Source of the DNA: Saccharopolyspora phatthalungensis
Lineage (GTDB): Bacteria; Actinomycetota; Actinomycetes; Mycobacteriales; Pseudonocardiaceae
Length of the DNA: 64,000 nt
Reading direction: 5' to 3'
Assembly (NCBI RefSeq): GCF_014203395.1
Contig: NZ_JACHIW010000001.1
Span: 1,302,001-1,366,000, forward strand
The notes below the pieces were generated by a model. That model was not told the DNA's origin and made no database searches. It worked only from the letters and a program-made list of their open reading frames with translations. The position numbers and the translations under genes were made by a program. The first letter of the stretch is position 1. Every line of letters begins with the position of its first letter. Below are positions 1 through 64,000 of the stretch, piece after piece.

Positions 1-553
1 TTCGCGCCCTCGGCCGCGAGCACGTTCATCAGGCCGACCACTCCCGACTTTGCCGCGCCGTAGTTCGACTGACCGAAATTGCCGTAGATTCCCGATGCCG
101 ACGTCGTCATCAGGATTCGGCCGTAGCCCTGCCGAATCATGTGCGGCCAGACCGCCTTCGTGCAGTGCACCGATCCCATCAGGTGCACGTCGACCACCTT
201 CCGGAAGTCGTCGAGTTCGATCTTGGCGAACGACTTGTCCCGGAGGATGCCGCGTTGTTGATCAAAATGTCGACGCGGCCCCACCGCTCGATCGCCTGCG
301 CGACCATGTCCTCTACACCGTCCACATCGGTGACGTCGCAGCGATTCGACAGCCCTTCACCGCCGAGCCGTTCGACCTCGGCGACGACGCGCGCCGCCGG
401 ACCGTCGTCGCCGCCACCGCCCGAAACGGAGCCGCCCATGTCGTTCACGACGACTTTCGCACCACGCGCGGCCAGCGCCAGCGCATGCGCTCGACCGAGG
501 CCGCCACCGGCTCCGGTCACGACCGCGACCTTGCCGGCGAAGTCGATAGTCAC
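1..553 (-). pseudogene. SDR-family oxidoreductase, frameshifted and running off the window
   Basis: NAD(P)-dependent short-chain dehydrogenase resembling the (3R)-hydroxyacyl-CoA dehydrogenase branch. The N-terminus has the Rossmann motif TGAGGGLG and the NNA motif. Translation from the start at 553 is normal to about position 254. It then leaves the family sequence and stops near 179. If one base is restored near 250 (GCC to GCCC on the plus strand), the family reading resumes as [11 protein letters not shown] and continues to base 1 with the catalytic YGAAK motif. It is therefore either a pseudogene with a one-base deletion or a sequencing error. The C-terminus lies outside the window. Confidence 0.8.
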
Positions 554-618
554 GGTTGGAGAGACCTTTCAATCAGGGATACCTTGCGCGGTGTTGCCAC
601 CTCGCGAGTGCGTGTCGA

Positions 619-1965
619 TCACGTTGCGCTCACTTCGGAAGCCACCGATTCAGCGGCGCTCGGCGCTGTCTGCCGGTGAGACCGCGGCACGAGCGAAACG
701 AGCACGGCCCCGGCGAGCGCGGGTAAGGCGAAGCCGTAGAACAGCCACGCCGTTGGGAGCCCCGAGGACAGGAGCATCCCGCCGTAGAGCGGGCCGAGGA
801 TGCCACCGAGCCGGCCCACCGACAGGGCGGTCCCGATCGCGGTGGCTCGTACTTGGACGGGATACCGGCTCGCTATGAACACGTTAATGAGGGTCTGAGT
901 GCCCACGGTGCCGACACCGGCGAGAACGACCGCGACATAGAGCAGCACGATCGGCAGCGGGTAGCTGAGCACGGCGATACCGACGACTGCGAGCAGGAAA
1001 GCCCCGACAAGTACCGGTTTGGCCCCGACGCGGTCCGCGGACCGGGCCAGCAGCAGCGCTCCCACCGCGGTGCCGAGGTTGAGCACGAGCAAAAAGGTCA
1101 AGGCCGACCCGGTCTCGTAGCCGGCCGAGCGCATGAGCTGCGGCAACCAGGTGTAGATCCCGAACAGCACCAGGAGGGACGCAAAGGTGGTCAGGCAGAA
1201 CAGAATCGTGGTCACGGCGTAGCGGCGCGAGAACAGCGCAGTGAGTCGACCACGGCGGCCATCGTTCCCGGGTTCGGGCGTCGGCAGGGTCGCGAGCGTT
1301 GCATCGAACCCCAACCGCTCGGCCCAACGCTGCGCCTGGGCATGCCGACCCGCGGCGCGAAGGTAGACCAGGGACTCCGGAAGGTACCGAACCGCGAACG
1401 GAAGGACGACCAGCGCGGCGAGGCCACCGACCAGATATTCGGCACGGAACCCGGCCGTGGGGACGATGACCGCCGCCACGACGGCGGCCAGCGCGCCGCC
1501 GAGGCCCACACCGGCGAAGGAGAGGGCTACGTTGACGTTGCGCCGTTGCGGCGCGGAGAGTTCGAAGACCAAGGCCGCGATGGAAGGCAGCACACCGCCC
1601 ACGCCAAGACCCACGAAGATCCGTCCGGCCGCGAACAGCGGCACTCCGGACGCGAGGCCGGACACCAGCATCGCCAAGGAGAACAGGGTGACGCTGGCGA
1701 GAATCAGCCTGCGACGCCCGACGAGGTCGGTCAGCACACCGACACTGATCGCCCCGACGAGCATCCCGATCGGCGTCAAACTACCGAGCAGACTCGCCTG
1801 TGCGACAGTCAGATGCCACGAGGAATCGGCGAGCATGAACGGCAGCGCCGCTCCGTAGGCGATGACGTCGTAGCCCTCAAGCGTCATGCACGCGAGGCAG
1901 AGCAGGAGAACACTGACCGGGGTTCGAGTAGCTGTTGCCGGGGAGGGGGACAGTGACGAGGACAT
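619..1965 (-). CDS. MFS transporter, aromatic acid:H+ symporter type
   Basis: Twelve-helix permease of about 448 residues. The first helix carries the LEGYDVIAYGAALP segment, a D in TM1 typical of the AAHS family (PcaK/BenK-like). The motif LVGRRRLI between TM2 and TM3 is the MFS A-motif. I start at the ATG at 1965 because AAAGG lies about ten bases upstream and the family N-terminus begins there. An upstream frame to 2175 is open, but it contains the 18-bp tandem repeat and does not look like a transporter N-terminus. It probably imports an aromatic or related acid for the neighbouring catabolic genes. The substrate is not determinable. Confidence 0.85.
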   Translation of the reverse strand: MSSSLSPSPATATRTPVSVLLLCLACMTLEGYDVIAYGAALPFMLADSSWHLTVAQASLLGSLTPIGMLVGAISVGVLTDLVGRRRLILASVTLFSLAMLVSGLASGVPLFAAGRIFVGLGVGGVLPSIAALVFELSAPQRRNVNVALSFAGVGLGGALAAVVAAVIVPTAGFRAEYLVGGLAALVVLPFAVRYLPESLVYLRAAGRHAQAQRWAERLGFDATLATLPTPEPGNDGRRGRLTALFSRRYAVTTILFCLTTFASLLVLFGIYTWLPQLMRSAGYETGSALTFLLVLNLGTAVGALLLARSADRVGAKPVLVGAFLLAVVGIAVLSYPLPIVLLYVAVVLAGVGTVGTQTLINVFIASRYPVQVRATAIGTALSVGRLGGILGPLYGGMLLSSGLPTAWLFYGFALPALAGAVLVSLVPRSHRQTAPSAAESVASEVSAT

Positions 1966-1978
1966 GGCGCCGTTGCCT

Positions 1979-2014
1979 TTCGAATATGCCCAGTAGTTCG
2001 AATATGCCCAGTAG
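1979..2014. repeat. Exact 18-bp tandem duplication in the MFS leader
   Basis: The unit TTCGAATATGCCCAGTAG occurs twice with no spacer, 14 bases upstream of the MFS start codon. Each unit contains TTCGAA. It may be replication slippage or a duplicated regulatory site. Confidence 0.8.
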
Positions 2015-2080
2015 TCAGCCGGATTCGCACCGCCCATCCGGTCGGGGACGATCAGACGTGTGTCGTGCGGGTGCGGCAGA

Positions 2081-3328
2081 TCAGGATGCGAGTTCGTGTC
2101 GTTTGGCGAGCCAGTCGATGATTTCAGCGGCGGCGAGTTCGTTTCCGGTCGGCTCGCCTTCGGCGATGGGGCCACCGAAATGCAAACCGCGGACGGTTGC
2201 GGTGGTGAGATCCTGGGCGCCGAGCGCGTCGATCATCCGGCGGGAGTCGGCGGGAAACGCCGCCTGGTCGCCGGTGAGTTCAATGAAGAGAGCGGGCGCG
2301 GTGACTCCGGGCGCGCAGCGGACGAAGTCGGCATTGGAGCTCAGTCCGGACCAGGTGGACAGCCATGCCTCGGGGGTTGTCAGGCGGCCGAAGCCGACCA
2401 AGCCATAGTTGATCAAATCGGGCCGTTTGCCGAACAGCGAGCCGTAGGGGCGCTCGCTGGGGTCGAGGGACAGGTCGACGGCGCGGGGGTCGGCATCGGT
2501 ACGGAAGATGGTGATGATCCGAGGCGCCAGCGAACGACGTCGATCGGCGGGATCCTCGGTCTTGTTGAAGCGGCCCTTGGCTTCCTGAGCGCGGGCGATG
2601 TGCTCGCGGGCGATGGCATCGATGCGGGCCACGCGGTCCCGCTGCGCGGCCCGGTACCGGGTGAGGAACTCCGAGCTGTAGGTGGAACTGGTAGGCGGTT
2701 CGGCGAATCCGTTGGCCGGGTTGAACGGGTCGAGTTCCGGTACCACCGACAGCGGATCGTTCTCGTCGGCAACGGACGGGTCGATGCAGCCAAGTAGCAG
2801 ACGGCCCTGGCCGGGGTGCGGGGCGAGGAAAATCGCACCATCGGCCACCGGCATCTGTGCGTCGGCGAGCTTCGTCGGTCGGCCGCCCGGCGTCGCGGCG
2901 AGTCGTTTCTCCGCAGGCAGCGCGGCCTGTTCGAGGTAGTAGGCGTACAGCGTGCCGCCGCCGGAGTGGCCGAGGGGGACGATCGAGTCGAAGCCCTGCT
3001 CGCGAAGGAAGACCATTCCCGCGGCGACATCGAGCAGCGCCTGCTCGTGCACGAGGGTGAGGTCGTTGTTCACCGAGCGAGTGTGCTGTGTCCATACGGC
3101 GACCCCGGCCCGCAGAAGCAGCGGGACGAGCGGGTGGTGGGTGACGTCCTGGCGCGGGTGCATCAGGCAGACCACGGTGGTGGCGCCGGGAACGTTGGCC
3201 AGCACACCTCGGACGGTTGCCCCGTCCGCGGTGGTCAACTCGTGCACGGAGGTCACCGTGGCCTCCGGCCGTTCACCGGCGGCCAGGTAGCGACCGGCCC
3301 CGAGCCGGTGGGCGGATGTGCTGGTCAT
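2081..3328 (-). CDS. Alpha/beta hydrolase family protein
   Basis: A 415-residue protein with the alpha/beta-hydrolase nucleophile elbow GHSGGG near residue 125. A conserved His sits in LHFGG near the C-terminus, a plausible catalytic base. There is no signal peptide, so it should act in the cytoplasm. Its start codon overlaps the stop of the 81-aa gene (ATGA at 3325-3328), which overlaps the VOC gene in the same way, so the three are translationally coupled. Length and insertions exceed a minimal hydrolase, and I do not recognise the subfamily. In this setting it may hydrolyse an ester, amide or C-C bond of a ring-cleavage product; that is inference. Confidence 0.75.
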   Translation of the reverse strand: MTSTSAHRLGAGRYLAAGERPEATVTSVHELTTADGATVRGVLANVPGATTVVCLMHPRQDVTHHPLVPLLLRAGVAVWTQHTRSVNNDLTLVHEQALLDVAAGMVFLREQGFDSIVPLGHSGGGTLYAYYLEQAALPAEKRLAATPGGRPTKLADAQMPVADGAIFLAPHPGQGRLLLGCIDPSVADENDPLSVVPELDPFNPANGFAEPPTSSTYSSEFLTRYRAAQRDRVARIDAIAREHIARAQEAKGRFNKTEDPADRRRSLAPRIITIFRTDADPRAVDLSLDPSERPYGSLFGKRPDLINYGLVGFGRLTTPEAWLSTWSGLSSNADFVRCAPGVTAPALFIELTGDQAAFPADSRRMIDALGAQDLTTATVRGLHFGGPIAEGEPTGNELAAAEIIDWLAKRHELAS

Positions 3329-3570
3329 GCGGGCTCCACGCGCAGTGCGTCCTTGTCGTGCTGGGTGATTCGGCCGTCGGCAACGCCGGCCACCGAGCTG
3401 TACCAGACGGCGTGGCGGCAGCCGGTCGCGCGCCGGTCGATGACGATCGCTGCGTCGGCGCTGATCTCGAAATAGGGGCCGATCTTGCCCACCGTGACCG
3501 CGTGGTCCTCGGATGCCACCTTGGCAAGGGGCGTGTTCTCCGGAACGTCGAGCACATACAGCGTGGTCAT
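3325..3570 (-). CDS. Hypothetical 81-aa protein, coupled to hydrolase and VOC genes
   Basis: The start is ATG at 3570 within ATGA shared with the VOC stop (3567-3570), and its stop overlaps the hydrolase start. The protein has no transmembrane segment and no Cys pair. It contains a DRR...CRHAVWYSS stretch and appears to be a small globular beta-rich protein. I do not recognise a family. Conservation of coupling on both sides suggests an accessory subunit or enzyme of the same pathway. Confidence 0.65.
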   Translation of the reverse strand: MTTLYVLDVPENTPLAKVASEDHAVTVGKIGPYFEISADAAIVIDRRATGCRHAVWYSSVAGVADGRITQHDKDALRVEPA

Positions 3571-4205
3571 GCGTTGCTCTCCTGCGCCTGGGCGGCTTCC
3601 CACTGCGCGGCGCGGGCCACGATCAGCTCCGCCTTGCGCGCCAGCAGCTTGGCGAAAGTCGGCTCGGGAGCGTCGACGACATCGAGCAGCGCGTCGATGG
3701 TGAGGTTGGCGTCGAGGTCTTCCTGCGGGGTGACCGGACGCATCGCACGAGTCAGCTCGACCATGTAGCCGTTCGGATCGTGGGTGTAGATCGACTCGAT
3801 GGTCTCGTGCTGGATCTGCATCTCCACCGGCCACTGGCTGTTGTCCAGCCGGCGGCGGTACTCAAGCAAGTCTTCCTGGCTGTCGACGTGGATCGCCAAG
3901 TGCCGGGAGCGGATGAAGTACTCGGGGACATCGGGGCCGAAGGCGGCGTAGGAATCACCGCGCCCGCTCTGGTTGAACGGCTCGATGCCGAAGTAGTAGA
4001 AGAACGCGATGCGGTCATCGTTGCCGATGTCGAAGAAGAAGTGGATGAAGTCCGGGTGGTCTTCCGGCCCCCAGCCGGCCGCGCAGATCGAGTGCACGAC
4101 GGGGAAACCGAGGACGTCGCGGTAGAAGCGCACGGTGCCGGCGGGGTCGAAGGTCGGAAACGCGGCGTGGTCGACACCGCGGACCCGGTGATCAAGCTCA
4201 GTCAT
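3567..4205 (-). CDS. VOC-family (glyoxalase/extradiol dioxygenase fold) protein
   Basis: About 212 residues with the vicinal-oxygen-chelate fold. The likely metal ligands are His in GVDHAAF near the start, His in LAIHVDS, and Glu in YMVELTR. DPNGYMVEL is the usual VOC C-terminal strand. ATG at 4205 is preferred over the upstream frame start because GGAGG precedes it by about eight bases. First gene of a three-gene unit with the 81-aa protein and the hydrolase. Promoter and operator candidates lie directly upstream (4236-4276). It could be a dioxygenase, isomerase or glyoxalase; the reaction is not resolved. Confidence 0.75.
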   Translation of the reverse strand: MTELDHRVRGVDHAAFPTFDPAGTVRFYRDVLGFPVVHSICAAGWGPEDHPDFIHFFFDIGNDDRIAFFYYFGIEPFNQSGRGDSYAAFGPDVPEYFIRSRHLAIHVDSQEDLLEYRRRLDNSQWPVEMQIQHETIESIYTHDPNGYMVELTRAMRPVTPQEDLDANLTIDALLDVVDAPEPTFAKLLARKAELIVARAAQWEAAQAQESNA

Positions 4206-4238
4206 GAGGTGCCTCCGCACAGGTCGAGCTCGGCTTGG

Positions 4239-4276
4239 CACTTGCCACGCTAGGCTTGTGTTGACATTAAAGTCAA
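4239..4276 (-). promoter_or_regulatory. Promoter with overlapping dyad, probable TetR operator
   Basis: TTGACATTAAAGTCAA at 4261-4276 is an almost perfect inverted repeat (TTGAC...GTCAA). Read on the minus strand, its end gives a -35 box TTGACT. After an 18-base gap comes TAGCGT as a weak -10 (about 4247-4252). A repressor bound to the dyad would cover the -35 box of the VOC operon. The divergently relevant TetR gene lies immediately upstream. Confidence 0.5.
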
Positions 4277-4333
4277 TAGTTCGACATGCGAGAAAGTTGA
4301 ACCTGCATATTTACTGGTCACGGCGATACAAGC

Positions 4334-4360
4334 AGGCCCCCGATCGGCGATCGGGGGCCT
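4334..4360 (-). terminator. Hairpin terminator of the TetR gene
   Basis: Perfect 12-bp stem AGGCCCCCGATC / GATCGGGGGCCT around a GGC loop. It lies just past the TetR stop and before the VOC promoter. There is no clear U-tract, as is common in actinobacteria. Confidence 0.65.
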
Positions 4361-4454
4361 GTTGCGGGGGCCAGTTCCGCGTCTGGGAACGCTCGGACCA
4401 CCGGTGGGCGCGTAACCCACTCACCATCCGGGCCAGCCCAAGCGTGCCGCGGCA

Positions 4455-5228
4455 CTAGCTGCCGATGACGCGCTCAAGGAAGTCCAGGTCCTGGCGGATC
4501 AGGGCGATCGCCGCCGCCGGGCCGGCTTCTTCCGGGACTCGATGACCTTGCTGCGCCACGGCGGCCACTGCCATCGCGGCGAGTTGGTCGGCGACCGAAT
4601 CGATGGTTTCGCGACCATCGGCGCGGAACCACCAAGCGACCCAGTTGAACATCCCGATGACCCCGAGGGCCGCGGTCCTCGGATCCACCGGCCGGAACTG
4701 CCCGGAGCGGATGCCTTCGTCGACGACCTTGGTGACTTCGCGCAGCACGGCTCGCTTACCGCTTTCATGAGCGCGGGACAGTTCCTCGGGCAGCTCCGCC
4801 TCGGAACGGATGATCACCCGGAATCGGGCCGGGTGGCTGGCCTGCCGGGTCACCAGGGCCTGGGCGATCATGCGGAGCTTGCCCGTGGCATCGAGATCCG
4901 TGCGCGCGTTGATCTCTCGTAGCTGGGCGGCTGGAGCTTCGGTGATCTCGGTGACCAGTTTGGCCAGCAGTTCGTCCTTGCTCTTGACGTAGTAGTACAG
5001 CGCGGGCCGGGTCAGGCCGACCGCATCGGCGATGTCCTGCAGGTTGGTGCCGGCGAAGCCTCGCTCGCCGAACAGGCGCGCGGCGTGCTCGTAGATCTCG
5101 TTCTCCACCAACTCCCGGCGGGCGGACGCACGACCGTTGGCTTCGGTCGTTTGCACATCGGTGCGCCGCCGGCGGGAGCGTGGCGGCGTCTCACCGGTGG
5201 CACCCTTGCGGGATGACGCGGGACTCAT
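4455..5228 (-). CDS. TetR-family transcriptional regulator
   Basis: 257 residues. The N-terminal tail is basic, then a TetR helix-turn-helix spans about residues 45-90: LQDIADAVGLTRPALYYYVK. The C-terminal ligand domain is typical in length. The start is ATG at 5228; an in-frame TTG at 5237 is possible. The gene lies upstream of the VOC-hydrolase unit, whose promoter contains a dyad likely to be its operator. It probably represses that unit until an acyl-CoA or aromatic ligand binds; the ligand is unknown. Confidence 0.85.
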   Translation of the reverse strand: MSPASSRKGATGETPPRSRRRRTDVQTTEANGRASARRELVENEIYEHAARLFGERGFAGTNLQDIADAVGLTRPALYYYVKSKDELLAKLVTEITEAPAAQLREINARTDLDATGKLRMIAQALVTRQASHPARFRVIIRSEAELPEELSRAHESGKRAVLREVTKVVDEGIRSGQFRPVDPRTAALGVIGMFNWVAWWFRADGRETIDSVADQLAAMAVAAVAQQGHRVPEEAGPAAAIALIRQDLDFLERVIGS

Positions 5229-5313
5229 AGCGCCCAATCGTAATGACGCAACCGCCGGGAAGCGGTGCGTGAGGGGTCAGAGGTGCTATCGCGGTGGTTG
5301 ATCCAATCCCACC

Positions 5314-6099
5314 TTATTGCGCGGATACGGCCGGGCTGCGGCACAGGCCGGCCTCCGAGTTTCGACCCGCGCGCAGCAGGCTTCCGGCATCGGGGATGTC
5401 GATCGGCAGTCGCAGGCGCCGCAGCAGGGTATAGGCCCCGGCGGTGGCCGCGGACAGCACCGGAATGCCGAACTCATCTTCGGCGGCCTGGACGATGGGC
5501 AGTGACGGCATCTGCACGCAGGCGGAGATCACCAGCGCATCGGCTCCGGCGAGGTCCAAGCCGCGGGCCGCGGCCATCACGTCCCCACCCGGAATGCAGC
5601 CGACCTGGGCGTTGTCGGCGACTTCGAGGGCCGACCAGGCGGTCACCTCGAAGTCCTCGGACTCCAGGTAGGCGACGACCTGCTCGGCCAACGGCCGAAC
5701 GTAGGGGGTGACCAACGCGATCCGGCGAGCCGGGACGGCCCGCAAAGCTTCCACGAGTGCCCCGGCACTGGAGATCACCTCTGCCGCGACAGCCCGGTCG
5801 GCGAGCTGCGCCGTCACCGCCTTCTCGACCTGACGATGCTCGCCGGGTCCCTGCGCCATCACAGCCACCAGGCACGCGTACAACACCGCGTCGACGCCCG
5901 CATCGGCGAGCTCGTCGATGCAGCGCTCACGCTGGGAATTCATCGCGCGCAACTCTTCCGGCGAGACATTGTGCATGCGCATCCGGCTGGCGTGGAACGA
6001 GAATTCGGCCGAGGGATGCCGCGCGAGCAGTGCGGGCATTTCCGTTTCGACGGTGACGTTCGAACTGGGCACAACCAAGCCGATACGGTGGTGAGTCAT
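5314..6099 (-). CDS. Asp/Glu racemase superfamily, maleate cis-trans isomerase-like
   Basis: 261 residues starting at ATG 6099, which overlaps the stop of the AMP-ligase gene (ATGA at 6096-6099). VPSSNVTVETEMP near the N-terminus is typical of maleate isomerase and arylmalonate decarboxylase relatives. Two cysteines expected of the two-base mechanism are visible: YACLVAVMAQG near residue 80 and SACVQMPS near residue 200. It is the last gene of the five-gene operon starting at hyuA. Maleate isomerase would fit the end of a pathway that releases maleate from a cleaved (hetero)aromatic ring; racemase or decarboxylase activity cannot be excluded. Confidence 0.75.
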   Translation of the reverse strand: MTHHRIGLVVPSSNVTVETEMPALLARHPSAEFSFHASRMRMHNVSPEELRAMNSQRERCIDELADAGVDAVLYACLVAVMAQGPGEHRQVEKAVTAQLADRAVAAEVISSAGALVEALRAVPARRIALVTPYVRPLAEQVVAYLESEDFEVTAWSALEVADNAQVGCIPGGDVMAAARGLDLAGADALVISACVQMPSLPIVQAAEDEFGIPVLSAATAGAYTLLRRLRLPIDIPDAGSLLRAGRNSEAGLCRSPAVSAQ

Positions 6100-7763
6100 A
6101 CGTGCTCCTGCTGGTACTCGGCGCGGATCTTCGCGGCGACGTCCGCGCGCAGAGACTTCTTGTTGATTTTCCCGACGAGGGTCGTGGGGAGCTCGTCGAG
6201 CCATTCCAGGCGCTCCGGCCACTTGAACTTGGCCACGCCGAGCCGGGTGAAATGCTCCTGGATGTCCGCGAGCGGCACGGGGCCGCGGGTGGGCACCAGG
6301 TAGGCGCAGGTGCGCTCTCCTAACCGGGCATCCGGCATGGCCACCACCGCCGCGGCAGCCACGGCGGGATGCCGCAGCAGGAGCAGCTCGATCTCCTCGG
6401 CGTTGATCTTCTCGCCGCCCCGGTTGATGACGTCCTTGATGCGTCCCTCGATCGACAGGTAGCGCTGGCCGTCAATGACCACGAGCGCGGCCAGGTCGCC
6501 GGTGCGGTAGAGCCCGTCCGAGGTGAATGCCACGGCATTGTGATCGGGCGCGTCGTAGTAGCCCCGCAGCGTGTAGGGGCCGGTGCAACACAATTCGCCG
6601 ACCTGCCCGTCGGGCACTTCGCGTTCCGAACCGGGTTCGAGGATGCGTATTTCATCCAACGGCGACAGCGGCGTTCCCACGGTGGTGGCTCGTGCCGCGC
6701 GGGGCGAGTCCGGCCGGGTGACGGCGAATAGTCCTTCGCCCATGCCGAACAGCTGCCCTGCCCACAGGCCCAGGTGCTCAAGCATGCCGAACAACTGTGG
6801 TGGAACCTTCGCGCCCGAGAGCAAAACGGTGCGCAGCGATGCCGCCAGTGCCGGGAACGCGGGATCGTCGACGGCGCGGTAGTGGCCGTGGCCGAGCAGG
6901 ATGTCGGTGGCCTTCTCCTGAACCAGCAACGGAAGGGCTTCGGCCAGGTTCGCGCTCGTCATCACGAGGCATGCGCCGACGCTGTGCGGCCCGTGGACGC
7001 CGCAGACGATGCCGGCGTTGTGCATGATCGGGATCAAGTGCGCGTTGCGGGTCGTGTCGTCCCAGCCCCAGGCGCGTGCGTACTCCCGCGCGTTGTACCA
7101 ATATTCGGCGTGCAGCCGGGGAATGATCTTCGGTATCCCCGTGGTGCCGCCGGAAAGCTGGAACACCGCGACGTCATCGGGGTCGATGTCCCGCTGGATC
7201 CGCTCGACGATGCCGCGTGCGGTGGCGGGCGCAATGGTACGGCCGAGATCCTCGACCCGTGGGTCCGAGGCGTCGGCACCGAGCACCAGCACCTGGCGCA
7301 GCGTGGGGTGGTCACGGGCTTGCTCGTGCGCGAAGCCCACGAGGTCGAACGTCGTTCCGGCGTCGACCAGGTGCGCCACCGCCCCGGCTCGACGACTGAT
7401 CTCGCCGATTTCGTGGGCCCGGTGGGAGGCCAGCGTGCACACCGGTACCAGGCCGGCTTTGAGCACGCCGTACCAGGCCAGCACGCTTTCGAGGCGGTTG
7501 GTGACCTGGAACAGCACCGGATCACCGGGAACCAGGCCGAGTTCGGCCAGGCCTGCGGCGAGTTGGTCGCTGCGCGCATCGAGCTCGGCGAAAGTCATCC
7601 GCCCCTCGGCAGTGACAACGGCATCGTGGTGCGGGTGGGCCGCAGCGACCTCGTGGAATTCCTCGGCGATGGTGCGGGTGCCCCACAGTCCGGCCGCCCG
7701 GTAGCGGGCAACGTCTTCCGGGGCGTAAGGCACTAGCCGCTGGGAGGCGTCGGTCGGGGTCAT
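6096..7763 (-). CDS. Aryl-acid AMP ligase (2,3-dihydroxybenzoate/salicylate-AMP ligase type)
   Basis: 555-residue ANL-superfamily adenylating enzyme. The ATP-binding loop reads LSGGTTGIPK, a variant with GG as in EntE/DhbE. YRTGDLA and GRIKDVINRGGEKI form the hinge. The catalytic C-terminal Lys is in LVGKINKKSLR. The start is ATG at 7763, overlapping the monooxygenase stop. Longer frames upstream are read-through of the neighbour. Family resemblance is to salicylyl-AMP ligase SdgA and EntE rather than to fatty acyl-CoA ligases. With the adjacent monooxygenase it resembles the SdgA/SdgC pair of the salicylyl-CoA route, but no separate CoA transferase is visible. Confidence 0.8.
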   Translation of the reverse strand: MTPTDASQRLVPYAPEDVARYRAAGLWGTRTIAEEFHEVAAAHPHHDAVVTAEGRMTFAELDARSDQLAAGLAELGLVPGDPVLFQVTNRLESVLAWYGVLKAGLVPVCTLASHRAHEIGEISRRAGAVAHLVDAGTTFDLVGFAHEQARDHPTLRQVLVLGADASDPRVEDLGRTIAPATARGIVERIQRDIDPDDVAVFQLSGGTTGIPKIIPRLHAEYWYNAREYARAWGWDDTTRNAHLIPIMHNAGIVCGVHGPHSVGACLVMTSANLAEALPLLVQEKATDILLGHGHYRAVDDPAFPALAASLRTVLLSGAKVPPQLFGMLEHLGLWAGQLFGMGEGLFAVTRPDSPRAARATTVGTPLSPLDEIRILEPGSEREVPDGQVGELCCTGPYTLRGYYDAPDHNAVAFTSDGLYRTGDLAALVVIDGQRYLSIEGRIKDVINRGGEKINAEEIELLLLRHPAVAAAAVVAMPDARLGERTCAYLVPTRGPVPLADIQEHFTRLGVAKFKWPERLEWLDELPTTLVGKINKKSLRADVAAKIRAEYQQEHV

Positions 7764-9370
7764 GCCGCGTGCTCCTCGTCGAAGGCGATGAGATCCATGC
7801 GACCGCTGGCCAATCCGGCCGCAAGGTCCGGCACGAGTCCCTGGGGGGCCTGCACGACCACCAGGCCGCCGGTCTCCAGGCGCAGCCGTTCGGCCAGTTC
7901 CATTCTGGTCAGCACGGCCTCTCGATCGCGCGGCCCGCTGAGCCAGAACCCGGCAATGCCGTTGCTTCGCAGCTCGACCGCGCGTTGCACCACGATGTCG
8001 GCGAAGCGGCTCCACGGGTTGAGGAGTTGGTCGGCCACCTCCGCCAGGCAGAGATCGCCCTGGAGAAGCTCGACGTCGGCCTTCTGGAACTCGACCACAT
8101 TCAGCTTTCGGGCGCTGTCGTCATCGAGCACTCGCCGGGTAAACGAGACGCCGTTGCGGTGCAACGGCTGTTCGAGCACCCAGCTGGACACATCGGCCTC
8201 GGGCACTGATCGAGACTCGGTGCCGCCGTAGTAGGCGAGACCGGCCCGCGCGACGTCCGGGGAGCTGTGCACGAACCGGTCCAGCGAGACTTTCCCGGCC
8301 CGGGTCATGTAAGCCACCATCAGCTGCTCCACCGGCATGGTCATTCTCGCGGGGAACGATTCCCACCACAGCTGGCTTCGCCGGGCCACCTCCTGCAGGC
8401 GGCCAACCTCGGGTTGGCGCACGCGCTCGTAGCGTTCCAGCGCCGCTGCGAGGTCGGGTTCCTCGACGATGGCCTGGCAGAGCGCGATGGCGTCTTCCAT
8501 GGCGAGCTTCGTTCCCGAACCGATGGAGTAGTGCGCGGTGTGCGCGGCGTCGCCGAGCAGAACGGTGTTGCCGTGGTGCCACTTCCCGCACCGGACGGTG
8601 CGGAATCGTTGCCAGCGGGTACGGTTTCCGATCAACCGGTGTCCCTGCAATTGCTCGGCGAATATCCGTTCCAGGTAGGCCAGCGAGGCGGTGTCCGACT
8701 GGTCGGGCGGGGTGCTTGCCGTCGTCTGGTCAAGCCCGGCACGTTGCCAGGTGTGCTCGTCGGTTTCGATCAGGAAGGTGCTGAGGTCGTCCGCGTAGGG
8801 ATAGGCATGGGTGACGAAGGTGCCGTGCTCGGTTTCCACGGGCGAGAACAGTGCGTTGTCCAGGGCGAAATCCGCACCGCACCACAGGTAGAGCCCGCTT
8901 CCCTGCTCGATGCTCGCGGCAAGCTCGTCGGACAGTGCTTGCCTGGCCGCCGAGCTCACGCCGTCGGCGGCGATCACGAGGTCGGCATCGACGTCCGCGG
9001 GCGTCACTCGCTCCCCGAACCGCAGCACGACCCCGGCCTTGTCGGCATGACGCTGTAGCACGGCCAGCAGTTCGGTGCGGGCGATCGCGATCAGATTGTC
9101 GTTGTGAATCCAGGCGCTCGCGCCGCCGACCCGCAGCTCCATGTGGTGGCCGTGGGCGGCGGCGACGATGTCGCGCAGCGTGTCCGGATCGGCGGCGTCG
9201 AGGTTGCGCTGCGTCCGGCCGGCCAGCCCGACACCGAACCCGAAAGTCTTGTCCGGTACGCCTTGCTCGTAGACGGTGACCTCTAGGCGCGGTGCGGCGA
9301 GTTTGAGCAGCCGGGCGGCGTAGAGGCCGCCCGGTCCGCCTCCCAGCACGGCGACGCGATCGATGCTCAT
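7760..9370 (-). CDS. FAD monooxygenase, salicylyl/anthraniloyl-CoA hydroxylase-like, with shortened C-terminal domain
   Basis: 536 residues. The FAD-binding motif GGGPGGLYAARL is at residues 10-21. The second flavin motif LLGDAAHTAHYSIGSG lies near residue 275. The N-terminal 400 residues match the monooxygenase half of salicylyl-CoA 5-hydroxylase (SdgC) and 2-aminobenzoyl-CoA monooxygenase/reductase. Those proteins continue with a complete old-yellow-enzyme barrel. Here only about 130 residues follow, and they look like the barrel's end (ETGGLVVVQAP ... ASGRMDLIAF). Start and stop overlap the genes on either side by ATGA. The shortened tail may be a true variant or a degenerate domain. Confidence 0.78.
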   Translation of the reverse strand: MSIDRVAVLGGGPGGLYAARLLKLAAPRLEVTVYEQGVPDKTFGFGVGLAGRTQRNLDAADPDTLRDIVAAAHGHHMELRVGGASAWIHNDNLIAIARTELLAVLQRHADKAGVVLRFGERVTPADVDADLVIAADGVSSAARQALSDELAASIEQGSGLYLWCGADFALDNALFSPVETEHGTFVTHAYPYADDLSTFLIETDEHTWQRAGLDQTTASTPPDQSDTASLAYLERIFAEQLQGHRLIGNRTRWQRFRTVRCGKWHHGNTVLLGDAAHTAHYSIGSGTKLAMEDAIALCQAIVEEPDLAAALERYERVRQPEVGRLQEVARRSQLWWESFPARMTMPVEQLMVAYMTRAGKVSLDRFVHSSPDVARAGLAYYGGTESRSVPEADVSSWVLEQPLHRNGVSFTRRVLDDDSARKLNVVEFQKADVELLQGDLCLAEVADQLLNPWSRFADIVVQRAVELRSNGIAGFWLSGPRDREAVLTRMELAERLRLETGGLVVVQAPQGLVPDLAAGLASGRMDLIAFDEEHAA

Positions 9371-11700
9371 CGCGGGTTAACTCCTGCCACGTTCAAGCGG
9401 CCCAAATCGGCGATGTGGTCCGGGTGATCGGTCGGCACGATCGCCGAGTACAGCGCGGCGTGACATCCTGGGCAGCAGTACTGACGGAACACCACAGCGG
9501 CATCCACATAGGACTCCGGTGCGGACACGACTTGGGGGCCGGCATCGCCTGATGGGCCTTCGTAGCGCGTCAGAGCCAGCGCTGCCTCGCTATCGGGATC
9601 GCCGAGCACCTGTCCACAGTGCACGCATGCGATGGCCCGCTCGCCGCGACCGGTGACCTCGATGAGGTTGTCGTCGAGACGGCGTCCGGCAGAGGTGTCG
9701 ACTCGCGCGGCCGGAACGTCGGCGATCACGGTCGAACGCTGGCGACGCCGGTCCCGCAACTCCTGTCGTCGCTCGAAAGTGGCTGCCTCGTCTACACTTC
9801 CGTCCTGCTTGATGACCACGCCATAGATGTCCGCTGCCGCGCCCGGCGTCACCTTGTGCTCCTGCAGATCGACGGCAACTGCCTGCGGGTCACGCGCCAG
9901 CGGGTCGCCGTACCCGCCGCCGCCTTGCCAGAACATGTAGAAGACCTCGCCAGGTGCGATGTAGCTGTGTGCATAGCAGTTGCCGAGTTCCTTCTCCCCC
10001 GCGATCTCCGCCAGCTCACCGGGCATCCGGCCGTCGGCGAATTGCTCGTGCAGGTCGCTGCCGCGCAGCAGCACCTCCAGCCCGGTGTTTCCCGGATAGC
10101 CACCGGCCAGGCCCGCGTTCTGCGAAACGGCTTTGCCCGCCGAGGCGAGCACGAGACCGATCGGGATGCTGGTTCCGTGCGGGGTGATCGCGATGGAGGC
10201 GCTCACCCCACCCCGGTGCCGCCCGGGTCCGCCCGAATCGGGCTCTTCGCGCCGCCACAGCGACAGCACCGGGTAAAGGAACTCGGTCATCTCCACATCG
10301 GGAACCCGTCCCATGGGGATGCAGAACAGTCCCCCGGTGTCGATGCCGTCGGCCTGCGGCCGCGCGCCATAACCACCGGCCATCGGATCCATCATGATGC
10401 TCAGGAACGGCGCGGGCTGCTCACCGCGCTCGTCCAGACCGGCGATCACCGCGGTGTCCCACGTGCCGCAGCACGCAGCCTGCACGTTCTTGCCGAATTC
10501 CGGCGAGGTGTCGAGCAGCTGCGCCAGGCATTCGGCGACCAGGCTGCCGGTCTGCCAGGCCGGACCGATCGGAGCGCGACTGACCGCGGCCGGGAAGCTC
10601 GCGTTGTTGATCGTGCCTTCCTCGGTGATCAGGTCGAAGCAGCGCATCAGCCCGCCCGCCGACCAGGGAATGTCACCGGCGAGGATGGGCAGCAGGGCGA
10701 GCATGACCCCGCCGCGCATCCCGGCGTAGGTGCAGTTGATGACCCCCGCCTGCTTGTCGGTACCGGTGAAGTCGAAGGTCAGGTGATCGCCGCTCTTGGT
10801 CATCGCCACGGTGATCTTGTGCAGGTCGCGGTCGCCCTCGTGGGCCTGGTCCTGGTATCCCGTCGCCTTCCACGTGCCGTCGGGCAGACTGGTGAGCTTG
10901 TTGCGCAACCGCTGCTCGGCATCGGCCATCATGCGCTTCATGACGGCTTTGACGGTGTCCGCGCCATACTGCTCGATCACCGATAGCAGCCGCTTGCGGC
11001 CGACCGTGTTCGCCCCGATCTTGGCGCGCAGGTCGAGCGCGACGAGCATCGGCACGCGAGACCGACGTGTCCACAGATCGGCAACATCGCGCTGCAGTTC
11101 ATAGTCCCGGACCACCTTGACCGGCGGGGTGGGCACGGATTCGGAGAACACGTCCTCGGCGGCCGGGGAGAACGATCCGAGCCCGACACCGCCGAGGTCC
11201 GGCTCGTGGCAGATCGCGCTGGTCCACCCGAACAGCTTGCCCTCGTGGAAAATCGGCTGGTAGACGATCACGTCGTTCTGGTGCAATCCCCCGCCCACCC
11301 ACGGGTCGTTGCACAGGAACATGTCACCTTCGGCGATGCCGGGGTTGGCGGCCCGGTGGCGCAGGGTCCAGTAAATCGCCAGGTCCACCGCGCCGACCAG
11401 CATCGTGTTGTAGAGCCCGACCTGGACTTCCTGACCCAGCTCATCGCTGATCGCGAAGTCGAAGTCGTTGGCGTCGGTGACGATCGGCGAGCCCGACATC
11501 CGCTTGAGCGCCTCGCCCATTTCATCGGTGACCGACCACAGCCGGTGTCGCACGACCTCGTAGGTCATGGGGTCGAGCGCGTCGATCTGTTCCTGGCCGA
11601 CCGTGTGGACCGGCAGGGAACTCGGCAGCGACCGGGCGAGCTCGTCCGGGTCCACGGGGCGGCTGGAGAAGATTTCGCTTCCGGGGATGGGTGCGGTCAT
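9367..11700 (-). CDS. HyuB/acetone-carboxylase-alpha-like subunit fused to a zinc-ribbon domain
   Basis: 777 residues. Residues about 40-600 are a hydantoinase B/oxoprolinase domain (DPMTYEVVRHRLWSV, FLCNDPWVGGGLHQND, GGVMLALLP, FWQGGGGYGDP). The C-terminal 130 residues contain paired Cys motifs CVHCG and CCPGC, like the small zinc-binding subunits of acetone and acetophenone carboxylases. Fusion in one chain argues for an ATP-dependent carboxylase rather than a hydantoinase. It is the second gene of the operon and overlaps hyuA (ATGA at 11697-11700) and the monooxygenase. The substrate is unknown. Confidence 0.8.
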   Translation of the reverse strand: MTAPIPGSEIFSSRPVDPDELARSLPSSLPVHTVGQEQIDALDPMTYEVVRHRLWSVTDEMGEALKRMSGSPIVTDANDFDFAISDELGQEVQVGLYNTMLVGAVDLAIYWTLRHRAANPGIAEGDMFLCNDPWVGGGLHQNDVIVYQPIFHEGKLFGWTSAICHEPDLGGVGLGSFSPAAEDVFSESVPTPPVKVVRDYELQRDVADLWTRRSRVPMLVALDLRAKIGANTVGRKRLLSVIEQYGADTVKAVMKRMMADAEQRLRNKLTSLPDGTWKATGYQDQAHEGDRDLHKITVAMTKSGDHLTFDFTGTDKQAGVINCTYAGMRGGVMLALLPILAGDIPWSAGGLMRCFDLITEEGTINNASFPAAVSRAPIGPAWQTGSLVAECLAQLLDTSPEFGKNVQAACCGTWDTAVIAGLDERGEQPAPFLSIMMDPMAGGYGARPQADGIDTGGLFCIPMGRVPDVEMTEFLYPVLSLWRREEPDSGGPGRHRGGVSASIAITPHGTSIPIGLVLASAGKAVSQNAGLAGGYPGNTGLEVLLRGSDLHEQFADGRMPGELAEIAGEKELGNCYAHSYIAPGEVFYMFWQGGGGYGDPLARDPQAVAVDLQEHKVTPGAAADIYGVVIKQDGSVDEAATFERRQELRDRRRQRSTVIADVPAARVDTSAGRRLDDNLIEVTGRGERAIACVHCGQVLGDPDSEAALALTRYEGPSGDAGPQVVSAPESYVDAAVVFRQYCCPGCHAALYSAIVPTDHPDHIADLGRLNVAGVNPR

Positions 11701-13814
11701 GACGCGCGCTCCTGCGGGTGACGAATGATCATGTTTCCCAGGGAATCAACGGTTCCGGTCCGACCGGCGGGAACCACCACGGTCGTCGTCGGAACCTCGA
11801 CGATGGCCGGTCCCGGGAGGACGTGCCCGGCCCGCAGCTTGCTGTAGTCGTAGACGGCGGTGTCGACGAATCCCAGCGCGCCGTCCAGGCACACCGGTCG
11901 GCTTCCGATTCGCGCCTCGGAGGGGTCACTCGAGTCGGCGTCCGCGACGCCCGGCAGCGCCGGGGAGAACGGCAGCAGGCCCACGCCCCGCACGCGGAAG
12001 GTGATCGCTTGAATTCCGGACTCGCGAAAGCCCGAGCCCTCCCCGTACAGGGCCGCATAACGTCGCTCGAAGGCTTCGACCGTGGCCTCGATCGTGGCCG
12101 CGTCGAGCGGACCCGACGGAACCGGCGTGGACACCTCGGCCAGTTGCATCGAATACCGCATATCGACCGAGCGGTGAATCTCGATATCGGTGAATGTCAG
12201 CCCCTGCCGGGCCAGGCCGTCGCGGACTTGCTGCTCCAACTGCAGGAAGTTTTTCTCCGCACGGGCAGGATCGAACGGCGCCTGCAGGGGGTCGGACAGC
12301 TCCGCTGCCAGCACGATGTCCGACGACGCCAGGCCGTAGGCCGAAAACGCCGACGCCACCTGGCCCAGCGGAACCACGACCTGGTCGACCCCGACTTCGG
12401 TGGCGTAGGCCGCGCAGTTCGCTGGGCCGGCACCGCCGAACGCGTACAGCACGAATTCCCGGGGATCGTGCCCGGCTTCCACGACCGTCTTGCGCAGCAG
12501 GTCGCCGGTTTGCGCGTTCTGCACGGCATATATCGCCGCAGCGGCGTCCTCAACGGACAGCCCGAGAGGTTTGGCGATCTTGGTCTGAATCGCCTTGCGC
12601 GCCAGCTCTTTCGACAGCGCCTTGCGCCCGCCCAGCAACCCGCGTTCCGGGAGGATACCCAAGACGAGGTTCGCGTCGGTGTTGGTCGGTTCCTCGCCGC
12701 CCTGGCCATAGCACGCCGGTCCGGGCACCGCTTGGGCACTGCGCGGGCCGACATGCAGGTTCCCGCCGCCATCGAGCCAGGCGATCGCCCCGCCACCGGA
12801 ACCGATCGCGTGCACCTCAAGGGTCGGCACGTTGATCGGGTGGTGATTGATCACGGTCGTCGAGGTCCGCACCGGTTCGCCATCGACGACCAGACCCACG
12901 AGGAACGTGGTGCCACCGACGTCGGTGGAGATGATGTTGCGGTGCCCCAACTGCTCGCCGAGCGCAACCGACCCCATCACGCCGCCGGTCAGCACCGAGC
13001 CGATCGTGCTGATCGCGTTCGCCGGCGCCTCTTTGGCCGCTACCGCCCCACCATTGCTTTGCATGACCAGGAGCGGCCCGGCGAGCTGCCGCTTCCGCAG
13101 GGCGGTTTCCAGGTTGTCCAGATAGTCCCGCAGGCCGGGGCCGATCTGGGTGCTCATGATCGTCGTGGCGTTGCGGGCGAACTCGCGAATACGCGGGCTG
13201 ATCTCGGATGACAGCGACACGAAAACGTCGGGATCGATCTCGTGCACCAGTTCACGGATGCGCTGCTCATGCACGGGATTCTTGAACGACCACAGCAAAG
13301 ACACGGCGATCGCTCGCACGCCGTCGTCCAGCAACTGGCGAATCGCGGTGCGCGCCTCTTCCTCGTCCAGGCCCAGCACGACGCTGCCGGAGCGGTCAAT
13401 GCGCTCGGTGACTTCCAGGGCGTGCTTCTTCGGCAGCAGCGTGTGCGACTTCCGCTGTCCCAGAACGTTCTGCAGCTCGGCGGGCGAGCGGCCGAGGTAA
13501 CGGCCCTCGACGTTCATGATGAAGATCGAGTCGCGGTGTCCCTTCGTGGTCAAAAAGCCCACCGGCGGGACGTTCTGCATCACCAGCGCGTTCAACGAGG
13601 ACGTGGTGCCGTGCGCGATGTGGTGCGTCTCGGCCAACATCTCCTCCAGCGGACGCCCCAGCTGCTCGGCGAGCGCGCCGAGCACGTCGAGCACCCCCTG
13701 GGAATAGTCCGGCGGGGTCGACGGCGACTTGGCGGCGATGATGGTTCCCGCGTCATCGTCGAGCACCGCGTCGGTGAACGTGCCGCCCACGTCCACGCCG
13801 ATGACATAGACCAT
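11697..13814 (-). CDS. HyuA/acetone-carboxylase-beta-like ATP-binding subunit
   Basis: 705 residues of the hydantoinase A/oxoprolinase family (ASKHA fold). The N-terminus GVDVGGTFTD is the first phosphate loop, STDVGGTTFLVGL is the second, and FGGAGPANCAA follows near residue 470. The start is ATG at 13814 with GGAG eight bases upstream, and it is the first gene of the five-gene operon. With HyuB it should form an ATP-dependent carboxylase or amidohydrolase complex. Family members include acetone carboxylase, acetophenone carboxylase, N-methylhydantoinase and 5-oxoprolinase. Neighbouring aryl-acid ligase and hydroxylase genes favour an aromatic ketone or heterocycle. Confidence 0.85.
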   Translation of the reverse strand: MVYVIGVDVGGTFTDAVLDDDAGTIIAAKSPSTPPDYSQGVLDVLGALAEQLGRPLEEMLAETHHIAHGTTSSLNALVMQNVPPVGFLTTKGHRDSIFIMNVEGRYLGRSPAELQNVLGQRKSHTLLPKKHALEVTERIDRSGSVVLGLDEEEARTAIRQLLDDGVRAIAVSLLWSFKNPVHEQRIRELVHEIDPDVFVSLSSEISPRIREFARNATTIMSTQIGPGLRDYLDNLETALRKRQLAGPLLVMQSNGGAVAAKEAPANAISTIGSVLTGGVMGSVALGEQLGHRNIISTDVGGTTFLVGLVVDGEPVRTSTTVINHHPINVPTLEVHAIGSGGGAIAWLDGGGNLHVGPRSAQAVPGPACYGQGGEEPTNTDANLVLGILPERGLLGGRKALSKELARKAIQTKIAKPLGLSVEDAAAAIYAVQNAQTGDLLRKTVVEAGHDPREFVLYAFGGAGPANCAAYATEVGVDQVVVPLGQVASAFSAYGLASSDIVLAAELSDPLQAPFDPARAEKNFLQLEQQVRDGLARQGLTFTDIEIHRSVDMRYSMQLAEVSTPVPSGPLDAATIEATVEAFERRYAALYGEGSGFRESGIQAITFRVRGVGLLPFSPALPGVADADSSDPSEARIGSRPVCLDGALGFVDTAVYDYSKLRAGHVLPGPAIVEVPTTTVVVPAGRTGTVDSLGNMIIRHPQERAS

Positions 13815-14161
13815 GGCTCACTCTCCTCGTTGAGAACATCCGCACCGCCAGCAACCTGCGGTAACACCGCTGGGTGTTTACGACTGCGTCGATTCTTCGA
13901 CACCAACGACGATCGGGTCAAGGGCTGTGTCCACCCGCGTCTGTTTGACCGATTCAGATGGAGTGCGTTCGAATCCCGCTTGGCATAGCGCTCGGCCGAC
14001 GTGCCCTGACCTCGGGCTCGAGTCGCATCGGCGCTAACTGCATGGCGATGGCCAGTTCCGTAAGGGGCCGGTGCGCACCCGTGTGACAGCCGCATCAGGT
14101 CCCGAACCTGCCCACGTGGCGAAACCACTTCGGCGAGCCGGGCGGACGGCCGCCATAAGCC
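13815..14161 (-). promoter_or_regulatory. Upstream region of the hyuAB operon with an inverted repeat
   Basis: About 350 bases without a gene, between the LuxR stop and hyuA. GTAACACC at 13861-13868 faces GGTGTTTAC at 13873-13881, an imperfect dyad 47 bases upstream of the hyuA start. It is a candidate site for the neighbouring LuxR-type activator. No convincing -35/-10 pair was found. Confidence 0.35.
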
Positions 14162-16540
14162 TCAGCGTGGGCCCGGCTCAGTCCACCGCTCTGCCACCCA
14201 TGCCGCGATCTGACTGCGCGACGTGAACCCGAGCTTGACGAGGATATGTTCCACATGGGCTTCTGCCGTGCGCTGGGAGATCACCAGGTGCTCGGCGATC
14301 TGCTTATTGCTCATTCCCTGCGCGACGAGCTCAGCGGTCTCTCGTTCGCGCCGACTCAGCTGCGTTGGAAATTCTTCCTTCGGTCGCTCTGCCGCACCGC
14401 CGGGCTCGCCCAGCGCGTAGGCGAGCACTCGGTCAAGACTCACTTCCGCGCCTTGCGCAAACAACTTGGCATACTCGCTCTCCCCTAGACTGTGACGCGC
14501 CTGCTTTTCGCACTGTTCTTGATACCCGTTGAAAAAGGTGAACAGTTTTCCGCCTGCCTCGCGGCGAATCCGGTGAGCGAGCCCGAACAGCCGGGCGGCT
14601 TGCGCGCTGTTATGTTCGGTCGCGGCGACCCAGGCCAGGACCTCAACGCTGAGGACCGTGCAGTGATAATCCCGGAACTCCCGCTGTAGGGAAAGGCTCT
14701 CCCGCGCCAGTTCCGAGGAACGCCCCATATCGCCCTGGCGCCATGCCTCCAGAGCAAGCGCCCAAAGCGCGTACGACTGCCGCCACTTCTCACCATGCGA
14801 GCGACACAGTTCGAGAAGTTCCTCGCTGTATCTGGTCGCTCGTTCCGGGTCAGCCAGAAGTGAGCAGTTCAGCGCCAGAATCGTCAGGGCCGTCGACAGC
14901 GAGCGCAGATCACCCGACTCGCGAAGCTCGGGCATGACCTGTTCGCCCTTGGCGACCGCTTGCCGGAAATCCGCCTGAAGCGCCGCGGCAAACGCTTCCG
15001 GCGCGCGCATACGCATAGTCGCGGTCTCGTCACCGAGGTCGCGTGCAAGGCGGTGCCCCGCCTCAAGCAGCGCGTTCGCCACTGGCAAGTCATTCTGCAA
15101 AAGCGCGAGATGAATGGCGCTGATCACGAGATCCAGTCGGCTCGTGCCCCGCTCGCCGTCTCGTTCCAGAAGGCGCTCACACCAACGTCGTCCTTCGCTG
15201 ATCAGCCCGCCGACCCGCCAGTAGTCGCGCAAGACATCGGCCATGCGCATCCCGACGACGACTTCGTCGACCTCGTGGAGGCAGAACTCGAGCGCTGTTC
15301 GGATATTGGCGTGTTCACCGCGTATCCGGGAGAACCAGGCGGCCTGGTCCGGACCGAACCAGCAGTGCTCCATCTGCTCGACCAGCTGGAGACACCAGTC
15401 GCGATGCCGGCGTCGCACCTCATATTCTTCGCCGGAATCGCCCAGCACCTCCCGGCCGTACTGCCGGATCGTCTCCAGCAATCGGTAACGAACTCGGCCC
15501 TCTCGCTCCTCCCGAATGAGGATCGATTTGTCCACCAGACCCGAGACCGCGGTCAACACGTCGTACCTGTCCAGACAGTCCCCGGAGCAGACGACCTCGG
15601 CGTCCTCAAGATCGAAATCTCCGGCGAAAACCGATGCCCGAGCCCAGAGCTTCCGCTCCTTTTCCGAACACAGCTCGAAACTCCAGTCGATCACCGCGCG
15701 TAGCGTCTGATGCCTCGGCAACGCGGCACGACTGCCCGAGGTAAGCAGGCCGAATCGGTCATCCAGTCGCTGCAATATCTGATCGAGCGACAGGACGCGC
15801 AGGCTGTAAGCGGCCAGCTCGATGGCCAACGGAATCCCGTCCAACCGCCGGCACAGATCGGCCACCAATGGGCCGGTGCGCTCATCCAGGGCGAAATCCG
15901 GGACCACGGTTTTCGCTCGGTCGACAAACAGAGCCAACGCCTCGTAGGCCGTCAAGCCGTGGCCCTCCGTAGCCGCGTGCGGCTCCGGCCACCGCAACGT
16001 CGGCACCGAGAAGAGGTGCTCCCCAGCGATGCCCAGGGCCTGCCGACTCGTGGCCAGAATGCGAATCTGCGGGCAGTTTTTCAGCAGCGTCGCAGCCGTG
16101 ACCGCGCACGTGTCCAGCACGTGTTCACAGTTGTCCAAAATCAACAACAACTGTTGGTCTCCCACCCGCTCGGCCACGGTCTCCGCGGTCCACCGGGTGG
16201 ACGGATCATGGAATCCGAGAGCGGTCACGATGGCCTGTGGTACCAGACCTTCGTCCTCCAGCCCTGTCAGCTCGACCAGCCACACCCCGTCGGAGAAAAC
16301 TCGCCGCAGTTCCCGGCCGGCACGAGAAGCCAGCCGCGTCTTGCCGACCCCGCCGACACCGGTGAGAGTCACCAGTCGCGAGGACGACAGCGCACGCCGG
16401 ACCTCGATCAGTTCCCTACGACGGCCGACGAAGCTCGTGACGTCCGCCGGCCAACGGCCTTCGGACCTCCGCAAAGAAGGCGCATGCATAACAGTGTCAA
16501 GGCTAGCGCTCCGTGGCCAAGCAGACGACAAATCGGTCAT
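14162..16540 (-). CDS. LuxR-family ATPase regulator (LAL-like, NB-ARC plus HTH)
   Basis: About 792 residues from ATG 16540. Walker A is GVGGVGKTRLA and Walker B is LLLILDNCEHVLD, followed by the ATSRQALG sensor. A winged-helix and TPR-like middle comes next. A LuxR helix-turn-helix lies at the C-terminus (LSRRERETAELVAQG, SNKQIAEHLVIS). ATG 16540 has GGAG shortly upstream and precedes the usual domain start TSFVGRRREL. The frame remains open to 16840, but that extension is LacI repressor sequence and is annotated separately. It probably activates the hyuA operon or the carboxylic acid reductase region; the ligand is unknown. Confidence 0.8.
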   Translation of the reverse strand: MTDLSSAWPRSASLDTVMHAPSLRRSEGRWPADVTSFVGRRRELIEVRRALSSSRLVTLTGVGGVGKTRLASRAGRELRRVFSDGVWLVELTGLEDEGLVPQAIVTALGFHDPSTRWTAETVAERVGDQQLLLILDNCEHVLDTCAVTAATLLKNCPQIRILATSRQALGIAGEHLFSVPTLRWPEPHAATEGHGLTAYEALALFVDRAKTVVPDFALDERTGPLVADLCRRLDGIPLAIELAAYSLRVLSLDQILQRLDDRFGLLTSGSRAALPRHQTLRAVIDWSFELCSEKERKLWARASVFAGDFDLEDAEVVCSGDCLDRYDVLTAVSGLVDKSILIREEREGRVRYRLLETIRQYGREVLGDSGEEYEVRRRHRDWCLQLVEQMEHCWFGPDQAAWFSRIRGEHANIRTALEFCLHEVDEVVVGMRMADVLRDYWRVGGLISEGRRWCERLLERDGERGTSRLDLVISAIHLALLQNDLPVANALLEAGHRLARDLGDETATMRMRAPEAFAAALQADFRQAVAKGEQVMPELRESGDLRSLSTALTILALNCSLLADPERATRYSEELLELCRSHGEKWRQSYALWALALEAWRQGDMGRSSELARESLSLQREFRDYHCTVLSVEVLAWVAATEHNSAQAARLFGLAHRIRREAGGKLFTFFNGYQEQCEKQARHSLGESEYAKLFAQGAEVSLDRVLAYALGEPGGAAERPKEEFPTQLSRRERETAELVAQGMSNKQIAEHLVISQRTAEAHVEHILVKLGFTSRSQIAAWVAERWTEPGPR

Positions 16541-16840
16541 GCGCTCCAGTGCGCGCGCTCGAACAGGTACCGCGTCGGCGGTGGCCAGGGCGTTGGAGAA
16601 CCCGGCGCGCAGGTCGATGGGCTCGTCGGTCCAGTCCCAAGTCTCCACGACCGGCACCCCTGCCGAGCCCGGCAGTGCGCGGGTGCGGGCCGTGTGCTGC
16701 GCGCCGACCAGGAGGAACCAGTCGGGCCTTCGGCCGAGGAAGCTCCGCACGATCTGCTCCTCGCGGGCCACGTCGTCGTCGGTCGAGCCCACGAAGATCT
16801 GGTACCCGGCCCGGCTCAGCTCCTCGGAGAAGGCGTGCAC
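16541..16840 (-). pseudogene. LacI/GntR-type repressor fragment, in frame with the LuxR gene
   Basis: About 100 residues of the effector-binding domain of a LacI-family gluconate-type repressor (HAFSEELSRAGYQIFVGST, then FLLVGAQHTARTRAL, then PVVETWDWTDEPIDL). The N-terminal HTH and the C-terminal half of the domain are missing. No ribosome binding site precedes the GTG at 16840. The frame runs without a stop into the LuxR regulator. I read it as the relic of a deletion that joined two regulator genes. If translated it would be a chimeric protein. Confidence 0.7.
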
Positions 16841-16897
16841 GGTGTGCGTTGATAGAGAGCGCTCCCTTCGCGCTGGTCGACCACCTCGGCGGCGCCG

Positions 16898-18067
16898 TCA
16901 GACCAGCCGTCGCCCGGCGAGGTTCCGCATCAGCGCGGCGGCCCCGAACGTCCACGGCTCGCACCGGTCGGTGTCCCGGACCCGGTTGACCAGCGCACCC
17001 AGCAGCGGGGTGGCGATGGTGACGAGATCGTCCTCGTGGTGGGTGAAACCGCCGCCGGGGCTGTCGCGGTCCTCGACCGGGGCGAACATGGTGCCCAGGT
17101 AGAGCGCCGCCCCGTCGGGGTAGCCGTGGTGCGGCCCGATCAGCTGCGCGATCAGCTCCTCGGGGTCGCGGCTGATCTTGGTCATCGACGAGGCGGCGTC
17201 GAGGTGGAACCCGTCGGCACCGTCGACGGTGAGTCCGACGGTCATCCCGCGCACCTCGTCGAGCCCGAACCCGTCCTCGAACAGCCGCACGAACGGGCCG
17301 AGCGACGCGCTAGCGTTGTTGTCCTTGGCCTTCGGCAGCAGCAGCGCCGAACGCCCTTCGATGTCGCGGAGGTTGACGTCGTTGCCCAGGGCGGCCCCGA
17401 CCGTCCTGCCGGTGGAGTCCACCACGAGCACGACCTCCGGCTCGGGGTTGTTCCACTGCGAACCGGGGTGCACCCCGACGTCGGCGGCCGTGCCGACCGC
17501 GGCGAGCGGCTGGGCCTTGGTGAAGATCTCCGCGTCCGGGCCGATCCCCACCTCCAGGTACTGGCTCCACGCACCGCGCTTGACGAGCAGTTCCTTCAGC
17601 GTCAAGGCTTCCGGTGATCCCGGGCGCAGCTTCGACAGGTCACCGCCGACCAGTTCGTGGATCTGCGCCCGGACGGCGGCCGCCGACGCGGCCTCGCCGC
17701 GGACCCGCTCCTCGATGACCCGCTCAAGCATGGACACCACGAACGTCACCCCGGCGGCCTTGACCGCCTGCAAGTCGATCGGCGCGAGCAGCCACGGTTT
17801 GCCGCGGTCGCGGCTCTCGACCGGGGTGTTGACGAGCAGCTCGTCGAGATCACCGAGCCGCTCCCCGGCCGCGGCCCGCAATTCTCTTGCTGGGTCAGGG
17901 GTTTCGCAGAGATCGCGCACGGTGGCGAAGGCAGCGGCGACGTCGAAAACGCCTTCGGGCCGCACCGCGACGACGGACGGACCTGCCAGTTCGGGCCGCC
18001 ACACCCGGCCGACCAGTGCGCCGTCGGCGGGCAGGGTGGACGCGGCGTCTAGGGGGAACTCGGACAC
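16898..18067 (-). CDS. Fumarylacetoacetate hydrolase family protein (AraD1-like)
   Basis: 389 residues from a GTG at 18067, chosen because AAAGGA lies six bases upstream; the longer frame to 18196 has no such site. FAH-fold landmarks are visible: AVGIGPDAEIF-like central strands, GSQWNNPEPEVVLVV with the acidic metal ligands, and LGNDVNLRDIEGRS. Relatives act on 2-keto-3-deoxy sugar acids or on ring-fission products, removing water or cleaving C-C bonds with Mg2+. The adjoining LacI fragment of the sugar-acid type suggests it once belonged to a sugar-acid operon. Confidence 0.8.
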   Translation of the reverse strand: MSEFPLDAASTLPADGALVGRVWRPELAGPSVVAVRPEGVFDVAAAFATVRDLCETPDPARELRAAAGERLGDLDELLVNTPVESRDRGKPWLLAPIDLQAVKAAGVTFVVSMLERVIEERVRGEAASAAAVRAQIHELVGGDLSKLRPGSPEALTLKELLVKRGAWSQYLEVGIGPDAEIFTKAQPLAAVGTAADVGVHPGSQWNNPEPEVVLVVDSTGRTVGAALGNDVNLRDIEGRSALLLPKAKDNNASASLGPFVRLFEDGFGLDEVRGMTVGLTVDGADGFHLDAASSMTKISRDPEELIAQLIGPHHGYPDGAALYLGTMFAPVEDRDSPGGGFTHHEDDLVTIATPLLGALVNRVRDTDRCEPWTFGAAALMRNLAGRRLV

Positions 18068-18283
18068 ATCGGTTCCTTTCGGCCGAGCGGCGGCGCTTGC
18101 TGGCTGGGGTTTGGGCTCGGCCGGGGTTTGACTGGACCGGTAGAGCTCCGTACAGCCGATCATGCGCCGCAACGCGGCCCGCCGCTCCGCCCGCAAGCTC
18201 CTCGCGGATGACAGCCGAGGCCTCGGCCTGGAACGGGATGTCTTTTGCCCAGTTCCGGAACGGAGTAGTTCACGTACCGGTGC

Positions 18284-19282
18284 TCACAGGCGGACCAGCA
18301 TCTTGCCCGTGTTGGCGCCCTCGAGCAGATCAAGGAACGCCTGCGGCGCGTTGCGCAGACCGTCCACAATGGTTTCTCGGTAGCGCAGCTTCCCCTGCTT
18401 GACCAGGGGCGCGATCTCGGCGAGGAACTGGGGCCGCAGCGCGGTGTGGTCGCCTACCAGGAAGCCGCGGATGGTAAGCCGCTGGTGCAGGACCTTGATC
18501 ATGTTTCGGGGCCCTGGCACCGGTTCTGTGGCGTTGTACTGGGAGATCACCCCGCAGTACGCGATCCGGCCGTTGCGGTTCAGCGCGTCGATGGCCGCCT
18601 CCAGGTGCTCGCCGCCGACGTTTTCGAAGTACACGTCGATACCGTCGGGCGCCGCGGCCGCCAGCTGCTCGGCGACCGGGCCGTCCTTGTAGTTGAACGC
18701 GGCGTCGAAACCGAGCTCGTCGACGAGATGGGCGACCTTGTCCGCGGAACCGGCGCTGCCGATGACCCGCTTGGCGCCCCTGAGCTTGGCGAGCTGACCG
18801 ACCACGGAGCCGACCGCGCCCGCCGCGCCGGACACGAAGACCGTGTCGCCCTCCTCGAACTGCGCCTCGATGAGCCCGGCGTAGGCGGTCAGCCCGGTCA
18901 GGCCCAGGACGCCGAGGTAGGCGGTCAGCGGCGCAGCGTCGGTGTCGATTTTCACCGCTTGCTCGGCGGGCACCGCGGCATGCGACCGCCAGCCGGCGGA
19001 GTGCAGCACGACCTCGCCCTTGGCGAAGGCCGCCGACCGCGACTCGATCACCTCACCGATCGCGCCACCGGGCATGACCTTGCCGACCTCAAACGGCGGG
19101 GCGTAGGCCTTCGCTTCGCTCATCCGCATGCGCATGTACGGATCAACGCTCAGCACCAGATTGCGAACGAGGACCCCGCCCTCGCCCGGCTCGGGCCTCT
19201 CGACGTCCACAATGGAGAAATCGTCCAGGGTGGGGGCGCCGACCGGGCGCGAGGCCAGCCGGATCTCGGTCGCCGTGCTCAT
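18284..19282 (-). CDS. NADP-dependent MDR oxidoreductase (leukotriene B4 dehydrogenase/CurA-like)
   Basis: 332-residue zinc-free medium-chain reductase. SVDPYMRMRM near residue 45 is typical of the prostaglandin reductase/CurA group. VSGAAGAVGSVVGQLAK is the nucleotide-binding glycine loop, and YFENVGGEHL follows near residue 215. It should reduce the double bond of enones or enals with NADPH in the cytoplasm. It sits on the same strand upstream of the FAH gene with a 216-base gap, so it is probably transcribed separately. Function in this pathway is not clear. Confidence 0.85.
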   Translation of the reverse strand: MSTATEIRLASRPVGAPTLDDFSIVDVERPEPGEGGVLVRNLVLSVDPYMRMRMSEAKAYAPPFEVGKVMPGGAIGEVIESRSAAFAKGEVVLHSAGWRSHAAVPAEQAVKIDTDAAPLTAYLGVLGLTGLTAYAGLIEAQFEEGDTVFVSGAAGAVGSVVGQLAKLRGAKRVIGSAGSADKVAHLVDELGFDAAFNYKDGPVAEQLAAAAPDGIDVYFENVGGEHLEAAIDALNRNGRIAYCGVISQYNATEPVPGPRNMIKVLHQRLTIRGFLVGDHTALRPQFLAEIAPLVKQGKLRYRETIVDGLRNAPQAFLDLLEGANTGKMLVRL

Positions 19283-19366
19283 CGTGGAACTCCTTCAACT
19301 CGGTTTACTTTCCCCACCCGCAACGCGCCCAAGGGGGCGCGGATTCTGAATGTGTCGCCACGACGT

Positions 19367-22300
19367 TCACAGCAGACCCACATGTTTCAGGTCGGCGACG
19401 TATTTCCGAATCAGCTCGAACGACAGGTGCGGGATGTCGCGGTCATCGCCGATCTTCGCCTCCCGTACCGCCGCGCGGAACCGGTCGGCCGGGATCATCG
19501 ACCCGGCGACCGGTTGCCCGGGGTGCTGGATGGCGTGCAGCAGCGGCAGCATCGAGTACTGGCGTTGTCGCTCGGGGAGTCCGCGGATCGCGGTGCTGAA
19601 CCGCGTGAGCCACTCGTCGTAGTCGTCGATGCGGTGGATGTCGTGGCCGGTGTCGATCAGCCAGTCGATGAAGGTGTCGAGGGAGATCCCGTCGTCGTGC
19701 GGATTCATCACGTTGAATGTCTGGTACCCGTCGATGTTGCCGGCGCCGAGCGTGTTGATCGCCTCGGCAGTGAACTCGACCGGCAACCCGTCGTAGTGCG
19801 CACGCGACCGCCCCCGCACCCCGTGATCCCCGCGGTAGAAGGATGCCGGCGCCACCCCGGTGGCGACGAGACTCAGCAGCAGACGGGTGAACATGTCGGG
19901 CACGTTGAGCTGCCCGGCGTAGCGGCTGTGGGCCATGATCAGGTCGGAGCGGAACGTCGACACGGGCAGCCCGCAGGCGTCGTGAGCCTCCCGGAGCACG
20001 ACCTCGCCGGCCCACTTGCTGGTGCTGTACCCGCTGGCGTAGCCGTCGCCGAGGGTGCGCACCGGGTTCAACTCGCGGACGTCGCCGGTCTCGTCCAGCA
20101 CCGTGGAGTCGAGTTGCCCGGCGATGCCCACAGTGGACAAATAGGTGAACGGTTTGATCCGGCCGGTGATCGCCAGCCGGATCAGCTCGGCGGTGCCGAC
20201 CACGTTCGGCCCGAACAGCTGGTCATAAGGCAGCACGTGGTTCACCAGCGCCGCCGGATGCATGATCAGGTCGACCTCGTCCGCGAGACGGTTCCATGTC
20301 GCCCGGTCCAGCCCGAGACGATCCTGGCTCACGTCTCCGGCGAGCACTTCCAGGTGTGCCGCAGCCAGGTGTCGGTAGTGGCGAGTCAGGTCGGGGTCGC
20401 CGGTGTCGAATGCCGCGTCCAATCGGCGCCGGGCCGCGGTGGCGTCGGCGCCGCGCACGATGCAGATCAGTGAGCCGTCGTGCTCGGCGAGCCGTTCCAG
20501 CCAGTCCAGACACATGAACCGGCCGAGAAAGCCGTTGGCCCCGGTCAGCAACACCGTCGCCGGTGCGTGGCCGTCCGGGCGGGGCAGATTCGCGGCTGCG
20601 GCGATGGTCTCGGCGTCGAGGAACCGGTCCAGGGTCAGCTGGCCGGCGCGCACCTCGCGGCTGTTCGGGTCGTGCACGCTGGCGAACGTCGGCCGCGTCG
20701 CGGCGCCGTCGCGCTGGGATTCCACCTGGTTTGCGATCGTCCGCAGGGTGGTGGCCGGGCTGGTGATCACACCGACCGACACCTCGATGTCGAAAATCTC
20801 CCGAAGCAGAGTCGAGAACGACAGCGCGGACAGTGAATCACCGCCGAGATCGCTGAAGCGCGCGTCCGGCTCGAGGTCGACGCTCGCACAGCCAAGCAAT
20901 GCCTGCGCTGCCGTGCAGACCGTCTCGTACACCGGCCGCTGTGCGCCGTGCTGGCGCAGCGCGTGTAGCTGGTCTGCCTGGTCCTGTGCGAGTTCGACGT
21001 ACAGCCGCTCCAGTTGCGCCGCATAGCGCTCTTTCAGCCTGGGCCGCAACAACTTGCGAACGTCCGAGAGTAACCCGTTCTGCACGGTGAAAGGCTCGGT
21101 CTCGATCAGGAAGTCGCGCGGAACCTCGTAGGACTGGAGCCCGGCATCCTTGGCGATGCGCTGCAACGACTGGCTGAGCAGGGGTTTGAGAGCCGCGACA
21201 TTGCCCGCCTGGCGCAGGGCGCCGTCGGTGGGCACGATCACCGCAAGGAGGTAGGCACGTTCGCTGCTGCCGTAGACGAAGATCTGTCGGATCAGCGGGC
21301 TCGTGGCGAAGGTGGCTTCCAGGCCGGCGACCGCGACGAACTCGCCCTGGGACAGTTTGAGCACGTTGTTTCGGCGGTCGAGGTAGGCCAGCTGGTCGGG
21401 GCCGATCTCGGCCATGATGTCGCCGGTCTGGTAGAAGCCGTCCTCGTCGAACACCGAGGCCGTCACGTCGAGCCGCTTGTAGTACCCGGCCATGATGGCT
21501 TCGGTCTTTACCAGCAGCTCGCCACGCGGGTACGGGCGGTCGGTGCGGAAGTACCCGAGTTCGGGTACGTCGACGAGTTTGTAGTCGATCACCGGGGGCC
21601 GCTGGATCCTGCCGTCGGTCAGTACCAGCCCCGTCTCTGTCGAGGCATAGATGTCGTGGAGGTTTATCTGGAGGCAGGACTCCACGAACGACTTCATCTC
21701 GGCCGACAGTAGTGCGCTGACCAAGTTCGCCTGCCGAACCCGGCCACCGAAGAACCGCTCACGCAGGTCCGTTTTCACCGCGGCGTCAAGCTCGTGCGAA
21801 TCGGCGAACTCGCCCGCGCGCCGGTCGCATTCGCTCTGATACTCCTGGAACAGCATGTCGCAGATCCGCGGCACCAGCCTGATCTGGGTCGGCCGCGCCA
21901 GGCCGATGTCCTCGAACAAGGTCGACAGGTCGCTTTTCGCGGTGAAGTAGATGAGCCCACCTTGACTCAACGTGTGGCTGATCAGGTTGCGCCCAGCCAT
22001 GTGGGTCAGGGGCATGTAGCTGACGCAGACCGGCGGGGCCGGGTCGGTCTTCGGCGCGAGGCGGGCCCAGTACCGGCGCACCATGCGCTCGGTGTATATC
22101 GCCCCCTTGGGCGTGCCGGTGCTGCCGGAGGTATAGATCACCAAGCCGATCGGGTCCTCATCGGCGGGCGGCGTGTGCAGGGCAGCGGCCGGCAGCGTGG
22201 CGCCGCGATCGACCACTGCGGCAAGCGAGTCGATCACGACTCCGTCGATGGCCGCGAGTCGGTTTCGGGCCGTCTCGAATGCCTCCCGCTGGTCGTCGAT

Positions 22301-22813
22301 CTCGGGGCGATAGTCGAACACGATCAGCCGCGGCGGCGTGGTGGCGACCAGCACCAACTCGACCGCCTTGTCGAGATACTCGATCCCGACCGCGAGCACC
22401 CGCGGAGCGGTTTCGTCCAGGATGGTCCGCAGGTGGGCGAGCGACGCGCTGGGCTGCAGCGGCACGGGCACCGCACCGAGCGACAGGCACGCCAGATCCA
22501 CGGTGACGTAATCACTGCTGGCGAACCCGAACAGCGCCACGATGTCGCCCGCCCCGACGGGTTGGCGCGAGTCGCAGTGCCATTCCGCGGCCACCGCGCG
22601 CGCCCGCGACCACAGTTGTGCGTAGCTGGTCGTGTCGAATTCCGCGCGCAGGCGCAACGAGCCACGGCCGGTCACCGGATCGGTCACGACCTCGGTCGCT
22701 CGGTCACCGAGAGCGGGCCGGTCGGCATACCGGGCCATGATCGATTCCACCAGGTGCGCGAGCGGCTGCTCGGCACCGTCGCCGATCTTGGGGTCTGACG
22801 TCGCCACCGTCAC
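19367..22813 (-). CDS. car: Carboxylic acid reductase (adenylation, carrier and thioester reductase domains)
   Basis: 1148 residues, close to the usual CAR length of about 1170. Residues 1-640 are the adenylation domain, with P-loop [13 protein letters not shown] phosphopantetheine carrier domain follows with LGGDSLSAL. The C-terminal reductase begins at [12 protein letters not shown] and has the YSTSK catalytic pair. CARs reduce aryl or alkyl acids to aldehydes with ATP and NADPH. The start is GTG at 22813, overlapping the transporter stop as GTGA; the open frame continuing to 23476 is read-through across that gene. No phosphopantetheinyl transferase is encoded nearby, so activation must come from elsewhere. 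Confidence 0.88.
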
Positions 22814-24099
22814 GCGTTGGTCTCCGGACCCTGGCGCACGGCCACGAACATCAGCAGACCGCCGAAAACGATCAGCACGACCGGGGTGAACGCATAAGGC
22901 ATGAAGGAGCTCAGGGCGAGCAGCCACACCGTGTACAGACCGGGCAGGATCAGACCGAACATGTAGCCGATGCCGTACCCACTGGCTCGTACGGAAGCCG
23001 GGAAGCGCTCGTTGAGGTAGACCAGGATGACCCCGAGCGGCGCCGTGGGCAGCACCTTCGCCACCACCGCGATAAGCCCGATCAGCCAGACCGGCGCATC
23101 CGCGCGGGCGGCCACGACCATCAGCACGAACGCGCCGCCGACGACGAACGTCAGCACCAGGGCCCAGCGCATCAGCAGCGTCCGCCGGCCGATCCGCTGC
23201 GACACCGCGGCCAGCACCATGATCAGGAAGATCCCGCACGTGGAGCTGATGATCTCCACCGTGCTGGACAGCTGCGGGCTCTGGTTCAACACCTGGACCA
23301 GCAGCGTGGGCAGGAACGACACCGACATCTGGGTGGCGAACCAGTAGCCGCAGGTGAACAGAAAGACGCTGAAGATCAGCGCACGGTGCGTGGTGAACAG
23401 TTCGAGCACCGGCTGCCGCCGGGTGCGGCGCTCGGCGAAGAACGACTCGTCCTCGACCACTCGGCGGTAGTGCCACAGGTAGACCAGTCCCAGCACGAAC
23501 CCGAGGAAGAACGGGATTCGCCAGCCCCAGCCCAGAAAACCGCTGCGCGGTACCACGTCGAGCAGCCCGAGCAAAAGCAGGTTGATCACCAGGAACGAGC
23601 CGGGCGCGCCAACCGCGATGAGCCCAACGACCCGGCCACGCCGGGAGGGGCGCGCCTGCTCGAACGCCAGCGAGATCGGTGCGGCGTACCCGCCGGCGAG
23701 GAAGATCCCGCCGATCAGCCGCAGCACGGCGAACACGACGATCGCTCCGTAGCCCCAGGACCCGTACCCGGGCAGCAGGCCGATCAGCAGCGTGATGATG
23801 GTGAAGCCCCAGCCGCTGATCATGGTGACCGGTTTGCGGCCGATGCGGTCGGACAGGTTACCGAAGATGACGCTGCCGATGGGGCGCCCGATGAGGCCCA
23901 CGGTGAACAGCAGCGTGGTGAAGGTCGCGCGGATCTCCGGTGGCAGGTCCGCGGGCATGAAGTACGCCATGGCGGCGGGAAGCACCAGCGCGGGCAGGTA
24001 GACGTCGAAGCTGTCCACGAACATCGCGAACGCGCCTCCGCGAGCGGATCGCCGTTCGTCGGCTTCGGTGATCACGGTGGGGGTGTCGGACATCGCCAA
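22810..24099 (-). CDS. MFS transporter, metabolite:H+ symporter (MHS) type
   Basis: 429-residue permease of twelve helices. The signature [11 protein letters not shown] lies between TM2 and TM3, and RPIGSVIFG precedes it, as in the MHS/ShiA-ProP group. I start at TTG 24099 because AGGAG stands eight bases before it; ATG 24093 is the alternative, with poor spacing. Translationally coupled to the carboxylic acid reductase (GTGA), so it probably imports the acid that the reductase uses. Substrate unknown. Confidence 0.82.
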
Positions 24100-24699
24100 T
24101 TGCCAAACTCCTGGTCAATTCGTCTCAGGGCCGGTCCGGGACGGCGCTGTGGATCACCCTATGGCGCGATGCGCGACGAAAAGACTCAAAAGGGTAAATT
24201 AATGTGGTCGATCGGCCAACAAACCGGTTCGACCAATCACCGCGCCACGCCGCGAGACAGCCACCGTCCACCGCACCAGAGGCATTCGCCGCCGCGCAGC
24301 AAATACACCCATGACTCGCCGACGCGTACCAACTCAGCTCTGAAGAAAGGCCCCAGTGGGAAGCGGCGCGCACCGATCAAGTCCGCCTGGTGCGATTCCG
24401 TGATTTCCACACCGAGTCCTACGGTGCGCCTTCACAGGCACTGACCTGCAAAGACCCTTCCACTGGTGGACCTCGTGAGAGCTCACTCGAACCCAGAACC
24501 ACACTGGTCCAGCCCAACCTACGCTCTCCGTGAGCACCCGCCACCCATTACGTGGAGGTTGGGGGAGCTTATTACAACACAAAAGACCAGGTCACAGCGC
24601 TAGAAGCACTGCGGAAGAAGCTGCCGGACCCGAATACTCCCGCCCAACCGACACCTGAGCGAGCTAAGCCTGGCCGCCCGGCAGCTCGACGGCGACCAG
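24100..24699. other. Intergenic region with inverted repeat; boundary of mobile sequence
   Basis: About 600 bases between the MHS transporter and the HTH gene. TGGTCGA at 24205-24211 and TCGACCA at 24229-24235 form a 7-bp dyad next to the AT-rich stretch at 24176-24204; this may be an operator for the transporter-CAR pair. From about 24550 a short open plus frame ([14 protein letters not shown]) is in a different frame from the HTH gene. It looks like decayed coding sequence. No complete gene is visible. Confidence 0.4.
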
Positions 24700-25002
24700 G
24701 TGCAGCAACTGATCGAGGGCTACAAGTCCGGCGCCACCGTCTACGAACTGGGTGATCAGTTCGGCATCGAGCGCCGCACCGTCAGCGCGATCCTCCACCG
24801 CCATGGTGTCCCGATGCGCCGACGCGGCCTGTCCGAGGAGCAGATCGACGACGCGGTCCGGCTCTACAACCAGGGGTGGTCGCTGGCCCGGATCGCCGCA
24901 CGCATGGATGTCGCCGCCGGCACCGTGCGCCAGCGCTTGCACGAGCGTGACGTCCCGATCCGCGACACCCAGGGGCAGCCTCGGGCAGGTGACACCCGAT
25001 GA
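24700..25002 (+). CDS. Small helix-turn-helix protein, integrative-element type
   Basis: 100 residues containing two HTH units: [19 protein letters not shown] and [19 protein letters not shown]. The protein resembles small DNA-binding proteins found beside recombinases in actinobacterial integrative elements. Family sequence seems to extend upstream as [15 protein letters not shown] from about 24655, but only a CTG is available there. The N-terminus may be truncated, or the GTG at 24700 may be the real start. Its stop overlaps the start of the DUF2637 gene (ATGA at 24999-25002). Confidence 0.65.
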
Positions 25003-25799
25003 CCAGCACGCCATCCACATCCAGCGCTCGTCCCGATCGATCGCTGCACCTGCAGTGCGCCTGCACTCTCCTCGTGGCAGTGGGCGCGGCCTATGTCTCC
25101 TACCGACACGGCCGCGAGTTCGCCCTCCGCTTCGGCGCCGACGAAACCACCGCCACCCTCTGGCCACTCATCGTCGACGGCCTCTTGACGATGGCCACCA
25201 TCGAACTCTGGAAGGCCAGCCACCGTCATTTCGCCACCGGGCGGTGGAAGGCGTGGCTGTCGTTTGCCCTCGGCATCGGGTTGTCGCTGTGCGCCAACAT
25301 CGCCTCCGCGCCCGAGCTGAACGCCTTCTCCATCGCCGTGGCCGCCTGCCCACCGCTCGCGCTGCTGCTGTCGGTCGAACTCCTCAACCAGGCGCTCAAG
25401 CGGCGCCGCGCGGAGACCACGAATGAGATCATTCCCGAGGCCAAGGAGACCGGACTATCGCAGCCTGATTCGGCGGCCCCGGGCAGGGACAGCCAGACGC
25501 TGGAGACTTCCGCAGAGACTGCAGATATGCCAGCGTTGCGCACGGTTGTGAACAACATGCCGGGTCACAGCGTCGACTCCACCAAAACAGACTCAGGGAT
25601 AACGCACGGCGAGGGCTATGATCCCCTACGCGAAGAGGCATACCGGCTCGACGCCGAACACTGGAACCTCTACCAACGTCCGATCTCCGCCGACACACTT
25701 CGCCGGAAGCTCAGCATCGGCTCAACACGAGCCCGTGCCCTCACCCACTACATCCGCCAGCAACGCCACCCCGGACCGGTGATGGCGACAGTGGAATGA
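24999..25799 (+). CDS. DUF2637 membrane protein (SpdB-like, conjugative element)
   Basis: 266 residues. Four probable transmembrane helices occupy residues about 20-130 ([62 protein letters not shown]). A hydrophilic C-terminus ends in a short helix-turn-helix-like segment ([16 protein letters not shown]). DUF2637 proteins occur in actinomycete plasmids and AICEs, where Spd proteins help intramycelial spread. Coupled to the upstream HTH gene. No replication or transfer gene lies beside it, so it is probably a remnant of an element. Confidence 0.75.
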
Positions 25800-25942
25800 G
25801 CACCGGACCAGTGGCGGGATGCCATGCGCCCGGCAGCCCACCGCACCGGCCGAATGGCCGCTACTGAATCCGGGGTGATGTTCGAGGGCCATCTGTCAGC
25901 GTCGTCACCCGTACTGTCGGTCCCGAGCGCTACCGTCAGAGC

Positions 25943-26185
25943 ATGGGTGACGCTGGCAGCCAGGGTGACGCGCCCTTGCCCGAGACCGTCCGCAACTTGC
26001 CCGTGGACGAGAAGAACACAGCACCGGAGACTGTCGCTCGCTATGACTACCAGTACGAGTGTGTTGCTCTGACCGTATTGCAACGAATGTCCAGTGACGA
26101 TCTTCTTGGAGTCGTGCTCGAACGCACAACGGATGCAGTGTTCATTCTGATGCTTGACAACGACCGGTGCCCGGCAGACTCGTGA
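25943..26185 (+). pseudogene. Truncated ORF resembling the N-terminus of a DUF4297/Cap4-type nuclease
   Basis: 80 residues. The segment YDYQYECVALTVLQRMS followed by LGVVLERTTDAVFILML resembles the first strand-helix pair of dsDNA nucleases of the Cap4/DUF4297 type (YQ...D/E...). The rest of the nuclease is absent. The last codons and the stop are built from a perfect hairpin at 26166-26198, so the ORF appears cut off at a terminator. The family assignment is by pattern only and is weak. Confidence 0.3.
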
Positions 26186-26198
26186 TCTGCCGGGCACC
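26166..26198 (+). terminator. Perfect 13-bp hairpin
   Basis: GGTGCCCGGCAGA (26166-26178) pairs with TCTGCCGGGCACC (26186-26198) around a 7-base loop. The loop contains the TGA stop of the truncated ORF at 25943. It would terminate transcripts from the left. Confidence 0.6.
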
Positions 26199-26362
26199 GT
26201 GATCCGCTCACAGCCGGTGAGTGGGTGGCTTTCGGTTCCGGTGCGGCGGAACCATGACGGGCTGCCGAGGACCCTCACCCTCGGCGGCAGCCTTGCCAGC
26301 CCTGACCGGATGCGCCCGTGGTGCGGACCTCCGTCGCAGCAGGGTGCTGCGGCGATCGGGTG

Positions 26363-26385
26363 CCCGGGGCCGTGAAGGCCCTGGG
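26363..26385 (-). terminator. Hairpin downstream of the 2-hydroxyacid dehydrogenase gene
   Basis: CCCGGGGCC pairs with GGCCCTGGG (one G-U pair) around GTGAA, 12 bases past the stop at 26397. It is the likely end of the minus-strand operon. Confidence 0.5.
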
Positions 26386-26396
26386 CCGAGTGAGGG

Positions 26397-27371
26397 CTAC
26401 CGGCTGCTGGTGACCATGTGTTCGGGCGGCCAGCCTGTCAGGACGCGCTGGACGTTCTCTCGGACGACGTCGAGGAGGCGGTCATTGGCCGTGACCGTGT
26501 CGCCCGCGATGTGAGGTGAGAGCAGGACGCGGTCGCAGGCGAGCAGGGGACTGTCCTGCTTCAGGGGTTCATCGGCGAACACATCGAGAGCCGCTCCTGC
26601 CAGGTGGCCTGCGGTGACCGCGTCGGCCAGAGCCTGCTCGTCGACGACGCCGCCCCGTCCGGCGTTGATGAGCAGGGCGCCCTCGGGGAGGCGGTTCAGC
26701 TCGTCGGCTCCGATGAGACCCCGGGTGGCGGGAGTGAGGGGCAACTGGACCGAGAGCACGTCCGAGCGTTCCAGTACCTCCTGCTGGGACACATAAGCGG
26801 CTGCCGTCTCGGCTTTTCTCAGGTCGTGGTAGAGCACGGTGTCCACGATCGGAGTGAGCCGTTGTGCGATGGCATGGCCGACGTTGCCGAATCCGAGCAG
26901 GCCGACGGTGAGAGTCGACAGTTCACGAGCCGGAGAATGGTCCGGCCACTGCCCCTTCCTGATCTGGGCGTCGCGCCAGTGCAGGCCGCGCACCAGGCTG
27001 TAGAGGGCGGCGACGACCCAGTCGGCGACAGCGTCGCTGTTGTAGCCGGCGGCGTTGGCCACGGTGACGCCTGTCTGCGAGGCAGTCGGCACGTCGATGG
27101 TGTCGTATCCCACGCTCGGCTGTTGCACGAAGGCGCCGGGTGCGAGAACCGCCAGGAAGTGCCGGTCGAGGACGGCACGGTGCAGGAGATCTCCGATCAC
27201 GACCGTGGCCCCTGTACAGGCCGCCTGGAGGTCCCGCGGGCCGATGGTGGGATCGACCATGCGCAGCGTGACGTCCGGCGGGAACCAGCCGCGAACCTCG
27301 GTCTCGTCGAACGGGGACAGGCAGCACACGAGCCTGTTGTCGGAGGTGATCTGTGCGTTGTCGGCGTTCAC
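26397..27371 (-). CDS. D-isomer-specific 2-hydroxyacid dehydrogenase
   Basis: 324 residues from a GTG at 27371 that overlaps the aldehyde dehydrogenase stop (GTGA). The NAD-binding loop is GFGNVGHA near residue 145. The catalytic Arg lies in NAGRGGVVDE, the Glu in VFADEPL and the His in LSPHIAGDT, so all key residues are present. It should interconvert a 2-keto acid and a D-2-hydroxy acid with NAD(H). Last gene of a set with an aldehyde dehydrogenase and a DapA-like aldolase. The larger upstream frame is read-through. Confidence 0.85.
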   Translation of the reverse strand: MNADNAQITSDNRLVCCLSPFDETEVRGWFPPDVTLRMVDPTIGPRDLQAACTGATVVIGDLLHRAVLDRHFLAVLAPGAFVQQPSVGYDTIDVPTASQTGVTVANAAGYNSDAVADWVVAALYSLVRGLHWRDAQIRKGQWPDHSPARELSTLTVGLLGFGNVGHAIAQRLTPIVDTVLYHDLRKAETAAAYVSQQEVLERSDVLSVQLPLTPATRGLIGADELNRLPEGALLINAGRGGVVDEQALADAVTAGHLAGAALDVFADEPLKQDSPLLACDRVLLSPHIAGDTVTANDRLLDVVRENVQRVLTGWPPEHMVTSSR

Positions 27372-28795
27372 GGTATGTAGCTCATGACGTGTTTGATGCG
27401 GGTGTATTCCTCGATGGCGTAGGCGGAGATGTCGTTGCCGTTGCCGGAGTGCTTGTAGCCGTTGTTGGGCATCTCCGGAGCGATGACGAGGTGGCAGTTG
27501 ATCCACACCTTGCCGAAGTCCAGGGCATCGGTGACACGCAGGACGCGTTCGTGCTGGTGGGTCCAGATACTCGCGGCCAGACCGAAACGGACACCGTTGG
27601 CCAGTTCGACGGCCTCGGCCTCGCTGCTGAAACGCTGGACGGTGACGACCGGGCCGAAGACCTCCTCCTGGATGATCTCGTCGTCCTGGCGGACACCGGT
27701 CACCACGGTCGGCTGGAAGTAGTAGCCGCCGTCAGCACGGTCGGCCTTGCCTCCGCAGTGGACGACGGCGTGTTCGGGCAGACGCTCGAAGAAGCCCTCG
27801 ACCTTGGCGAGATGAGCCGCACTGTTCAGCGGACCATAGACAGCACGGGTGTCGTGCGGCGGCCCGTAGTGCGTGGCCTGTGCATGCGCCACTAGCGCCT
27901 CCACGAACGCGTCATAGACAGCATCGGCCACCAGCACACGGCAGGCCGCCTCGCAGTCCTGCCCGGCGTTGAAGAACGCGGCCGACGCGATCTGCTCGGC
28001 GGTCGTGTCCACGTGCGCGTCCTCGAACACCAGCACCGGCGCCTTCCCGCCGAGCTCGAGATGGATCCGCTTGAGATCACTCGCGCCGGCCCGGGAGACC
28101 TCGATCCCCGCCCGCTCACTGCCGGTCACCGAGATCAGAGCCGGCACGGGATGGTCGACCAGCGCCCGGCCGGTGTCCCGGTCCCCGACAACGACGTTGA
28201 ACACCCCCGGCGGGAACAGCGGACCGATCAAGGACGCCGCCAGCACCGTGGAGACCGGCGTCGTGTCCGACGGCTTGAGGACCACCGTGTTGCCCGCCGC
28301 CAGCGCCGGACCGAACTTCCACAGCCCCATGTTCAACGGATAGTTCCACGGCGCGACCTGCCCGCACACACCCAAAGGCTCACGCCGCACCAACGACTCG
28401 TACCCCGTCGCGAACGAGCCCGCGGCCAGCCCCCGCAGATCACGCGCCGCAGCCGCATAGAACCGCAGGTGATCGATGATCGCGGGAAACTCCTCCTCCG
28501 CCATCACATGCCGCGGCTTGCCCGTGTTCAGACTCTCCGCATCGACCAACTGCTCCTTGTGCGCCTCCAGGATGTCGGCCGCCCGGAACAGCAGCAGACT
28601 CCGCTCCCCCGGCGTCGTCCTGCGCCACTGGGCGAACGCCTCCCGCGCACTGCGGCACGCGAAGTCGATGTCTGCCGCATCCGACAACGGCGCCTCCAGA
28701 TACGCCTCACCCGTACTCGGATCGATCACCGGCGCATACCGGCCCGACCGCGGAGCAACCAACTCACCGTTGACGAAATTCTGCAAACGCTCCAT
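27368..28795 (-). CDS. NAD(P)-dependent aldehyde dehydrogenase (aminobutyraldehyde/betaine aldehyde type)
   Basis: 475 residues. The catalytic Cys is in FNAGQDCEAACRV and the general base Glu in LELGGKAP. PWNYPLNMG is the Asn motif. GQDC is typical of gamma-aminobutyraldehyde dehydrogenases. ATG 28795 is used. It oxidises an aldehyde to the acid. Flanked by the hydroxyacid dehydrogenase (GTGA overlap) and a DapA-family gene 57 bases upstream, it likely takes the aldehyde released by that aldolase or by an amine oxidation. Confidence 0.87.
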   Translation of the reverse strand: MERLQNFVNGELVAPRSGRYAPVIDPSTGEAYLEAPLSDAADIDFACRSAREAFAQWRRTTPGERSLLLFRAADILEAHKEQLVDAESLNTGKPRHVMAEEEFPAIIDHLRFYAAAARDLRGLAAGSFATGYESLVRREPLGVCGQVAPWNYPLNMGLWKFGPALAAGNTVVLKPSDTTPVSTVLAASLIGPLFPPGVFNVVVGDRDTGRALVDHPVPALISVTGSERAGIEVSRAGASDLKRIHLELGGKAPVLVFEDAHVDTTAEQIASAAFFNAGQDCEAACRVLVADAVYDAFVEALVAHAQATHYGPPHDTRAVYGPLNSAAHLAKVEGFFERLPEHAVVHCGGKADRADGGYYFQPTVVTGVRQDDEIIQEEVFGPVVTVQRFSSEAEAVELANGVRFGLAASIWTHQHERVLRVTDALDFGKVWINCHLVIAPEMPNNGYKHSGNGNDISAYAIEEYTRIKHVMSYIP

Positions 28796-28852
28796 GACAA
28801 CTCCAGACCTGCGGCCACCCACCGGCAACCACAACAGAGAAACAGGCTCGGG

Positions 28853-29746
28853 TCAGGCCGCTGCCAGTCCGGCCTCGGCGACCAGTCGGCTCAGCTGCTC
28901 CTGCTTCTCCGGGGGCAGCGGGCTGTACGGGCGCCGGGGGCGCCCGAGGTCGATGCCAGCAGCGGCTGCTGCGCCCTTGACGCAGACGCTGTAGCCCTCG
29001 CGGTCCAGGAAGTGCATGACGTTCCACAGACGGCGGAAGATCTCGTCCGCCTTGTCGTACTGTCCGGCGGCGGCCAGTTCGTAGATCTGGACGCACTCGC
29101 GCGGTGCGAAGTTGGGGGTGCCCCAGATGGTGCCCGTGCCGCCGGCGGCCAGGCCGGGCAGAACGATGGTATCCCAGCCGACGAAGGTCGTAACCCGGCC
29201 CTTCATGTTGATCATCAGGTCGAGTGCCTGCTCCAGGTTGCCGGTGGTGTCCTTGACGTACTGGACCGCGTCGGTGCGTTCGAGGAGTTCCTCGTAGAAG
29301 CCCCGGTCGAGGTTCATGCCGGTGACGGAGGGGAGGTTGTAGACGACCACGGGAACGCCGGCGGCGGTGCCGATCTGTGTGAAGTACTCCATGACTTCGT
29401 CGCGCGTCGGTGCCTCGTAGAAGGGCTGGACGGCCAGCACGGCTGCGGCACCGTGCTCGGCGGCGTGGCGGGAGAGCTCGATCGCCTCGGCCGTGCTGGT
29501 GGAACCGGTGCCGGGAACGACGGGAACTCGGCCGGCGGCCTGGTCGAGGGTGATCTCGGTGACCCGCTTGCGTTCGTCGAGGGTGAGCGCGGCGAATTCG
29601 CCGGTGCTGCCGCACGGGACGAGGCCGTGGATCCCGGCGTCGATCATCCGGTCGACGTGCTCACGCAGCCCGGCCTCATCGAGGCCGCCGTCGTCGGTGA
29701 AGGGGGTCGAGAGAGCTGCGAGTACACCGTGCAGGGGGGTGGTCAC
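28853..29746 (-). CDS. DapA/NAL-family aldolase or dehydratase
   Basis: 297 residues forming the dihydrodipicolinate synthase/N-acetylneuraminate lyase barrel. The Schiff-base Lys is in VQYVKDTTGN near residue 165, the Tyr in VVYNLPS near 137, and the carboxylate loop is CGSTGEF. GTG at 29746 has GGAG eight bases upstream. Because it sits with dehydrogenases and a permease and not with lysine genes, it is more likely a catabolic pyruvate-type aldolase or deoxy-sugar-acid/hydroxyproline dehydratase than DapA. Substrate unknown. Confidence 0.82.
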   Translation of the reverse strand: MTTPLHGVLAALSTPFTDDGGLDEAGLREHVDRMIDAGIHGLVPCGSTGEFAALTLDERKRVTEITLDQAAGRVPVVPGTGSTSTAEAIELSRHAAEHGAAAVLAVQPFYEAPTRDEVMEYFTQIGTAAGVPVVVYNLPSVTGMNLDRGFYEELLERTDAVQYVKDTTGNLEQALDLMINMKGRVTTFVGWDTIVLPGLAAGGTGTIWGTPNFAPRECVQIYELAAAGQYDKADEIFRRLWNVMHFLDREGYSVCVKGAAAAAGIDLGRPRRPYSPLPPEKQEQLSRLVAEAGLAAA

Positions 29747-29804
29747 GGAAAGTGCTCCGATCAGGTGAGGTGGGACTGCCAGGGGATCTGACGAGGAGGG
29801 CCGG

Positions 29805-31262
29805 TCAGGCCTCGGTGGAGAGAGTGGTCAGCTCGGCGAAGCGGCTCGGACGGCGCCGCCGCAGGTACTCGGCTCCGAGGAGGCCGGCCACGAAAGCGAG
29901 GGCGATGATGCCGCCGATGACGATGGCGTTGGCGGTGCCGCCGACCAGGAGGGGGAAGTTCGCGATCACGAGCGCGAGGACCGCAGCGAGTCCCAGGAAC
30001 GAGAGGGCGGGGGCCACCACCGCGCGCCAGGTACCCGGCCGTGCGGGGTTGTTCCGGAAGAACCGGACCACGGCGAGGCTGGTCAGTGTCATCAGGGCGA
30101 TCAGGCCGAGGGTGGAGGCTCCCGACAGCCAGGTGTAGGTCTCGGCGATGGGGTCGAGGCCGAGTGTGAGCACGGTCGCGATCACCGAGACGGCGGACAC
30201 CACGAGTGACGATCTTGAGGGAGCCCGGTGGGTGGGGTGAACCTCTGCGAGCTTGGCGGGCAGCAGGCCGCGCTCGGCCAGGGTGAACTGGTAGCGCGTG
30301 ACGACGTTGTGGAAGGCCAGGACCACGGCGAACAGGCTGGTGGCCAGGAGCAGCTGCATGATGTCGCGGGCTGCCGTGGCGACGTAGACCTGGCCGAGGT
30401 CGAGGGTGAAGTTCTCGGGGGATGTGCCGGCCAGCGCGACGGCCTTGTCGGTCCCGACGCCGACGATCATGAACCAGGAGGCGATGCCGTAGAAGAGGCC
30501 GATGAACAGCACCGAGATGTAGGTGGCACGGGGGATGGTTCTGTCAGGGTCGCGGGCTTCGTGGCGGAAGACGGCGGTGGCCTCGAATCCGATGAAGCTG
30601 AAGATGGCGAACATCAGCCCGAGGCTGGGCTTTCCGGTGGTGAGCTGGCTTGTGGAGAAGGGTTCGCTGCTCATGCCGTGGGCTCCGCCGCGGATGCCGA
30701 TGGCCACGGCGACCACCACGATGATCAGTGACTCGCACACGAGGAGCAGTCCGAGGACCTTGGAGCTGAGTTCGATGTCGCGGTATCCCAGGGCGCCTGT
30801 GACTCCGAGGCTGGCGAAGGCCAGGAGCCACCAGGGCAGATGCACGCTGGTGTAGGTGGCGATGACGTTGGAGACGGCGACACCCGCGTAGGCGTTGACC
30901 CCGATGAGCAGGACGAGGTAGGAGCCGACCGCCAAGGCGGCTGCGGCGGTGCCGAGGTGACGGCCCAGTCCTGCCTGGATGTAGGAGTAGAACGCTCCCG
31001 CGTTCGGGACGTGCCTGCTCATCGCTGTGAATCCGACCGCGAACAGGATGAGGAGGACGGCCGCGATGAGGAAGAACAGCGGGGCGCCGACGTTCTGGCT
31101 GGCGGAGGTCATGACCGGCAGCAGGCCGGCCACGGTGCCCAGCGGTGCAGCGGCGGCCACGACCATCAGGACGACGGAGAAGACTCCAAGCCCGCGGTTG
31201 AGGAGCTCGTGCTGATCTGATGTTGCAGTTGTTGTGCTGGAGGGCTCGAGGCTTCTGGACAT
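29805..31262 (-). CDS. APC-family amino acid permease
   Basis: 485 residues with about twelve transmembrane helices. The amino-terminal motif AAAAPLGTVAGLLP is the substrate-binding unwound helix of APC transporters. IFSFIGFEATAVFRHEARDP is the conserved TM6 with the acidic loop. ATG 31262 follows GGTGAGG with proper spacing; a GTG at 31274 is an alternative. It probably imports the amino acid or amine that the surrounding dehydrogenases break down. Confidence 0.87.
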   Translation of the reverse strand: MSRSLEPSSTTTATSDQHELLNRGLGVFSVVLMVVAAAAPLGTVAGLLPVMTSASQNVGAPLFFLIAAVLLILFAVGFTAMSRHVPNAGAFYSYIQAGLGRHLGTAAAALAVGSYLVLLIGVNAYAGVAVSNVIATYTSVHLPWWLLAFASLGVTGALGYRDIELSSKVLGLLLVCESLIIVVVAVAIGIRGGAHGMSSEPFSTSQLTTGKPSLGLMFAIFSFIGFEATAVFRHEARDPDRTIPRATYISVLFIGLFYGIASWFMIVGVGTDKAVALAGTSPENFTLDLGQVYVATAARDIMQLLLATSLFAVVLAFHNVVTRYQFTLAERGLLPAKLAEVHPTHRAPSRSSLVVSAVSVIATVLTLGLDPIAETYTWLSGASTLGLIALMTLTSLAVVRFFRNNPARPGTWRAVVAPALSFLGLAAVLALVIANFPLLVGGTANAIVIGGIIALAFVAGLLGAEYLRRRRPSRFAELTTLSTEA

Positions 31263-31393
31263 GGCGGACCTCACCTAGGCACTAAACGTAGTCTTCAGGA
31301 TCGATATGCGCTCCTGCGATGCCGCCCCTGTCTCCGTATGACAGGGGCGAGCCCGAGGATGTAGTGGGGGTGTCGTCGGTTGCGTGCGGCCGG

Positions 31394-32764
31394 TTACGGG
31401 GCGGCCGGGGCGATGCGGATCATCTTCTTGTTGACGAACTCGTCGATGCCCAGGGTGCCGAGCTCGCGGCCGAACCCGGAGCGCTTGACGCCGCCGAAGG
31501 GCAGTTCGGGGGCGTCACCGCCGACGATGTTGATCCACACCATGCCGGCTTCGATGCGGTCGGCCACGCGCAGTGCCTGCTCCTCGTCGGTGGTGAAGAC
31601 GTAGGAGCCGAGCCCGTAGGGGGAGGCGTTGGCGACGCTGACGGCTTCCGCCTCCGAGGAGACCCGGTAGACGACCGCGACCGGCCCGAACAGTTCCTCG
31701 GCGGAGAGGTCATCGCCGGGCTTGACCGCGGTCAGGACGCCCGGCGAGACGTAGTTGCCGCGGCGCTCGCCGCCGGCGAGCTTCGCGCCCTGGGCGACGG
31801 CACGCTGCAGCTGGTTCTCCACCCGGTCGGCGGCGGCAGTGGAGGAGAGCGGACCGACCTCGGTGCCCTCTGCCGTCGGATCACCCGCGGTGATCGCGGT
31901 CAGCCGGGCCGTGAGCCGGTCGGTGAAGGCCTCGAAGAGGTCGTCCATCACGATGAACCGCTTGGCGGCGTTGCACGCCTGTCCGCCGTTCTCCAGCCGG
32001 GCGGCGACCGCGGCCTCGACCGTAGCGTCGAGGTCGTTCGTGCTGAGCAGCAGGAAGGGGTCGGATCCGCCCAGCTCCAGGACCACCTTCTTGAGGTGCC
32101 GGCCGGCGGCCTCGGCGACCGCGGCGCCGGCGCGCTCCGAACCGGTCACCGAGATCCCCTGGATGCGAGGGTCGGCGATGAGGTCCTGCACCTGGTCGTT
32201 GTCGGCCATGACGACGGTGTAGGCGCCGTCGGGGAAGCCCGCGTCCCGGTAGATCTCACCGAGGGCCAGCGCCGACTGCGGGCACTGCGGTGCGGGCTTG
32301 AGCAGGACGGTGTTGCCGGCCGCCAGGTTCGGGCCCGCGAATCGGCTGACCTGGTAGTAGGGGAAGTTCCACGGCATCACGCCGAGCAGTACCCCGACGG
32401 GAGAGCGCCGCAGGAGTGCGGAGCCGGCACCGTCGGCGAGGTCGATCGGCTGATCGGCCAGCATCGCCGGGGCGTGGGAGGCGTAGTAGGCGTAGATGTC
32501 CGCGCAGAAGTCGATCTCGCCGAGGGCCTGGTCGCGGGGTTTGCCCATCTCCGTGACGAGGAGGTCGGCGAGCTGCTCGCGGCGCTCGGTGTGGAGCTCG
32601 CCGACGCGGCGCAGCAGAGCGGCCCGGTCGGCGACCGAGGGCGCGCCGGCCCAGTCGCGGTACGTATCGTCGGCCTGCTGGACAGCGGCGGACAGCTGCT
32701 CGGCGGTGATCGTCGGATAGCTCTTGCCCGGCTCGTCGGTTGCCGGGTTCACAACGGCGTACAT
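31394..32764 (-). CDS. NAD(P)-dependent succinate-semialdehyde dehydrogenase-like protein
   Basis: 456 residues. The catalytic Cys lies in NGGQACNAAKRF, the Glu in LELGGSDPF and the Asn in MPWNFPYYQ. These match the short GabD/Sad branch of the aldehyde dehydrogenases. It is second in the run starting at the alcohol dehydrogenase, 50 bases downstream of it, so an alcohol-to-aldehyde-to-acid pair is likely. The second aldehyde dehydrogenase of this cluster has a different active-site environment, suggesting separate substrates. Confidence 0.87.
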   Translation of the reverse strand: MYAVVNPATDEPGKSYPTITAEQLSAAVQQADDTYRDWAGAPSVADRAALLRRVGELHTERREQLADLLVTEMGKPRDQALGEIDFCADIYAYYASHAPAMLADQPIDLADGAGSALLRRSPVGVLLGVMPWNFPYYQVSRFAGPNLAAGNTVLLKPAPQCPQSALALGEIYRDAGFPDGAYTVVMADNDQVQDLIADPRIQGISVTGSERAGAAVAEAAGRHLKKVVLELGGSDPFLLLSTNDLDATVEAAVAARLENGGQACNAAKRFIVMDDLFEAFTDRLTARLTAITAGDPTAEGTEVGPLSSTAAADRVENQLQRAVAQGAKLAGGERRGNYVSPGVLTAVKPGDDLSAEELFGPVAVVYRVSSEAEAVSVANASPYGLGSYVFTTDEEQALRVADRIEAGMVWINIVGGDAPELPFGGVKRSGFGRELGTLGIDEFVNKKMIRIAPAAP

Positions 32765-32814
32765 GTTCAGGGTTCTCGCTTTCCGTGACCGGAAGAAGGG
32801 GGGGACGGGTCGCT

Positions 32815-33954
32815 TCAGGGCTGGGCGTTGACGAGGACCGTGCGCAGGGCACGCCCCGCCTTGAGGTCCTCCAGCGCCTCGACCGCTTCGCTGAGCGGGC
32901 GCCGGGCGGAGATCAGCGTCTCCAGATCGAGTTCGCCCTCCGTGTAGAGGTCGACGAGAGCGGGGATGTCGCGGCGCGGGTCGATCGATCCGTAGTGGGA
33001 GCCGATGATGCGGCGGCTCGACTCGGACAGGGCCAGGGGGTCGAAGCGGGCGGTCGTCCCCTCCGGGGGCAGGCCCACGACGACGGCCGTTCCGCCGATG
33101 GCCAGGGCGGCCACGGAGGCCTCGGTCGTCGAGGTCCGGCCGATGGCGTCGAAGACGTAGTCGAGACCGCCGGGCACGACGTCGCGCAGGAGTTCGGCCA
33201 CGTCGGCGCCTTCGGCGCCGGCATCGACGGTGTCCGTGGCCCCCAGCCTCTTCGCCACCTCAAGCTTGTCCGGGTTGACGTCGACGGCGACGATCCGGCC
33301 CGCCCCCGCCAGACGCGCGCCCTGCACGCAGGAGAGGCCCACACCGCCGCAGCCGATGACCGCGACGGACGCACCGGCCGGCACAGCGGCCGTGTTGCGT
33401 ACGGCGCCGACGCCGGTCGCCACGCCGCAGCCGATCAGCACGACGGCGTCGAGAGGGGCGTCGCGGCGGATGCGGATGGCGCCGGACTCGGGCACCACGA
33501 CCTTCTCGGCGAAGCTGGAGACGCCCGCGAAGTGGTGGACGGCCGATCCGTTCCGCGACCAGCGCGTCGTTCCGTCGTAGAGCACGCCCTTGGTCTCGAT
33601 GACCTCGACGACCTGCTCGCACTGCCAGGGACGGGAGTTGTTGCACTGGCGGCAGGAGCCGCACTGGGGCATCCAGGTCAGGATGACGTGATCGCCCTCC
33701 TCCAGCGACGTCACGTTCTCCCCGACGCGGGTCACCACTCCGGCGCCCTCGTGGCCGAGCACGACAGGCCGGGGGACGTTCCATTCACCGAGGGCCACAT
33801 GCAGGTCGGAGCCGCACACGCCGGCGGCGGCGATGGTGACCTCGACCTCGTTCGGCCCGGGGGCCGCGAGGTGCAGCTCGGTGAACGACGGCCCGGAAGC
33901 CACCTCGTCCAGGACGACCCCACGGACAGCGGTTCCAGTGGCGGACTGCGACAT
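32815..33954 (-). CDS. Zinc-dependent alcohol dehydrogenase (MDR)
   Basis: 379 residues from ATG 33954 with AAAGGA nine bases upstream. Catalytic zinc ligands are Cys in GVCGSDLH, His in LGHEGAG and Cys in LIGCGVATG. The structural zinc lobe has four Cys in CGSCRQCNNSRPWQC. The nucleotide loop is GCGGVGLS. It resembles class III-type and aryl alcohol dehydrogenases. It faces the Lrp-family gene, with a 177-base divergent promoter region. Confidence 0.88.
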   Translation of the reverse strand: MSQSATGTAVRGVVLDEVASGPSFTELHLAAPGPNEVEVTIAAAGVCGSDLHVALGEWNVPRPVVLGHEGAGVVTRVGENVTSLEEGDHVILTWMPQCGSCRQCNNSRPWQCEQVVEVIETKGVLYDGTTRWSRNGSAVHHFAGVSSFAEKVVVPESGAIRIRRDAPLDAVVLIGCGVATGVGAVRNTAAVPAGASVAVIGCGGVGLSCVQGARLAGAGRIVAVDVNPDKLEVAKRLGATDTVDAGAEGADVAELLRDVVPGGLDYVFDAIGRTSTTEASVAALAIGGTAVVVGLPPEGTTARFDPLALSESSRRIIGSHYGSIDPRRDIPALVDLYTEGELDLETLISARRPLSEAVEALEDLKAGRALRTVLVNAQP

Positions 33955-34131
33955 CACGAGATTCCTTTCGACGAGCTCAGCGACATTGCTGCGGTCACCG
34001 CGCAAACAGCCGGGCAGGACCGGGACACGATGTCCTGGGCTGCCGCTAAGGTGAAAGGAACGTAACGATGGGGCGCATGAAGGGCAACGAATGTGACTGC
34101 ACATCGCGACAATCGGAAAGAAAATTCGAGC

Positions 34132-34677
34132 ATGAGCCTGGCGCGAGAGCCCGCGCCGAAGGATGTTTCCCTGGACGAGCTGGATGAACAGATCCTTTGG
34201 GAACTCTCACGAGACGCGCGCATTCCCAACAACACGCTGGCTGAGCGGCTGCACGTGGCGCCGTCGACCACACTGAAGCGACTGCGGCGACTGCAGCAGA
34301 AACGCGTGTACCAGAGCGCTCACGCGCAGGTGCACTACCCGTCGCTCGGGCTGCCGATCCAGGCCATCGTGTTCGTCCGGATGCGGGTCCAGGCCAGGCA
34401 CAGCATCCGTTCGTACGCCCAGCGGGCGATCATGGAACCGCAGGTGCTGAACATCTTCTTCCTTGGCGGAGCCGACGACTTCCTCGTCCACGTCGCCGCG
34501 ACCTCGACCGAGCAACTGCGCGACTTCGTGGCGGTCCACCTCAGCGCGGACCCCGCCGTCGTCTCCACGCAGACCCACATCGTCTTCGAGCACCTCATCG
34601 GAAACCAGCACATGGGCCACGTCGCCGGCTACGAAGAGATGCGACGGGACATCGACGGAGACGCCTTCGACAGATGA
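34132..34677 (+). CDS. Lrp/AsnC-family transcriptional regulator
   Basis: 181 residues from ATG 34132; an upstream in-frame GTG at 34093 would add 13. The HTH at residues about 30-60 reads NNTLAERLHVAPSTTLKRL. The C-terminal RAM domain follows (VLNIFFLGGADDFLVHVAA). It diverges from the alcohol dehydrogenase gene and likely controls the permease-dehydrogenase cluster in response to the amino acid imported. Only one Lrp is present. Confidence 0.85.
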   Translation: MSLAREPAPKDVSLDELDEQILWELSRDARIPNNTLAERLHVAPSTTLKRLRRLQQKRVYQSAHAQVHYPSLGLPIQAIVFVRMRVQARHSIRSYAQRAIMEPQVLNIFFLGGADDFLVHVAATSTEQLRDFVAVHLSADPAVVSTQTHIVFEHLIGNQHMGHVAGYEEMRRDIDGDAFDR

Positions 34678-34830
34678 TCAGAAGACTTCCGGTTCGATGC
34701 GCGTCACAGAGGGGCGGGATGGCGGCTGAGCGCTACGACGGCAAGGGCGAGCCCGATCGGCAATACCGGCCGGCCGAGCTCGCGGGTCCCTGGCACCCAG
34801 GGTCTTTGCGTGAAGTGATCTTGTCCGGTT

Positions 34831-35070
34831 TTATCCGGTGAAGCCGAGGAGGGCCAGGGGCCGGCGGTAGTCGCGGGCCGCGTGGCGGAGGGCGGCTGCG
34901 ATGTTCTTCTGGCCATCTTGCCGGTGGGGGCCGATGGCCAAGTTGCGGAGATTGGCCATGGTGCGGGGCAGTTGAGCGGTACGGATCTTGGAGTCGTCCT
35001 CGCGGAAGGTCTGGTCGCGGACGTGGTGAAGGAGGTTGTCGGGTAGGACCGGCGGGTTGCCCCGCCGATC
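34831..35070 (-). pseudogene. ISAs1-type transposase, C-terminal fragment
   Basis: The minus strand from about 35067 to the TAA at 34831 encodes [19 protein letters not shown], then [10 protein letters not shown], then [13 protein letters not shown] and a final PLALLGFTG. This is the conserved end of ISAs1-family transposases (YVRDVTFGED...NIAAALRH). No start codon or N-terminal half exists, and the fragment stops abruptly at the IS110-like element. Confidence 0.6.
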
Positions 35071-35079
35071 CCCCCTAGT

Positions 35080-36226
35080 AAGTACCGGTAGTGGTTGATC
35101 CGGAGTTCATTGCGCAGAGTCTCCTTCTCGTGAGTGTTCGGGTTCTGGACCAGTTGCTATCGAGGAGGATGCTGTGCCTCATGTCAGGGCGCTTACGCGC
35201 GGTGATCGTCGTCGGAACGAGCGGCTGACCCGGTTGCGATCGATCGTGCGCCGCGAGTTCGCGGTGGTCGCGGTCGATCTGGCCTCGGCCAAGCAGGCGG
35301 CGGTGGTCGCCGATCACGATTCGCAGGTGCTGGGCCGACGCATGTTCAGCGGGGATGCATGGGTGATCGATGACATCCTGGACTGGGCCGGGCCGGTCGC
35401 CGCCAAGGCGGGGTTCGCCGGTGTGGTGCTGGGCTGCGAGCCGACGGGGCATCGCTTCAAGCCGCTGCTGGACCGGGCCCGCGCTCGCGGAGTTGAGCTG
35501 GTATGTGTGAACCCGATGCTGGTGCACCGTGGCCGGGAGGAAGAGGACTTCACCCGCGACCGGTCGGACTTCAAAGACGCCACGATCATCGCCAAACGCG
35601 TCGCGGAACTGCGCTGCTACGTGCCCTATGTGCTGGAGGGGCACTGGTGCCGGTTGCGGCATCTGGGGGCTCGCCGTGCCGATCAGCTTGTTGCCGCGGG
35701 GTCGGCCCGGCAGCGTTTGCGTGATCTGCTGGAGTGCGCCTGGCCCGCGGTGCTTGCCGTGGCCACCGATCCGCTGGACGCGCTGACCTGGCGGGCGGCC
35801 ATGTCGGTATCCACCGACCCGGACCGCATCGTCGCGATGGGCTTGGACGCCTTCGCCCGGGCGGTGCGTGAGGAACTGCCCCGCTGGGGCGGCATCCGCC
35901 GCAAGTGGCGCATCCTGCGCGCGATCTTCGACGCCGCGCACGCACCGGGCGGGGTTGTCACCGAGCGGGCCGCGGCCTGCGAACGCGCCGCCTACGCACT
36001 GGATGACTGGCACCATGACCCTCCACCCAAGCTCGTATGAGGGCTGTTGGGACAAACCCGGTTGTTCGCTAGGTCGAGCACGGAGGGTGAGCGTCGGTCC
36101 CCGCCAACGCGGCCAGTCGCACCAACCACCAGATCACAACCCATCATGATCAACCCCGCGCACCCGCGGGGACGCTGCCACACGCCCACAACCGGAAACA
36201 TCACCACTTGACTTCGCCCTCATAGG
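35080..36226 (+). mobile_element. IS110-type element, probably internally truncated
   Basis: Approximate extent. It spans the 5' non-coding segment after 35080, the transposase gene, and about 185 bases of 3' non-coding sequence. That tail ends near TTGACTTCGCCCTCATAG (36211-36228). IS110 elements lack terminal inverted repeats, so the ends are inferred from where coding homology of neighbours ends. Confidence 0.4.
35174..36040 (+). pseudogene. IS110-family transposase lacking the C-terminal catalytic domain
   Basis: 288 residues from a GTG with AGGAGG five bases upstream. The DEDD domain is recognisable: VAVDLASAKQAAVV, CEPTGHRFK, and DRSDFKDATIIAKR. A helical linker follows to about residue 280 (ALDDWHHD). 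The protein then ends in PPPKLV. IS110 transposases normally run about 350-450 residues and carry a Transposase_20 domain with the catalytic Ser after this linker. That domain is absent here, so the enzyme should be inactive. Confidence 0.65.
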
Positions 36227-36352
36227 CTGCTGGTAAGGGCCGCAGGTGACCCGGCTGGGGTGTGTCCGCTGCGTCGACGGTTGCCCAACCGGCCGACCAG
36301 CGCCCGCGACCTCCCGCTCGGCAGCGGGCTCGCGGGCTCGAAAGGTGCGCTC
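36041..36352. other. Non-coding stretch: IS110 tail and leader of the next gene
   Basis: The first part is the 3' flank of the IS110-like element, with CGCGCACCCGCGGGGACGC as a GC-rich partial dyad. The last 120 bases lead into the 126-aa gene. Open frames here lack family similarity or a ribosome binding site. No other gene is seen. Confidence 0.4.
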
Positions 36353-36733
36353 ATGTGCCCCGACGAACCCCACGCCCAGCACGCCTCGACCGATGGAGGC
36401 GAACACGAACCCGGCAACGTCGCCAAGTTGCCCCACCTCGACGACAGCGCCGGCGTTACGGTTCCGACCGAACCCCAGCCGCGGGGCAACGCCAGCGCCT
36501 CAGCCAGGAAGACGCGAAGGCGAGGCAACGCCCGCCGGACCGGCCAGAACCTGGTCGTTCGCGGTGTCCGCCGCGATCCACCAGATATCCACAAGCTCGC
36601 GCAAGTGGTCGCCAGTCTCGCGGCAGAGATGTTGGAGGACGAGACCGACAATGAGCAACCGGCACCGGCCGACACCCACGCATCGGACAGCGCAACGACG
36701 GATGATCAGAGAAAACACCGTCGAGCGGCGTAG
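36353..36733 (+). CDS. Hypothetical 126-aa protein associated with the serine recombinase
   Basis: ATG 36353 follows AAAGG by eight bases. The first 60 residues are polar. The conserved core is VVRGVRRDPPDIHKLAQVV, a motif I associate with small genes beside serine recombinases in actinomycete elements. An acidic tail follows. No membrane segment. It may be a recombination accessory protein; that is conjecture. It is followed at 79 bases by the resolvase-like gene, on the same strand. Confidence 0.55.
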   Translation: MCPDEPHAQHASTDGGEHEPGNVAKLPHLDDSAGVTVPTEPQPRGNASASARKTRRRGNARRTGQNLVVRGVRRDPPDIHKLAQVVASLAAEMLEDETDNEQPAPADTHASDSATTDDQRKHRRAA

Positions 36734-36811
36734 TTTCGGGCATTGCCCTTCAGTCGACACTGACACCACACCGAGCACACCGTTACGCAGCACCCGTAAG
36801 GAGCTCTGACG

Positions 36812-37381
36812 ATGCCGCACACGCTGCCGCCACGACATGCCCGCCACCGGGCAACAACGAGTCCGAGCGGTCCGGAATCGGTCCGGATCGGGATCTACAC
36901 CCGGTGGCCTTCGGCGAGAGAGGACGACTTTTTGCAGTCCTATGTAGAGTCTCAGCCCGGCTGGCACACAGTCATGCGGTGTTTCGACGATGCGTCCGGC
37001 GGCACGTTGGCTCGGCCCGGACCGCAACGGGTTCTGGACGCCGCACGCGCCGGATTGCTCGACGTCCTACTGGTGGACAACGTCCACAGCCTGTCCCGCA
37101 AGGTGCGTCACCTGCACTTCCTGCTCGGAAAGCTGGACTCGTACGGCGTGGCCTTCCACCCGGCCCTCGACCGCTCCTTCGACACCTCAACGCCCGAGGG
37201 GCGGTTCCAGGTTCAGATGCTGGGCTCTTTTGCACAGTTCGAGAAAGCAGGAGTATTTGAAGATCGCCGTGCCGCACGAGGCTCCAGCACCAGGTCAAGC
37301 AACGGGTGTTCGCCTGTGCAGGGCCTCGGCCGCTCGGCCACTGTCCGGCCGATCAGCCACAGCGCCGCTACCAACCAGTGA
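36812..37381 (+). CDS. Degenerate resolvase-domain protein
   Basis: 189 residues. Residues 24-150 follow the serine-recombinase N-terminal domain: IGIYTRWPS, then LLVDNVHSLSRKVRHL and FDTSTPEGRFQVQMLGSFAQFE. The catalytic motif normally reads Y-x-R-x-S; here it is YTRWPS, so the Ser is displaced by one. The recombinase and zinc-beta domains are missing. It may be a regulator or a decayed recombinase. It lies directly upstream of the large recombinase on the same strand. Confidence 0.6.
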   Translation: MPHTLPPRHARHRATTSPSGPESVRIGIYTRWPSAREDDFLQSYVESQPGWHTVMRCFDDASGGTLARPGPQRVLDAARAGLLDVLLVDNVHSLSRKVRHLHFLLGKLDSYGVAFHPALDRSFDTSTPEGRFQVQMLGSFAQFEKAGVFEDRRAARGSSTRSSNGCSPVQGLGRSATVRPISHSAATNQ

Positions 37382-37429
37382 GCCGTTGGACGAGATCCCT
37401 TTACTCAGAAGGAATCACGAAGGGCTGCC

Positions 37430-38578
37430 ATGACCAGCGCATACGCTGACTCCTACGACGAGTTGCAGCAGGACATCGCTGTTCCTGTCGAGCACCCCGC
37501 AGACGACGTGGAACCCGGCACGCGAGCGGTGATCTACCTACGCGTGTCCTCGGCCGGGCAGGTCAAACGGGACTATGACCCCGAGGGCATCTCCATCCCG
37601 GCCCAGCGGGAAGCGTGCCTGCGCAAGGCGAAAGACCTCGGTGTCACCGTCATCGACGAGTACGTCGAACCGGGCCCTACTGCCACGGAGATGACCAAGC
37701 GTGAGGCATTCCAGCGGATGCCGGCACGCGTGCGCGGCCAGGGCGACGTCGATTACATCATCATCTATCAACTCTCCCGAATGGCCCGGAACCGCTACGA
37801 CGACGCCATCGTCATGGCCGACCTCCGCAAGCGCGGCGTCACGCTCGTCTCCGCCACCGAGTCCATCGATGACTCGCCCGTCGGGCAGCTCATGCATGGC
37901 ATCCTGGCGACCTTCAACGAGTATCAGTCACTCCAGTCCGGTGTGGACATTGCCTACAAGATGGGGCAGAAAGCCCGCAACGGCGGCACGATCGGCCGCG
38001 CACGGCTGGGCTACCTCAACCACATCGACCACTCCGAAGGCCGCGTGATCCGCACCATCGTCGTCGACGACGAACGGGCCCCGCTGGTACAGCTCGCCTT
38101 CGAGCTCTACGACACCGGGGACTACACCCTCGCCGATCTGGCCGACGAACTCCACGACCGCGGCCTACGCACCCGCCCCACCGCCAAGCACCCGGCGAAG
38201 AAAGTCTCGATCAACAAGCTCTCGCAGATGCTGCGCGACCGCTACTACCTCGGCTACGTGACCTACCAGGGCGAGGAAATCCGCGGCCGGCACGACCCAT
38301 TGATCGACGAAGACCTCTTCGACCGAGTCCAGGACCGGCTCAACTCCCGGACCGCGGCAAAAGAACGCCGCCGGGTGCACCATCACTACCTCAAGGGCTC
38401 GGTGTTCTGCGGTCGCTGCCGCCGCGCCGGGATCACCCAGCGGATGATCATCCAACGCACCGTGAACCGGCACGGCACCGAATACCTGTACTTCTTCTGC
38501 CGCAACAAGCGTGACGGCACCTGCCAAGCGCCCCACGTCCATGTGGACCTGGTCGAAGACGCCGTGGAACGGCATTAG
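37430..38578 (+). pseudogene. Large serine recombinase, N-terminal part (frameshifted)
   Basis: 382 residues: resolvase domain with YLRVSSAGQ and catalytic Ser near residue 41, and IIIYQLSRMARNRYD. The recombinase domain extends to about 330. The zinc-beta ribbon starts with CGRCRRAG and ends in CRNKRDGTCQAP. The frame ends at TAG 38576-38578 after VEDAVERH. The next frame continues the same protein without overlap, so one base has been lost in CATTAGACC. Intact relatives run about 550-600 residues. Confidence 0.8.
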
Positions 38579-39096
38579 ACCAGTATCCGGTTCACCCGGC
38601 GTTCATCGACGACGTCCGCTCCCAGATCGACACCGTCATCCGCGAACAGGAGAAATCCGCACGACTGTTGCATAAGCAACTATCCGGTCAGCTCGCCGAA
38701 CTCGATGCCCAGGAGAAAAACTTGATCGACTTGGCCGCCGACGGCACCTTGCCGCAAACCAAGGTCAAAGCCAAGCTGCGCGACATCGAACGCCAGCGCA
38801 AACACCTCACCGGCCGCCTGGACACCGCCAGCGCCGACCTCACCGACAGCGCCCGGCTCATCGAGGCCAGCCTCCAACTCCTCGAAAACCCCCACGAGCT
38901 GTACCGGCGCTGCACCGAGCAGCAACGCCGCCTGCTCAACCAGGCGATCTTCCACGGCCTCTACATCGAAGACGAGGAGATCACCCACGGCGACCTCCGT
39001 GAGCCCTTCGGGCAGCTCCACGCCCTCCAGAACACGCGAGCCGTCGGGCAATACAGCGACGAGGACACACCGGCCATCCCACAGCCCCGGAACAGC

Positions 39097-39124
39097 AAAA
39101 AGGCCACCCGCAAAGCGGGTGGCC
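39097..39124 (-). terminator. Rho-independent terminator of tRNA-Ala
   Basis: Stem GGCCACCCG/CGGGTGGCC (39102-39110, 39116-39124) with a 5-base loop. On the minus strand it is followed by TTTTT at 39097-39101, the classic form. It is 76 bases past the tRNA 3' end. Confidence 0.75.
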
Positions 39125-39199
39125 CATCCTCCCTATTCGGGGTTGAGATCCTGCTCCAAGACCTCAACGTGTGCATGGGTTCTAATAACAACCCTAACG

Positions 39200-39272
39200 T
39201 GGAGCTGAGGGGAATCGAACCCCTGACCTTCTCGATGCGAACGAGACGCGCTACCAACTGCGCTACAGCCCC
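39200..39272 (-). tRNA. tRNA-Ala (anticodon CGC)
   Basis: 73-nt cloverleaf. Acceptor stem GGGGCTG/CAGCTCC with discriminator A at 39200. D-loop has GCAGTTGGTAGCGC. The anticodon stem CTCG/CGAG holds loop TTCGCAT. T-arm contains GGTTCGATTCC. CCA is not encoded. The upstream recombinase frame overlaps it on the opposite strand. Confidence 0.93.
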
Positions 39273-39347
39273 TTGTTGAGTGCTGACGAAACCTTAGCAA
39301 GCCTCGAAATCAGCACTCGCGGCACCCCCCTGTTCGGGCGCTGCGGG

Positions 39348-40130
39348 CTATTCGCCGGAGGCTCGACGGTAGGGCTCCCAGGTACGTTCGTCCAGCTCAT
39401 CGAACATGGGGTCCTCGTCGTCGATCTCCACGCGGACGGCCTGCGGGGCCGGCCGGCGGTCGCCGGGTCGCCGGGTTTCGCCGACGTGGTCGAGGTCTTC
39501 GTCGTACTCGTCCACCGGCTGGTCGCCCGCGCCGACTTCGTCGTACTCGTCGTACTGTTCGTACTCGTCGCGCTCGCCGGACATCCGGGCCAGCCGTCGG
39601 CTGCGGATGTCATCTTCGATGTGGACCTGCCGACGCAGGTACGCGAGGTAACCCACGATCACCAGGTCTGTGATGCCGTGCGCCCACCACAGGACCGGCC
39701 ACATCAGACCGGCCAGCAGCGCCGTGGTCACCGCCACGAGCAGCATGACGAGCACGATGCGCTGCCGCCGGGCGTATTTGGCACGCGCTGCCAACGCGGC
39801 GGCTTCCGGGTCGAAGCCGCCGCGGCCCGGCCGGTAGCGGCGCCCGGCGCGGGCGTCGTCGCTGTGCACTCTTCGCCACGAACCGTCGGCCTCTTGTTCT
39901 TCGACCACGTCGTCCCGGTCGGTGTCAGGCATCCCGAACGCCTCCTCCACCCTGTCGGTTGTCTCGGCTCCGGGCGTCGCCGGTCGCCGACCGCTGCCGC
40001 GCCGAACCACTCGCGCGGCGAGCGCGGAATCGGTGGTCTTGGACACTTCTTGGCGGCGGCGTGCGAACATCGGAACCAGTACCACCAGCCACGCCGCTGC
40101 CAGTGCAGCGAAGATCAATGAGCTGGGCAT
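39348..40130 (-). CDS. glpR: GlpR/SepX-like divisome membrane protein
   Basis: 260 residues from ATG 40130. The N-terminus is a signal-anchor helix (SSLIFAALAAAWLVVLVPMF), then a basic linker. A second membrane pair follows at about residues 120-160 (RIVLVMLLVAVTTALLAGL). The rest is an acidic, Tyr- and Glu-rich cytoplasmic tail. Position next to moeA/glp, rimJ and galU matches Rv0996 and the GlpR/SepX genes, whose product links the gephyrin-like Glp and SepF to the division machinery. The assignment rests on topology and synteny. Confidence 0.7.
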   Translation of the reverse strand: MPSSLIFAALAAAWLVVLVPMFARRRQEVSKTTDSALAARVVRRGSGRRPATPGAETTDRVEEAFGMPDTDRDDVVEEQEADGSWRRVHSDDARAGRRYRPGRGGFDPEAAALAARAKYARRQRIVLVMLLVAVTTALLAGLMWPVLWWAHGITDLVIVGYLAYLRRQVHIEDDIRSRRLARMSGERDEYEQYDEYDEVGAGDQPVDEYDEDLDHVGETRRPGDRRPAPQAVRVEIDDEDPMFDELDERTWEPYRRASGE

Positions 40131-40400
40131 GCCTCGCCACCTCCCCCTGGCCACCGGCAGCACACAAGTCTGCGATCGCCACGCTAACCACATCAGTCAC
40201 TTCTGTCTCGGAGCCACGCCGAGCCGCATTGGTTCCCCAATGTCAAGGAAATCGCACGTTCAGAGCAGTCCGAGGCAACATCGGCGCCGGAATGTCCGTC
40301 TCCGCACCGCCGAACGCCGCGCGTGATTCAGCCAAACAGCCCAACTTCGCAGCGGTCGGCCTAAGGCCGATGAGGGCCGTTCATGATCAAGATCTCGGGG

Positions 40401-41066
40401 TCATGGCCGGCTGGCGCCGCCGGCCCGGATCAGTCTGGTCACCGCGCCGTCCGGGATGTCCTCGACGGTCAGCGCGTAGGCGTAGTGGTCCCGCCAGGCA
40501 CCGGCCACGTCCAGGTATCGGTGGAACAGCCCCTCGCGGCGGAACCCGGACTTCTCCAGCACCCGCACGCTCGGCTGGTTCTCCGGTCGCACGGTCGCCT
40601 CCAGCCGGTGCAGCCCCACCGGGCCGAAGCACTGGTCGACCGCCAGCGCCACGGCGGCCGTGGCGACCCCGCCGCCGGCGAACCGCGAAGCCACCCAGTA
40701 GCCGATCCAGCCGGAGCGCAGCGCGCCGCGCACGATGTTGCCGATGGTCAACTGTCCGGCGAACTCGCGGTCGACGGTGATCGTGAACGGCAGCGCCTGG
40801 CCGCGACGGGCCATGCCGCGCAGCGCACTCCATTGCGCGGGCCAGGCCATCAGCGCGTTGCGCTCTTGCCAGCCGCCGACCGCCGTGGGTTCCCATTCCT
40901 GTAGGTAAACCCGGTCTTGCAGCCGAGTCCGGCTCCAGGCCGAGCCGTCGCGCAGCCGGGGCGGGCGCAACGCCACGGCGCCGCGCGCGGTGATCAGCGG
41001 CCCGAGGCGCACCGGCCAGCCGGGGTGGCGGCCGATCGGGAACCCATCAGCGTCGGTGGGCTGCAT
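40401..41066 (-). CDS. rimJ: GNAT-family N-acetyltransferase (RimJ/RimL-like)
   Basis: 221 residues from ATG 41066. The acetyl-CoA binding region reads RFAGGGVATAAVALAVD, and HRLEATVRPENQPSVRVLEKSGF is the typical RimJ/RimL segment. It should acetylate protein N-termini or small amines in the cytoplasm. Its start lies 7 bases after the stop of moeA/glp, so the two are co-transcribed. Same order as Rv0994-Rv0995. Confidence 0.85.
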   Translation of the reverse strand: MQPTDADGFPIGRHPGWPVRLGPLITARGAVALRPPRLRDGSAWSRTRLQDRVYLQEWEPTAVGGWQERNALMAWPAQWSALRGMARRGQALPFTITVDREFAGQLTIGNIVRGALRSGWIGYWVASRFAGGGVATAAVALAVDQCFGPVGLHRLEATVRPENQPSVRVLEKSGFRREGLFHRYLDVAGAWRDHYAYALTVEDIPDGAVTRLIRAGGASRP

Positions 41067-41073
41067 CGGCGGC

Positions 41074-42297
41074 TCAGGCGCGCTGCGAGAGGAACCGGAC
41101 CTGCACTTGCTCTCCCGCGCCAACCTCGGTGGTGTCCTCGTCGAGGACGACCAGGCAGTTCGCCTCGGCCAGCGACGCGAGCAGGTGCGATCCCGAGGTG
41201 CCCAGCGGTTGCACCAGGTACGAGCCGTTCTTCGGGTCGCGCAGTAACTGGCCACGGTGGAAACCGCGGCGTCCTTGGGTGGAGGTGATCGGCGAGAGCA
41301 GTTCGGCCGACACGCTGCGCCGGTGCGGGTTGAGCTTGCCCAGCGCGGCGCGGACCAGCGGCCGGACCAGCACCTCGAAGACCACCAGCGCGCTCACCGG
41401 GTTGCCGGGCAGCACGAAGGTGGGGATCTCGTCCGGGCCGAGCCGCCCGAATCCCTGCACCGAGCCGGGCTGCATGGCCACCCGGGTCACGTCGAGCTCA
41501 CCCAGGTCGGCCAGGGACGCGCGGACCTCGTTGCCCGCCGCACCGCCGGCGCCACCCGCGATCACCACGATCTCGGATAGCAGCAGCCGCCCTTCGACGA
41601 TCTCGTGCAGCCGTCGCGGGTCGCTGTTGGCGATGCCAACGCGGGCGACCTCGGCCCCGGCGTCCCGCGCGGCGGCGGCCAGCGCGTAGGAGTTGACGTC
41701 GTAGACCTGGCCCTGCCCGGGCGTGCGGTCGACGTCCACCAGTTCGTCGCCCACCGAGATCACCGACACCCGCGGCCGCGGGTGCACGAGCACCTTGTTG
41801 CGGCCCACCGCCGCCAGCAATCCGACCTGAGCCGCGCCGATCGGTGACCCGCGACGCACCGCGACGTCGCCGGTCTGCACGTCCTCGCCGGTGCGACGGA
41901 CGAACGCCGCCGACGGCACCGGTCGCCGCACGGTGACCTTGGCGGGATGCTCGTCGGTGTATTCAAGCGGCACCACCGCATCGGCGAGCGTCGGCAGCGG
42001 CGCACCGGTGGCGACCCGCACCGCCTGACCCGGCTGCAACCGGCGCGGCTGCCGCGAACCGACGGGGATCTCTCCGACTACCGGCAGCACGGTCGACTCG
42101 TCGGCAGCCGTCTGCACGTCGACGCTGCGCACCGCGTAACCGTCCACTGCGGCCTGATCGAATCCGGGCAGCGCCTGCTCGGCGACCACCTCTTCGGCAC
42201 ACAACAGGCCCTGCGCCTCGGAGATCGCCACCCGGACCGGCGCGGGCCGGACGGCGGCCGCCAGTACGCGCGCGAGCTGCTCGTCCACTGACCTCAT
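41074..42297 (-). CDS. moeA: Molybdopterin molybdenumtransferase / gephyrin-like protein Glp
   Basis: 407 residues with MoeA domains: DQAAVDGYAVRS near residue 45, the linker domain, the MoCF domain with ISVGDEL, and PGNPVSALVVFE before the C-terminal beta domain. It could insert molybdate into molybdopterin. In Corynebacterineae the copy next to glpR (Glp) binds SepF and works in division. Position between galU and rimJ, close to glpR, favours that role, but catalytic capacity seems intact. Confidence 0.85.
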   Translation of the reverse strand: MRSVDEQLARVLAAAVRPAPVRVAISEAQGLLCAEEVVAEQALPGFDQAAVDGYAVRSVDVQTAADESTVLPVVGEIPVGSRQPRRLQPGQAVRVATGAPLPTLADAVVPLEYTDEHPAKVTVRRPVPSAAFVRRTGEDVQTGDVAVRRGSPIGAAQVGLLAAVGRNKVLVHPRPRVSVISVGDELVDVDRTPGQGQVYDVNSYALAAAARDAGAEVARVGIANSDPRRLHEIVEGRLLLSEIVVIAGGAGGAAGNEVRASLADLGELDVTRVAMQPGSVQGFGRLGPDEIPTFVLPGNPVSALVVFEVLVRPLVRAALGKLNPHRRSVSAELLSPITSTQGRRGFHRGQLLRDPKNGSYLVQPLGTSGSHLLASLAEANCLVVLDEDTTEVGAGEQVQVRFLSQRA

Positions 42298-42349
42298 GGC
42301 TGTCGACCTCTTCCCGCGTGCCCTAGCCGTGGCCTGGCATGACGCGGCC

Positions 42350-43252
42350 CTAGCTTCTGCTCATCCGCTCGACGAGCCAGTCCCGCAGGTCCGGCCCGTA
42401 CTCGGGATCCTCCAGCGCGAAGTCCACCGCAGCTTTGAGGAAACCGCCAGGATTTCCCAAGTCGTGTCGCCCACCGTGATGGACCACGACGTGCACCGGG
42501 TGTTCTTCGGAGATCAGCAACGCTACGGCATCGGTGAGCTGAAGTTCACCTCCGGCACCGGGCTCGATGCGCCTGAGCGCGTCGAAGACCGCCCGATCCA
42601 GCAGATAGCGGCCGACCGCGGCCAGGGTGGACGGGGCCTGGTCGGGTGCGGGCTTCTCGACCATGCCACGGACCCGCTTGACATCGTCGGCGTCGGTGTC
42701 GGTGACGTCGAAGCTGCCGTAGGCGGAAATCTGCTCGCGCGGCACGTCGAACGCGCACAGCACGCTGCCGCCGTAGCGGGCGCGCACCTCGCCCATCCGC
42801 TTGAGCACGCCGCGCGGCAGCACCAGGTCGTCGGGCAGCAGCACCGCGACCGCGTCGTCGGCATCGGTCAGATTCGGTTCCGCACAACTCACGGCGTGGC
42901 CCAGCCCGAGGGCCTGTTCCTGCAGGGCGGCCTCCGCGGCGATCAGCGCGGGTCCGCGGCGGACCTTATCGAGCAATTCGTCCTTGCCGCGGGCCTTGAG
43001 AGTCTGTTCGAGCTCGGGTTGCGGCCGGAAGTACTCGGTCACCGCCTGCTTGTCCGGCGAGGTCACGATGACCAGGCGCTGCGCACCCGCTTCGGCCGCT
43101 TCGGCGGCCACCAGTTCGATCCCGGGGGTGTCGACGACCGGTAGCAACTCCTTGGGCACCGCCTTCGTGGTCGGCAGGAACCGGGTTCCCAGGCCGGCGG
43201 CGGGGACGATGGCGGTCCGGAACGCTGTGGGCGTGCTCGTCGGGCTGCTCAT
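42350..43252 (-). CDS. galU: UTP-glucose-1-phosphate uridylyltransferase
   Basis: 300 residues. The nucleotide-binding start AAGLGTRFLPTTKAVPKELL is complete at about residues 18-37. VEKPAPDQAPS and GAGGELQLTDA are family landmarks. It makes UDP-glucose from UTP and glucose-1-phosphate for cell envelope polysaccharides. Divergent from the FTHF cyclo-ligase gene across 37 bases, as in Rv0992c-Rv0993. Confidence 0.92.
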   Translation of the reverse strand: MSSPTSTPTAFRTAIVPAAGLGTRFLPTTKAVPKELLPVVDTPGIELVAAEAAEAGAQRLVIVTSPDKQAVTEYFRPQPELEQTLKARGKDELLDKVRRGPALIAAEAALQEQALGLGHAVSCAEPNLTDADDAVAVLLPDDLVLPRGVLKRMGEVRARYGGSVLCAFDVPREQISAYGSFDVTDTDADDVKRVRGMVEKPAPDQAPSTLAAVGRYLLDRAVFDALRRIEPGAGGELQLTDAVALLISEEHPVHVVVHHGGRHDLGNPGGFLKAAVDFALEDPEYGPDLRDWLVERMSRS

Positions 43253-43289
43253 GGCCAGGGAGCCTATCGGGAATCCCTAAAGTGGAGCT

Positions 43290-43886
43290 GTGAGCTCACT
43301 GGACGAATCGAGTACGACCAAATCCGAGTGGCGTCGCATGTTGCTGGAGCAGCGCCGGGCGGTTGACGAGGACACCCGGGCAACCGAGGACGAGGCGCTG
43401 CAGCAGGCGCTGTTGCGCTGGCTCGACGGCCGCCCGGTGCGGACGGTGGCGGCGTACGTCCCGGTGGGCGGCGAGCCGGGCTCGCCGGGCTTACTCGACG
43501 CGCTGCGCGACGCGGGGCTGCGGGTGCTGCTGCCGATCGTGGTCCGGGGCAGGCCGCTGGAGTGGGCGGACTACACCGGACCGGGCTCGCTGCGCTCCGC
43601 CGGGTTCGGTCTGCTGGAACCCGCCGGTGATCGGCTGGGACCGACCACCATCGGCGCGGCCGACGCGGTGCTGGTGCCCGCGCTGGCCGTGGACCACCAG
43701 GGGGTTCGCCTGGGGCGCGGGGCCGGGTATTACGACAGATCGCTGCCGATGGCCGCGCCGAGCGCGCCGCGGATCGGCATCGTCCGTGACGGCGAGTTCG
43801 TCGTCGAGCTGCCCGGGGAGGCGCACGACGTGCGGATGACCGGTGTGCTGACACCACGGCGCGGGGTCGTGGCGCTACCGGTGTGA
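43290..43886 (+). CDS. 5-formyltetrahydrofolate cyclo-ligase
   Basis: 198 residues from GTG 43290. KSEWRRMLLEQRRAV at the N-terminus and VPALAVDHQGVRLGRGAGYYDRSL are the family signature with the substrate loop. It converts 5-formyl-THF to methenyl-THF with ATP. The ruc gene follows after about 100 bases and has its own promoter. Confidence 0.92.
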   Translation: MSSLDESSTTKSEWRRMLLEQRRAVDEDTRATEDEALQQALLRWLDGRPVRTVAAYVPVGGEPGSPGLLDALRDAGLRVLLPIVVRGRPLEWADYTGPGSLRSAGFGLLEPAGDRLGPTTIGAADAVLVPALAVDHQGVRLGRGAGYYDRSLPMAAPSAPRIGIVRDGEFVVELPGEAHDVRMTGVLTPRRGVVALPV

Positions 43887-43897
43887 CATAAGAGTGT

Positions 43898-43959
43898 TTG
43901 CACTGGGCACCCGGTGTGACGCATTATCGGATTTAGCACTCCTGCTGTTAGAGTGCCAA
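43898..43959 (+). promoter_or_regulatory. Promoter with CIRCE operator (HrcA site) for ruc
   Basis: TTAGCACTC (43933-43941), nine bases, GAGTGCCAA (43951-43959). This differs from the CIRCE consensus TTAGCACTC-N9-GAGTGCTAA at one position. A -35 TTGCAC (43898-43903) and -10 CATTAT (43922-43927) with 18-base spacing place the transcription start inside the operator. The element precedes the ruc ribosome binding site. Confidence 0.85.
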
Positions 43960-43984
43960 GACTAGATGTCGGAGGTTCACGGCC

Positions 43985-44299
43985 GTGCCCACATACCAGT
44001 ACGCCTGCACCGAATGTGATCACCGGTTCGAGGCGGTGCAGTCGTTCAGTGAGGACTCGCTCACCGATTGCCCGCAGTGCACCGGCCGGCTCCGCAAGTT
44101 GTTCAACGCCGTGGGCATCGTGTTCAAGGGCAGCGGCTTCTACCGCACCGACAACCGGTCGTCGAACTCGTCCTCCAGCTCGACCAGCGGCAACACGTCC
44201 TCTTCATCGAGCAGCAACGGCAACGGCAGTTCGTCGTCCGAGTCGAGCTCGTCGTCTTCGAGCAGCAGTTCCTCGACCGCCACGGCCGCCGCTTCCTGA
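43985..44299 (+). CDS. ruc: FmdB-type zinc-ribbon chaperone Ruc
   Basis: 104 residues from GTG 43985 with GGAGG nine bases upstream. The N-terminal ribbon has CTEC and CPQC pairs, then LFNAVGIVFKGSGFYRTD. This closely parallels M. tuberculosis Rv0991c (Ruc), a heat-shock protein that becomes an active chaperone when its cysteines are oxidised and zinc is lost. The second half is almost entirely Ser with Gly, Asn and Thr, a disordered tail as in Ruc but more extreme. A CIRCE site upstream predicts HrcA control. Confidence 0.85.
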   Translation: MPTYQYACTECDHRFEAVQSFSEDSLTDCPQCTGRLRKLFNAVGIVFKGSGFYRTDNRSSNSSSSSTSGNTSSSSSSNGNGSSSSESSSSSSSSSSSTATAAAS

Positions 44300-44320
44300 T
44301 CTGGCGAACCGGACAACGCC

Positions 44321-44343
44321 CCGGCCGCGACTGCCGCGGTCGG
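44321..44343 (+). terminator. Hairpin after ruc
   Basis: CCGGCCGCG pairs with CGCGGTCGG (one G-U) around ACTGC, 21 bases past the stop. TTTA follows shortly. Confidence 0.55.
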
Positions 44344-44405
44344 CGGTTTAGTGTGCGCGGCGAGTAATCTCCTCCGGCCATGGCAGACCATCCGAGTGAG
44401 CCGAG

Positions 44406-44433
44406 TTGTCCACAGTTGACCGGTCTATCCACA
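44406..44433 (+). promoter_or_regulatory. Two DnaA-box-like sites
   Basis: TTGTCCACA (44406-44414) and CTATCCACA (44425-44433), same orientation, starts 19 bases apart. The first matches the actinobacterial DnaA box and the second differs at one base from TTATCCACA. They lie about 80 bases upstream of the SAF gene. Confidence 0.4.
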
Positions 44434-44514
44434 GATTTCCGCCGCCCCCTCCCCTTCCCGCCGGAAGCTCCCTAGTTTCGGAGGTCGTCGACTGCTGCGA
44501 CCGGGGAGTGGATC

Positions 44515-45165
44515 ATGGCACCGAAAGATCGTCTCGACTCGACGGCGCGCGACCGCATCAGCGCGCTTTTCCTTGCCAAGCGGGGTTTTCGCCTGCACGT
44601 GCTGCGAAGGCTGACCGCCGCCGCGCTGCTGCTGCTCGCCGCTGGACTCGCTTTGCAGCCACGCCACGGGCCACCGGATAAGCGCGTCGCCGTCTTGGTC
44701 GCCGCCCGCGACCTCCCGCCCGGCCGGGTCCTGTCGAAGGCGGACCTGGCGCGCCGTGAGCTGCCCGCGGACCTCGTGCCGGACGGCGCGTTGCGCGACA
44801 TCGCAGCGGCCGAGGGCCGGGTGCTCGGCGCTGCCTCGCGCAGTGGCGAACCGTTGACCGACGTCCGGTTCAACGGCCCGGTGGTGGCCTCGGGCCGCGC
44901 CGGCACGGCATCCGCACCGGTCCGGCTCGCCGACCCCGAGGTGGCCGATTTCCTGGTCCCCGGCAGACGCGTGGACATCGTCACAACGATCACTCGATCG
45001 GGTCATGCTTCGGTGCTCGCCGAGGACGTCCCGGTGGTCGCGGTCCAGCCCGCGCACGGCAGTCGCGACCAGGGCAGACTCATTTTCGTCGGGCTCCCCG
45101 AAGGGCCCGCGGCGGCGGTGGCCGCGGCATCCGTGGCCCAGCCGGTGACCATTACGCTCCGCTGA
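44515..45165 (+). CDS. SAF-domain protein (CpaB/RcpC-like)
   Basis: 216 residues. One membrane anchor lies at about 30-50 (LTAAALLLLAAGLAL). The SAF domain starts at VAVLVAARDLPPGRVL and a second beta domain follows (GRRVDIVTTI, LAEDVPVVAV). CpaB/RcpC proteins take part in Flp pilus assembly. No pilus genes are here, and actinobacteria often carry this gene alone beside mscL, so the role is open. ATG 44515 follows GGGGAG. Confidence 0.8.
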   Translation: MAPKDRLDSTARDRISALFLAKRGFRLHVLRRLTAAALLLLAAGLALQPRHGPPDKRVAVLVAARDLPPGRVLSKADLARRELPADLVPDGALRDIAAAEGRVLGAASRSGEPLTDVRFNGPVVASGRAGTASAPVRLADPEVADFLVPGRRVDIVTTITRSGHASVLAEDVPVVAVQPAHGSRDQGRLIFVGLPEGPAAAVAAASVAQPVTITLR

Positions 45166-45251
45166 GTACGCGTCGCGCCGGTCCCCATCGATTCGGTGCA
45201 TCACCGTCCGGGTTTCGTCCGGATCACCATGTTTGGAGAGGAGCTTCCAGC

Positions 45252-45713
45252 GTGCTCAAGGGCTTCAAGGACTTCCTGATGCGCGGCAACGTGATCGACC
45301 TGGCCGTCGCGGTGGTCGTCGGTAGCGCGTTCACCGCGTTGGTCACGGCGTTCACCACGAGCATCATCAAGCCGATCATCGCCGCCACCGGAGGTGGCAA
45401 CGTCACCGGCCTGAGCATCCAGCTACGCGCAGGCAACATTGCCTCGATCATCGACTTCGCCGCGGTGATCAACTCCGTGATCACGTTCTTCATCACGGCG
45501 GCGGTCGTCTACTTCCTGTTCGTGGTGCCGATGAAGAAGATCTCGGAGCGTCGTAAGAAGGGCGACGAGGAAGGCCAGTCCGAGCCGACCGATGTCGAAC
45601 TGCTGCTGGAGATCCGCGACCTGCTGCGCCGCGAGCAGGGCCTCCCGGCAGTCAAGGGACTGGCTGCCGAGGACGAGAAGGCGAGCGTCTCGGGCAACGG
45701 CCAGCAGAAGTAA
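45252..45713 (+). CDS. mscL: Large-conductance mechanosensitive channel
   Basis: 153 residues from GTG 45252 with GAGGAG eight bases upstream. The N-terminus LKGFKDFLMRGNVIDLAVA is the family signature, leading into TM1. TM2 (VITFFITAAVVYFLFVVP) and a charged C-terminal helix follow. It opens under membrane tension to release solutes in hypo-osmotic shock. Matches Rv0985c in position. Confidence 0.93.
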   Translation: MLKGFKDFLMRGNVIDLAVAVVVGSAFTALVTAFTTSIIKPIIAATGGGNVTGLSIQLRAGNIASIIDFAAVINSVITFFITAAVVYFLFVVPMKKISERRKKGDEEGQSEPTDVELLLEIRDLLRREQGLPAVKGLAAEDEKASVSGNGQQK

Positions 45714-45728
45714 CCGCGCCGCAGCGAC

Positions 45729-45749
45729 GCACCCGTGTTGAGCGGGTGC
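45729..45749 (+). terminator. mscL terminator
   Basis: GCACCCG / CGGGTGC stem with a 7-base loop, 15 bases after the mscL stop, followed by CCCCC. It faces the end of the small minus-strand gene. Confidence 0.55.
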
Positions 45750-45770
45750 GCCCCCGCAAGGGGCCGAACC

Positions 45771-45956
45771 TCAGCGCGCGTCGTGATGCGGTGGCCGGTT
45801 CTCCCGGTACCAGCGTTCGTCGTCGCCGCCGGTGGTTCGGTCCGCACGGTCGTCGGAAGTGGCTTCCGGCAGGACGTCGCCGAAGATTTCGGCGAGCTTG
45901 CGTCGCCGCTCCCGCTCGGCGCGTTCGGAGGTCTTACCGGGGTCGTTCTCGGTCAC
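45771..45956 (-). CDS. Small conserved hypothetical protein (61 aa)
   Basis: 61 residues from a GTG at 45956. The helical core RAERERRRKLAEIFGDVLPE and the end RWYRENRPPHHD form a pattern I recognise from short actinobacterial proteins encoded near mscL. No membrane segment. Function unknown. Convergent with mscL. A longer open frame exists upstream, but the conserved part begins near VTENDPGK. Confidence 0.6.
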   Translation of the reverse strand: MTENDPGKTSERAERERRRKLAEIFGDVLPEATSDDRADRTTGGDDERWYRENRPPHHDAR

Positions 45957-46103
45957 ACCGCCATGGTCCCCCCGCCGCGAGCGGACCAAAGCACCGCCGA
46001 CCATCCGTGTGATGTCAGATACAGTGAAGGCTGTTGCAGGGAAATGCCGCGGGGGCGGCGCCGAGCGTGGCTCACCGGGCGTCGATGCCACGGGAGGCAA
46101 GAG

Positions 46104-46397
46104 ATGAGTTTCCTGGATAGGGCCAAGGAACTGGCAAATCAGGCCAAGGGCAAGGCCGAAGAACTCGCCGAGAAGGCGGGCCCGAGCGCGGCGAAGGGAC
46201 TCGACGCCGCAAAGTCGAGCCTGGACAAGGCCACCGGCGGCAAGTACCACGACAAGATCGAGACGGTCAGCCACAAGGTCGAGGGCATGATCAAGCGCGA
46301 CCACCACGACGGCCAGCCACCGAAGGGCCCGGAGGACAAGGGCCCCGAGGACAAGGGCGGTCCCACCGAACCCGGCACCGGCCCGAAAACCCCCTGA
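46104..46397 (+). CDS. Antitoxin-like protein (MT0933/Rv0909 type)
   Basis: 97 residues from ATG 46104 with GGAGG seven bases upstream. MSFLDRAKELANQAKGKAEE followed by a heptad Ala/Lys helix and a KYHDKIETVSHKVEGM segment matches the MT0933 antitoxin family. The tail is Pro/Gly/Asp-rich. No toxin gene sits next to it, so it is an orphan or a stress protein of the same fold. A terminator follows. Confidence 0.7.
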   Translation: MSFLDRAKELANQAKGKAEELAEKAGPSAAKGLDAAKSSLDKATGGKYHDKIETVSHKVEGMIKRDHHDGQPPKGPEDKGPEDKGGPTEPGTGPKTP

Positions 46398-46424
46398 CAC
46401 CAACCCAAAGCACGGGAAACAACG

Positions 46425-46455
46425 CGGTGGCGGCTCCCCGCGGGAGCCGCCACCG
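46425..46455. terminator. Strong bidirectional terminator
   Basis: CGGTGGCGGCTCCC pairs perfectly with GGGAGCCGCCACCG (14 bp) around CGC. It lies between two convergent genes, the antitoxin-like gene and moaB2. Confidence 0.75.
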
Positions 46456-46466
46456 TTCAGGTGGGG

Positions 46467-47075
46467 TCAGGCCGGTTCCAGCCCGGACAGTTGTTCGATC
46501 ACGTGGGCCACCAGCGGCGTCAGGGTGGCCATGCCGTCCCGGACCGAGGCTCGGGAACCCGCCAGATTCACCACCAGCGTGCTGCCGGAGACCCCGACCA
46601 GACCGCGCGACACACCCGCCTCGACGGCGCCCGCCGCCAGGCCCGAGGCCCGAAGCGCTTCCGCGATGCCCGGGACCGGGCGGTCCAGCACTCCTGCCGT
46701 CGCATCCGGCGTGACGTCCCGCGGCGACACCCCGGTGCCGCCGACGGTGATCACCACGTCCACCCCGCCGATCACTGCGGTGTTCAGCGCGTTGCGGATG
46801 TCCACTGTTTCCCCGGCCACCGCGACGGTCCCGTCGACGATGAAACCGGCCTCCTCCAACAACTCGGTCACCAGCGGACCGATGTTGTCTTCCTGCTCGC
46901 CCTGGGCGACCCGGTCGTCCACCACGACCACGAGGGCCCGCCCCAACCGCTGCGCGCTGCGTTCCATGCCGGTAACCGTAGTGCCAAGGAGCGTCCGGGT
47001 CAGGTCCGGTGAGCCGGTGAGATCGACCAGCCGACGAGCCCGATGTGGCACCACAGTGCCTCGTTTGTCGGACAT
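46467..47075 (-). CDS. moaB2: Molybdenum cofactor synthesis protein MogA/MoaB
   Basis: 202 residues from ATG 47075 with GGGAGG upstream. The MoCF domain shows VVDDRVAQGEQEDNIGPL and the catalytic loop GGTGVSPRDVTPDAT. An N-terminal extension of about 40 residues is longer than in E. coli MogA. Corresponds to Rv0984 (moaB2) by position, upstream of pepD. Confidence 0.85.
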   Translation of the reverse strand: MSDKRGTVVPHRARRLVDLTGSPDLTRTLLGTTVTGMERSAQRLGRALVVVVDDRVAQGEQEDNIGPLVTELLEEAGFIVDGTVAVAGETVDIRNALNTAVIGGVDVVITVGGTGVSPRDVTPDATAGVLDRPVPGIAEALRASGLAAGAVEAGVSRGLVGVSGSTLVVNLAGSRASVRDGMATLTPLVAHVIEQLSGLEPA

Positions 47076-47175
47076 GTTCCTCCCAGTGATGGTGGTGTGC
47101 GGTCTCATCGCGCACTGGTCTATCAGCGGAAATCTCAGCTGCCACATCGGTGTTGCCACATCGGTACGGACACAC

Positions 47176-47205
47176 GGCCCCCGGCTCTCGCGCATGCCGG
47201 GGGCC
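47176..47205 (-). terminator. HtrA gene terminator
   Basis: GGCCCCCGGC / GCCGGGGGCC, a perfect 10-bp stem around a 10-base loop. It lies about 90 bases past the htrA stop, in the 219-base gap before moaB2. Nothing else is seen in the gap. Confidence 0.6.
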
Positions 47206-47294
47206 GACGACCGCGCCGGGCAGCGCGGAGGGGGCAGGGCGGCCCGGCACGGTCGACGCGGTACGCGGCCGGACGGCCCGGCCGCGCGTTCACC

Positions 47295-48659
47295 TCACCC
47301 CTTCTGACCGGTCAGGGTGGCATCAGCGGTGCGATCCCCGCCGGACCCGGTGATGGTGATCCGCACCCGATCCCCGGGGGCGTGCGAGCGGACCGCAGCT
47401 ACCAGGGCATCGGCGTCCATGATCGATCGATCGTCCATTTTGGTGATCACATCGCCGGAGCGGATCCCGGCCTGTTCGGCGGGTCCACCGGGCACCACAT
47501 CGCGGACCTGCGCCCCCGCCTGCTGCGCGTTGCCGATCGTGACGCCCAGGGTCGTCTGGGTGGCCGAACCGGTGTCTTTCAACTCGGTGGCGATGCGCCG
47601 GGCCTGGTCGACCGGGATCGCGAAGCCGAGCCCGACCGAGCCGGCTTGCTCCTGACCCGAGCCGGGGCTGTAGATCGCGGAGTTGATGCCCACCACGTTG
47701 CCGTCCATGTCCACCAGCGGCCCGCCGGAGTTCCCGGGGTTGATCGCGGCGTCGGTCTGCAACGCGTCGAGCACGGATTCCTGGCTGCCTGACTCGCCGC
47801 CGGCCCGCACCGGCCGGTCCTTGGCGCTGATGATGCCGCTGGTCACGGTGCCGGAGAGGCCGAACGGCGAACCGATTGCCACCACCGCGGCGCCGACCGG
47901 CAGGTCGTCGCTGCGGCCTAGGTCGGCCGGGGTGAGCCCGGTGACATCGGCCTTGACCACCGCGAGGTCGGACTTCGGGTCGGTGCCGACGATCCGCACC
48001 GGCGCCGAGCGGTTGTCCTGGAACTGCGCGGTGACCTGACCACGACCTTGGCCGCCACCGTCGACAACGTGGTTGTTGGTGAGGATGTAGCCGTCGCTGC
48101 TGAGGATGATTCCGGAACCCTCACCGGCGCCGCGCCCGGTCACCACCTGCAGTTGCACGACGCTGGGCAGCACCTTCTCGGCAACCTGCTGCACCGAGCC
48201 CTGCGGCGCGGTGCTCGCGCTGCGCGCGGGGCGCGGTTGTTCCAGGGAAGTCACGGCACCCTTGTCGCCGCCGAGCTGGTATCCGACGTACCCGCCGACG
48301 CCGCCGCCGAGGAGTCCCGCCGCCAGAGCGAGCACCGCCGCCCCGGCGATCAGCCCGGTGTGCCGGTTCCGATGCTGCTGCATCGGGGCCATCGCCGTGT
48401 AGCCGCCGCCCGAGGGCCAGGATTGCGACTGAAACTGCTGGGTCGAATGCGGTGGTTGTGACTGGAAGGCCTGCTGGTGGGCCGACTGCTGATAGGTCGG
48501 CTGCTGATAAGCCGACTGCTCGTAATGCTGCTGCTGGTCCGGCTGTTGCTGCGGCACCCCGGCTGGTGGCATGTCGCCGGCGCCCGCGGCAGGCCCGTCC
48601 GCCTGCGGCTTCGGTTCGTCCGGCCGTTCGCCGTAGGAGCCCGGGGTGTGATCGGTCAT
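47295..48659 (-). CDS. pepD: HtrA-like trypsin-type serine protease with PDZ domain
   Basis: 454 residues from ATG 48659. The first 100 residues are Pro/Gln/Tyr-rich and cytoplasmic, then one membrane helix (LIAGAAVLALAAGLLGGGV). The protease domain carries His in LTNNHVVDG, Asp in KSDLAVVKAD and Ser in NPGNSGGPL. A PDZ domain ends the protein (VVPGGPAEQAGIRSGDVI). It degrades or refolds misfolded proteins outside the membrane. Homologous in position to Rv0983 (PepD), which MprAB controls; the repeat at 48682-48699 supports this. Confidence 0.9.
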   Translation of the reverse strand: MTDHTPGSYGERPDEPKPQADGPAAGAGDMPPAGVPQQQPDQQQHYEQSAYQQPTYQQSAHQQAFQSQPPHSTQQFQSQSWPSGGGYTAMAPMQQHRNRHTGLIAGAAVLALAAGLLGGGVGGYVGYQLGGDKGAVTSLEQPRPARSASTAPQGSVQQVAEKVLPSVVQLQVVTGRGAGEGSGIILSSDGYILTNNHVVDGGGQGRGQVTAQFQDNRSAPVRIVGTDPKSDLAVVKADVTGLTPADLGRSDDLPVGAAVVAIGSPFGLSGTVTSGIISAKDRPVRAGGESGSQESVLDALQTDAAINPGNSGGPLVDMDGNVVGINSAIYSPGSGQEQAGSVGLGFAIPVDQARRIATELKDTGSATQTTLGVTIGNAQQAGAQVRDVVPGGPAEQAGIRSGDVITKMDDRSIMDADALVAAVRSHAPGDRVRITITGSGGDRTADATLTGQKG

Positions 48660-48681
48660 GACTCCACTCTGCGCCAGTCGG

Positions 48682-48699
48682 CTGAGAAGTGCCTGAGAC
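48682..48699 (-). promoter_or_regulatory. Direct repeat, candidate MprA box upstream of pepD
   Basis: CTGAGAA at 48682-48688 and CTGAGAC at 48693-48699, starts 11 bases apart. They lie 23 bases upstream of the pepD start. The same pair occurs upstream of mprA (52913-52930). Confidence 0.65.
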
Positions 48700-48741
48700 C
48701 AGACTGTGGAGCAGCCTGATAACGCCGCCAAGTGGCGAGGA

Positions 48742-49815
48742 TCACCGCAACCTCGCGGCGATCTGCTCCGGCGTGACGTCGTTGATCCACACCGCCATGC
48801 CGGACTCCGAGCCGGCAAGGTACTTCAGCTTGTCCGCCGAGCGCAGCACCGAGAAGACCTCCAGGTGCAGCCAGGAAAGCTCCCGGTCGGCGCGCACCGG
48901 AGCCTGGTGCCAGGCCGCGATGTAGGGCAGCGGGCGGTCGTAGAGGCCGTCGAGGCGGCGCAGAACGTCCAGGTACGTCACCGCGAAGTCATCGCGTTCG
49001 GCGTCGGTGAGCGCCACGATGTCCGGCACCTGGCGGTGCGGCACCAGGTGCACCTCGACCGGCCAGCGCGCGGCGGCGGGCACGAAGGCGGTCCAGTGAT
49101 CGGACTCCACGATCACCCGGTCCCCGGCGGCGCGCTCGGCATTGAGCACGTCGCCCTGCACGTGCCGACCGTGCTGCGCCAGGTACTTCTCGGCTACCTG
49201 CAACATCTTCTCGGTCTTCGGCGTGATGAACGGGTAGCCGTAGATCTGGCCGTGCGGGTGGTGCAGCGTGACGCCGATCTCCTCACCGCGGTTCTCGAAG
49301 CAGAAAACCTGCTCCACACCGGGTGTTTCAGCGAGCGCGGCGGTCCGGTCGGCCCAGACGTCCACCACGGTGCGCACCTGGGCGGGGCTGAGCTTGCCGA
49401 ACGAGGAGTCGTGGTCGGAGGTGAAGCACACCACCTCGCAGCGGCCCCGCGCGGGCGCGGACGGCACCATCGGCATGCCCTCCACAGTGGACTCGCCGCC
49501 GGGGATTCCTTGTGCGAACGACGGGAACTGGTTCTCGAACACGACGACGTCGTAGTCCGATTCCGGGATCTCGGTGGGCCGCCCGGGGCTGCTCGGGCAC
49601 AGCGGGCAGAGTTCGGCCGGCGGCTTGTAGGTCCGCGACTGCCGGTGCGCGGCGATCGCCACCCATTCCCCGGTCAGCGGGTCCCGCCGCATTTCCGACG
49701 CCGGGGCCTGCGGGGGCAGGTCCCGGGTGTCCGCGGCCTCCCGGACCCGCGCCGGATCGGCGTCGAAGTAGATGATCTCGCGGCCATCGGCCAGGCGTCG
49801 CGCCGTCCGCTTCAC
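48742..49815 (-). CDS. galT: Galactose-1-phosphate uridylyltransferase
   Basis: 357 residues from a GTG at 49815 inside the stop overlap with the DeoR gene. The active site LHHPHGQIYGYPF has the nucleophilic His. CPLC near residue 70 and HLVPHR supply zinc ligands. Part of the Leloir pathway: UDP-glucose plus galactose-1-phosphate. galK and galE are not in the window. Coupled to a DeoR regulator, which it follows. Confidence 0.9.
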   Translation of the reverse strand: MKRTARRLADGREIIYFDADPARVREAADTRDLPPQAPASEMRRDPLTGEWVAIAAHRQSRTYKPPAELCPLCPSSPGRPTEIPESDYDVVVFENQFPSFAQGIPGGESTVEGMPMVPSAPARGRCEVVCFTSDHDSSFGKLSPAQVRTVVDVWADRTAALAETPGVEQVFCFENRGEEIGVTLHHPHGQIYGYPFITPKTEKMLQVAEKYLAQHGRHVQGDVLNAERAAGDRVIVESDHWTAFVPAAARWPVEVHLVPHRQVPDIVALTDAERDDFAVTYLDVLRRLDGLYDRPLPYIAAWHQAPVRADRELSWLHLEVFSVLRSADKLKYLAGSESGMAVWINDVTPEQIAARLR

Positions 49816-50606
49816 TGCTCCTCCTCTTCCGCATGCTGCTGATCGGCCAGCAGCAGCTCGACGTGCTCGGCCAGCACTTGGCGCGCGTCGGTCGGCAGGC
49901 CCTCGTCGCTGATCAGCAGATCGACCTCGGCGAAGTCGACGATCGTGGAGATCCCGACCGTCGACCACTTGGAGCTGTCGGCGACCACGACCAACCGGCC
50001 GGCCGCTTCGGCCAGCGCCCGGTTGGTCTCGCTCTCGCTGAGATTCGGGGTGGTGAAGCCCGCTCGCGGCGCCATCCCGTGCACCCCGAGGAACACCAGA
50101 TCCAGGTGCAGCGAGCGCAGCGACTGCACGGCGACGGGCCCGACCAACGCATCCGAGGGCGTGCGCACCCCGCCGGTGAGCACCACGGTGCGGTCGGTTC
50201 GGCCGCGCTGTTGCAGGGCGTCGGCTACCCGCACCGAGTTGGTCACCACCGTCAGATCGTTGACGTCGTCGAGGTGCCGCGCGAGGGTCCAGGTGGTGGT
50301 TCCGGCGGACAGGCCGATCGCGGTGCCCGGCCGGACCTGCTCGGCGGCCAGCCGCGCGATCGCTTCCTTCTCGGCGAGCTGGCGTACCGATTTGGCCTCG
50401 AAGCCCGGCTCGTCGGTGCTGCGGCCGATCATCGAAGTGGCCCCGCCGTAGACCTTTTCCACCAGGCCGCGCCGGGCCAGCGCGTCGAGGTCGCGGCGGA
50501 TCGTCATGTCGGACACGCCAAGCCGCAGCACCAGGTCGCCGACCTGGACCGCGCCGGTGCGCCGCACTTCGTCGAGGATCACTTCCTGGCGTTGCTTCGC
50601 GAGCAC
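49812..50606 (-). CDS. DeoR-family transcriptional regulator
   Basis: 264 residues from the GTG at 50606. HTH: VQVGDLVLRLGVSDMTIRRDL. The DeoR ligand domain follows (AIGLSAGTTTWTLARHL, and GVHGMAPRAGFTTPN). The open frame reaches 50774, but the family start QRQEVILDEV is at this GTG. Probably represses galT until a sugar phosphate binds. It sits between mprB and galT. Confidence 0.85.
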   Translation of the reverse strand: MLAKQRQEVILDEVRRTGAVQVGDLVLRLGVSDMTIRRDLDALARRGLVEKVYGGATSMIGRSTDEPGFEAKSVRQLAEKEAIARLAAEQVRPGTAIGLSAGTTTWTLARHLDDVNDLTVVTNSVRVADALQQRGRTDRTVVLTGGVRTPSDALVGPVAVQSLRSLHLDLVFLGVHGMAPRAGFTTPNLSESETNRALAEAAGRLVVVADSSKWSTVGISTIVDFAEVDLLISDEGLPTDARQVLAEHVELLLADQQHAEEEEQ

Positions 50607-50770
50607 TGCACCCCGTCCCCTCAAACCGCGCGGCGTGTTCGGCTCGTGAGCGAGATTCCCGCTCCTCCGCAAACGATCATGCACGGCCACCAAGCAAACA
50701 AGAACCAACACTACCCGAACAAATGACCACGGCGTGCGCGGCTCTCTACCGTGACGTTGGGACTTGCTGT

Positions 50771-52198
50771 TCATTGCTGTTCGATGTCCTGCGCTCGGCC
50801 GGGCAGCGACATGCGCAGCAACGCACCGCCCTCGGGCGCCTCACCGGCCCAGACCGTTCCGCCGTGCCGCTCGGCGACCTGCTTGACGATCGACAGGCCG
50901 AGCCCGGAGCCCGGCAGGGTCCGCGCGTCGGAGGAGCGGTAGAAGCGCTCGAAGACGTACGGCCGGTCCGCGGCGGCGATGCCGGGCCCGCCGTCGGCGA
51001 CCTCCAGCACGGTGTGGTCGGCGTCCTCCGGATGCAGCTCGACCCGCACCCGACCGCCGTCCGGACTCCACTTGGCGGCGTTGTCCAGCAGGTTGAGCAC
51101 CGCCCGTTCCAGGGCGGTGGCGTCGCCCATCATCACCCACGGCTCAAGGCGGACGTCGAACTCGATGCGCGGCGCCCGGCGCCTTGCCCGGCTCAGCGCC
51201 CGCTCCACGACGTCGATGAGGTCCACCGGTTCGTGCACCGCTTGCGGGGTGTCCTCCCTGGCCAGCTCGACGAGGTCGCCGACCAGCGCGGACAGCTCGG
51301 TCACCTGGGCCTGGACGTCGGCGAACATCTCCGCGCGGTCCTGCTCGGAGAGTTCCGGTGCGTTCGGCCGGGCCGAGGCCATCAGCAGTTCCAGGTTGGT
51401 GCGCAACGAGGTGAGCGGGGTGCGCAGCTCGTGTCCGGCGTCGGCGACCAGCCGCCGCTGCCGTTCCTGCGATTCGGCCAGGGCGCTGAGCATTCCGTTG
51501 AAGCTCGCGGTCAGGCGCGCGAGTTCGTCGTCGCCGCCCACCGGGATCGGCCGCAGGTCGCCGGTGAGCGCGACGCGCTCGGTCGCCGCGGTCAGCCGCT
51601 GCACCGGCCGCAACCCGGCGCGCGCGACCGCTGTCCCCGCCGCTGCGGCGAGCAGGATCCCGGCGCCGCCCATCACCACCAGCACAACGCTCAGCTGCGC
51701 GAGCGTGCGCTGCGTCTGTTGCAGCGACGTGGACATCACCAGCGCGGCGTTCTGCCCGGTCGGCACCGCGACCACACGGCTGTTGGTGCGCTGATCGGTG
51801 CGCAGCGAGTCGCGGGTCTCGCCCTTGGCGACCGCCAGTTCCGCGAGACTCATCGGCGGCCGATCGGCCGGACCGACCACGAGGCCGTCCGCGGACAGCA
51901 CGCTGATCTTGAAGTTCGCCGCGACGAAAAACGCCACCGGCACCTGCTGCAGGTCCGAGGTGCGCACCAGCGGGCCCTCGGCCGCTTCCACCGCGCGCTC
52001 GGTCAGGTTGTCGTCAATTTGCTGGTAGAGGCTGTCGCGCACGGTGACGAACGCCGCGACAGACACCAACGCGACCGCGCCCGCCACGCAGATCGCGGCC
52101 AGCCAGGTGACCCGGTTGCGCAGCGACACGCGCTGCAACCGACCCTTGGGGCTCGTCTGCTTGTCAAGGTCCGGCGGGGGTGGTGCGGGGATCGTCAC
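50771..52198 (-). CDS. mprB: Sensor histidine kinase MprB
   Basis: 475 residues from GTG 52198, overlapping the response regulator stop (GTGA). TM1 near 30-52, an extracytoplasmic sensor of about 115 residues, TM2 near 168-192, then HAMP. The phosphoacceptor His is in [13 protein letters not shown]. The ATP lid has [19 protein letters not shown] and [11 protein letters not shown]. With MprA it senses envelope stress. Same order as Rv0981-Rv0982. Confidence 0.9.
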
Positions 52199-52896
52199 GG
52201 CGGCGTCTCACGAAGCACGTAGCCGACGCCGCGGACGGTGTGGATCAACCGGGGCTCACCCTCGGCTTCGGTCTTGCGGCGCAGGTATCCGATGTAAACC
52301 TCCAGGGCGTTGCCCGAGGTCGGGAAGTCATAACCCCACACGTCCTCCAGCAGTCGGCTGCGGGTCAACACCTGCTTCGGGTGCGCCATCAGCAGCTCCA
52401 GCAGGGCGAACTCGGTGCGGGTCAGGCTGATCGGGCGCTCGCCGCGGCGGACCTCGCGGGTGCCGGGGTCCAGTTCCAGGTCGGCGAAGCGCAGCGCGGC
52501 CGGCTGCGCGTCCTGGCCGAGATCCGGCGGGCTGGCGCGGCGCAGCAGCGCGCGCAGCCGGGCGAGCAGCTCTTCGAGCGCGAACGGCTTGGGCAGGTAA
52601 TCGTCGGCGCCCGCGTCGAGCCCGGCGACCCGGTCGGACACCGCGTCGCGCGCGGTGAGCACCAGGATCGGCAGGTCGTCGCCGGTGCTGCGGAGGCGGC
52701 GTGCGACCTCCAGGCCGTCCAGGCGGGGCATCATCACGTCGAGCACCATGGCGTCCGGACGGTTGCCGGCCAGGAAGTCCAATGCCTGTTGACCGTCCGC
52801 GGCGAGCTCGACCTGGTACCCGTTGAACTGCAACGACCTTCGCAGGGATTCCCGCACGGCACGATCGTCGTCGACGACGAGGATGCGCATGGGCAC
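52195..52896 (-). CDS. mprA: OmpR-family response regulator MprA
   Basis: 233 residues. The receiver domain has acidic DDD near residue 10, the phospho-Asp in [12 protein letters not shown] and Lys in LPKPF. The winged helix C-terminus ends [14 protein letters not shown] 52896 has GGAG seven bases upstream; ATG 52890 is an alternative. It drives mprAB itself and probably pepD through the repeat motif found upstream of both. Confidence 0.92.
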
Positions 52897-52912
52897 AGTT
52901 TTACTCCTGGCC

Positions 52913-52930
52913 CTGAGAAGCAGCTGAGAA
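52913..52930 (-). promoter_or_regulatory. Direct repeat, candidate MprA box upstream of mprA
   Basis: CTGAGAA at 52913-52919 and again at 52924-52930, exact, starts 11 bases apart (one helical turn). Seventeen bases upstream of the mprA start. This spacing suits tandem binding of a response regulator on one DNA face. Confidence 0.65.
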
Positions 52931-53026
52931 CCTGCCGTGCGTCGCGGGACCGCGTGACGTGGGTCTCCGCTTAGGCATGATCCCGGCGCGCGCCATCACC
53001 CTGAGTGACCACGCGCGCCGGAGCTG

Positions 53027-53179
53027 TCACCGCTGCTGGAAGTGCCGGATGAGCGCGCGCGGCACCAGCTTGCGCTCGCCGTCGACGACGATCGGCACCA
53101 GATCCGGTGCCGTCGCCTTCCACTGCGATCGGCGGTGCCGAGTGTTGCTGCGGGACATCTTCCGCTTCGGAACGGCCAT
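53027..53179 (-). CDS. rpmF: Ribosomal protein L32 (zinc-independent form)
   Basis: 50 residues from ATG 53179 with AAAGGA upstream. Starts [20 protein letters not shown], the L32 signature. No cysteine, so it does not bind zinc. It is the last gene of the minus-strand arm of the Zur-controlled set, after L31 and the COG0523 gene. Corresponds to Rv0979A beside mprA. Confidence 0.92.
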
Positions 53180-53248
53180 GTCGGTCCTTTCGTGGTTGCG
53201 TCGAGGTAGTGCGTGGCCTTGGCCGCCCTGCCGCCCTTGCCACCGGCG

Positions 53249-53323
53249 CTAGAAATCGTGAGTGCTTCGGGATCTAGAAATCGTGAGTGCTTCGGGATTC
53301 AGCAGCGCCCCGAAGCACTCACG
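53249..53323 (-). repeat. Tandem 25-bp repeat plus inverted copy: duplicated terminator arm
   Basis: A 25-base unit occurs twice in tandem (53249-53273 and 53274-53298). Positions 53309-53323 (CCCGAAGCACTCACG) are the reverse complement of 15 bases of each copy. On the minus transcript the single arm comes first and can pair with either copy, giving a 15-bp stem with a 12-base loop or a longer loop. It lies between the L31 and L32 genes and probably attenuates or ends transcription. Confidence 0.8.
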
Positions 53324-53332
53324 GCCTGCTGC

Positions 53333-53584
53333 TCAGCGGGTGCGGTTGCCGTAGCGGCGGCGGAACTTCTCGACCCGCCCCTGGGTGTCGAGCACCCGCT
53401 GGTTGCCGGTCCAGAACGGGTGCGAGTACGCGGTCACATCGATCACGATCAGCGGGTATGAGTTGCCGTCCGACCACTCCGTCCGCGCGTCGGAGGTCGC
53501 GGTGGAGCGGGTCAGAAAGCGGTCTCCGGTGGTTCGGTCCTGGAACACGACCGGCCGGTACTCGGGATGGATTCCGGGCTTCAA
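53333..53584 (-). CDS. rpmE2: Ribosomal protein L31 type B (zinc-independent)
   Basis: 83 residues from a TTG at 53584 with GGAG upstream; no ATG or GTG precedes the family start [15 protein letters not shown]. It lacks the CxxC motif of zinc-binding L31, and the insertion typical of type B is present. It replaces the zinc form during zinc starvation, releasing zinc. Second gene after the COG0523 protein. Confidence 0.92.
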
Positions 53585-53645
53585 GGGATCTCCTTCGATG
53601 TGGGGGGCCGAAAGCGCGAACGCCGACTGGCGGCGGCGTTCGCCC

Positions 53646-54905
53646 TCACGACCGGTTGCCGCTTTCTCCGGTGGCGTCGGCGGTGCGCTCCGCCGGGTCG
53701 TCACCGCACGGGTCGGCGTGCCATTCGCCGAACGGGTCCTCGTAGCTCGCCCACGCGCGTTCGCCCGCAGCGAGCTCGTCGTCGGTGAGCAGGGCTTGAC
53801 GCAGGGCGCGGACGATGTCCTGCGGATCTGCCTCGTGGGCGATCACGACGAGCTCCTGCATCCGGTCGCCGTAGTAGTCGTCCCAGATCAGCGAGGCCCT
53901 GACCTGTCGTTCCGGCGAGACCTCGGCCCACAGGTCCCGCTCCATCGCGGTCAGCCACGGCCCGGCGTGCCCGACGCCGAGTCCGCCGCCGGCGGACTCC
54001 AGCCACAGCGCGACGTCCGGCTGGCTGGCGACCCAGACCCGCCCGCGAGTGCGCACCACGCCGTCCAGCAGCACGTCGACCGCCTCGTGCAGCCGTTGCG
54101 GGTGGAACGGGCGGCGCTCCTCGAACAGCACCATCGACACCCCGGCATCGGTGTCCAGCGACGGCTGTCCGCGCAGCAGCTGACCCTGCGGCCCGTCGAC
54201 CGCGCCGCGTCGCGCGCCCGCCGGCACCCTGGCCAGCATCCCGGCAAAGTCCAGTTCGTCGAGGTGCACGCTGGGCGCGGTGGGCGTCAGCCGGGCGATC
54301 ACGGCCTCGGTGCGCACCCGGTTCCAGCGATCGTCGGCGTGACCAGCGAGCACGATCGCATCGGCGAACTCGACCTGCCCCACCACGACCTGCGCGACGG
54401 TGCGCTCATCGTCCGCGCTGCCGCCGAGCCCTCGTTCGACGAGTTCCTCATCGCCGGTCGCATCGGCCAACCAGGTCGCCAGATCGACCGTGGTGACCAC
54501 GGCCCGAACCTCGATGTCGTCGACCAGCGGACGGCCGTCCACCAGGACGTGCTGTAACGCCCAGCAGATGGTCTCCGGTTCCAGCGCCGGGTCGAGCTGC
54601 ACGACGATCCGCCGCACATCGGGTGCGGCGGACAACCGGCGCAGCAACGGCAGCATGTCCCCGCGCAGCGTGCAGGAGACGCAACCATGTGCGAGCTCAA
54701 GGACCTCGGTGCTTTCGGCCTCGCCGTGGCGGACTAGCCGCCGGACGACGCCCTGGGTGACCTCGCGCAAGTCGTGGTGCACCAGCGCGGTGCCCACCGG
54801 GTCTTCCCGCCGCGCCGTTTCGGCGGCCGCCGCGACCTGCTCCGCGCGGATCCCGGCCACCATGATCAGCGGAATCCGCCGGTTCGCGGACGACTCGGTT
54901 CCCAT
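53646..54905 (-). CDS. COG0523/CobW-like protein of the Zur regulon, GTPase motifs degenerate
   Basis: 419 residues from ATG 54905, with GAGG five bases upstream. The G3E GTPase outline is present: [11 protein letters not shown] corresponds to the GCxxC metal site, and a CobW C-terminal domain lies at about 270-380. But the P-loop position reads [11 protein letters not shown] without GKS/T, and the NKxD position reads AGHADD. In mycobacteria the Zur-regulated C-minus ribosomal operon also carries COG0523-related genes. It could be a zinc chaperone or a ribosome hibernation factor; GTP hydrolysis is doubtful. Confidence 0.75.
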
Positions 54906-54970
54906 CCCCACCTCAATCGACAACGGTTTTCATCTGACGCGACGACACGCTACTCTCGACGGCATCAAAA

Positions 54971-54985
54971 TGAAAATGGATATCA
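54971..54985. promoter_or_regulatory. Zur box
   Basis: TGAAAATGGATATCA, a 7-1-7 dyad of the kind bound by actinobacterial Zur, inside a run AAAATGAAAATGGATATCATTA. It is 18 bases before the rpmB2 start and 66 before the divergent COG0523 gene, so it can control both arms. Confidence 0.8.
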
Positions 54986-55002
54986 TTATCGAGAGGTAGG
55001 TC

Positions 55003-55239
55003 ATGTCCATCCGCTGCCAGGTGACCGGGAAGAAACCCGGCTACGGCAACCAGGTCTCCCACTCGAACCACCGCACCCGCCGCCGCTGGTTGCCCAACGT
55101 GCAACGGCGTCGCTACTGGCTGCCATCCGAAGGCCGCTGGATCCGGCTGCGCGTGTCGACGAAGGGGATGAAGACGATCGAGAAGCGGGGCATCGACGCC
55201 GTGGTGGCCGAGATGCGAGCGCGAGGGGAGCGCATCTGA
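55003..55239 (+). CDS. rpmB2: Ribosomal protein L28 (alternative, zinc-independent)
   Basis: 78 residues. Starts [20 protein letters not shown] and contains [13 protein letters not shown]. Only one Cys remains, so the zinc knuckle of the C-plus form is absent. First gene of a four-gene unit under the Zur box. Its stop overlaps the L33 start (TGATG). Confidence 0.92.
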
Positions 55240-55406
55240 TGGCCAAGAGCACCGACGTCCGCCCGGTGATCAAGCTGCGGTCCACGGCCGGCACCGGCTT
55301 CACCTACGTGACCACCAAGAACCGCCGCAATAACCCGGACCGCCTGGTCCTGCGCAAGTACGACCCGGTGGCCCGCAAGCACGTCGAGTTCCGCGAAGAA
55401 CGGTGA
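55239..55406 (+). CDS. rpmG: Ribosomal protein L33 (zinc-independent)
   Basis: 55 residues. [20 protein letters not shown] is the L33 signature. No cysteine pairs. ATG 55239 overlaps the L28 stop. A 147-base gap precedes S14; no feature is evident in that gap. Confidence 0.92.
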
Positions 55407-55553
55407 TCTGGGGTTTTCCAGACACCTGTTGCTTAGCGGTGCCGTGGATAGCCGCTTGGACTGCGGGATCCCCGACCTGCGTATGACCTCGTTCGTGAGT
55501 GGGCGTTCTGGAGCGACCGCGCACGAGCCCTGAGCATGGAAAGGAACGGCCGA

Positions 55554-55859
55554 GTGGCCAAGAAGTCCAAGATCGCGCGCAACGAACAGCGCCGCGAGAT
55601 CGTCGCCCGCTACGCGCAGCGACGAGCCGAGTTGAAGGAAATCATCGTCACGCCCGGCAGCAGCCCCGAGCAACGCGTTGCCGCGCAGCGCGAGCTGCAG
55701 CGCCAGCCGCGCGACGCAAGCCGAGTCCGGGTGCGCAACCGCGACGCGGTCGACGGGCGTCCGCGCGGCTACTTCCGCAAGTTCGGCGTCTCCCGGGTGC
55801 GCCTGCGCGAGCTGGCGCATTCCGGGGAACTGCCCGGTGTGACGAAATCGAGTTGGTAA
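55554..55859 (+). CDS. rpsN2: Ribosomal protein S14 (zinc-independent)
   Basis: 101 residues from GTG 55554, with AAAGGA eight bases upstream. It is the long S14 form without the CxxC-CxxC ribbon of the short zinc form. [20 protein letters not shown] is the diagnostic region. Followed after 3 bases by S18. Confidence 0.92.
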
Positions 55860-55862
55860 GCC

Positions 55863-56102
55863 ATGGCCAACACCGATCGGCGCAGCTACCGCCGCAAACC
55901 CAACCTGCTGCAACGCGAAGGCGTCGTGGAGGTGGACTGGAAGGACACGGCGCTGCTGCGCAAGTTCCTGTCCGACCGGGGCAAGATCCGGTCGCGCCGC
56001 GTCACCGGCCTGACCACGCAGGAGCAGCGCGAGGTCGCAAAGGCGATCAAGAACGCCCGCGAAATGGCCCTCCTCCCCTACCCCTGCAACGGCCGCAAGT
56101 GA
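55863..56102 (+). CDS. rpsR2: Ribosomal protein S18 (zinc-independent)
   Basis: 79 residues. [20 protein letters not shown] replaces the Cys-containing start of ordinary S18. [19 protein letters not shown] is the family core. Last gene of the Zur-controlled plus arm; a hairpin follows. Confidence 0.92.
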
Positions 56103-56125
56103 CCGGCTTACCAACGTGAACGGTT

Positions 56126-56159
56126 GGTGAGGGCGCTGGCAGCCACCAACGCCCTCACC
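56126..56159 (+). terminator. Terminator of the alternative ribosomal operon
   Basis: GGTGAGGGCG / CGCCCTCACC, a perfect 10-bp stem with a 14-base loop, 23 bases past rpsR2. Confidence 0.6.
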
Positions 56160-56272
56160 GGCGCCGACCAGGCAAAACCGCACCCGCACCGGGTTGGTCC
56201 CAGGAGCCGTCCACAACCGGGTCGAGGTGCCCCGCGCCTCGCAGCCCGCCCCGGCACGGCAGGATGGGCGCG

Positions 56273-56953
56273 ATGACGATCGCCGGACGAGCACCCAAGT
56301 TGACCGACTCCGCCCCCGCCGCCGACCTCTACGAGGTGATCAACCGCCGCCGCGACGTGCGCCGGGAGTTCACCGGCGGCGAACTACCCGAATCGGTGCT
56401 GCGCCGCGTGCTGACCGCCGCGCACAGCGCGCCCAGCGTCGGCCTGTCCCAGCCGTGGGACTTCGTCCTGGTACGCGACGACGCCACCCGCCGCGCCTTC
56501 CGCGAACACGTGCTGGCCGAACGCAGCGTGTTCGCCGCCCAGCTCGACGGGGAACGCGCCGAGACCTTCGCCAAGATCAAGGTCGAGGGCATCGTGGAGT
56601 CCTCGCTGTGCATCGCTGTGACCTACGACCCGAACCGCGGCGCGCCCCAGGTGCTCGGCCGCCACGCGATCGCCGACGCGGGCCTGTATTCGGTGTGCTT
56701 GGCCATCCAGAACCTGTGGCTGGCCGCGACCGCCGAGGGCCTCGGTGTCGGCTGGGTCAGCTTCTACCGGGAAGAGTTCCTGCGCCGCCTGCTGGGCATT
56801 CCGTCCGGGGTTCGCCCGGTGGCATGGTTGTGCGTGGGCCCGGTGCGAACCCTGGCAGACACTCCCGACCTGGAACGACATGGCTGGCGGGAGCGACTGC
56901 CATTGGAGAACGTCGTCCATTACGACAAGTACGGTCACGGTCGCACCCGGTAA
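56273..56953 (+). CDS. bluB: 5,6-dimethylbenzimidazole synthase
   Basis: 226 residues. Nitroreductase-fold FMN enzyme that fragments reduced flavin to make the lower ligand of vitamin B12. RRRDVRREF near the start, SAPSVGLSQPWDFVLV, and GLGVGWVSFYRE match BluB. ATG 56273 has AGGA at eight bases; ATG 56264 lies too close. No cobalamin riboswitch seen upstream. It may supply DMB for B12 made elsewhere in the genome. Confidence 0.88.
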   Translation: MTIAGRAPKLTDSAPAADLYEVINRRRDVRREFTGGELPESVLRRVLTAAHSAPSVGLSQPWDFVLVRDDATRRAFREHVLAERSVFAAQLDGERAETFAKIKVEGIVESSLCIAVTYDPNRGAPQVLGRHAIADAGLYSVCLAIQNLWLAATAEGLGVGWVSFYREEFLRRLLGIPSGVRPVAWLCVGPVRTLADTPDLERHGWRERLPLENVVHYDKYGHGRTR

Positions 56954-56997
56954 CCTTTAGGCCACGAAACCGCCCCGGCACGCGGTTCAACTACTAG

Positions 56998-58524
56998 GTG
57001 TGCTCCTGCGAGGACGCGGTGCAGCAGGATGATCCGCTGATGGCCGGCCAGCTGCCGACCGAAGACCGCCAGGTGCGGTTGCTGCTGGACTCCGGCCGCT
57101 TCGCCGAGGCCGGGGTGGCGTTCGACGAGCTGATCTCGGCCGGGGCGAACGACGTCGACAATCAGTGGAACCGCTCCACGGTGCTGGTGCACCGGGCACT
57201 GCTGGCGTGGCGTCTCGGACGCATCCCGCTCGCCTTGGAACTGGTCGCCGAGGGCTGGACCGATCTGGACGTGGACCGCCCCGAAGGCGCGGCGTCCGCG
57301 CACACCATCAGCATGCTGGGCTACCTGCTGGAGACGATCGGGCACCGCAGCCCGGCGCTGAACCTGATGGCGCTTTCGGTGCAAATCGCCCGCGACTCCG
57401 GCGATCCGGGAACGTTGGCGCACTGCTTGGTGCGGGAAGCCAACGCCCGGGTGTTCCGCGCCGTGACCCACCCGGGCAGGTCCAGCGCGGAGCAGTTCGC
57501 GCTGGCCCGCGACCTGTTCGACGAATCGCAGGCGCTGGCCAAACCCGGCCAGGTGAAACGCGCGGCGCTGGCCGGTTTCGCGCGAGCCCTGGCCGGCGTC
57601 GGCGACACCGAGGCCGCGGAACGGGTCGGCCAGGAGGCACTGGCGCTGGCCCGAACGGCCGACGACTGGTACACCACATCGATGGCGAACTGGGTGCTGG
57701 CGGTGGTGTACCGCGACCGGCACCGGCTGGAGGAGGCGCGAACGTTCGCCAGCCGCGCCCTGGACGGCGCCGAAACGATCCGCGACACCATGCTGATGAT
57801 GCAGTTCTCCCTCAACCTGGCGGCGATCTGCGAAGCCCTCTCCGATCCGGTCGGTGAAGCCGCTGCACTGCGGCGAACGGTCGCCGCGAGCAGCACGGCG
57901 GTGGAGGTGCTGCAGGAGGGCCTGGGCCAGGCATTGGAGCAGCGCCGGGTGGCGGTGCAGGCGCAGCGCATGGCATTGGCCGCCCGAGAAGCCGCGCTGC
58001 GGGATCCGCTGACCGGGCTCACCAACCGCCTGGGCCTGGAACGGCGCGCACCCATGCTGCTGGAACGCATCGCCGCGCAAGGCCGGGTGCCGTGGCTGTT
58101 GCTGCTGGACGTGGACTGGTTCAAGGACGTCAACGACCTGGCCGGTCACACCGCGGGCGACGTGGTACTCCAGGAGATCGCACACCTGTTGCGCCGCGAA
58201 TGCCGCGCCGACGACCTGATTTGCCGGTGGGCCGGTGACGAGTTCGTGGTACTGGTGCTCGACGCCCCCGACGAATCCCGCAACCTCGGCCCGATCGTCG
58301 CCGAACGGATCCGCGTCGCGGTACACCAGCACGACTGGCGGCTGGTGCTGGGGCGAATCACCAAGGAACCGACGGTGAGCGTCGGTGTGGCGGCGGGCCC
58401 GGCGAACCTGGAGCACCTGTTCGTCGCCGCCGATATCGCGCTGTACCGGGCGAAGCGGGCCGGGCGCAACCGCGTGGAGATCGATGGGAACCGGTCGATC
58501 GCGGATCGGTCGACCACTGGTTGA
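56998..58524 (+). CDS. TPR-GGDEF diguanylate cyclase
   Basis: About 508 residues. Residues 15-320 are TPR-like helical repeats. A GGDEF domain follows from about 345 (DPLTGLTNRLGLERR). The active loop is WAGDEFVVLV, so the first Gly is Ala, a variant often still active. DVDWFKDVND is the Mg site. It makes c-di-GMP from GTP. No membrane segment, so it is cytoplasmic, with input through the TPRs. Start uncertain: GTG 56998, GTG 57019 (with GAGGA) and ATG 57040 are all possible. Confidence 0.82.
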   Translation: MCSCEDAVQQDDPLMAGQLPTEDRQVRLLLDSGRFAEAGVAFDELISAGANDVDNQWNRSTVLVHRALLAWRLGRIPLALELVAEGWTDLDVDRPEGAASAHTISMLGYLLETIGHRSPALNLMALSVQIARDSGDPGTLAHCLVREANARVFRAVTHPGRSSAEQFALARDLFDESQALAKPGQVKRAALAGFARALAGVGDTEAAERVGQEALALARTADDWYTTSMANWVLAVVYRDRHRLEEARTFASRALDGAETIRDTMLMMQFSLNLAAICEALSDPVGEAAALRRTVAASSTAVEVLQEGLGQALEQRRVAVQAQRMALAAREAALRDPLTGLTNRLGLERRAPMLLERIAAQGRVPWLLLLDVDWFKDVNDLAGHTAGDVVLQEIAHLLRRECRADDLICRWAGDEFVVLVLDAPDESRNLGPIVAERIRVAVHQHDWRLVLGRITKEPTVSVGVAAGPANLEHLFVAADIALYRAKRAGRNRVEIDGNRSIADRSTTG

Positions 58525-58626
58525 GGCGGCAGTTCGGTCGGCAGGTTCGGCCGCAGCTCCTATGGCGCCGTTGAGCGAGCGGGCGAGGCGTATGCCCCCG
58601 CTCGATGCGGCGATTCCGGCGCCTGA

Positions 58627-59733
58627 TCACGCCAACTCACCACCGCCGGACGTGCCCTCGCTCGTGCCTAGTTTGCCGAGTACCCGCTCCGCAGACGGGC
58701 TTTGCACCTGCTCGTAGATCGCCAGCGCCTCCTCAAGGCAGTCCCGTGCCCCGGGCCGCCCGGTCGCGGCAAGCGAGTCGGCGAGCAGTTCCAACTCCTC
58801 GGCGAGCTCAACGAGAGCCTGCCGCGCCCGGGTCGCCGAAATCGCCTCCCGAAGCGCTGGAATCGCCTGCTCATGCTGTCCGAGCGCCTGGTGCACCCGC
58901 GCCGCCGCGACCGCGATCCACGCCGAAGCCCGCTGGTCGCCCGGGATTTCCGCGATCCGGCCCAGGGCCGTCCGGAACGCTTCCAGTGCCTCGTCGTGCC
59001 GACCAAGGCAAGACAACGACTTCCCCATCAAGTATTCCCGCATCGCATGCGGCAAACCCGGCTCCTCGCCAAGCCGCCGGGCCCGCTCGAAATTCCCGAC
59101 GGCCTCGGCGAATTCACCGCGCGCGTGCAGCACCTTGCCCTGTACTTCGAGTGCGGAAGCCAGCACCCGCCGATGCTCGGCCCGCTCGGCGACAGCGACC
59201 GCCTGCGCGCATTCCTCGTGCGCTTCGACGAGCTCACCGCACTCCATCAGCAGCTGGCCGCGCAGGCTCCGCATCCGGGCCTCGGCAACGGGATCCGCGA
59301 TCTCCGCCGCCGACTCGATCGCCGCCTGCAAAGCGACCAACGTGTCGGAGTAGTGCTCGTTCTGCTCCTGCGACGCCCACAGAGGACCATCGCAAAGCGC
59401 GATCACGTCGACGTGCCACCCGCTTTCGGAGGCCAACCGCACCATGCCGAGAAGGTTGACCCGCTCGCGTTCCAGCCACTCCAGCGCCTCCTCCCGCGAA
59501 AACGGGTTCGCCCCTTCAGGGACGTCATCGACGACGCGAAACCGACTCGGCTCCATCACCGCCCGATCGGCGAAAGCCCCCTGCCGCCGATACCAATCGA
59601 CAAGGCGCCGCAGCGCGTAATCGCGCCGATCGGCCGCCAGCGCCCGGGCGGCCTCGCTGGAGTGCAGGCCCAAGAGGTCTTCAGGTAGGTACTGCTCCTG
59701 ATCGTTCTCTTCCACCAGATCAGTCCCGTACAA
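58627..59733 (-). CDS. AfsR-like TPR protein, N-terminally truncated
   Basis: 368 residues. The opening ADRRDYALRRLVDWYRRQ, then EEALEWLERERVNLLGMVRLA, corresponds to the segment between the NB-ARC and TPR parts of AfsR/SARP regulators. Five or more TPR pairs follow. The HTH and NB-ARC domains that should precede are missing: a TAG stands about 40 bases upstream in frame and the 190 bases beyond code for nothing related. The apparent start is TTG 59733. Possibly a remnant of a regulator, or a stand-alone TPR protein. Confidence 0.6.
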   Translation of the reverse strand: MYGTDLVEENDQEQYLPEDLLGLHSSEAARALAADRRDYALRRLVDWYRRQGAFADRAVMEPSRFRVVDDVPEGANPFSREEALEWLERERVNLLGMVRLASESGWHVDVIALCDGPLWASQEQNEHYSDTLVALQAAIESAAEIADPVAEARMRSLRGQLLMECGELVEAHEECAQAVAVAERAEHRRVLASALEVQGKVLHARGEFAEAVGNFERARRLGEEPGLPHAMREYLMGKSLSCLGRHDEALEAFRTALGRIAEIPGDQRASAWIAVAAARVHQALGQHEQAIPALREAISATRARQALVELAEELELLADSLAATGRPGARDCLEEALAIYEQVQSPSAERVLGKLGTSEGTSGGGELA

Positions 59734-59965
59734 CTCGGCGAAACAAGACTCGGCGTCAACCTCACCCGGCTAAGCAGACCGTGAGCTCCCGCTCCAACAC
59801 CCCGCCGACGAGGTGGACCGGCTTAGGAAACAGCTGCCCACGCGACCTGGGCGCGTCCGGCTGCGCGTTGGGCTCCTGCCGCCGGCCCCTGCCCGCACAA
59901 GGTCACACACCGGCCCGCTGTTCTCGTTGCCCATACCCCACCCCGAATGCGCCGAACGGTAACGA

Positions 59966-62086
59966 TCATCTGACGATACGTGACGGACGGCTGGGGCCCA
60001 TGTGACGCGAGGGACACCAACCGGGTGTCAGCGCCGAACAGCCGTGCAGGTACCCTCCGACTAGGTCGAAGACCAAGCCCTCGTAGCTCAGGGGATAGAG
60101 CACCGCTCTCCTAAAGCGGGTGTCGCAGGTTCGAATCCTGCCGGGGGCGCGTACAGCATCTACACGAGCGGCGGCTGCCTGCTGAACAGGCACGTCTCGT
60201 GTAGATGGCATTGTTTCGATGATCCTTTCTGCCGCGTGGGCGATCTCAGGTAGTTCGTCGGCCGGAAGTTTGATGGTGATGGTGGCTTCGTCAGTGTCAT
60301 CGCGGAGGCTGACAGTGAGCTGGGTGATCTCGAACAGCCGTCGGAGCAGCGCCTCGGGGGCGTGGGCGAGGTTCAGCGCCAGATACGGCAGCGCGTCGAG
60401 CAGAGCGACATCGGTCTCGCTGGGTCTGCGTGGCTCGGCCTCGTCGGCTTTGTCGAGTTCGGCCACGCTCGCCAGCACGGCCTTCTTCTGGGCTTCCAGC
60501 TCGTTGTAGCTGCCGCGCAGGCCCTTGGTGAACGGGTCGTCGGGGTCTCCGTCCTGGGCTTGCCGCAGGATCGAGTCCTGACGGCGGGCGATATCCGCCA
60601 AGACTCGTTGCAGGCGTTCCCGTTCGGCTTGCCGCTGGCGGCTGGCACGGTCATCGATGCCATCCAGGTCGGCGGCCAGGATTTCGCGGCGGTGTGGGCC
60701 GAAGACCCGGTCGGCGAAGAACCGCGATACCGCGTCGAGTACGGCGTCTTCGCGGATGTAGACCGCCTTGGGGTGGCCCTCGTACTTGTCCGGGCGGCCT
60801 CGGTTGTTGGCGCGGGGCCAGCACATGTAGTAGGTGCTGTTGTGCCGGTGGTTGCCGAACATGCGCCGCCCGCAGGGGCAGAACACCATCCCCCGCAGCA
60901 CGTAGGTGCGCCGGGTTTCCGGGTGGACGTTCTTGGCATTGCCCGCACGGGAGCCGCGCTTGGCCTGTGTGCGGGCGGTCATCTCGTCGAACATCCACTT
61001 CGGGATCAACGGCTCGTGCGTGGGTTTCGGTGACCACACCCATTTGACGGGATCGTTGACCTTGCCCCGCTTGGATCGCGACGCCCGCCGGTTGAACACC
61101 TGATAGCCCGTGTACTTCGGGTTGCGCAGGATCTCGTACACGCTGGTCTTGCCCCACGCACCCCGCGCCCGTGCCTTGCCGCCCGGCGGCTCGGGTGGCG
61201 GGTACTTCTCGGGATCGGCGTTGAGGCGTTGGGCGATGGTGTCGTACCCGAGCTGCTCGTGGTAGCGCCACTGCGCGATCTGCGCCACGGTCTCGGCGCG
61301 CACACCGTCGGGTTCCAGCCGAGTCTTTGTCTGGCCTCGATCAGCCTTGGTCGGGTTGGGGTGCCGGTAGGTCTTGGCCTTGTATCCATAGGCCGGCTTG
61401 CCGATGTTCCAGCCCTCGCGCACGTGGGTGCACAGCCCGCCCCAGGACTGTTCGAGGGTGTTGATCACCTCGTACTCGGCGATGGACTGGTTGATCCGCC
61501 GCTGCAAGACCCGCTGGGCGCGACTGCCGGAGAGCGTGATCGGCTCGTTCGATGCGAACAGCGGCACATCCGCCTTCTCCAACTCGCGCTCGACCGAGAG
61601 TCCTTCATAGGCGCGCCGGGCGACCCGGGAGATGCTTTCGCAGATCACTACATCGAATCGACGTCCAGGGTGGGCCGCCTCGTCGAGCAGGTCGGCGATC
61701 CCACCGTCTCGGGCGATGGGGATGTCGAACCGCTCGTAGTTCTCTCCGTGGCCGCGCTGGTCGAGTTCCATTCGCCCGGACTCGACATCGTAGAAATGCG
61801 CGACGATGACCCACGATTCCGGGATCGGAGTCTTGCAGTTGCCCAACTGTCGCAGCAGCGACTGGCGCGGGTCCTGTTGATCCTCAGTGGACGTGCGGCC
61901 GAGGAAGGCCACCCGCACCTCGTCGCGCAGCAGCGCCGCCGTGGACATTCCCTGCGGCGACACCGCGTAGTCCGACAAGCCCGACGGTCCTGAGGCCCGC
62001 ACGGGCATGGTGGCGGAGACCTCGGCGGTGCGCCGCACGACAGCCGGAGGCGGAGGGTTCACCGCAGGTTCGTCATCGGTGGTCAC
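59966..62086 (-). CDS. Large serine recombinase/integrase
   Basis: 706 residues from GTG 62086 with GGAGG nine bases upstream. The resolvase domain has FLGRTSTEDQQDP with the catalytic Ser near residue 60, and CESISRVARR. The recombinase domain spans about 230-380. A zinc ribbon has CPCGRRMFG and MCWPR. A coiled-coil lies at about 500-560. From about residue 650 the frame runs over tRNA-Arg in antisense (GRIRTCDTRFRRAVLYP), so the true end lies earlier. The element extends to the right; its tRNA-side junction lies at 60150-60210. Confidence 0.88.
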   Translation of the reverse strand: MTTDDEPAVNPPPPAVVRRTAEVSATMPVRASGPSGLSDYAVSPQGMSTAALLRDEVRVAFLGRTSTEDQQDPRQSLLRQLGNCKTPIPESWVIVAHFYDVESGRMELDQRGHGENYERFDIPIARDGGIADLLDEAAHPGRRFDVVICESISRVARRAYEGLSVERELEKADVPLFASNEPITLSGSRAQRVLQRRINQSIAEYEVINTLEQSWGGLCTHVREGWNIGKPAYGYKAKTYRHPNPTKADRGQTKTRLEPDGVRAETVAQIAQWRYHEQLGYDTIAQRLNADPEKYPPPEPPGGKARARGAWGKTSVYEILRNPKYTGYQVFNRRASRSKRGKVNDPVKWVWSPKPTHEPLIPKWMFDEMTARTQAKRGSRAGNAKNVHPETRRTYVLRGMVFCPCGRRMFGNHRHNSTYYMCWPRANNRGRPDKYEGHPKAVYIREDAVLDAVSRFFADRVFGPHRREILAADLDGIDDRASRQRQAERERLQRVLADIARRQDSILRQAQDGDPDDPFTKGLRGSYNELEAQKKAVLASVAELDKADEAEPRRPSETDVALLDALPYLALNLAHAPEALLRRLFEITQLTVSLRDDTDEATITIKLPADELPEIAHAAERIIETMPSTRDVPVQQAAAARVDAVRAPGRIRTCDTRFRRAVLYPLSYEGLVFDLVGGYLHGCSALTPGWCPSRHMGPSRPSRIVR
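60077..60149 (+). tRNA. tRNA-Arg (anticodon CCT)
   Basis: 73-nt cloverleaf. Acceptor GCCCTCG/CGGGGGC (one G-U) with discriminator G. D-arm GCTCAGGGGATAGAGC. The anticodon stem CCGCT/AGCGG holds loop CTCCTAA. T-arm CAGGTTCGAATCCTG. CCA is not encoded. Attachment-site tRNA for the serine recombinase that overlaps it. Confidence 0.95.
60157..60207. repeat. Nested inverted repeat next to tRNA-Arg
   Basis: Outer arms CATCTACACGAG (60157-60168) and CTCGTGTAGATG (60196-60207), exact. Inner arms TGCCTG (60176-60181) and CAGGCA (60187-60192). Eight bases past the tRNA, within the recombinase 3' end. Candidate recombinase-binding site at the integration junction, or a tRNA terminator. Confidence 0.6.
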
Positions 62087-62444
62087 GACGCCTCACCTCC
62101 TCATGATCAGATGTTCCGAACTGTGCGTTCTGCGCCCATTCCAGGAGGCCTCGAATCACCGCGGACAACTCCCCGCGGAGTCGTTTGGAATCGGCATCTC
62201 TCACCCAGATGACACTGCCGGAGAAATCCCGTCCGCCGCGTCGTTTCTGCGGGCTAGGATACCTCCAATCGCCGTTGCCGGTCGACGTTTTATCGATCCC
62301 TGCGTCGCTGTTTTCGGGCGATTTTCTGGGCTGTGGGATCTCGCCCGGGTCAGGTGATCCGGCGGGTCTCCTCGACGTGGGCTCTGAGGTCTCGTTCCGG
62401 CTGGTGGCGGCATGTTCGGGCTGGTGGGCCGGCTGTCCCTTCAC
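62073..62444 (-). CDS. Small recombinase-linked protein, paralogue A
   Basis: 123 residues from GTG 62444. The N-terminal half is Pro/Ser/Glu-rich and disordered. The conserved C-terminal part reads WRYPSPQKRRGGRDFSGSV, then DSKRLRGELSAVIRGLLEWA. Its stop lies past the recombinase start (overlap 62073-62086), so the two are coupled. The gene at 62721-63065 is a paralogue. It may be an accessory or directionality factor for the recombinase; no family recognised. Confidence 0.6.
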   Translation of the reverse strand: MKGQPAHQPEHAATSRNETSEPTSRRPAGSPDPGEIPQPRKSPENSDAGIDKTSTGNGDWRYPSPQKRRGGRDFSGSVIWVRDADSKRLRGELSAVIRGLLEWAQNAQFGTSDHEEVRRRDHR

Positions 62445-62626
62445 TCTCTTCTAAAGCGCGGGTTGTGGCGCTCAGTACGGAACGAGGCTTACACAGAGGC
62501 TCGATTGTTATATTCCCCCTTTCCTTTGTAGCGGGCCGCGGTGCATAAAACCTGGTTATTGGGACCAGTCTGACTCCTGTCGGTTTTGTCGATCACGGGT
62601 ATGTGCTGCGGCAATGGTTGGCGTAA

Positions 62627-62698
62627 GGGGGCCGTTGGTACCCCGTGCTGGAGGACGGGGTACCAACAGCGTGGTGAACGGCGGGGCGGACGGCCCCC
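62627..62698. repeat. Two nested inverted repeats
   Basis: Outer arms GGGGGCCGT (62627-62635) and ACGGCCCCC (62690-62698). Inner arms GTTGGTACCCCGT (62634-62646) and ACGGGGTACCAAC (62655-62667), all exact. It lies in the 276-base gap between the two paralogues, just past the stop of paralogue B, so it may be its terminator. Confidence 0.65.
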
Positions 62699-62720
62699 TG
62701 GACGGGGCGCGCGCTGTGGA

Positions 62721-63065
62721 TCACGCTGCCGTGCCTTCCTCGGGATCATCCACGTCGCTGCTTTCGGGCTGCTGCTGGCTTTGGGCCCAGCGGAGAAGAT
62801 CACCGATCACGTCGGCAAACTCGCCGCGCAGCCGCTCACCTTCCGCACCACGAACGTGCGTAATGTGACCAGTGAAGCCGCGATGATCACCGTGCGTGCG
62901 TTTCTGATCATACCGCCAAATCGGCTGGTCAGGGTCGATGTCCGGCGCGCCCTTGATGTTGTCGTCGGGGGCTGAGCGGGGTGCCGGGATGATGGATCCG
63001 GTGTGATCATCTCCGCTGGGTGTGTGGTCGTCGGGTTCGTTCGGGGTGTGGCTGTGGGGGTACAT
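62721..63065 (-). CDS. Small recombinase-linked protein, paralogue B
   Basis: 114 residues from ATG 63065 with AGGAGG six bases upstream, the best ribosome binding site in this part. The C-terminal part reads WRYDQKRTHGDHRGFTGHI, then GERLRGEFADVIGDLLRWA, aligned with paralogue A. The N-terminal half is disordered and polar. Function unknown; see paralogue A. Confidence 0.65.
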   Translation of the reverse strand: MYPHSHTPNEPDDHTPSGDDHTGSIIPAPRSAPDDNIKGAPDIDPDQPIWRYDQKRTHGDHRGFTGHITHVRGAEGERLRGEFADVIGDLLRWAQSQQQPESSDVDDPEEGTAA

Positions 63066-63480
63066 CGCGCACCTCCTGGCCGCGACCGCCCACACTCAGG
63101 TGGGACCGGGGTCGCGGGTGCTGGTCGTGGTCATCGGGCAACCGTCGACGCAGCGGATGTCGCCTGCCGTGTCACCAGGTTCCGTACCCGCGAGCGGGCT
63201 TGATAGGGACGGCTGGCCGCGCGATCACGCGCGTGTCAGGGCGGGCGTCATCAGGCTGACAACCGGTGGGCCTCGACTCCCCGACTGCACTCAGGCACCC
63301 GTCGGGGCCGACGATCACCGGTCGACTGGACCTCTTACCGTCACAGCGAGACTCGCTGCGAGACCGCCGAGACACGGCCCGAGGCTGGCCGTCTCGGTCG
63401 GTCTCGCTGCTTTCGTCCGGGGTCTCGCCTGGCGAGACCTCATTGGACGGTCGACGTGAAGTCCAGTTTAATCAAGGGAT
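63066..63480. repeat. Intergenic region with an array of GAGAC/GTCTC motifs
   Basis: GAGAC on the plus strand at 63348, 63360, 63369 and 63434; GTCTC at 63391, 63401 and 63422. The last pair forms a 19-base palindrome, GGTCTCGCC-T-GGCGAGACC (63421-63439). Seven motifs within 91 bases. No coding sequence is convincing here. It could be an operator cluster, iterons or a recombinase accessory site. Confidence 0.55.
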
Positions 63481-64000
63481 TCATGCGATCCGATGCTCGT
63501 ACTCGTCATCGGGGTCTTCGTCGTCGTAAAGCATCACGTCGTCATCCACGTCACCTCCTCGCACATCGGCTGCGGGCTGATGCGTGGGCACGGTGGCGGG
63601 TGGCCGGTCTTCAGCCAGGCGCACGAGTTGCTGGTCCTGCGGGTCAAAGGCGGCCTCGCTGTAGGGCTGGCCCAGCCACGGCGCGTGCGGCTCGATGCGC
63701 GGGCCTCGCTGGGGCAACTCGGCCAACCGATAGCGCCGTGCCACTGCATTCCCGTGGCCTTGGCTCCACACAGCCCACACCGGGCCGGCTGGCCCGTCGG
63801 GGTGCTCCTGATCTCGTGTGGTGGTCGCGATCACCAGCGGCGGGCGCCCGGTGCCAGCCGCGCGGCGAAGCGCCTGCCGTAGCGCGATTTCCCGCTTCGC
63901 CGAGTGCACCGAGAACAGCAGGACGCCGAAGGAATGGGTCGGGAACGCGCTGTAGTCGCTGATCTTGCGCGTGACCTTCGACAGCGCCTCGGTACCCGTG
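63481..64000 (-). CDS. Replication-relaxation-like protein, C-terminal part (runs off the window)
   Basis: The frame is open from 64000 down to TGA 63481, giving 172 residues. FGVLLFSVHSAKREIALRQALRRAAG and PLVIATTTRDQ resemble the C-terminal part of replication-relaxation family proteins of actinomycete plasmids and integrative elements. The tail is acidic (DVDDDVMLYDDEDPDDE). Internal GTGs are not the real start. Its presence beside the recombinase supports an integrative element. Confidence 0.5.
   Translation of the reverse strand, partial: TGTEALSKVTRKISDYSAFPTHSFGVLLFSVHSAKREIALRQALRRAAGTGRPPLVIATTTRDQEHPDGPAGPVWAVWSQGHGNAVARRYRLAELPQRGPRIEPHAPWLGQPYSEAAFDPQDQQLVRLAEDRPPATVPTHQPAADVRGGDVDDDVMLYDDEDPDDEYEHRIA

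Follow-up and report, generated by a model that had tools for sequence, protein, structure and literature searches.

Within the 64,000-nucleotide window analysed here, mprA and pepD of Saccharopolyspora phatthalungensis are each preceded by the same tandem TCTCAG repeat, and sequence comparison makes it very probable that these repeats are operators of the response regulator MprA. The sites found fit the known MprA-SigE-SigB-HtrA network, and the box marks a small set of envelope-stress genes whose outline is already familiar from mycobacteria and corynebacteria. On the gene strand both boxes read TCTCAG-N5-TCTCAG, two half-sites with an 11-bp period, and both are followed in the same order by 10 bases, a -10-like hexamer with A second and T sixth (NANNNT), 6 bases and the ATG. 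A sequence-only reading had noted two repeats upstream of these genes, and exact matches to CTGAGAM-N4-CTGAGAM indeed lie on the plus strand at 48682-48699 and 52913-52930; the period and equal orientation that it gave are also correct, both genes being on the minus strand, but its distances of 17 bases before mprA and 23 before pepD have to be replaced by 22 bases in each case, counted to the ATGs at 52890 and 48659. The features are as follows.

52913 to 52930, minus strand: predicted MprA-type operator of mprA, gene strand TTCTCAG-CTGC-TTCTCAG, aligned across 60 family orthologues
52897 to 52902, minus strand: AAAACT, predicted as the -10 hexamer of mprA, with 10 bases between it and the proximal half-site
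52195 to 52890, minus strand: mprA, OmpR/PhoB-type response regulator (Pfam Response_reg and Trans_reg_C), predicted leaderless
50771 to 52198, minus strand: mprB, sensor kinase (HAMP, HisKA, HATPase_c), overlapping the end of mprA
48682 to 48699, minus strand: predicted MprA-type operator of pepD, gene strand GTCTCAG-GCAC-TTCTCAG, layout found in 53 of 60 family genomes
48666 to 48671, minus strand: CAGAGT, predicted as the -10 hexamer of pepD, separated by 10 bases from the box and by 6 from the ATG
47295 to 48659, minus strand: pepD, HtrA-family serine protease with a PDZ domain

No NCBIfam model scored above its cut-off for the regulator among the 25 of 97 matches listed, or for the kinase among the 25 of 80 listed, so that orthology and gene order are the basis for naming the regulator MprA. 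The OmpR-type regulator gene adjoins that of a HAMP histidine kinase, as expected of an MprAB pair, and the regulator is an orthologue of mycobacterial MprA whose gene is followed by mprB and pepD. Its identity to 14 matches in the order family f8 is 80-83%, one of these (G168) being up to 97% identical to named Mycobacterium, and among the named loci L229-L255 tblastn finds mprB in 27/27 and pepD in 16/27. A DeoR-family gene and a galT gene (Pfam) lie between pepD and mprB in this genome.

In the alignment of family orthologues the second base of the mprA hexamer is A and the sixth is T in 60/60, and the hexamer is separated from the ATG by 6 bases in 54 and by 7 in the other 6. Because this -10-like element lies 6-7 bases before the downstream ATG in every one of the 60, the GTG at 52896 is an unlikely start for mprA. 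The order of box, 10 bases, hexamer, 6 bases and ATG leads us to predict that the mprA and pepD mRNAs are leaderless, beginning with the A of the ATG at +1, which would place the box at about -39 to -23. Ten bases separate operator and -10 hexamer at mprA, pepD and sigE alike, the spacing of PhoB-type class II promoters; the pho box recognized by PhoB consists of 11-bp tandem repeats that replace the -35 element about 10 bases before the -10.

The layout was counted among relatives with a fixed rule (two half-sites, together allowed up to 3 mismatches, N10, NANNNT, 6-7 bases, then ATG or GTG) that was written after the same loci had been viewed, so that its pass rates describe the layout and do not amount to a blind test; the genome-wide pattern counts given below are independent of this origin. 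For mprA the rule holds in 53/60 family loci, with both halves exact in 35, and for pepD in 53/60 family genomes, exact in 24, while the reversed sequence and the other strand gave 0 matches each. The 7 mprA loci that fail retain the -10 and differ in the distal half (GTTAAG, 6 loci) or the proximal half (TCTTAA, 1 locus). For pepD the distal half is degenerate in G002 and G048, no layout was found in the stretches of G040, G004, G042 and G050, and the gene was not located in G057. These counts cover the first 1900 bases per locus; five long pepD stretches rescanned whole yielded no match and left the totals unchanged, and the pepD stretches of G021, G040, G004, G042, G050 and G057 had been replaced by wider or other ones, after which G021 passed; every row was kept in the count. 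Beyond the family the rule holds in 14 of 20 order-level loci fetched and in 18/29 of the named loci L229-L257 (16 of the 18 loci L229-L246); of the loci examined from named Mycobacterium, Nocardia and Rhodococcus, most have the box ahead of mprA. Among L229-L246, 14 of 18 have another box, again with N10 and hexamer, 2.1-3.3 kb downstream, and pepD is there in 13. None of 9 actinobacterial relatives outside this group passes (Propionibacteriaceae, Nonomuraea, Micromonospora, Actinoplanes, Streptomyces and two uncultured lineages). The claim thus withstood one of the two refuting results named for it at the outset, a repeat not conserved at orthologues, and the expectation that the box could be defined precisely for this lineage is supported, half-site, 11-bp period and N10 being strict at mprA.

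Pattern searches gauge the specificity of the box. With up to 2 mismatches CTGAGAM-N4-CTGAGAM has 4 matches in the window where 1.10 are expected, and with up to 1 mismatch it has 7 in the 8.54-Mb genome, where the reversed pattern has 0. When the box is extended by N10 and NANNNT and no mismatch is allowed, mprA and pepD are the only sites in this genome; up to 2 mismatches give 14 sites versus 3 for the control. The bare half-site pair loses specificity once up to 2 mismatches are allowed (181 versus 122 for the control), and a regulon drawn from it at that tolerance was rejected. The exact box occurs 43 times in 10 relatives and 31 times in 10 further ones, against 0 and 2 for the reversed pattern; it is absent genome-wide from G002.

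A further site lies ahead of sigE. Thirty loci were fetched out of 60 genomes having the gene; all 30 carry a four-repeat array, with the first pair exact in 29 and 0 matches in the control, and the box ends 86-269 bases ahead of the protein match. The Saccharopolyspora gene, identified by NCBIfam SigE, has an exact box and an array whose third copy is degenerate. Its sigB (NCBIfam SigB) has a box with 1 mismatch and no apparent -10 at N10, and an exact box precedes sigB, the gene being read by eye, in 4 of 10 relatives. Further boxes lie at an arabinosyltransferase gene and a DsbA-like gene. In M. tuberculosis, sigE, sigB and pepD are reported to be direct targets of MprAB (PMC3062566), and C. 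glutamicum MprA is reported to bind the mprA, sigE, htrA and sigB promoters, with positive autoregulation (PMC12113857). A review places the mprAB promoter of M. tuberculosis under the control of SigE; at sigE, it states, the MprA boxes lie at P1, and MprA turns P1 off and a leaderless, SigE-dependent P2 on (PMC10027907), a picture that does not fit simple activation at sigE.

The strongest competing explanation, which we consider a real possibility though somewhat less than an even one, is that the same TCTCAG repeat is read by a second response regulator, RR2, as an operator common to two paralogous two-component systems, so that only some of the boxes belong to MprA.

G000:C1:1064353-1065072: RR2, second OmpR-type response regulator, paralogue

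RR2 is present in 53/60 genomes at E 1e-70 or better, and 30/30 loci fetched carry an exact box inverted to face the divergent gene; the distance from a box to a NANNNT hexamer is 11 bases in 27 of these loci and 10 in one. MprA and RR2 of this genome have 13 residues of the putative recognition helix in common. The divergent gene resembles a LolA-like gene in 27/30 loci, although that label is a weak one, with 21.8 bits in Pfam (cut-off 23.6) and 26.5 in NCBIfam (cut-off 112). Three of the 7 genomes lacking an RR2 match have a LolA-like match, and in 0/3 is there a box before it; three genomes are, however, a small number, and in some of the seven RR2 may have diverged beyond the cut-off. Since G005, G010, G035 and G046, all without an RR2 match, keep the exact mprA box, RR2 cannot be its sole reader. 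The MprAB and RR2 systems may be two systems sharing one operator. In such a reading the spacing would be 10 for MprA at mprA, pepD and sigE and 11 for RR2 at the LolA-like gene; that this one base of -10 spacing tells the two regulators apart, across a network including the arabinosyltransferase, DsbA-like and sigma genes, we regard as speculative and rather unlikely. A pterin dehydratase gene was rejected as a conserved RR2 target, occurring in only 2/30 RR2 loci. As for the forecast regulon, sites are present at the reported MprA targets sigE and sigB, but one drawn from the motif alone would mix in sites that may belong to RR2. These data raise the question of what separates the targets of two regulators with similar recognition helices on a shared operator.

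It is most improbable that the word acts in mRNA, as a leader element or translation signal and not as a DNA operator. It does lie near the start codons of mprA and pepD, but the -10-like hexamer follows the box and is 6-7 bases away from the ATG, so that the box would be untranscribed from that promoter; moreover, the sigE box ends at the distance given above, 86-269 bases before the protein match, and the box at RR2 and at the arabinosyltransferase gene points the other way. Chance coincidence has next to no probability, for while this genome has many such pairs when up to 2 mismatches are allowed (the 181 versus 122 above), the exact form occurs 74 times versus 2 in 20 genomes and the box holds a fixed place in 53/60 loci at both mprA and pepD with no control match.

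Returning to the TCTCAG repeats as operators of MprA, we envisage that the phosphorylated protein would bind in a head-to-tail arrangement along one DNA face, occupy the -35 region from about -39 to -23 and, like PhoB at pho boxes, recruit RNA polymerase containing a housekeeping-type sigma factor. The mprAB genes would be positively autoregulated, and pepD, despite the DeoR-family and galT genes separating it from mprB, would be activated alongside them through a promoter of its own. The four-copy operator at sigE and the one-mismatch version at sigB would connect both to an envelope-stress circuit, which the results suggest is older than mycobacteria.

He and Zahrt in 2005 reportedly described the M. 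tuberculosis MprA box as a loosely conserved tandem direct repeat. Compared with that description, half-site, 11-bp period and N10 are strict at mprA here, and a motif described as loose becomes a layout (half-site, period, 10 bases to the -10, start predicted at the ATG) for which relatives of mycobacteria can be scanned. Judged by titles and the beginnings of abstracts, none of the papers found in the literature searches describes this layout, and overlap with primary M. tuberculosis papers is possible. The PhoB pho box is similar in being read by an OmpR-family protein and in its 11-bp tandem repeats, position at -35 and roughly 10 bases to the -10; it differs in its half-site, and the mprA and pepD promoters here are predicted to be leaderless. 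Streptomyces CutR is likewise a response regulator, controlling htrA-family genes under secretion stress, but was rejected as the regulator here because its site is the unrelated short single TAWATAAA and not a TCTCAG repeat; binding to the cutRS promoter was not found in vitro (PMC12802291). The M. tuberculosis MprA system shares autoregulation and the tandem direct repeat, and also the targets pepD, sigE and sigB (PMC3062566). In the cited portion on C. glutamicum the MprA motif is TKTTAAGAAM, a single 10-bp motif, whereas the unit here is two half-sites at 11 bp; its core KTTAAG resembles the half-site variants GTTAAG and TTTAAG found here, and sites at mprA, sigE, htrA and sigB with positive autoregulation match what we propose for Saccharopolyspora (PMC12113857).

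A pattern search of the window for CTGAGAM-N4-CTGAGAM returns two perfect words in all, bearing out the paired direct repeat that the sequence-only reading had described upstream of mprA and pepD. Both genes are on the minus strand, where the half-site reads (T)TCTCAG, and the features that concern us are as follows.

46467-47195, MoCF_biosynth (MoaB2-like) gene directly 3' of pepD
48659, minus strand, ATG of pepD
48682-48699, box upstream of pepD
48742-50774, galT gene and DeoR-family regulator gene between mprB and pepD (Pfam)
52890, minus strand, ATG of mprA
52913-52930, box upstream of mprA
53027-56102, ribosomal protein gene cluster around a CobW-type gene (L31, S14 and CobW by Pfam; L32, L28, L33 and S18 by eye)

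The boxes do precede the genes as had been claimed; the distances of 17 and 23 bases do not stand, since these start codons place both boxes 22 bases from the ATG. The genome search that had been proposed as a check (8.54 Mb, 6 contigs) gives 7 matches with at most one mismatch, against 0 for the reversed pattern.

Alignment of mprA orthologues from 60 family genomes, our organism counted in (best matches of 81-100% protein identity), yields the consensus layout (T)TCTCAG-N5-TCTCAG-N10-[A]A[CG]ACT-N6-ATG, with A, A and T at positions 2, 4 and 6 of the -10-like hexamer in 60/60, a G two bases 5' of it in 52/60 and a gap to the ATG of 6 bases in 54 and 7 bases in 6 genomes. When the hexamer is set as -12 to -7, +1 falls on the mprA ATG and the box spans approximately -39 to -23; the mprA transcript is thus predicted to be leaderless. 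The layout upstream of pepD is identical, with a less uniform hexamer (CACAGT 15, CATGGT 8, CAGAGT 7 and others 23, n=53). Comparison of orthologous upstream regions, also proposed earlier, supports the box: a fixed rule drawn up after inspection of these loci (two half-sites with ≤3 mismatches in all, N10, NANNNT, 6-7 bases, ATG or GTG) holds in 53/60 family genomes at mprA and in 53/60 at pepD, with 0 matches at these loci in either the reversed sequence or the opposite strand. Scores at mprA from a weight matrix trained on the mprA set are circular; the whole-genome pattern counts are independent of both that training and the fixed rules.

Among named loci with both mprB and pepD, the pepD match begins ≤0.91 kb past the end of the mprB match in 15/16. 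The ribosomal protein/CobW cluster is of a type familiar from zinc-starvation control. At 53251-53330 there are two tandem copies of a ∼25-base word, ctagaaatcgtgagtgcttcgggat, and then a partial copy in inverted orientation, ccccgaagcactcac; the arrangement, which lies between the genes of the L32 and L31 types, may be a terminator. M. smegmatis MoaB2 is reported to bind sigma A (PMC11656743).

Exact boxes number 43 in the first 10 genomes (0 reversed) and 31 in 10 further genomes (2 reversed), with none in G002, one of the latter. For the 43 only, assignment was by position against ortholog matches or by reading the adjoining protein by eye, and 38 fall to mprA, pepD, sigE, sigB, RR2 (a second OmpR-type response regulator, G000:C1:1064353-1065072), arabinosyltransferase or DsbA-like genes, leaving 5 unplaced. 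Of the six exact places in our organism, two lie between RR2 and the gene for a pterin dehydratase, and the others are 5' of sigE, pepD, mprA and a LolA-like gene (a label under curated cut-offs). With one mismatch, sites are also seen at sigB, at an Emb-type arabinosyltransferase gene (three half-sites in inverted orientation) and at the gene for a DsbA-like thioredoxin, together with others that have no clear target. Family models were applied to genes of this genome only, sigB, Emb and DsbA of relatives being read by eye. Four genomes have inverted TCTCAG repeats 5' of genes for Emb-type arabinosyltransferases (L014, G000:C1:1854016-1854043, named by Pfam; L347, L355, L371 and L373, named by eye), and inverted TCTCAG-like repeats 5' of the DsbA-like gene at L019 (G000:C1:3579284-3579311, Pfam) and L374, where a VKOR-like gene comes next (by eye).

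In our organism, sigE reaches 355.7 bits with the NCBIfam SigE model, whose cut-off is 265. In 30 upstream loci, fetched out of 60 family genomes with sigE, the exact first pair is present in 29 and third and fourth repeat-like positions continue the 11-bp period in all 30, the fourth lying 10 bases 5' of a NANNNT hexamer; the third copy is degenerate in our organism.

The same word is found at RR2, whose G012 member is 43% identical to the window MprA; the two regulators have a 13-residue stretch in common. The exact box, inverted and frequently doubled, is present in 30/30 fetched RR2 loci (53 genomes have RR2), the facing gene is related to the LolA-like gene in 27/30, and the spacing to a NANNNT hexamer is 11 bases in 27/30 and 10 bases in 1/30. 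Of seven genomes without an RR2 match, three have a LolA-like match, with a box there in 0/3, and G005, G010, G035 and G046 retain the exact mprA box. Judged on these few genomes, control of the LolA-like target is likelier to lie with RR2 than with MprA.

Beyond the family, 41/121 order-level genomes have an mprA match at E 1e-78, and 14 of the 20 loci fetched from these pass the fixed rule (6 fail). Of the named loci L229-L308, those covered are L229-L257 and L259. The rule holds in 18/29 of L229-L257, including 16/18 of L229-L246 (Mycobacterium, Mycobacteroides, Mycolicibacterium, Nocardia, Rhodococcus, Rhodococcoides, Corynebacterium xerosis, Goodfellowiella and a Pseudonocardiales bin) and two Nocardioides loci. 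Gordonia fails with 11 bases instead of 10 and Dietzia with a degenerate layout; 0/9 pass among three Propionibacteriaceae, Nonomuraea, Micromonospora, Actinoplanes, Streptomyces and two uncultured lineages, and inspection of L259 finds no layout. The mprA upstream regions of Goodfellowiella (L244) and of family genome G029 (L046) are in agreement, pointing to Pseudonocardiaceae as the family. A box lies near pepD in 14/18 of L229-L246; since the pepD start codon is more distant from it in the mycobacterial examples, leaderless pepD looks peculiar to the family of our organism.

With PhoB geometry, the mycobacterial footprint and -10 rules as general background, phosphorylated MprA would most likely bind the tandem repeat and activate the promoter in the manner of PhoB. 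The earlier reading of the box as an MprA operator is supported, and its kind is ordinary, a predicted MprA operator in a non-mycobacterial lineage. C. glutamicum MprA is positively autoregulated and binds sigE, sigB and htrA (PMC12113857), sigE, sigB and pepD are direct targets of M. tuberculosis MprAB (PMC3062566), and phosphorylated MprA upregulates mprAB and sigE (PMC8605609). A review assigns the boxes to sigE P1, which MprA turns off, and this argues against MprA acting as a simple activator of sigE; it also has SigE controlling the mprAB promoter, which counts against a purely housekeeping mprA promoter (PMC10027907). Added to that earlier reading are a strict geometry for the promoter, the prediction of leaderless transcripts, conservation across a wide range of relatives, the array at sigE and a second regulator that may share this operator.
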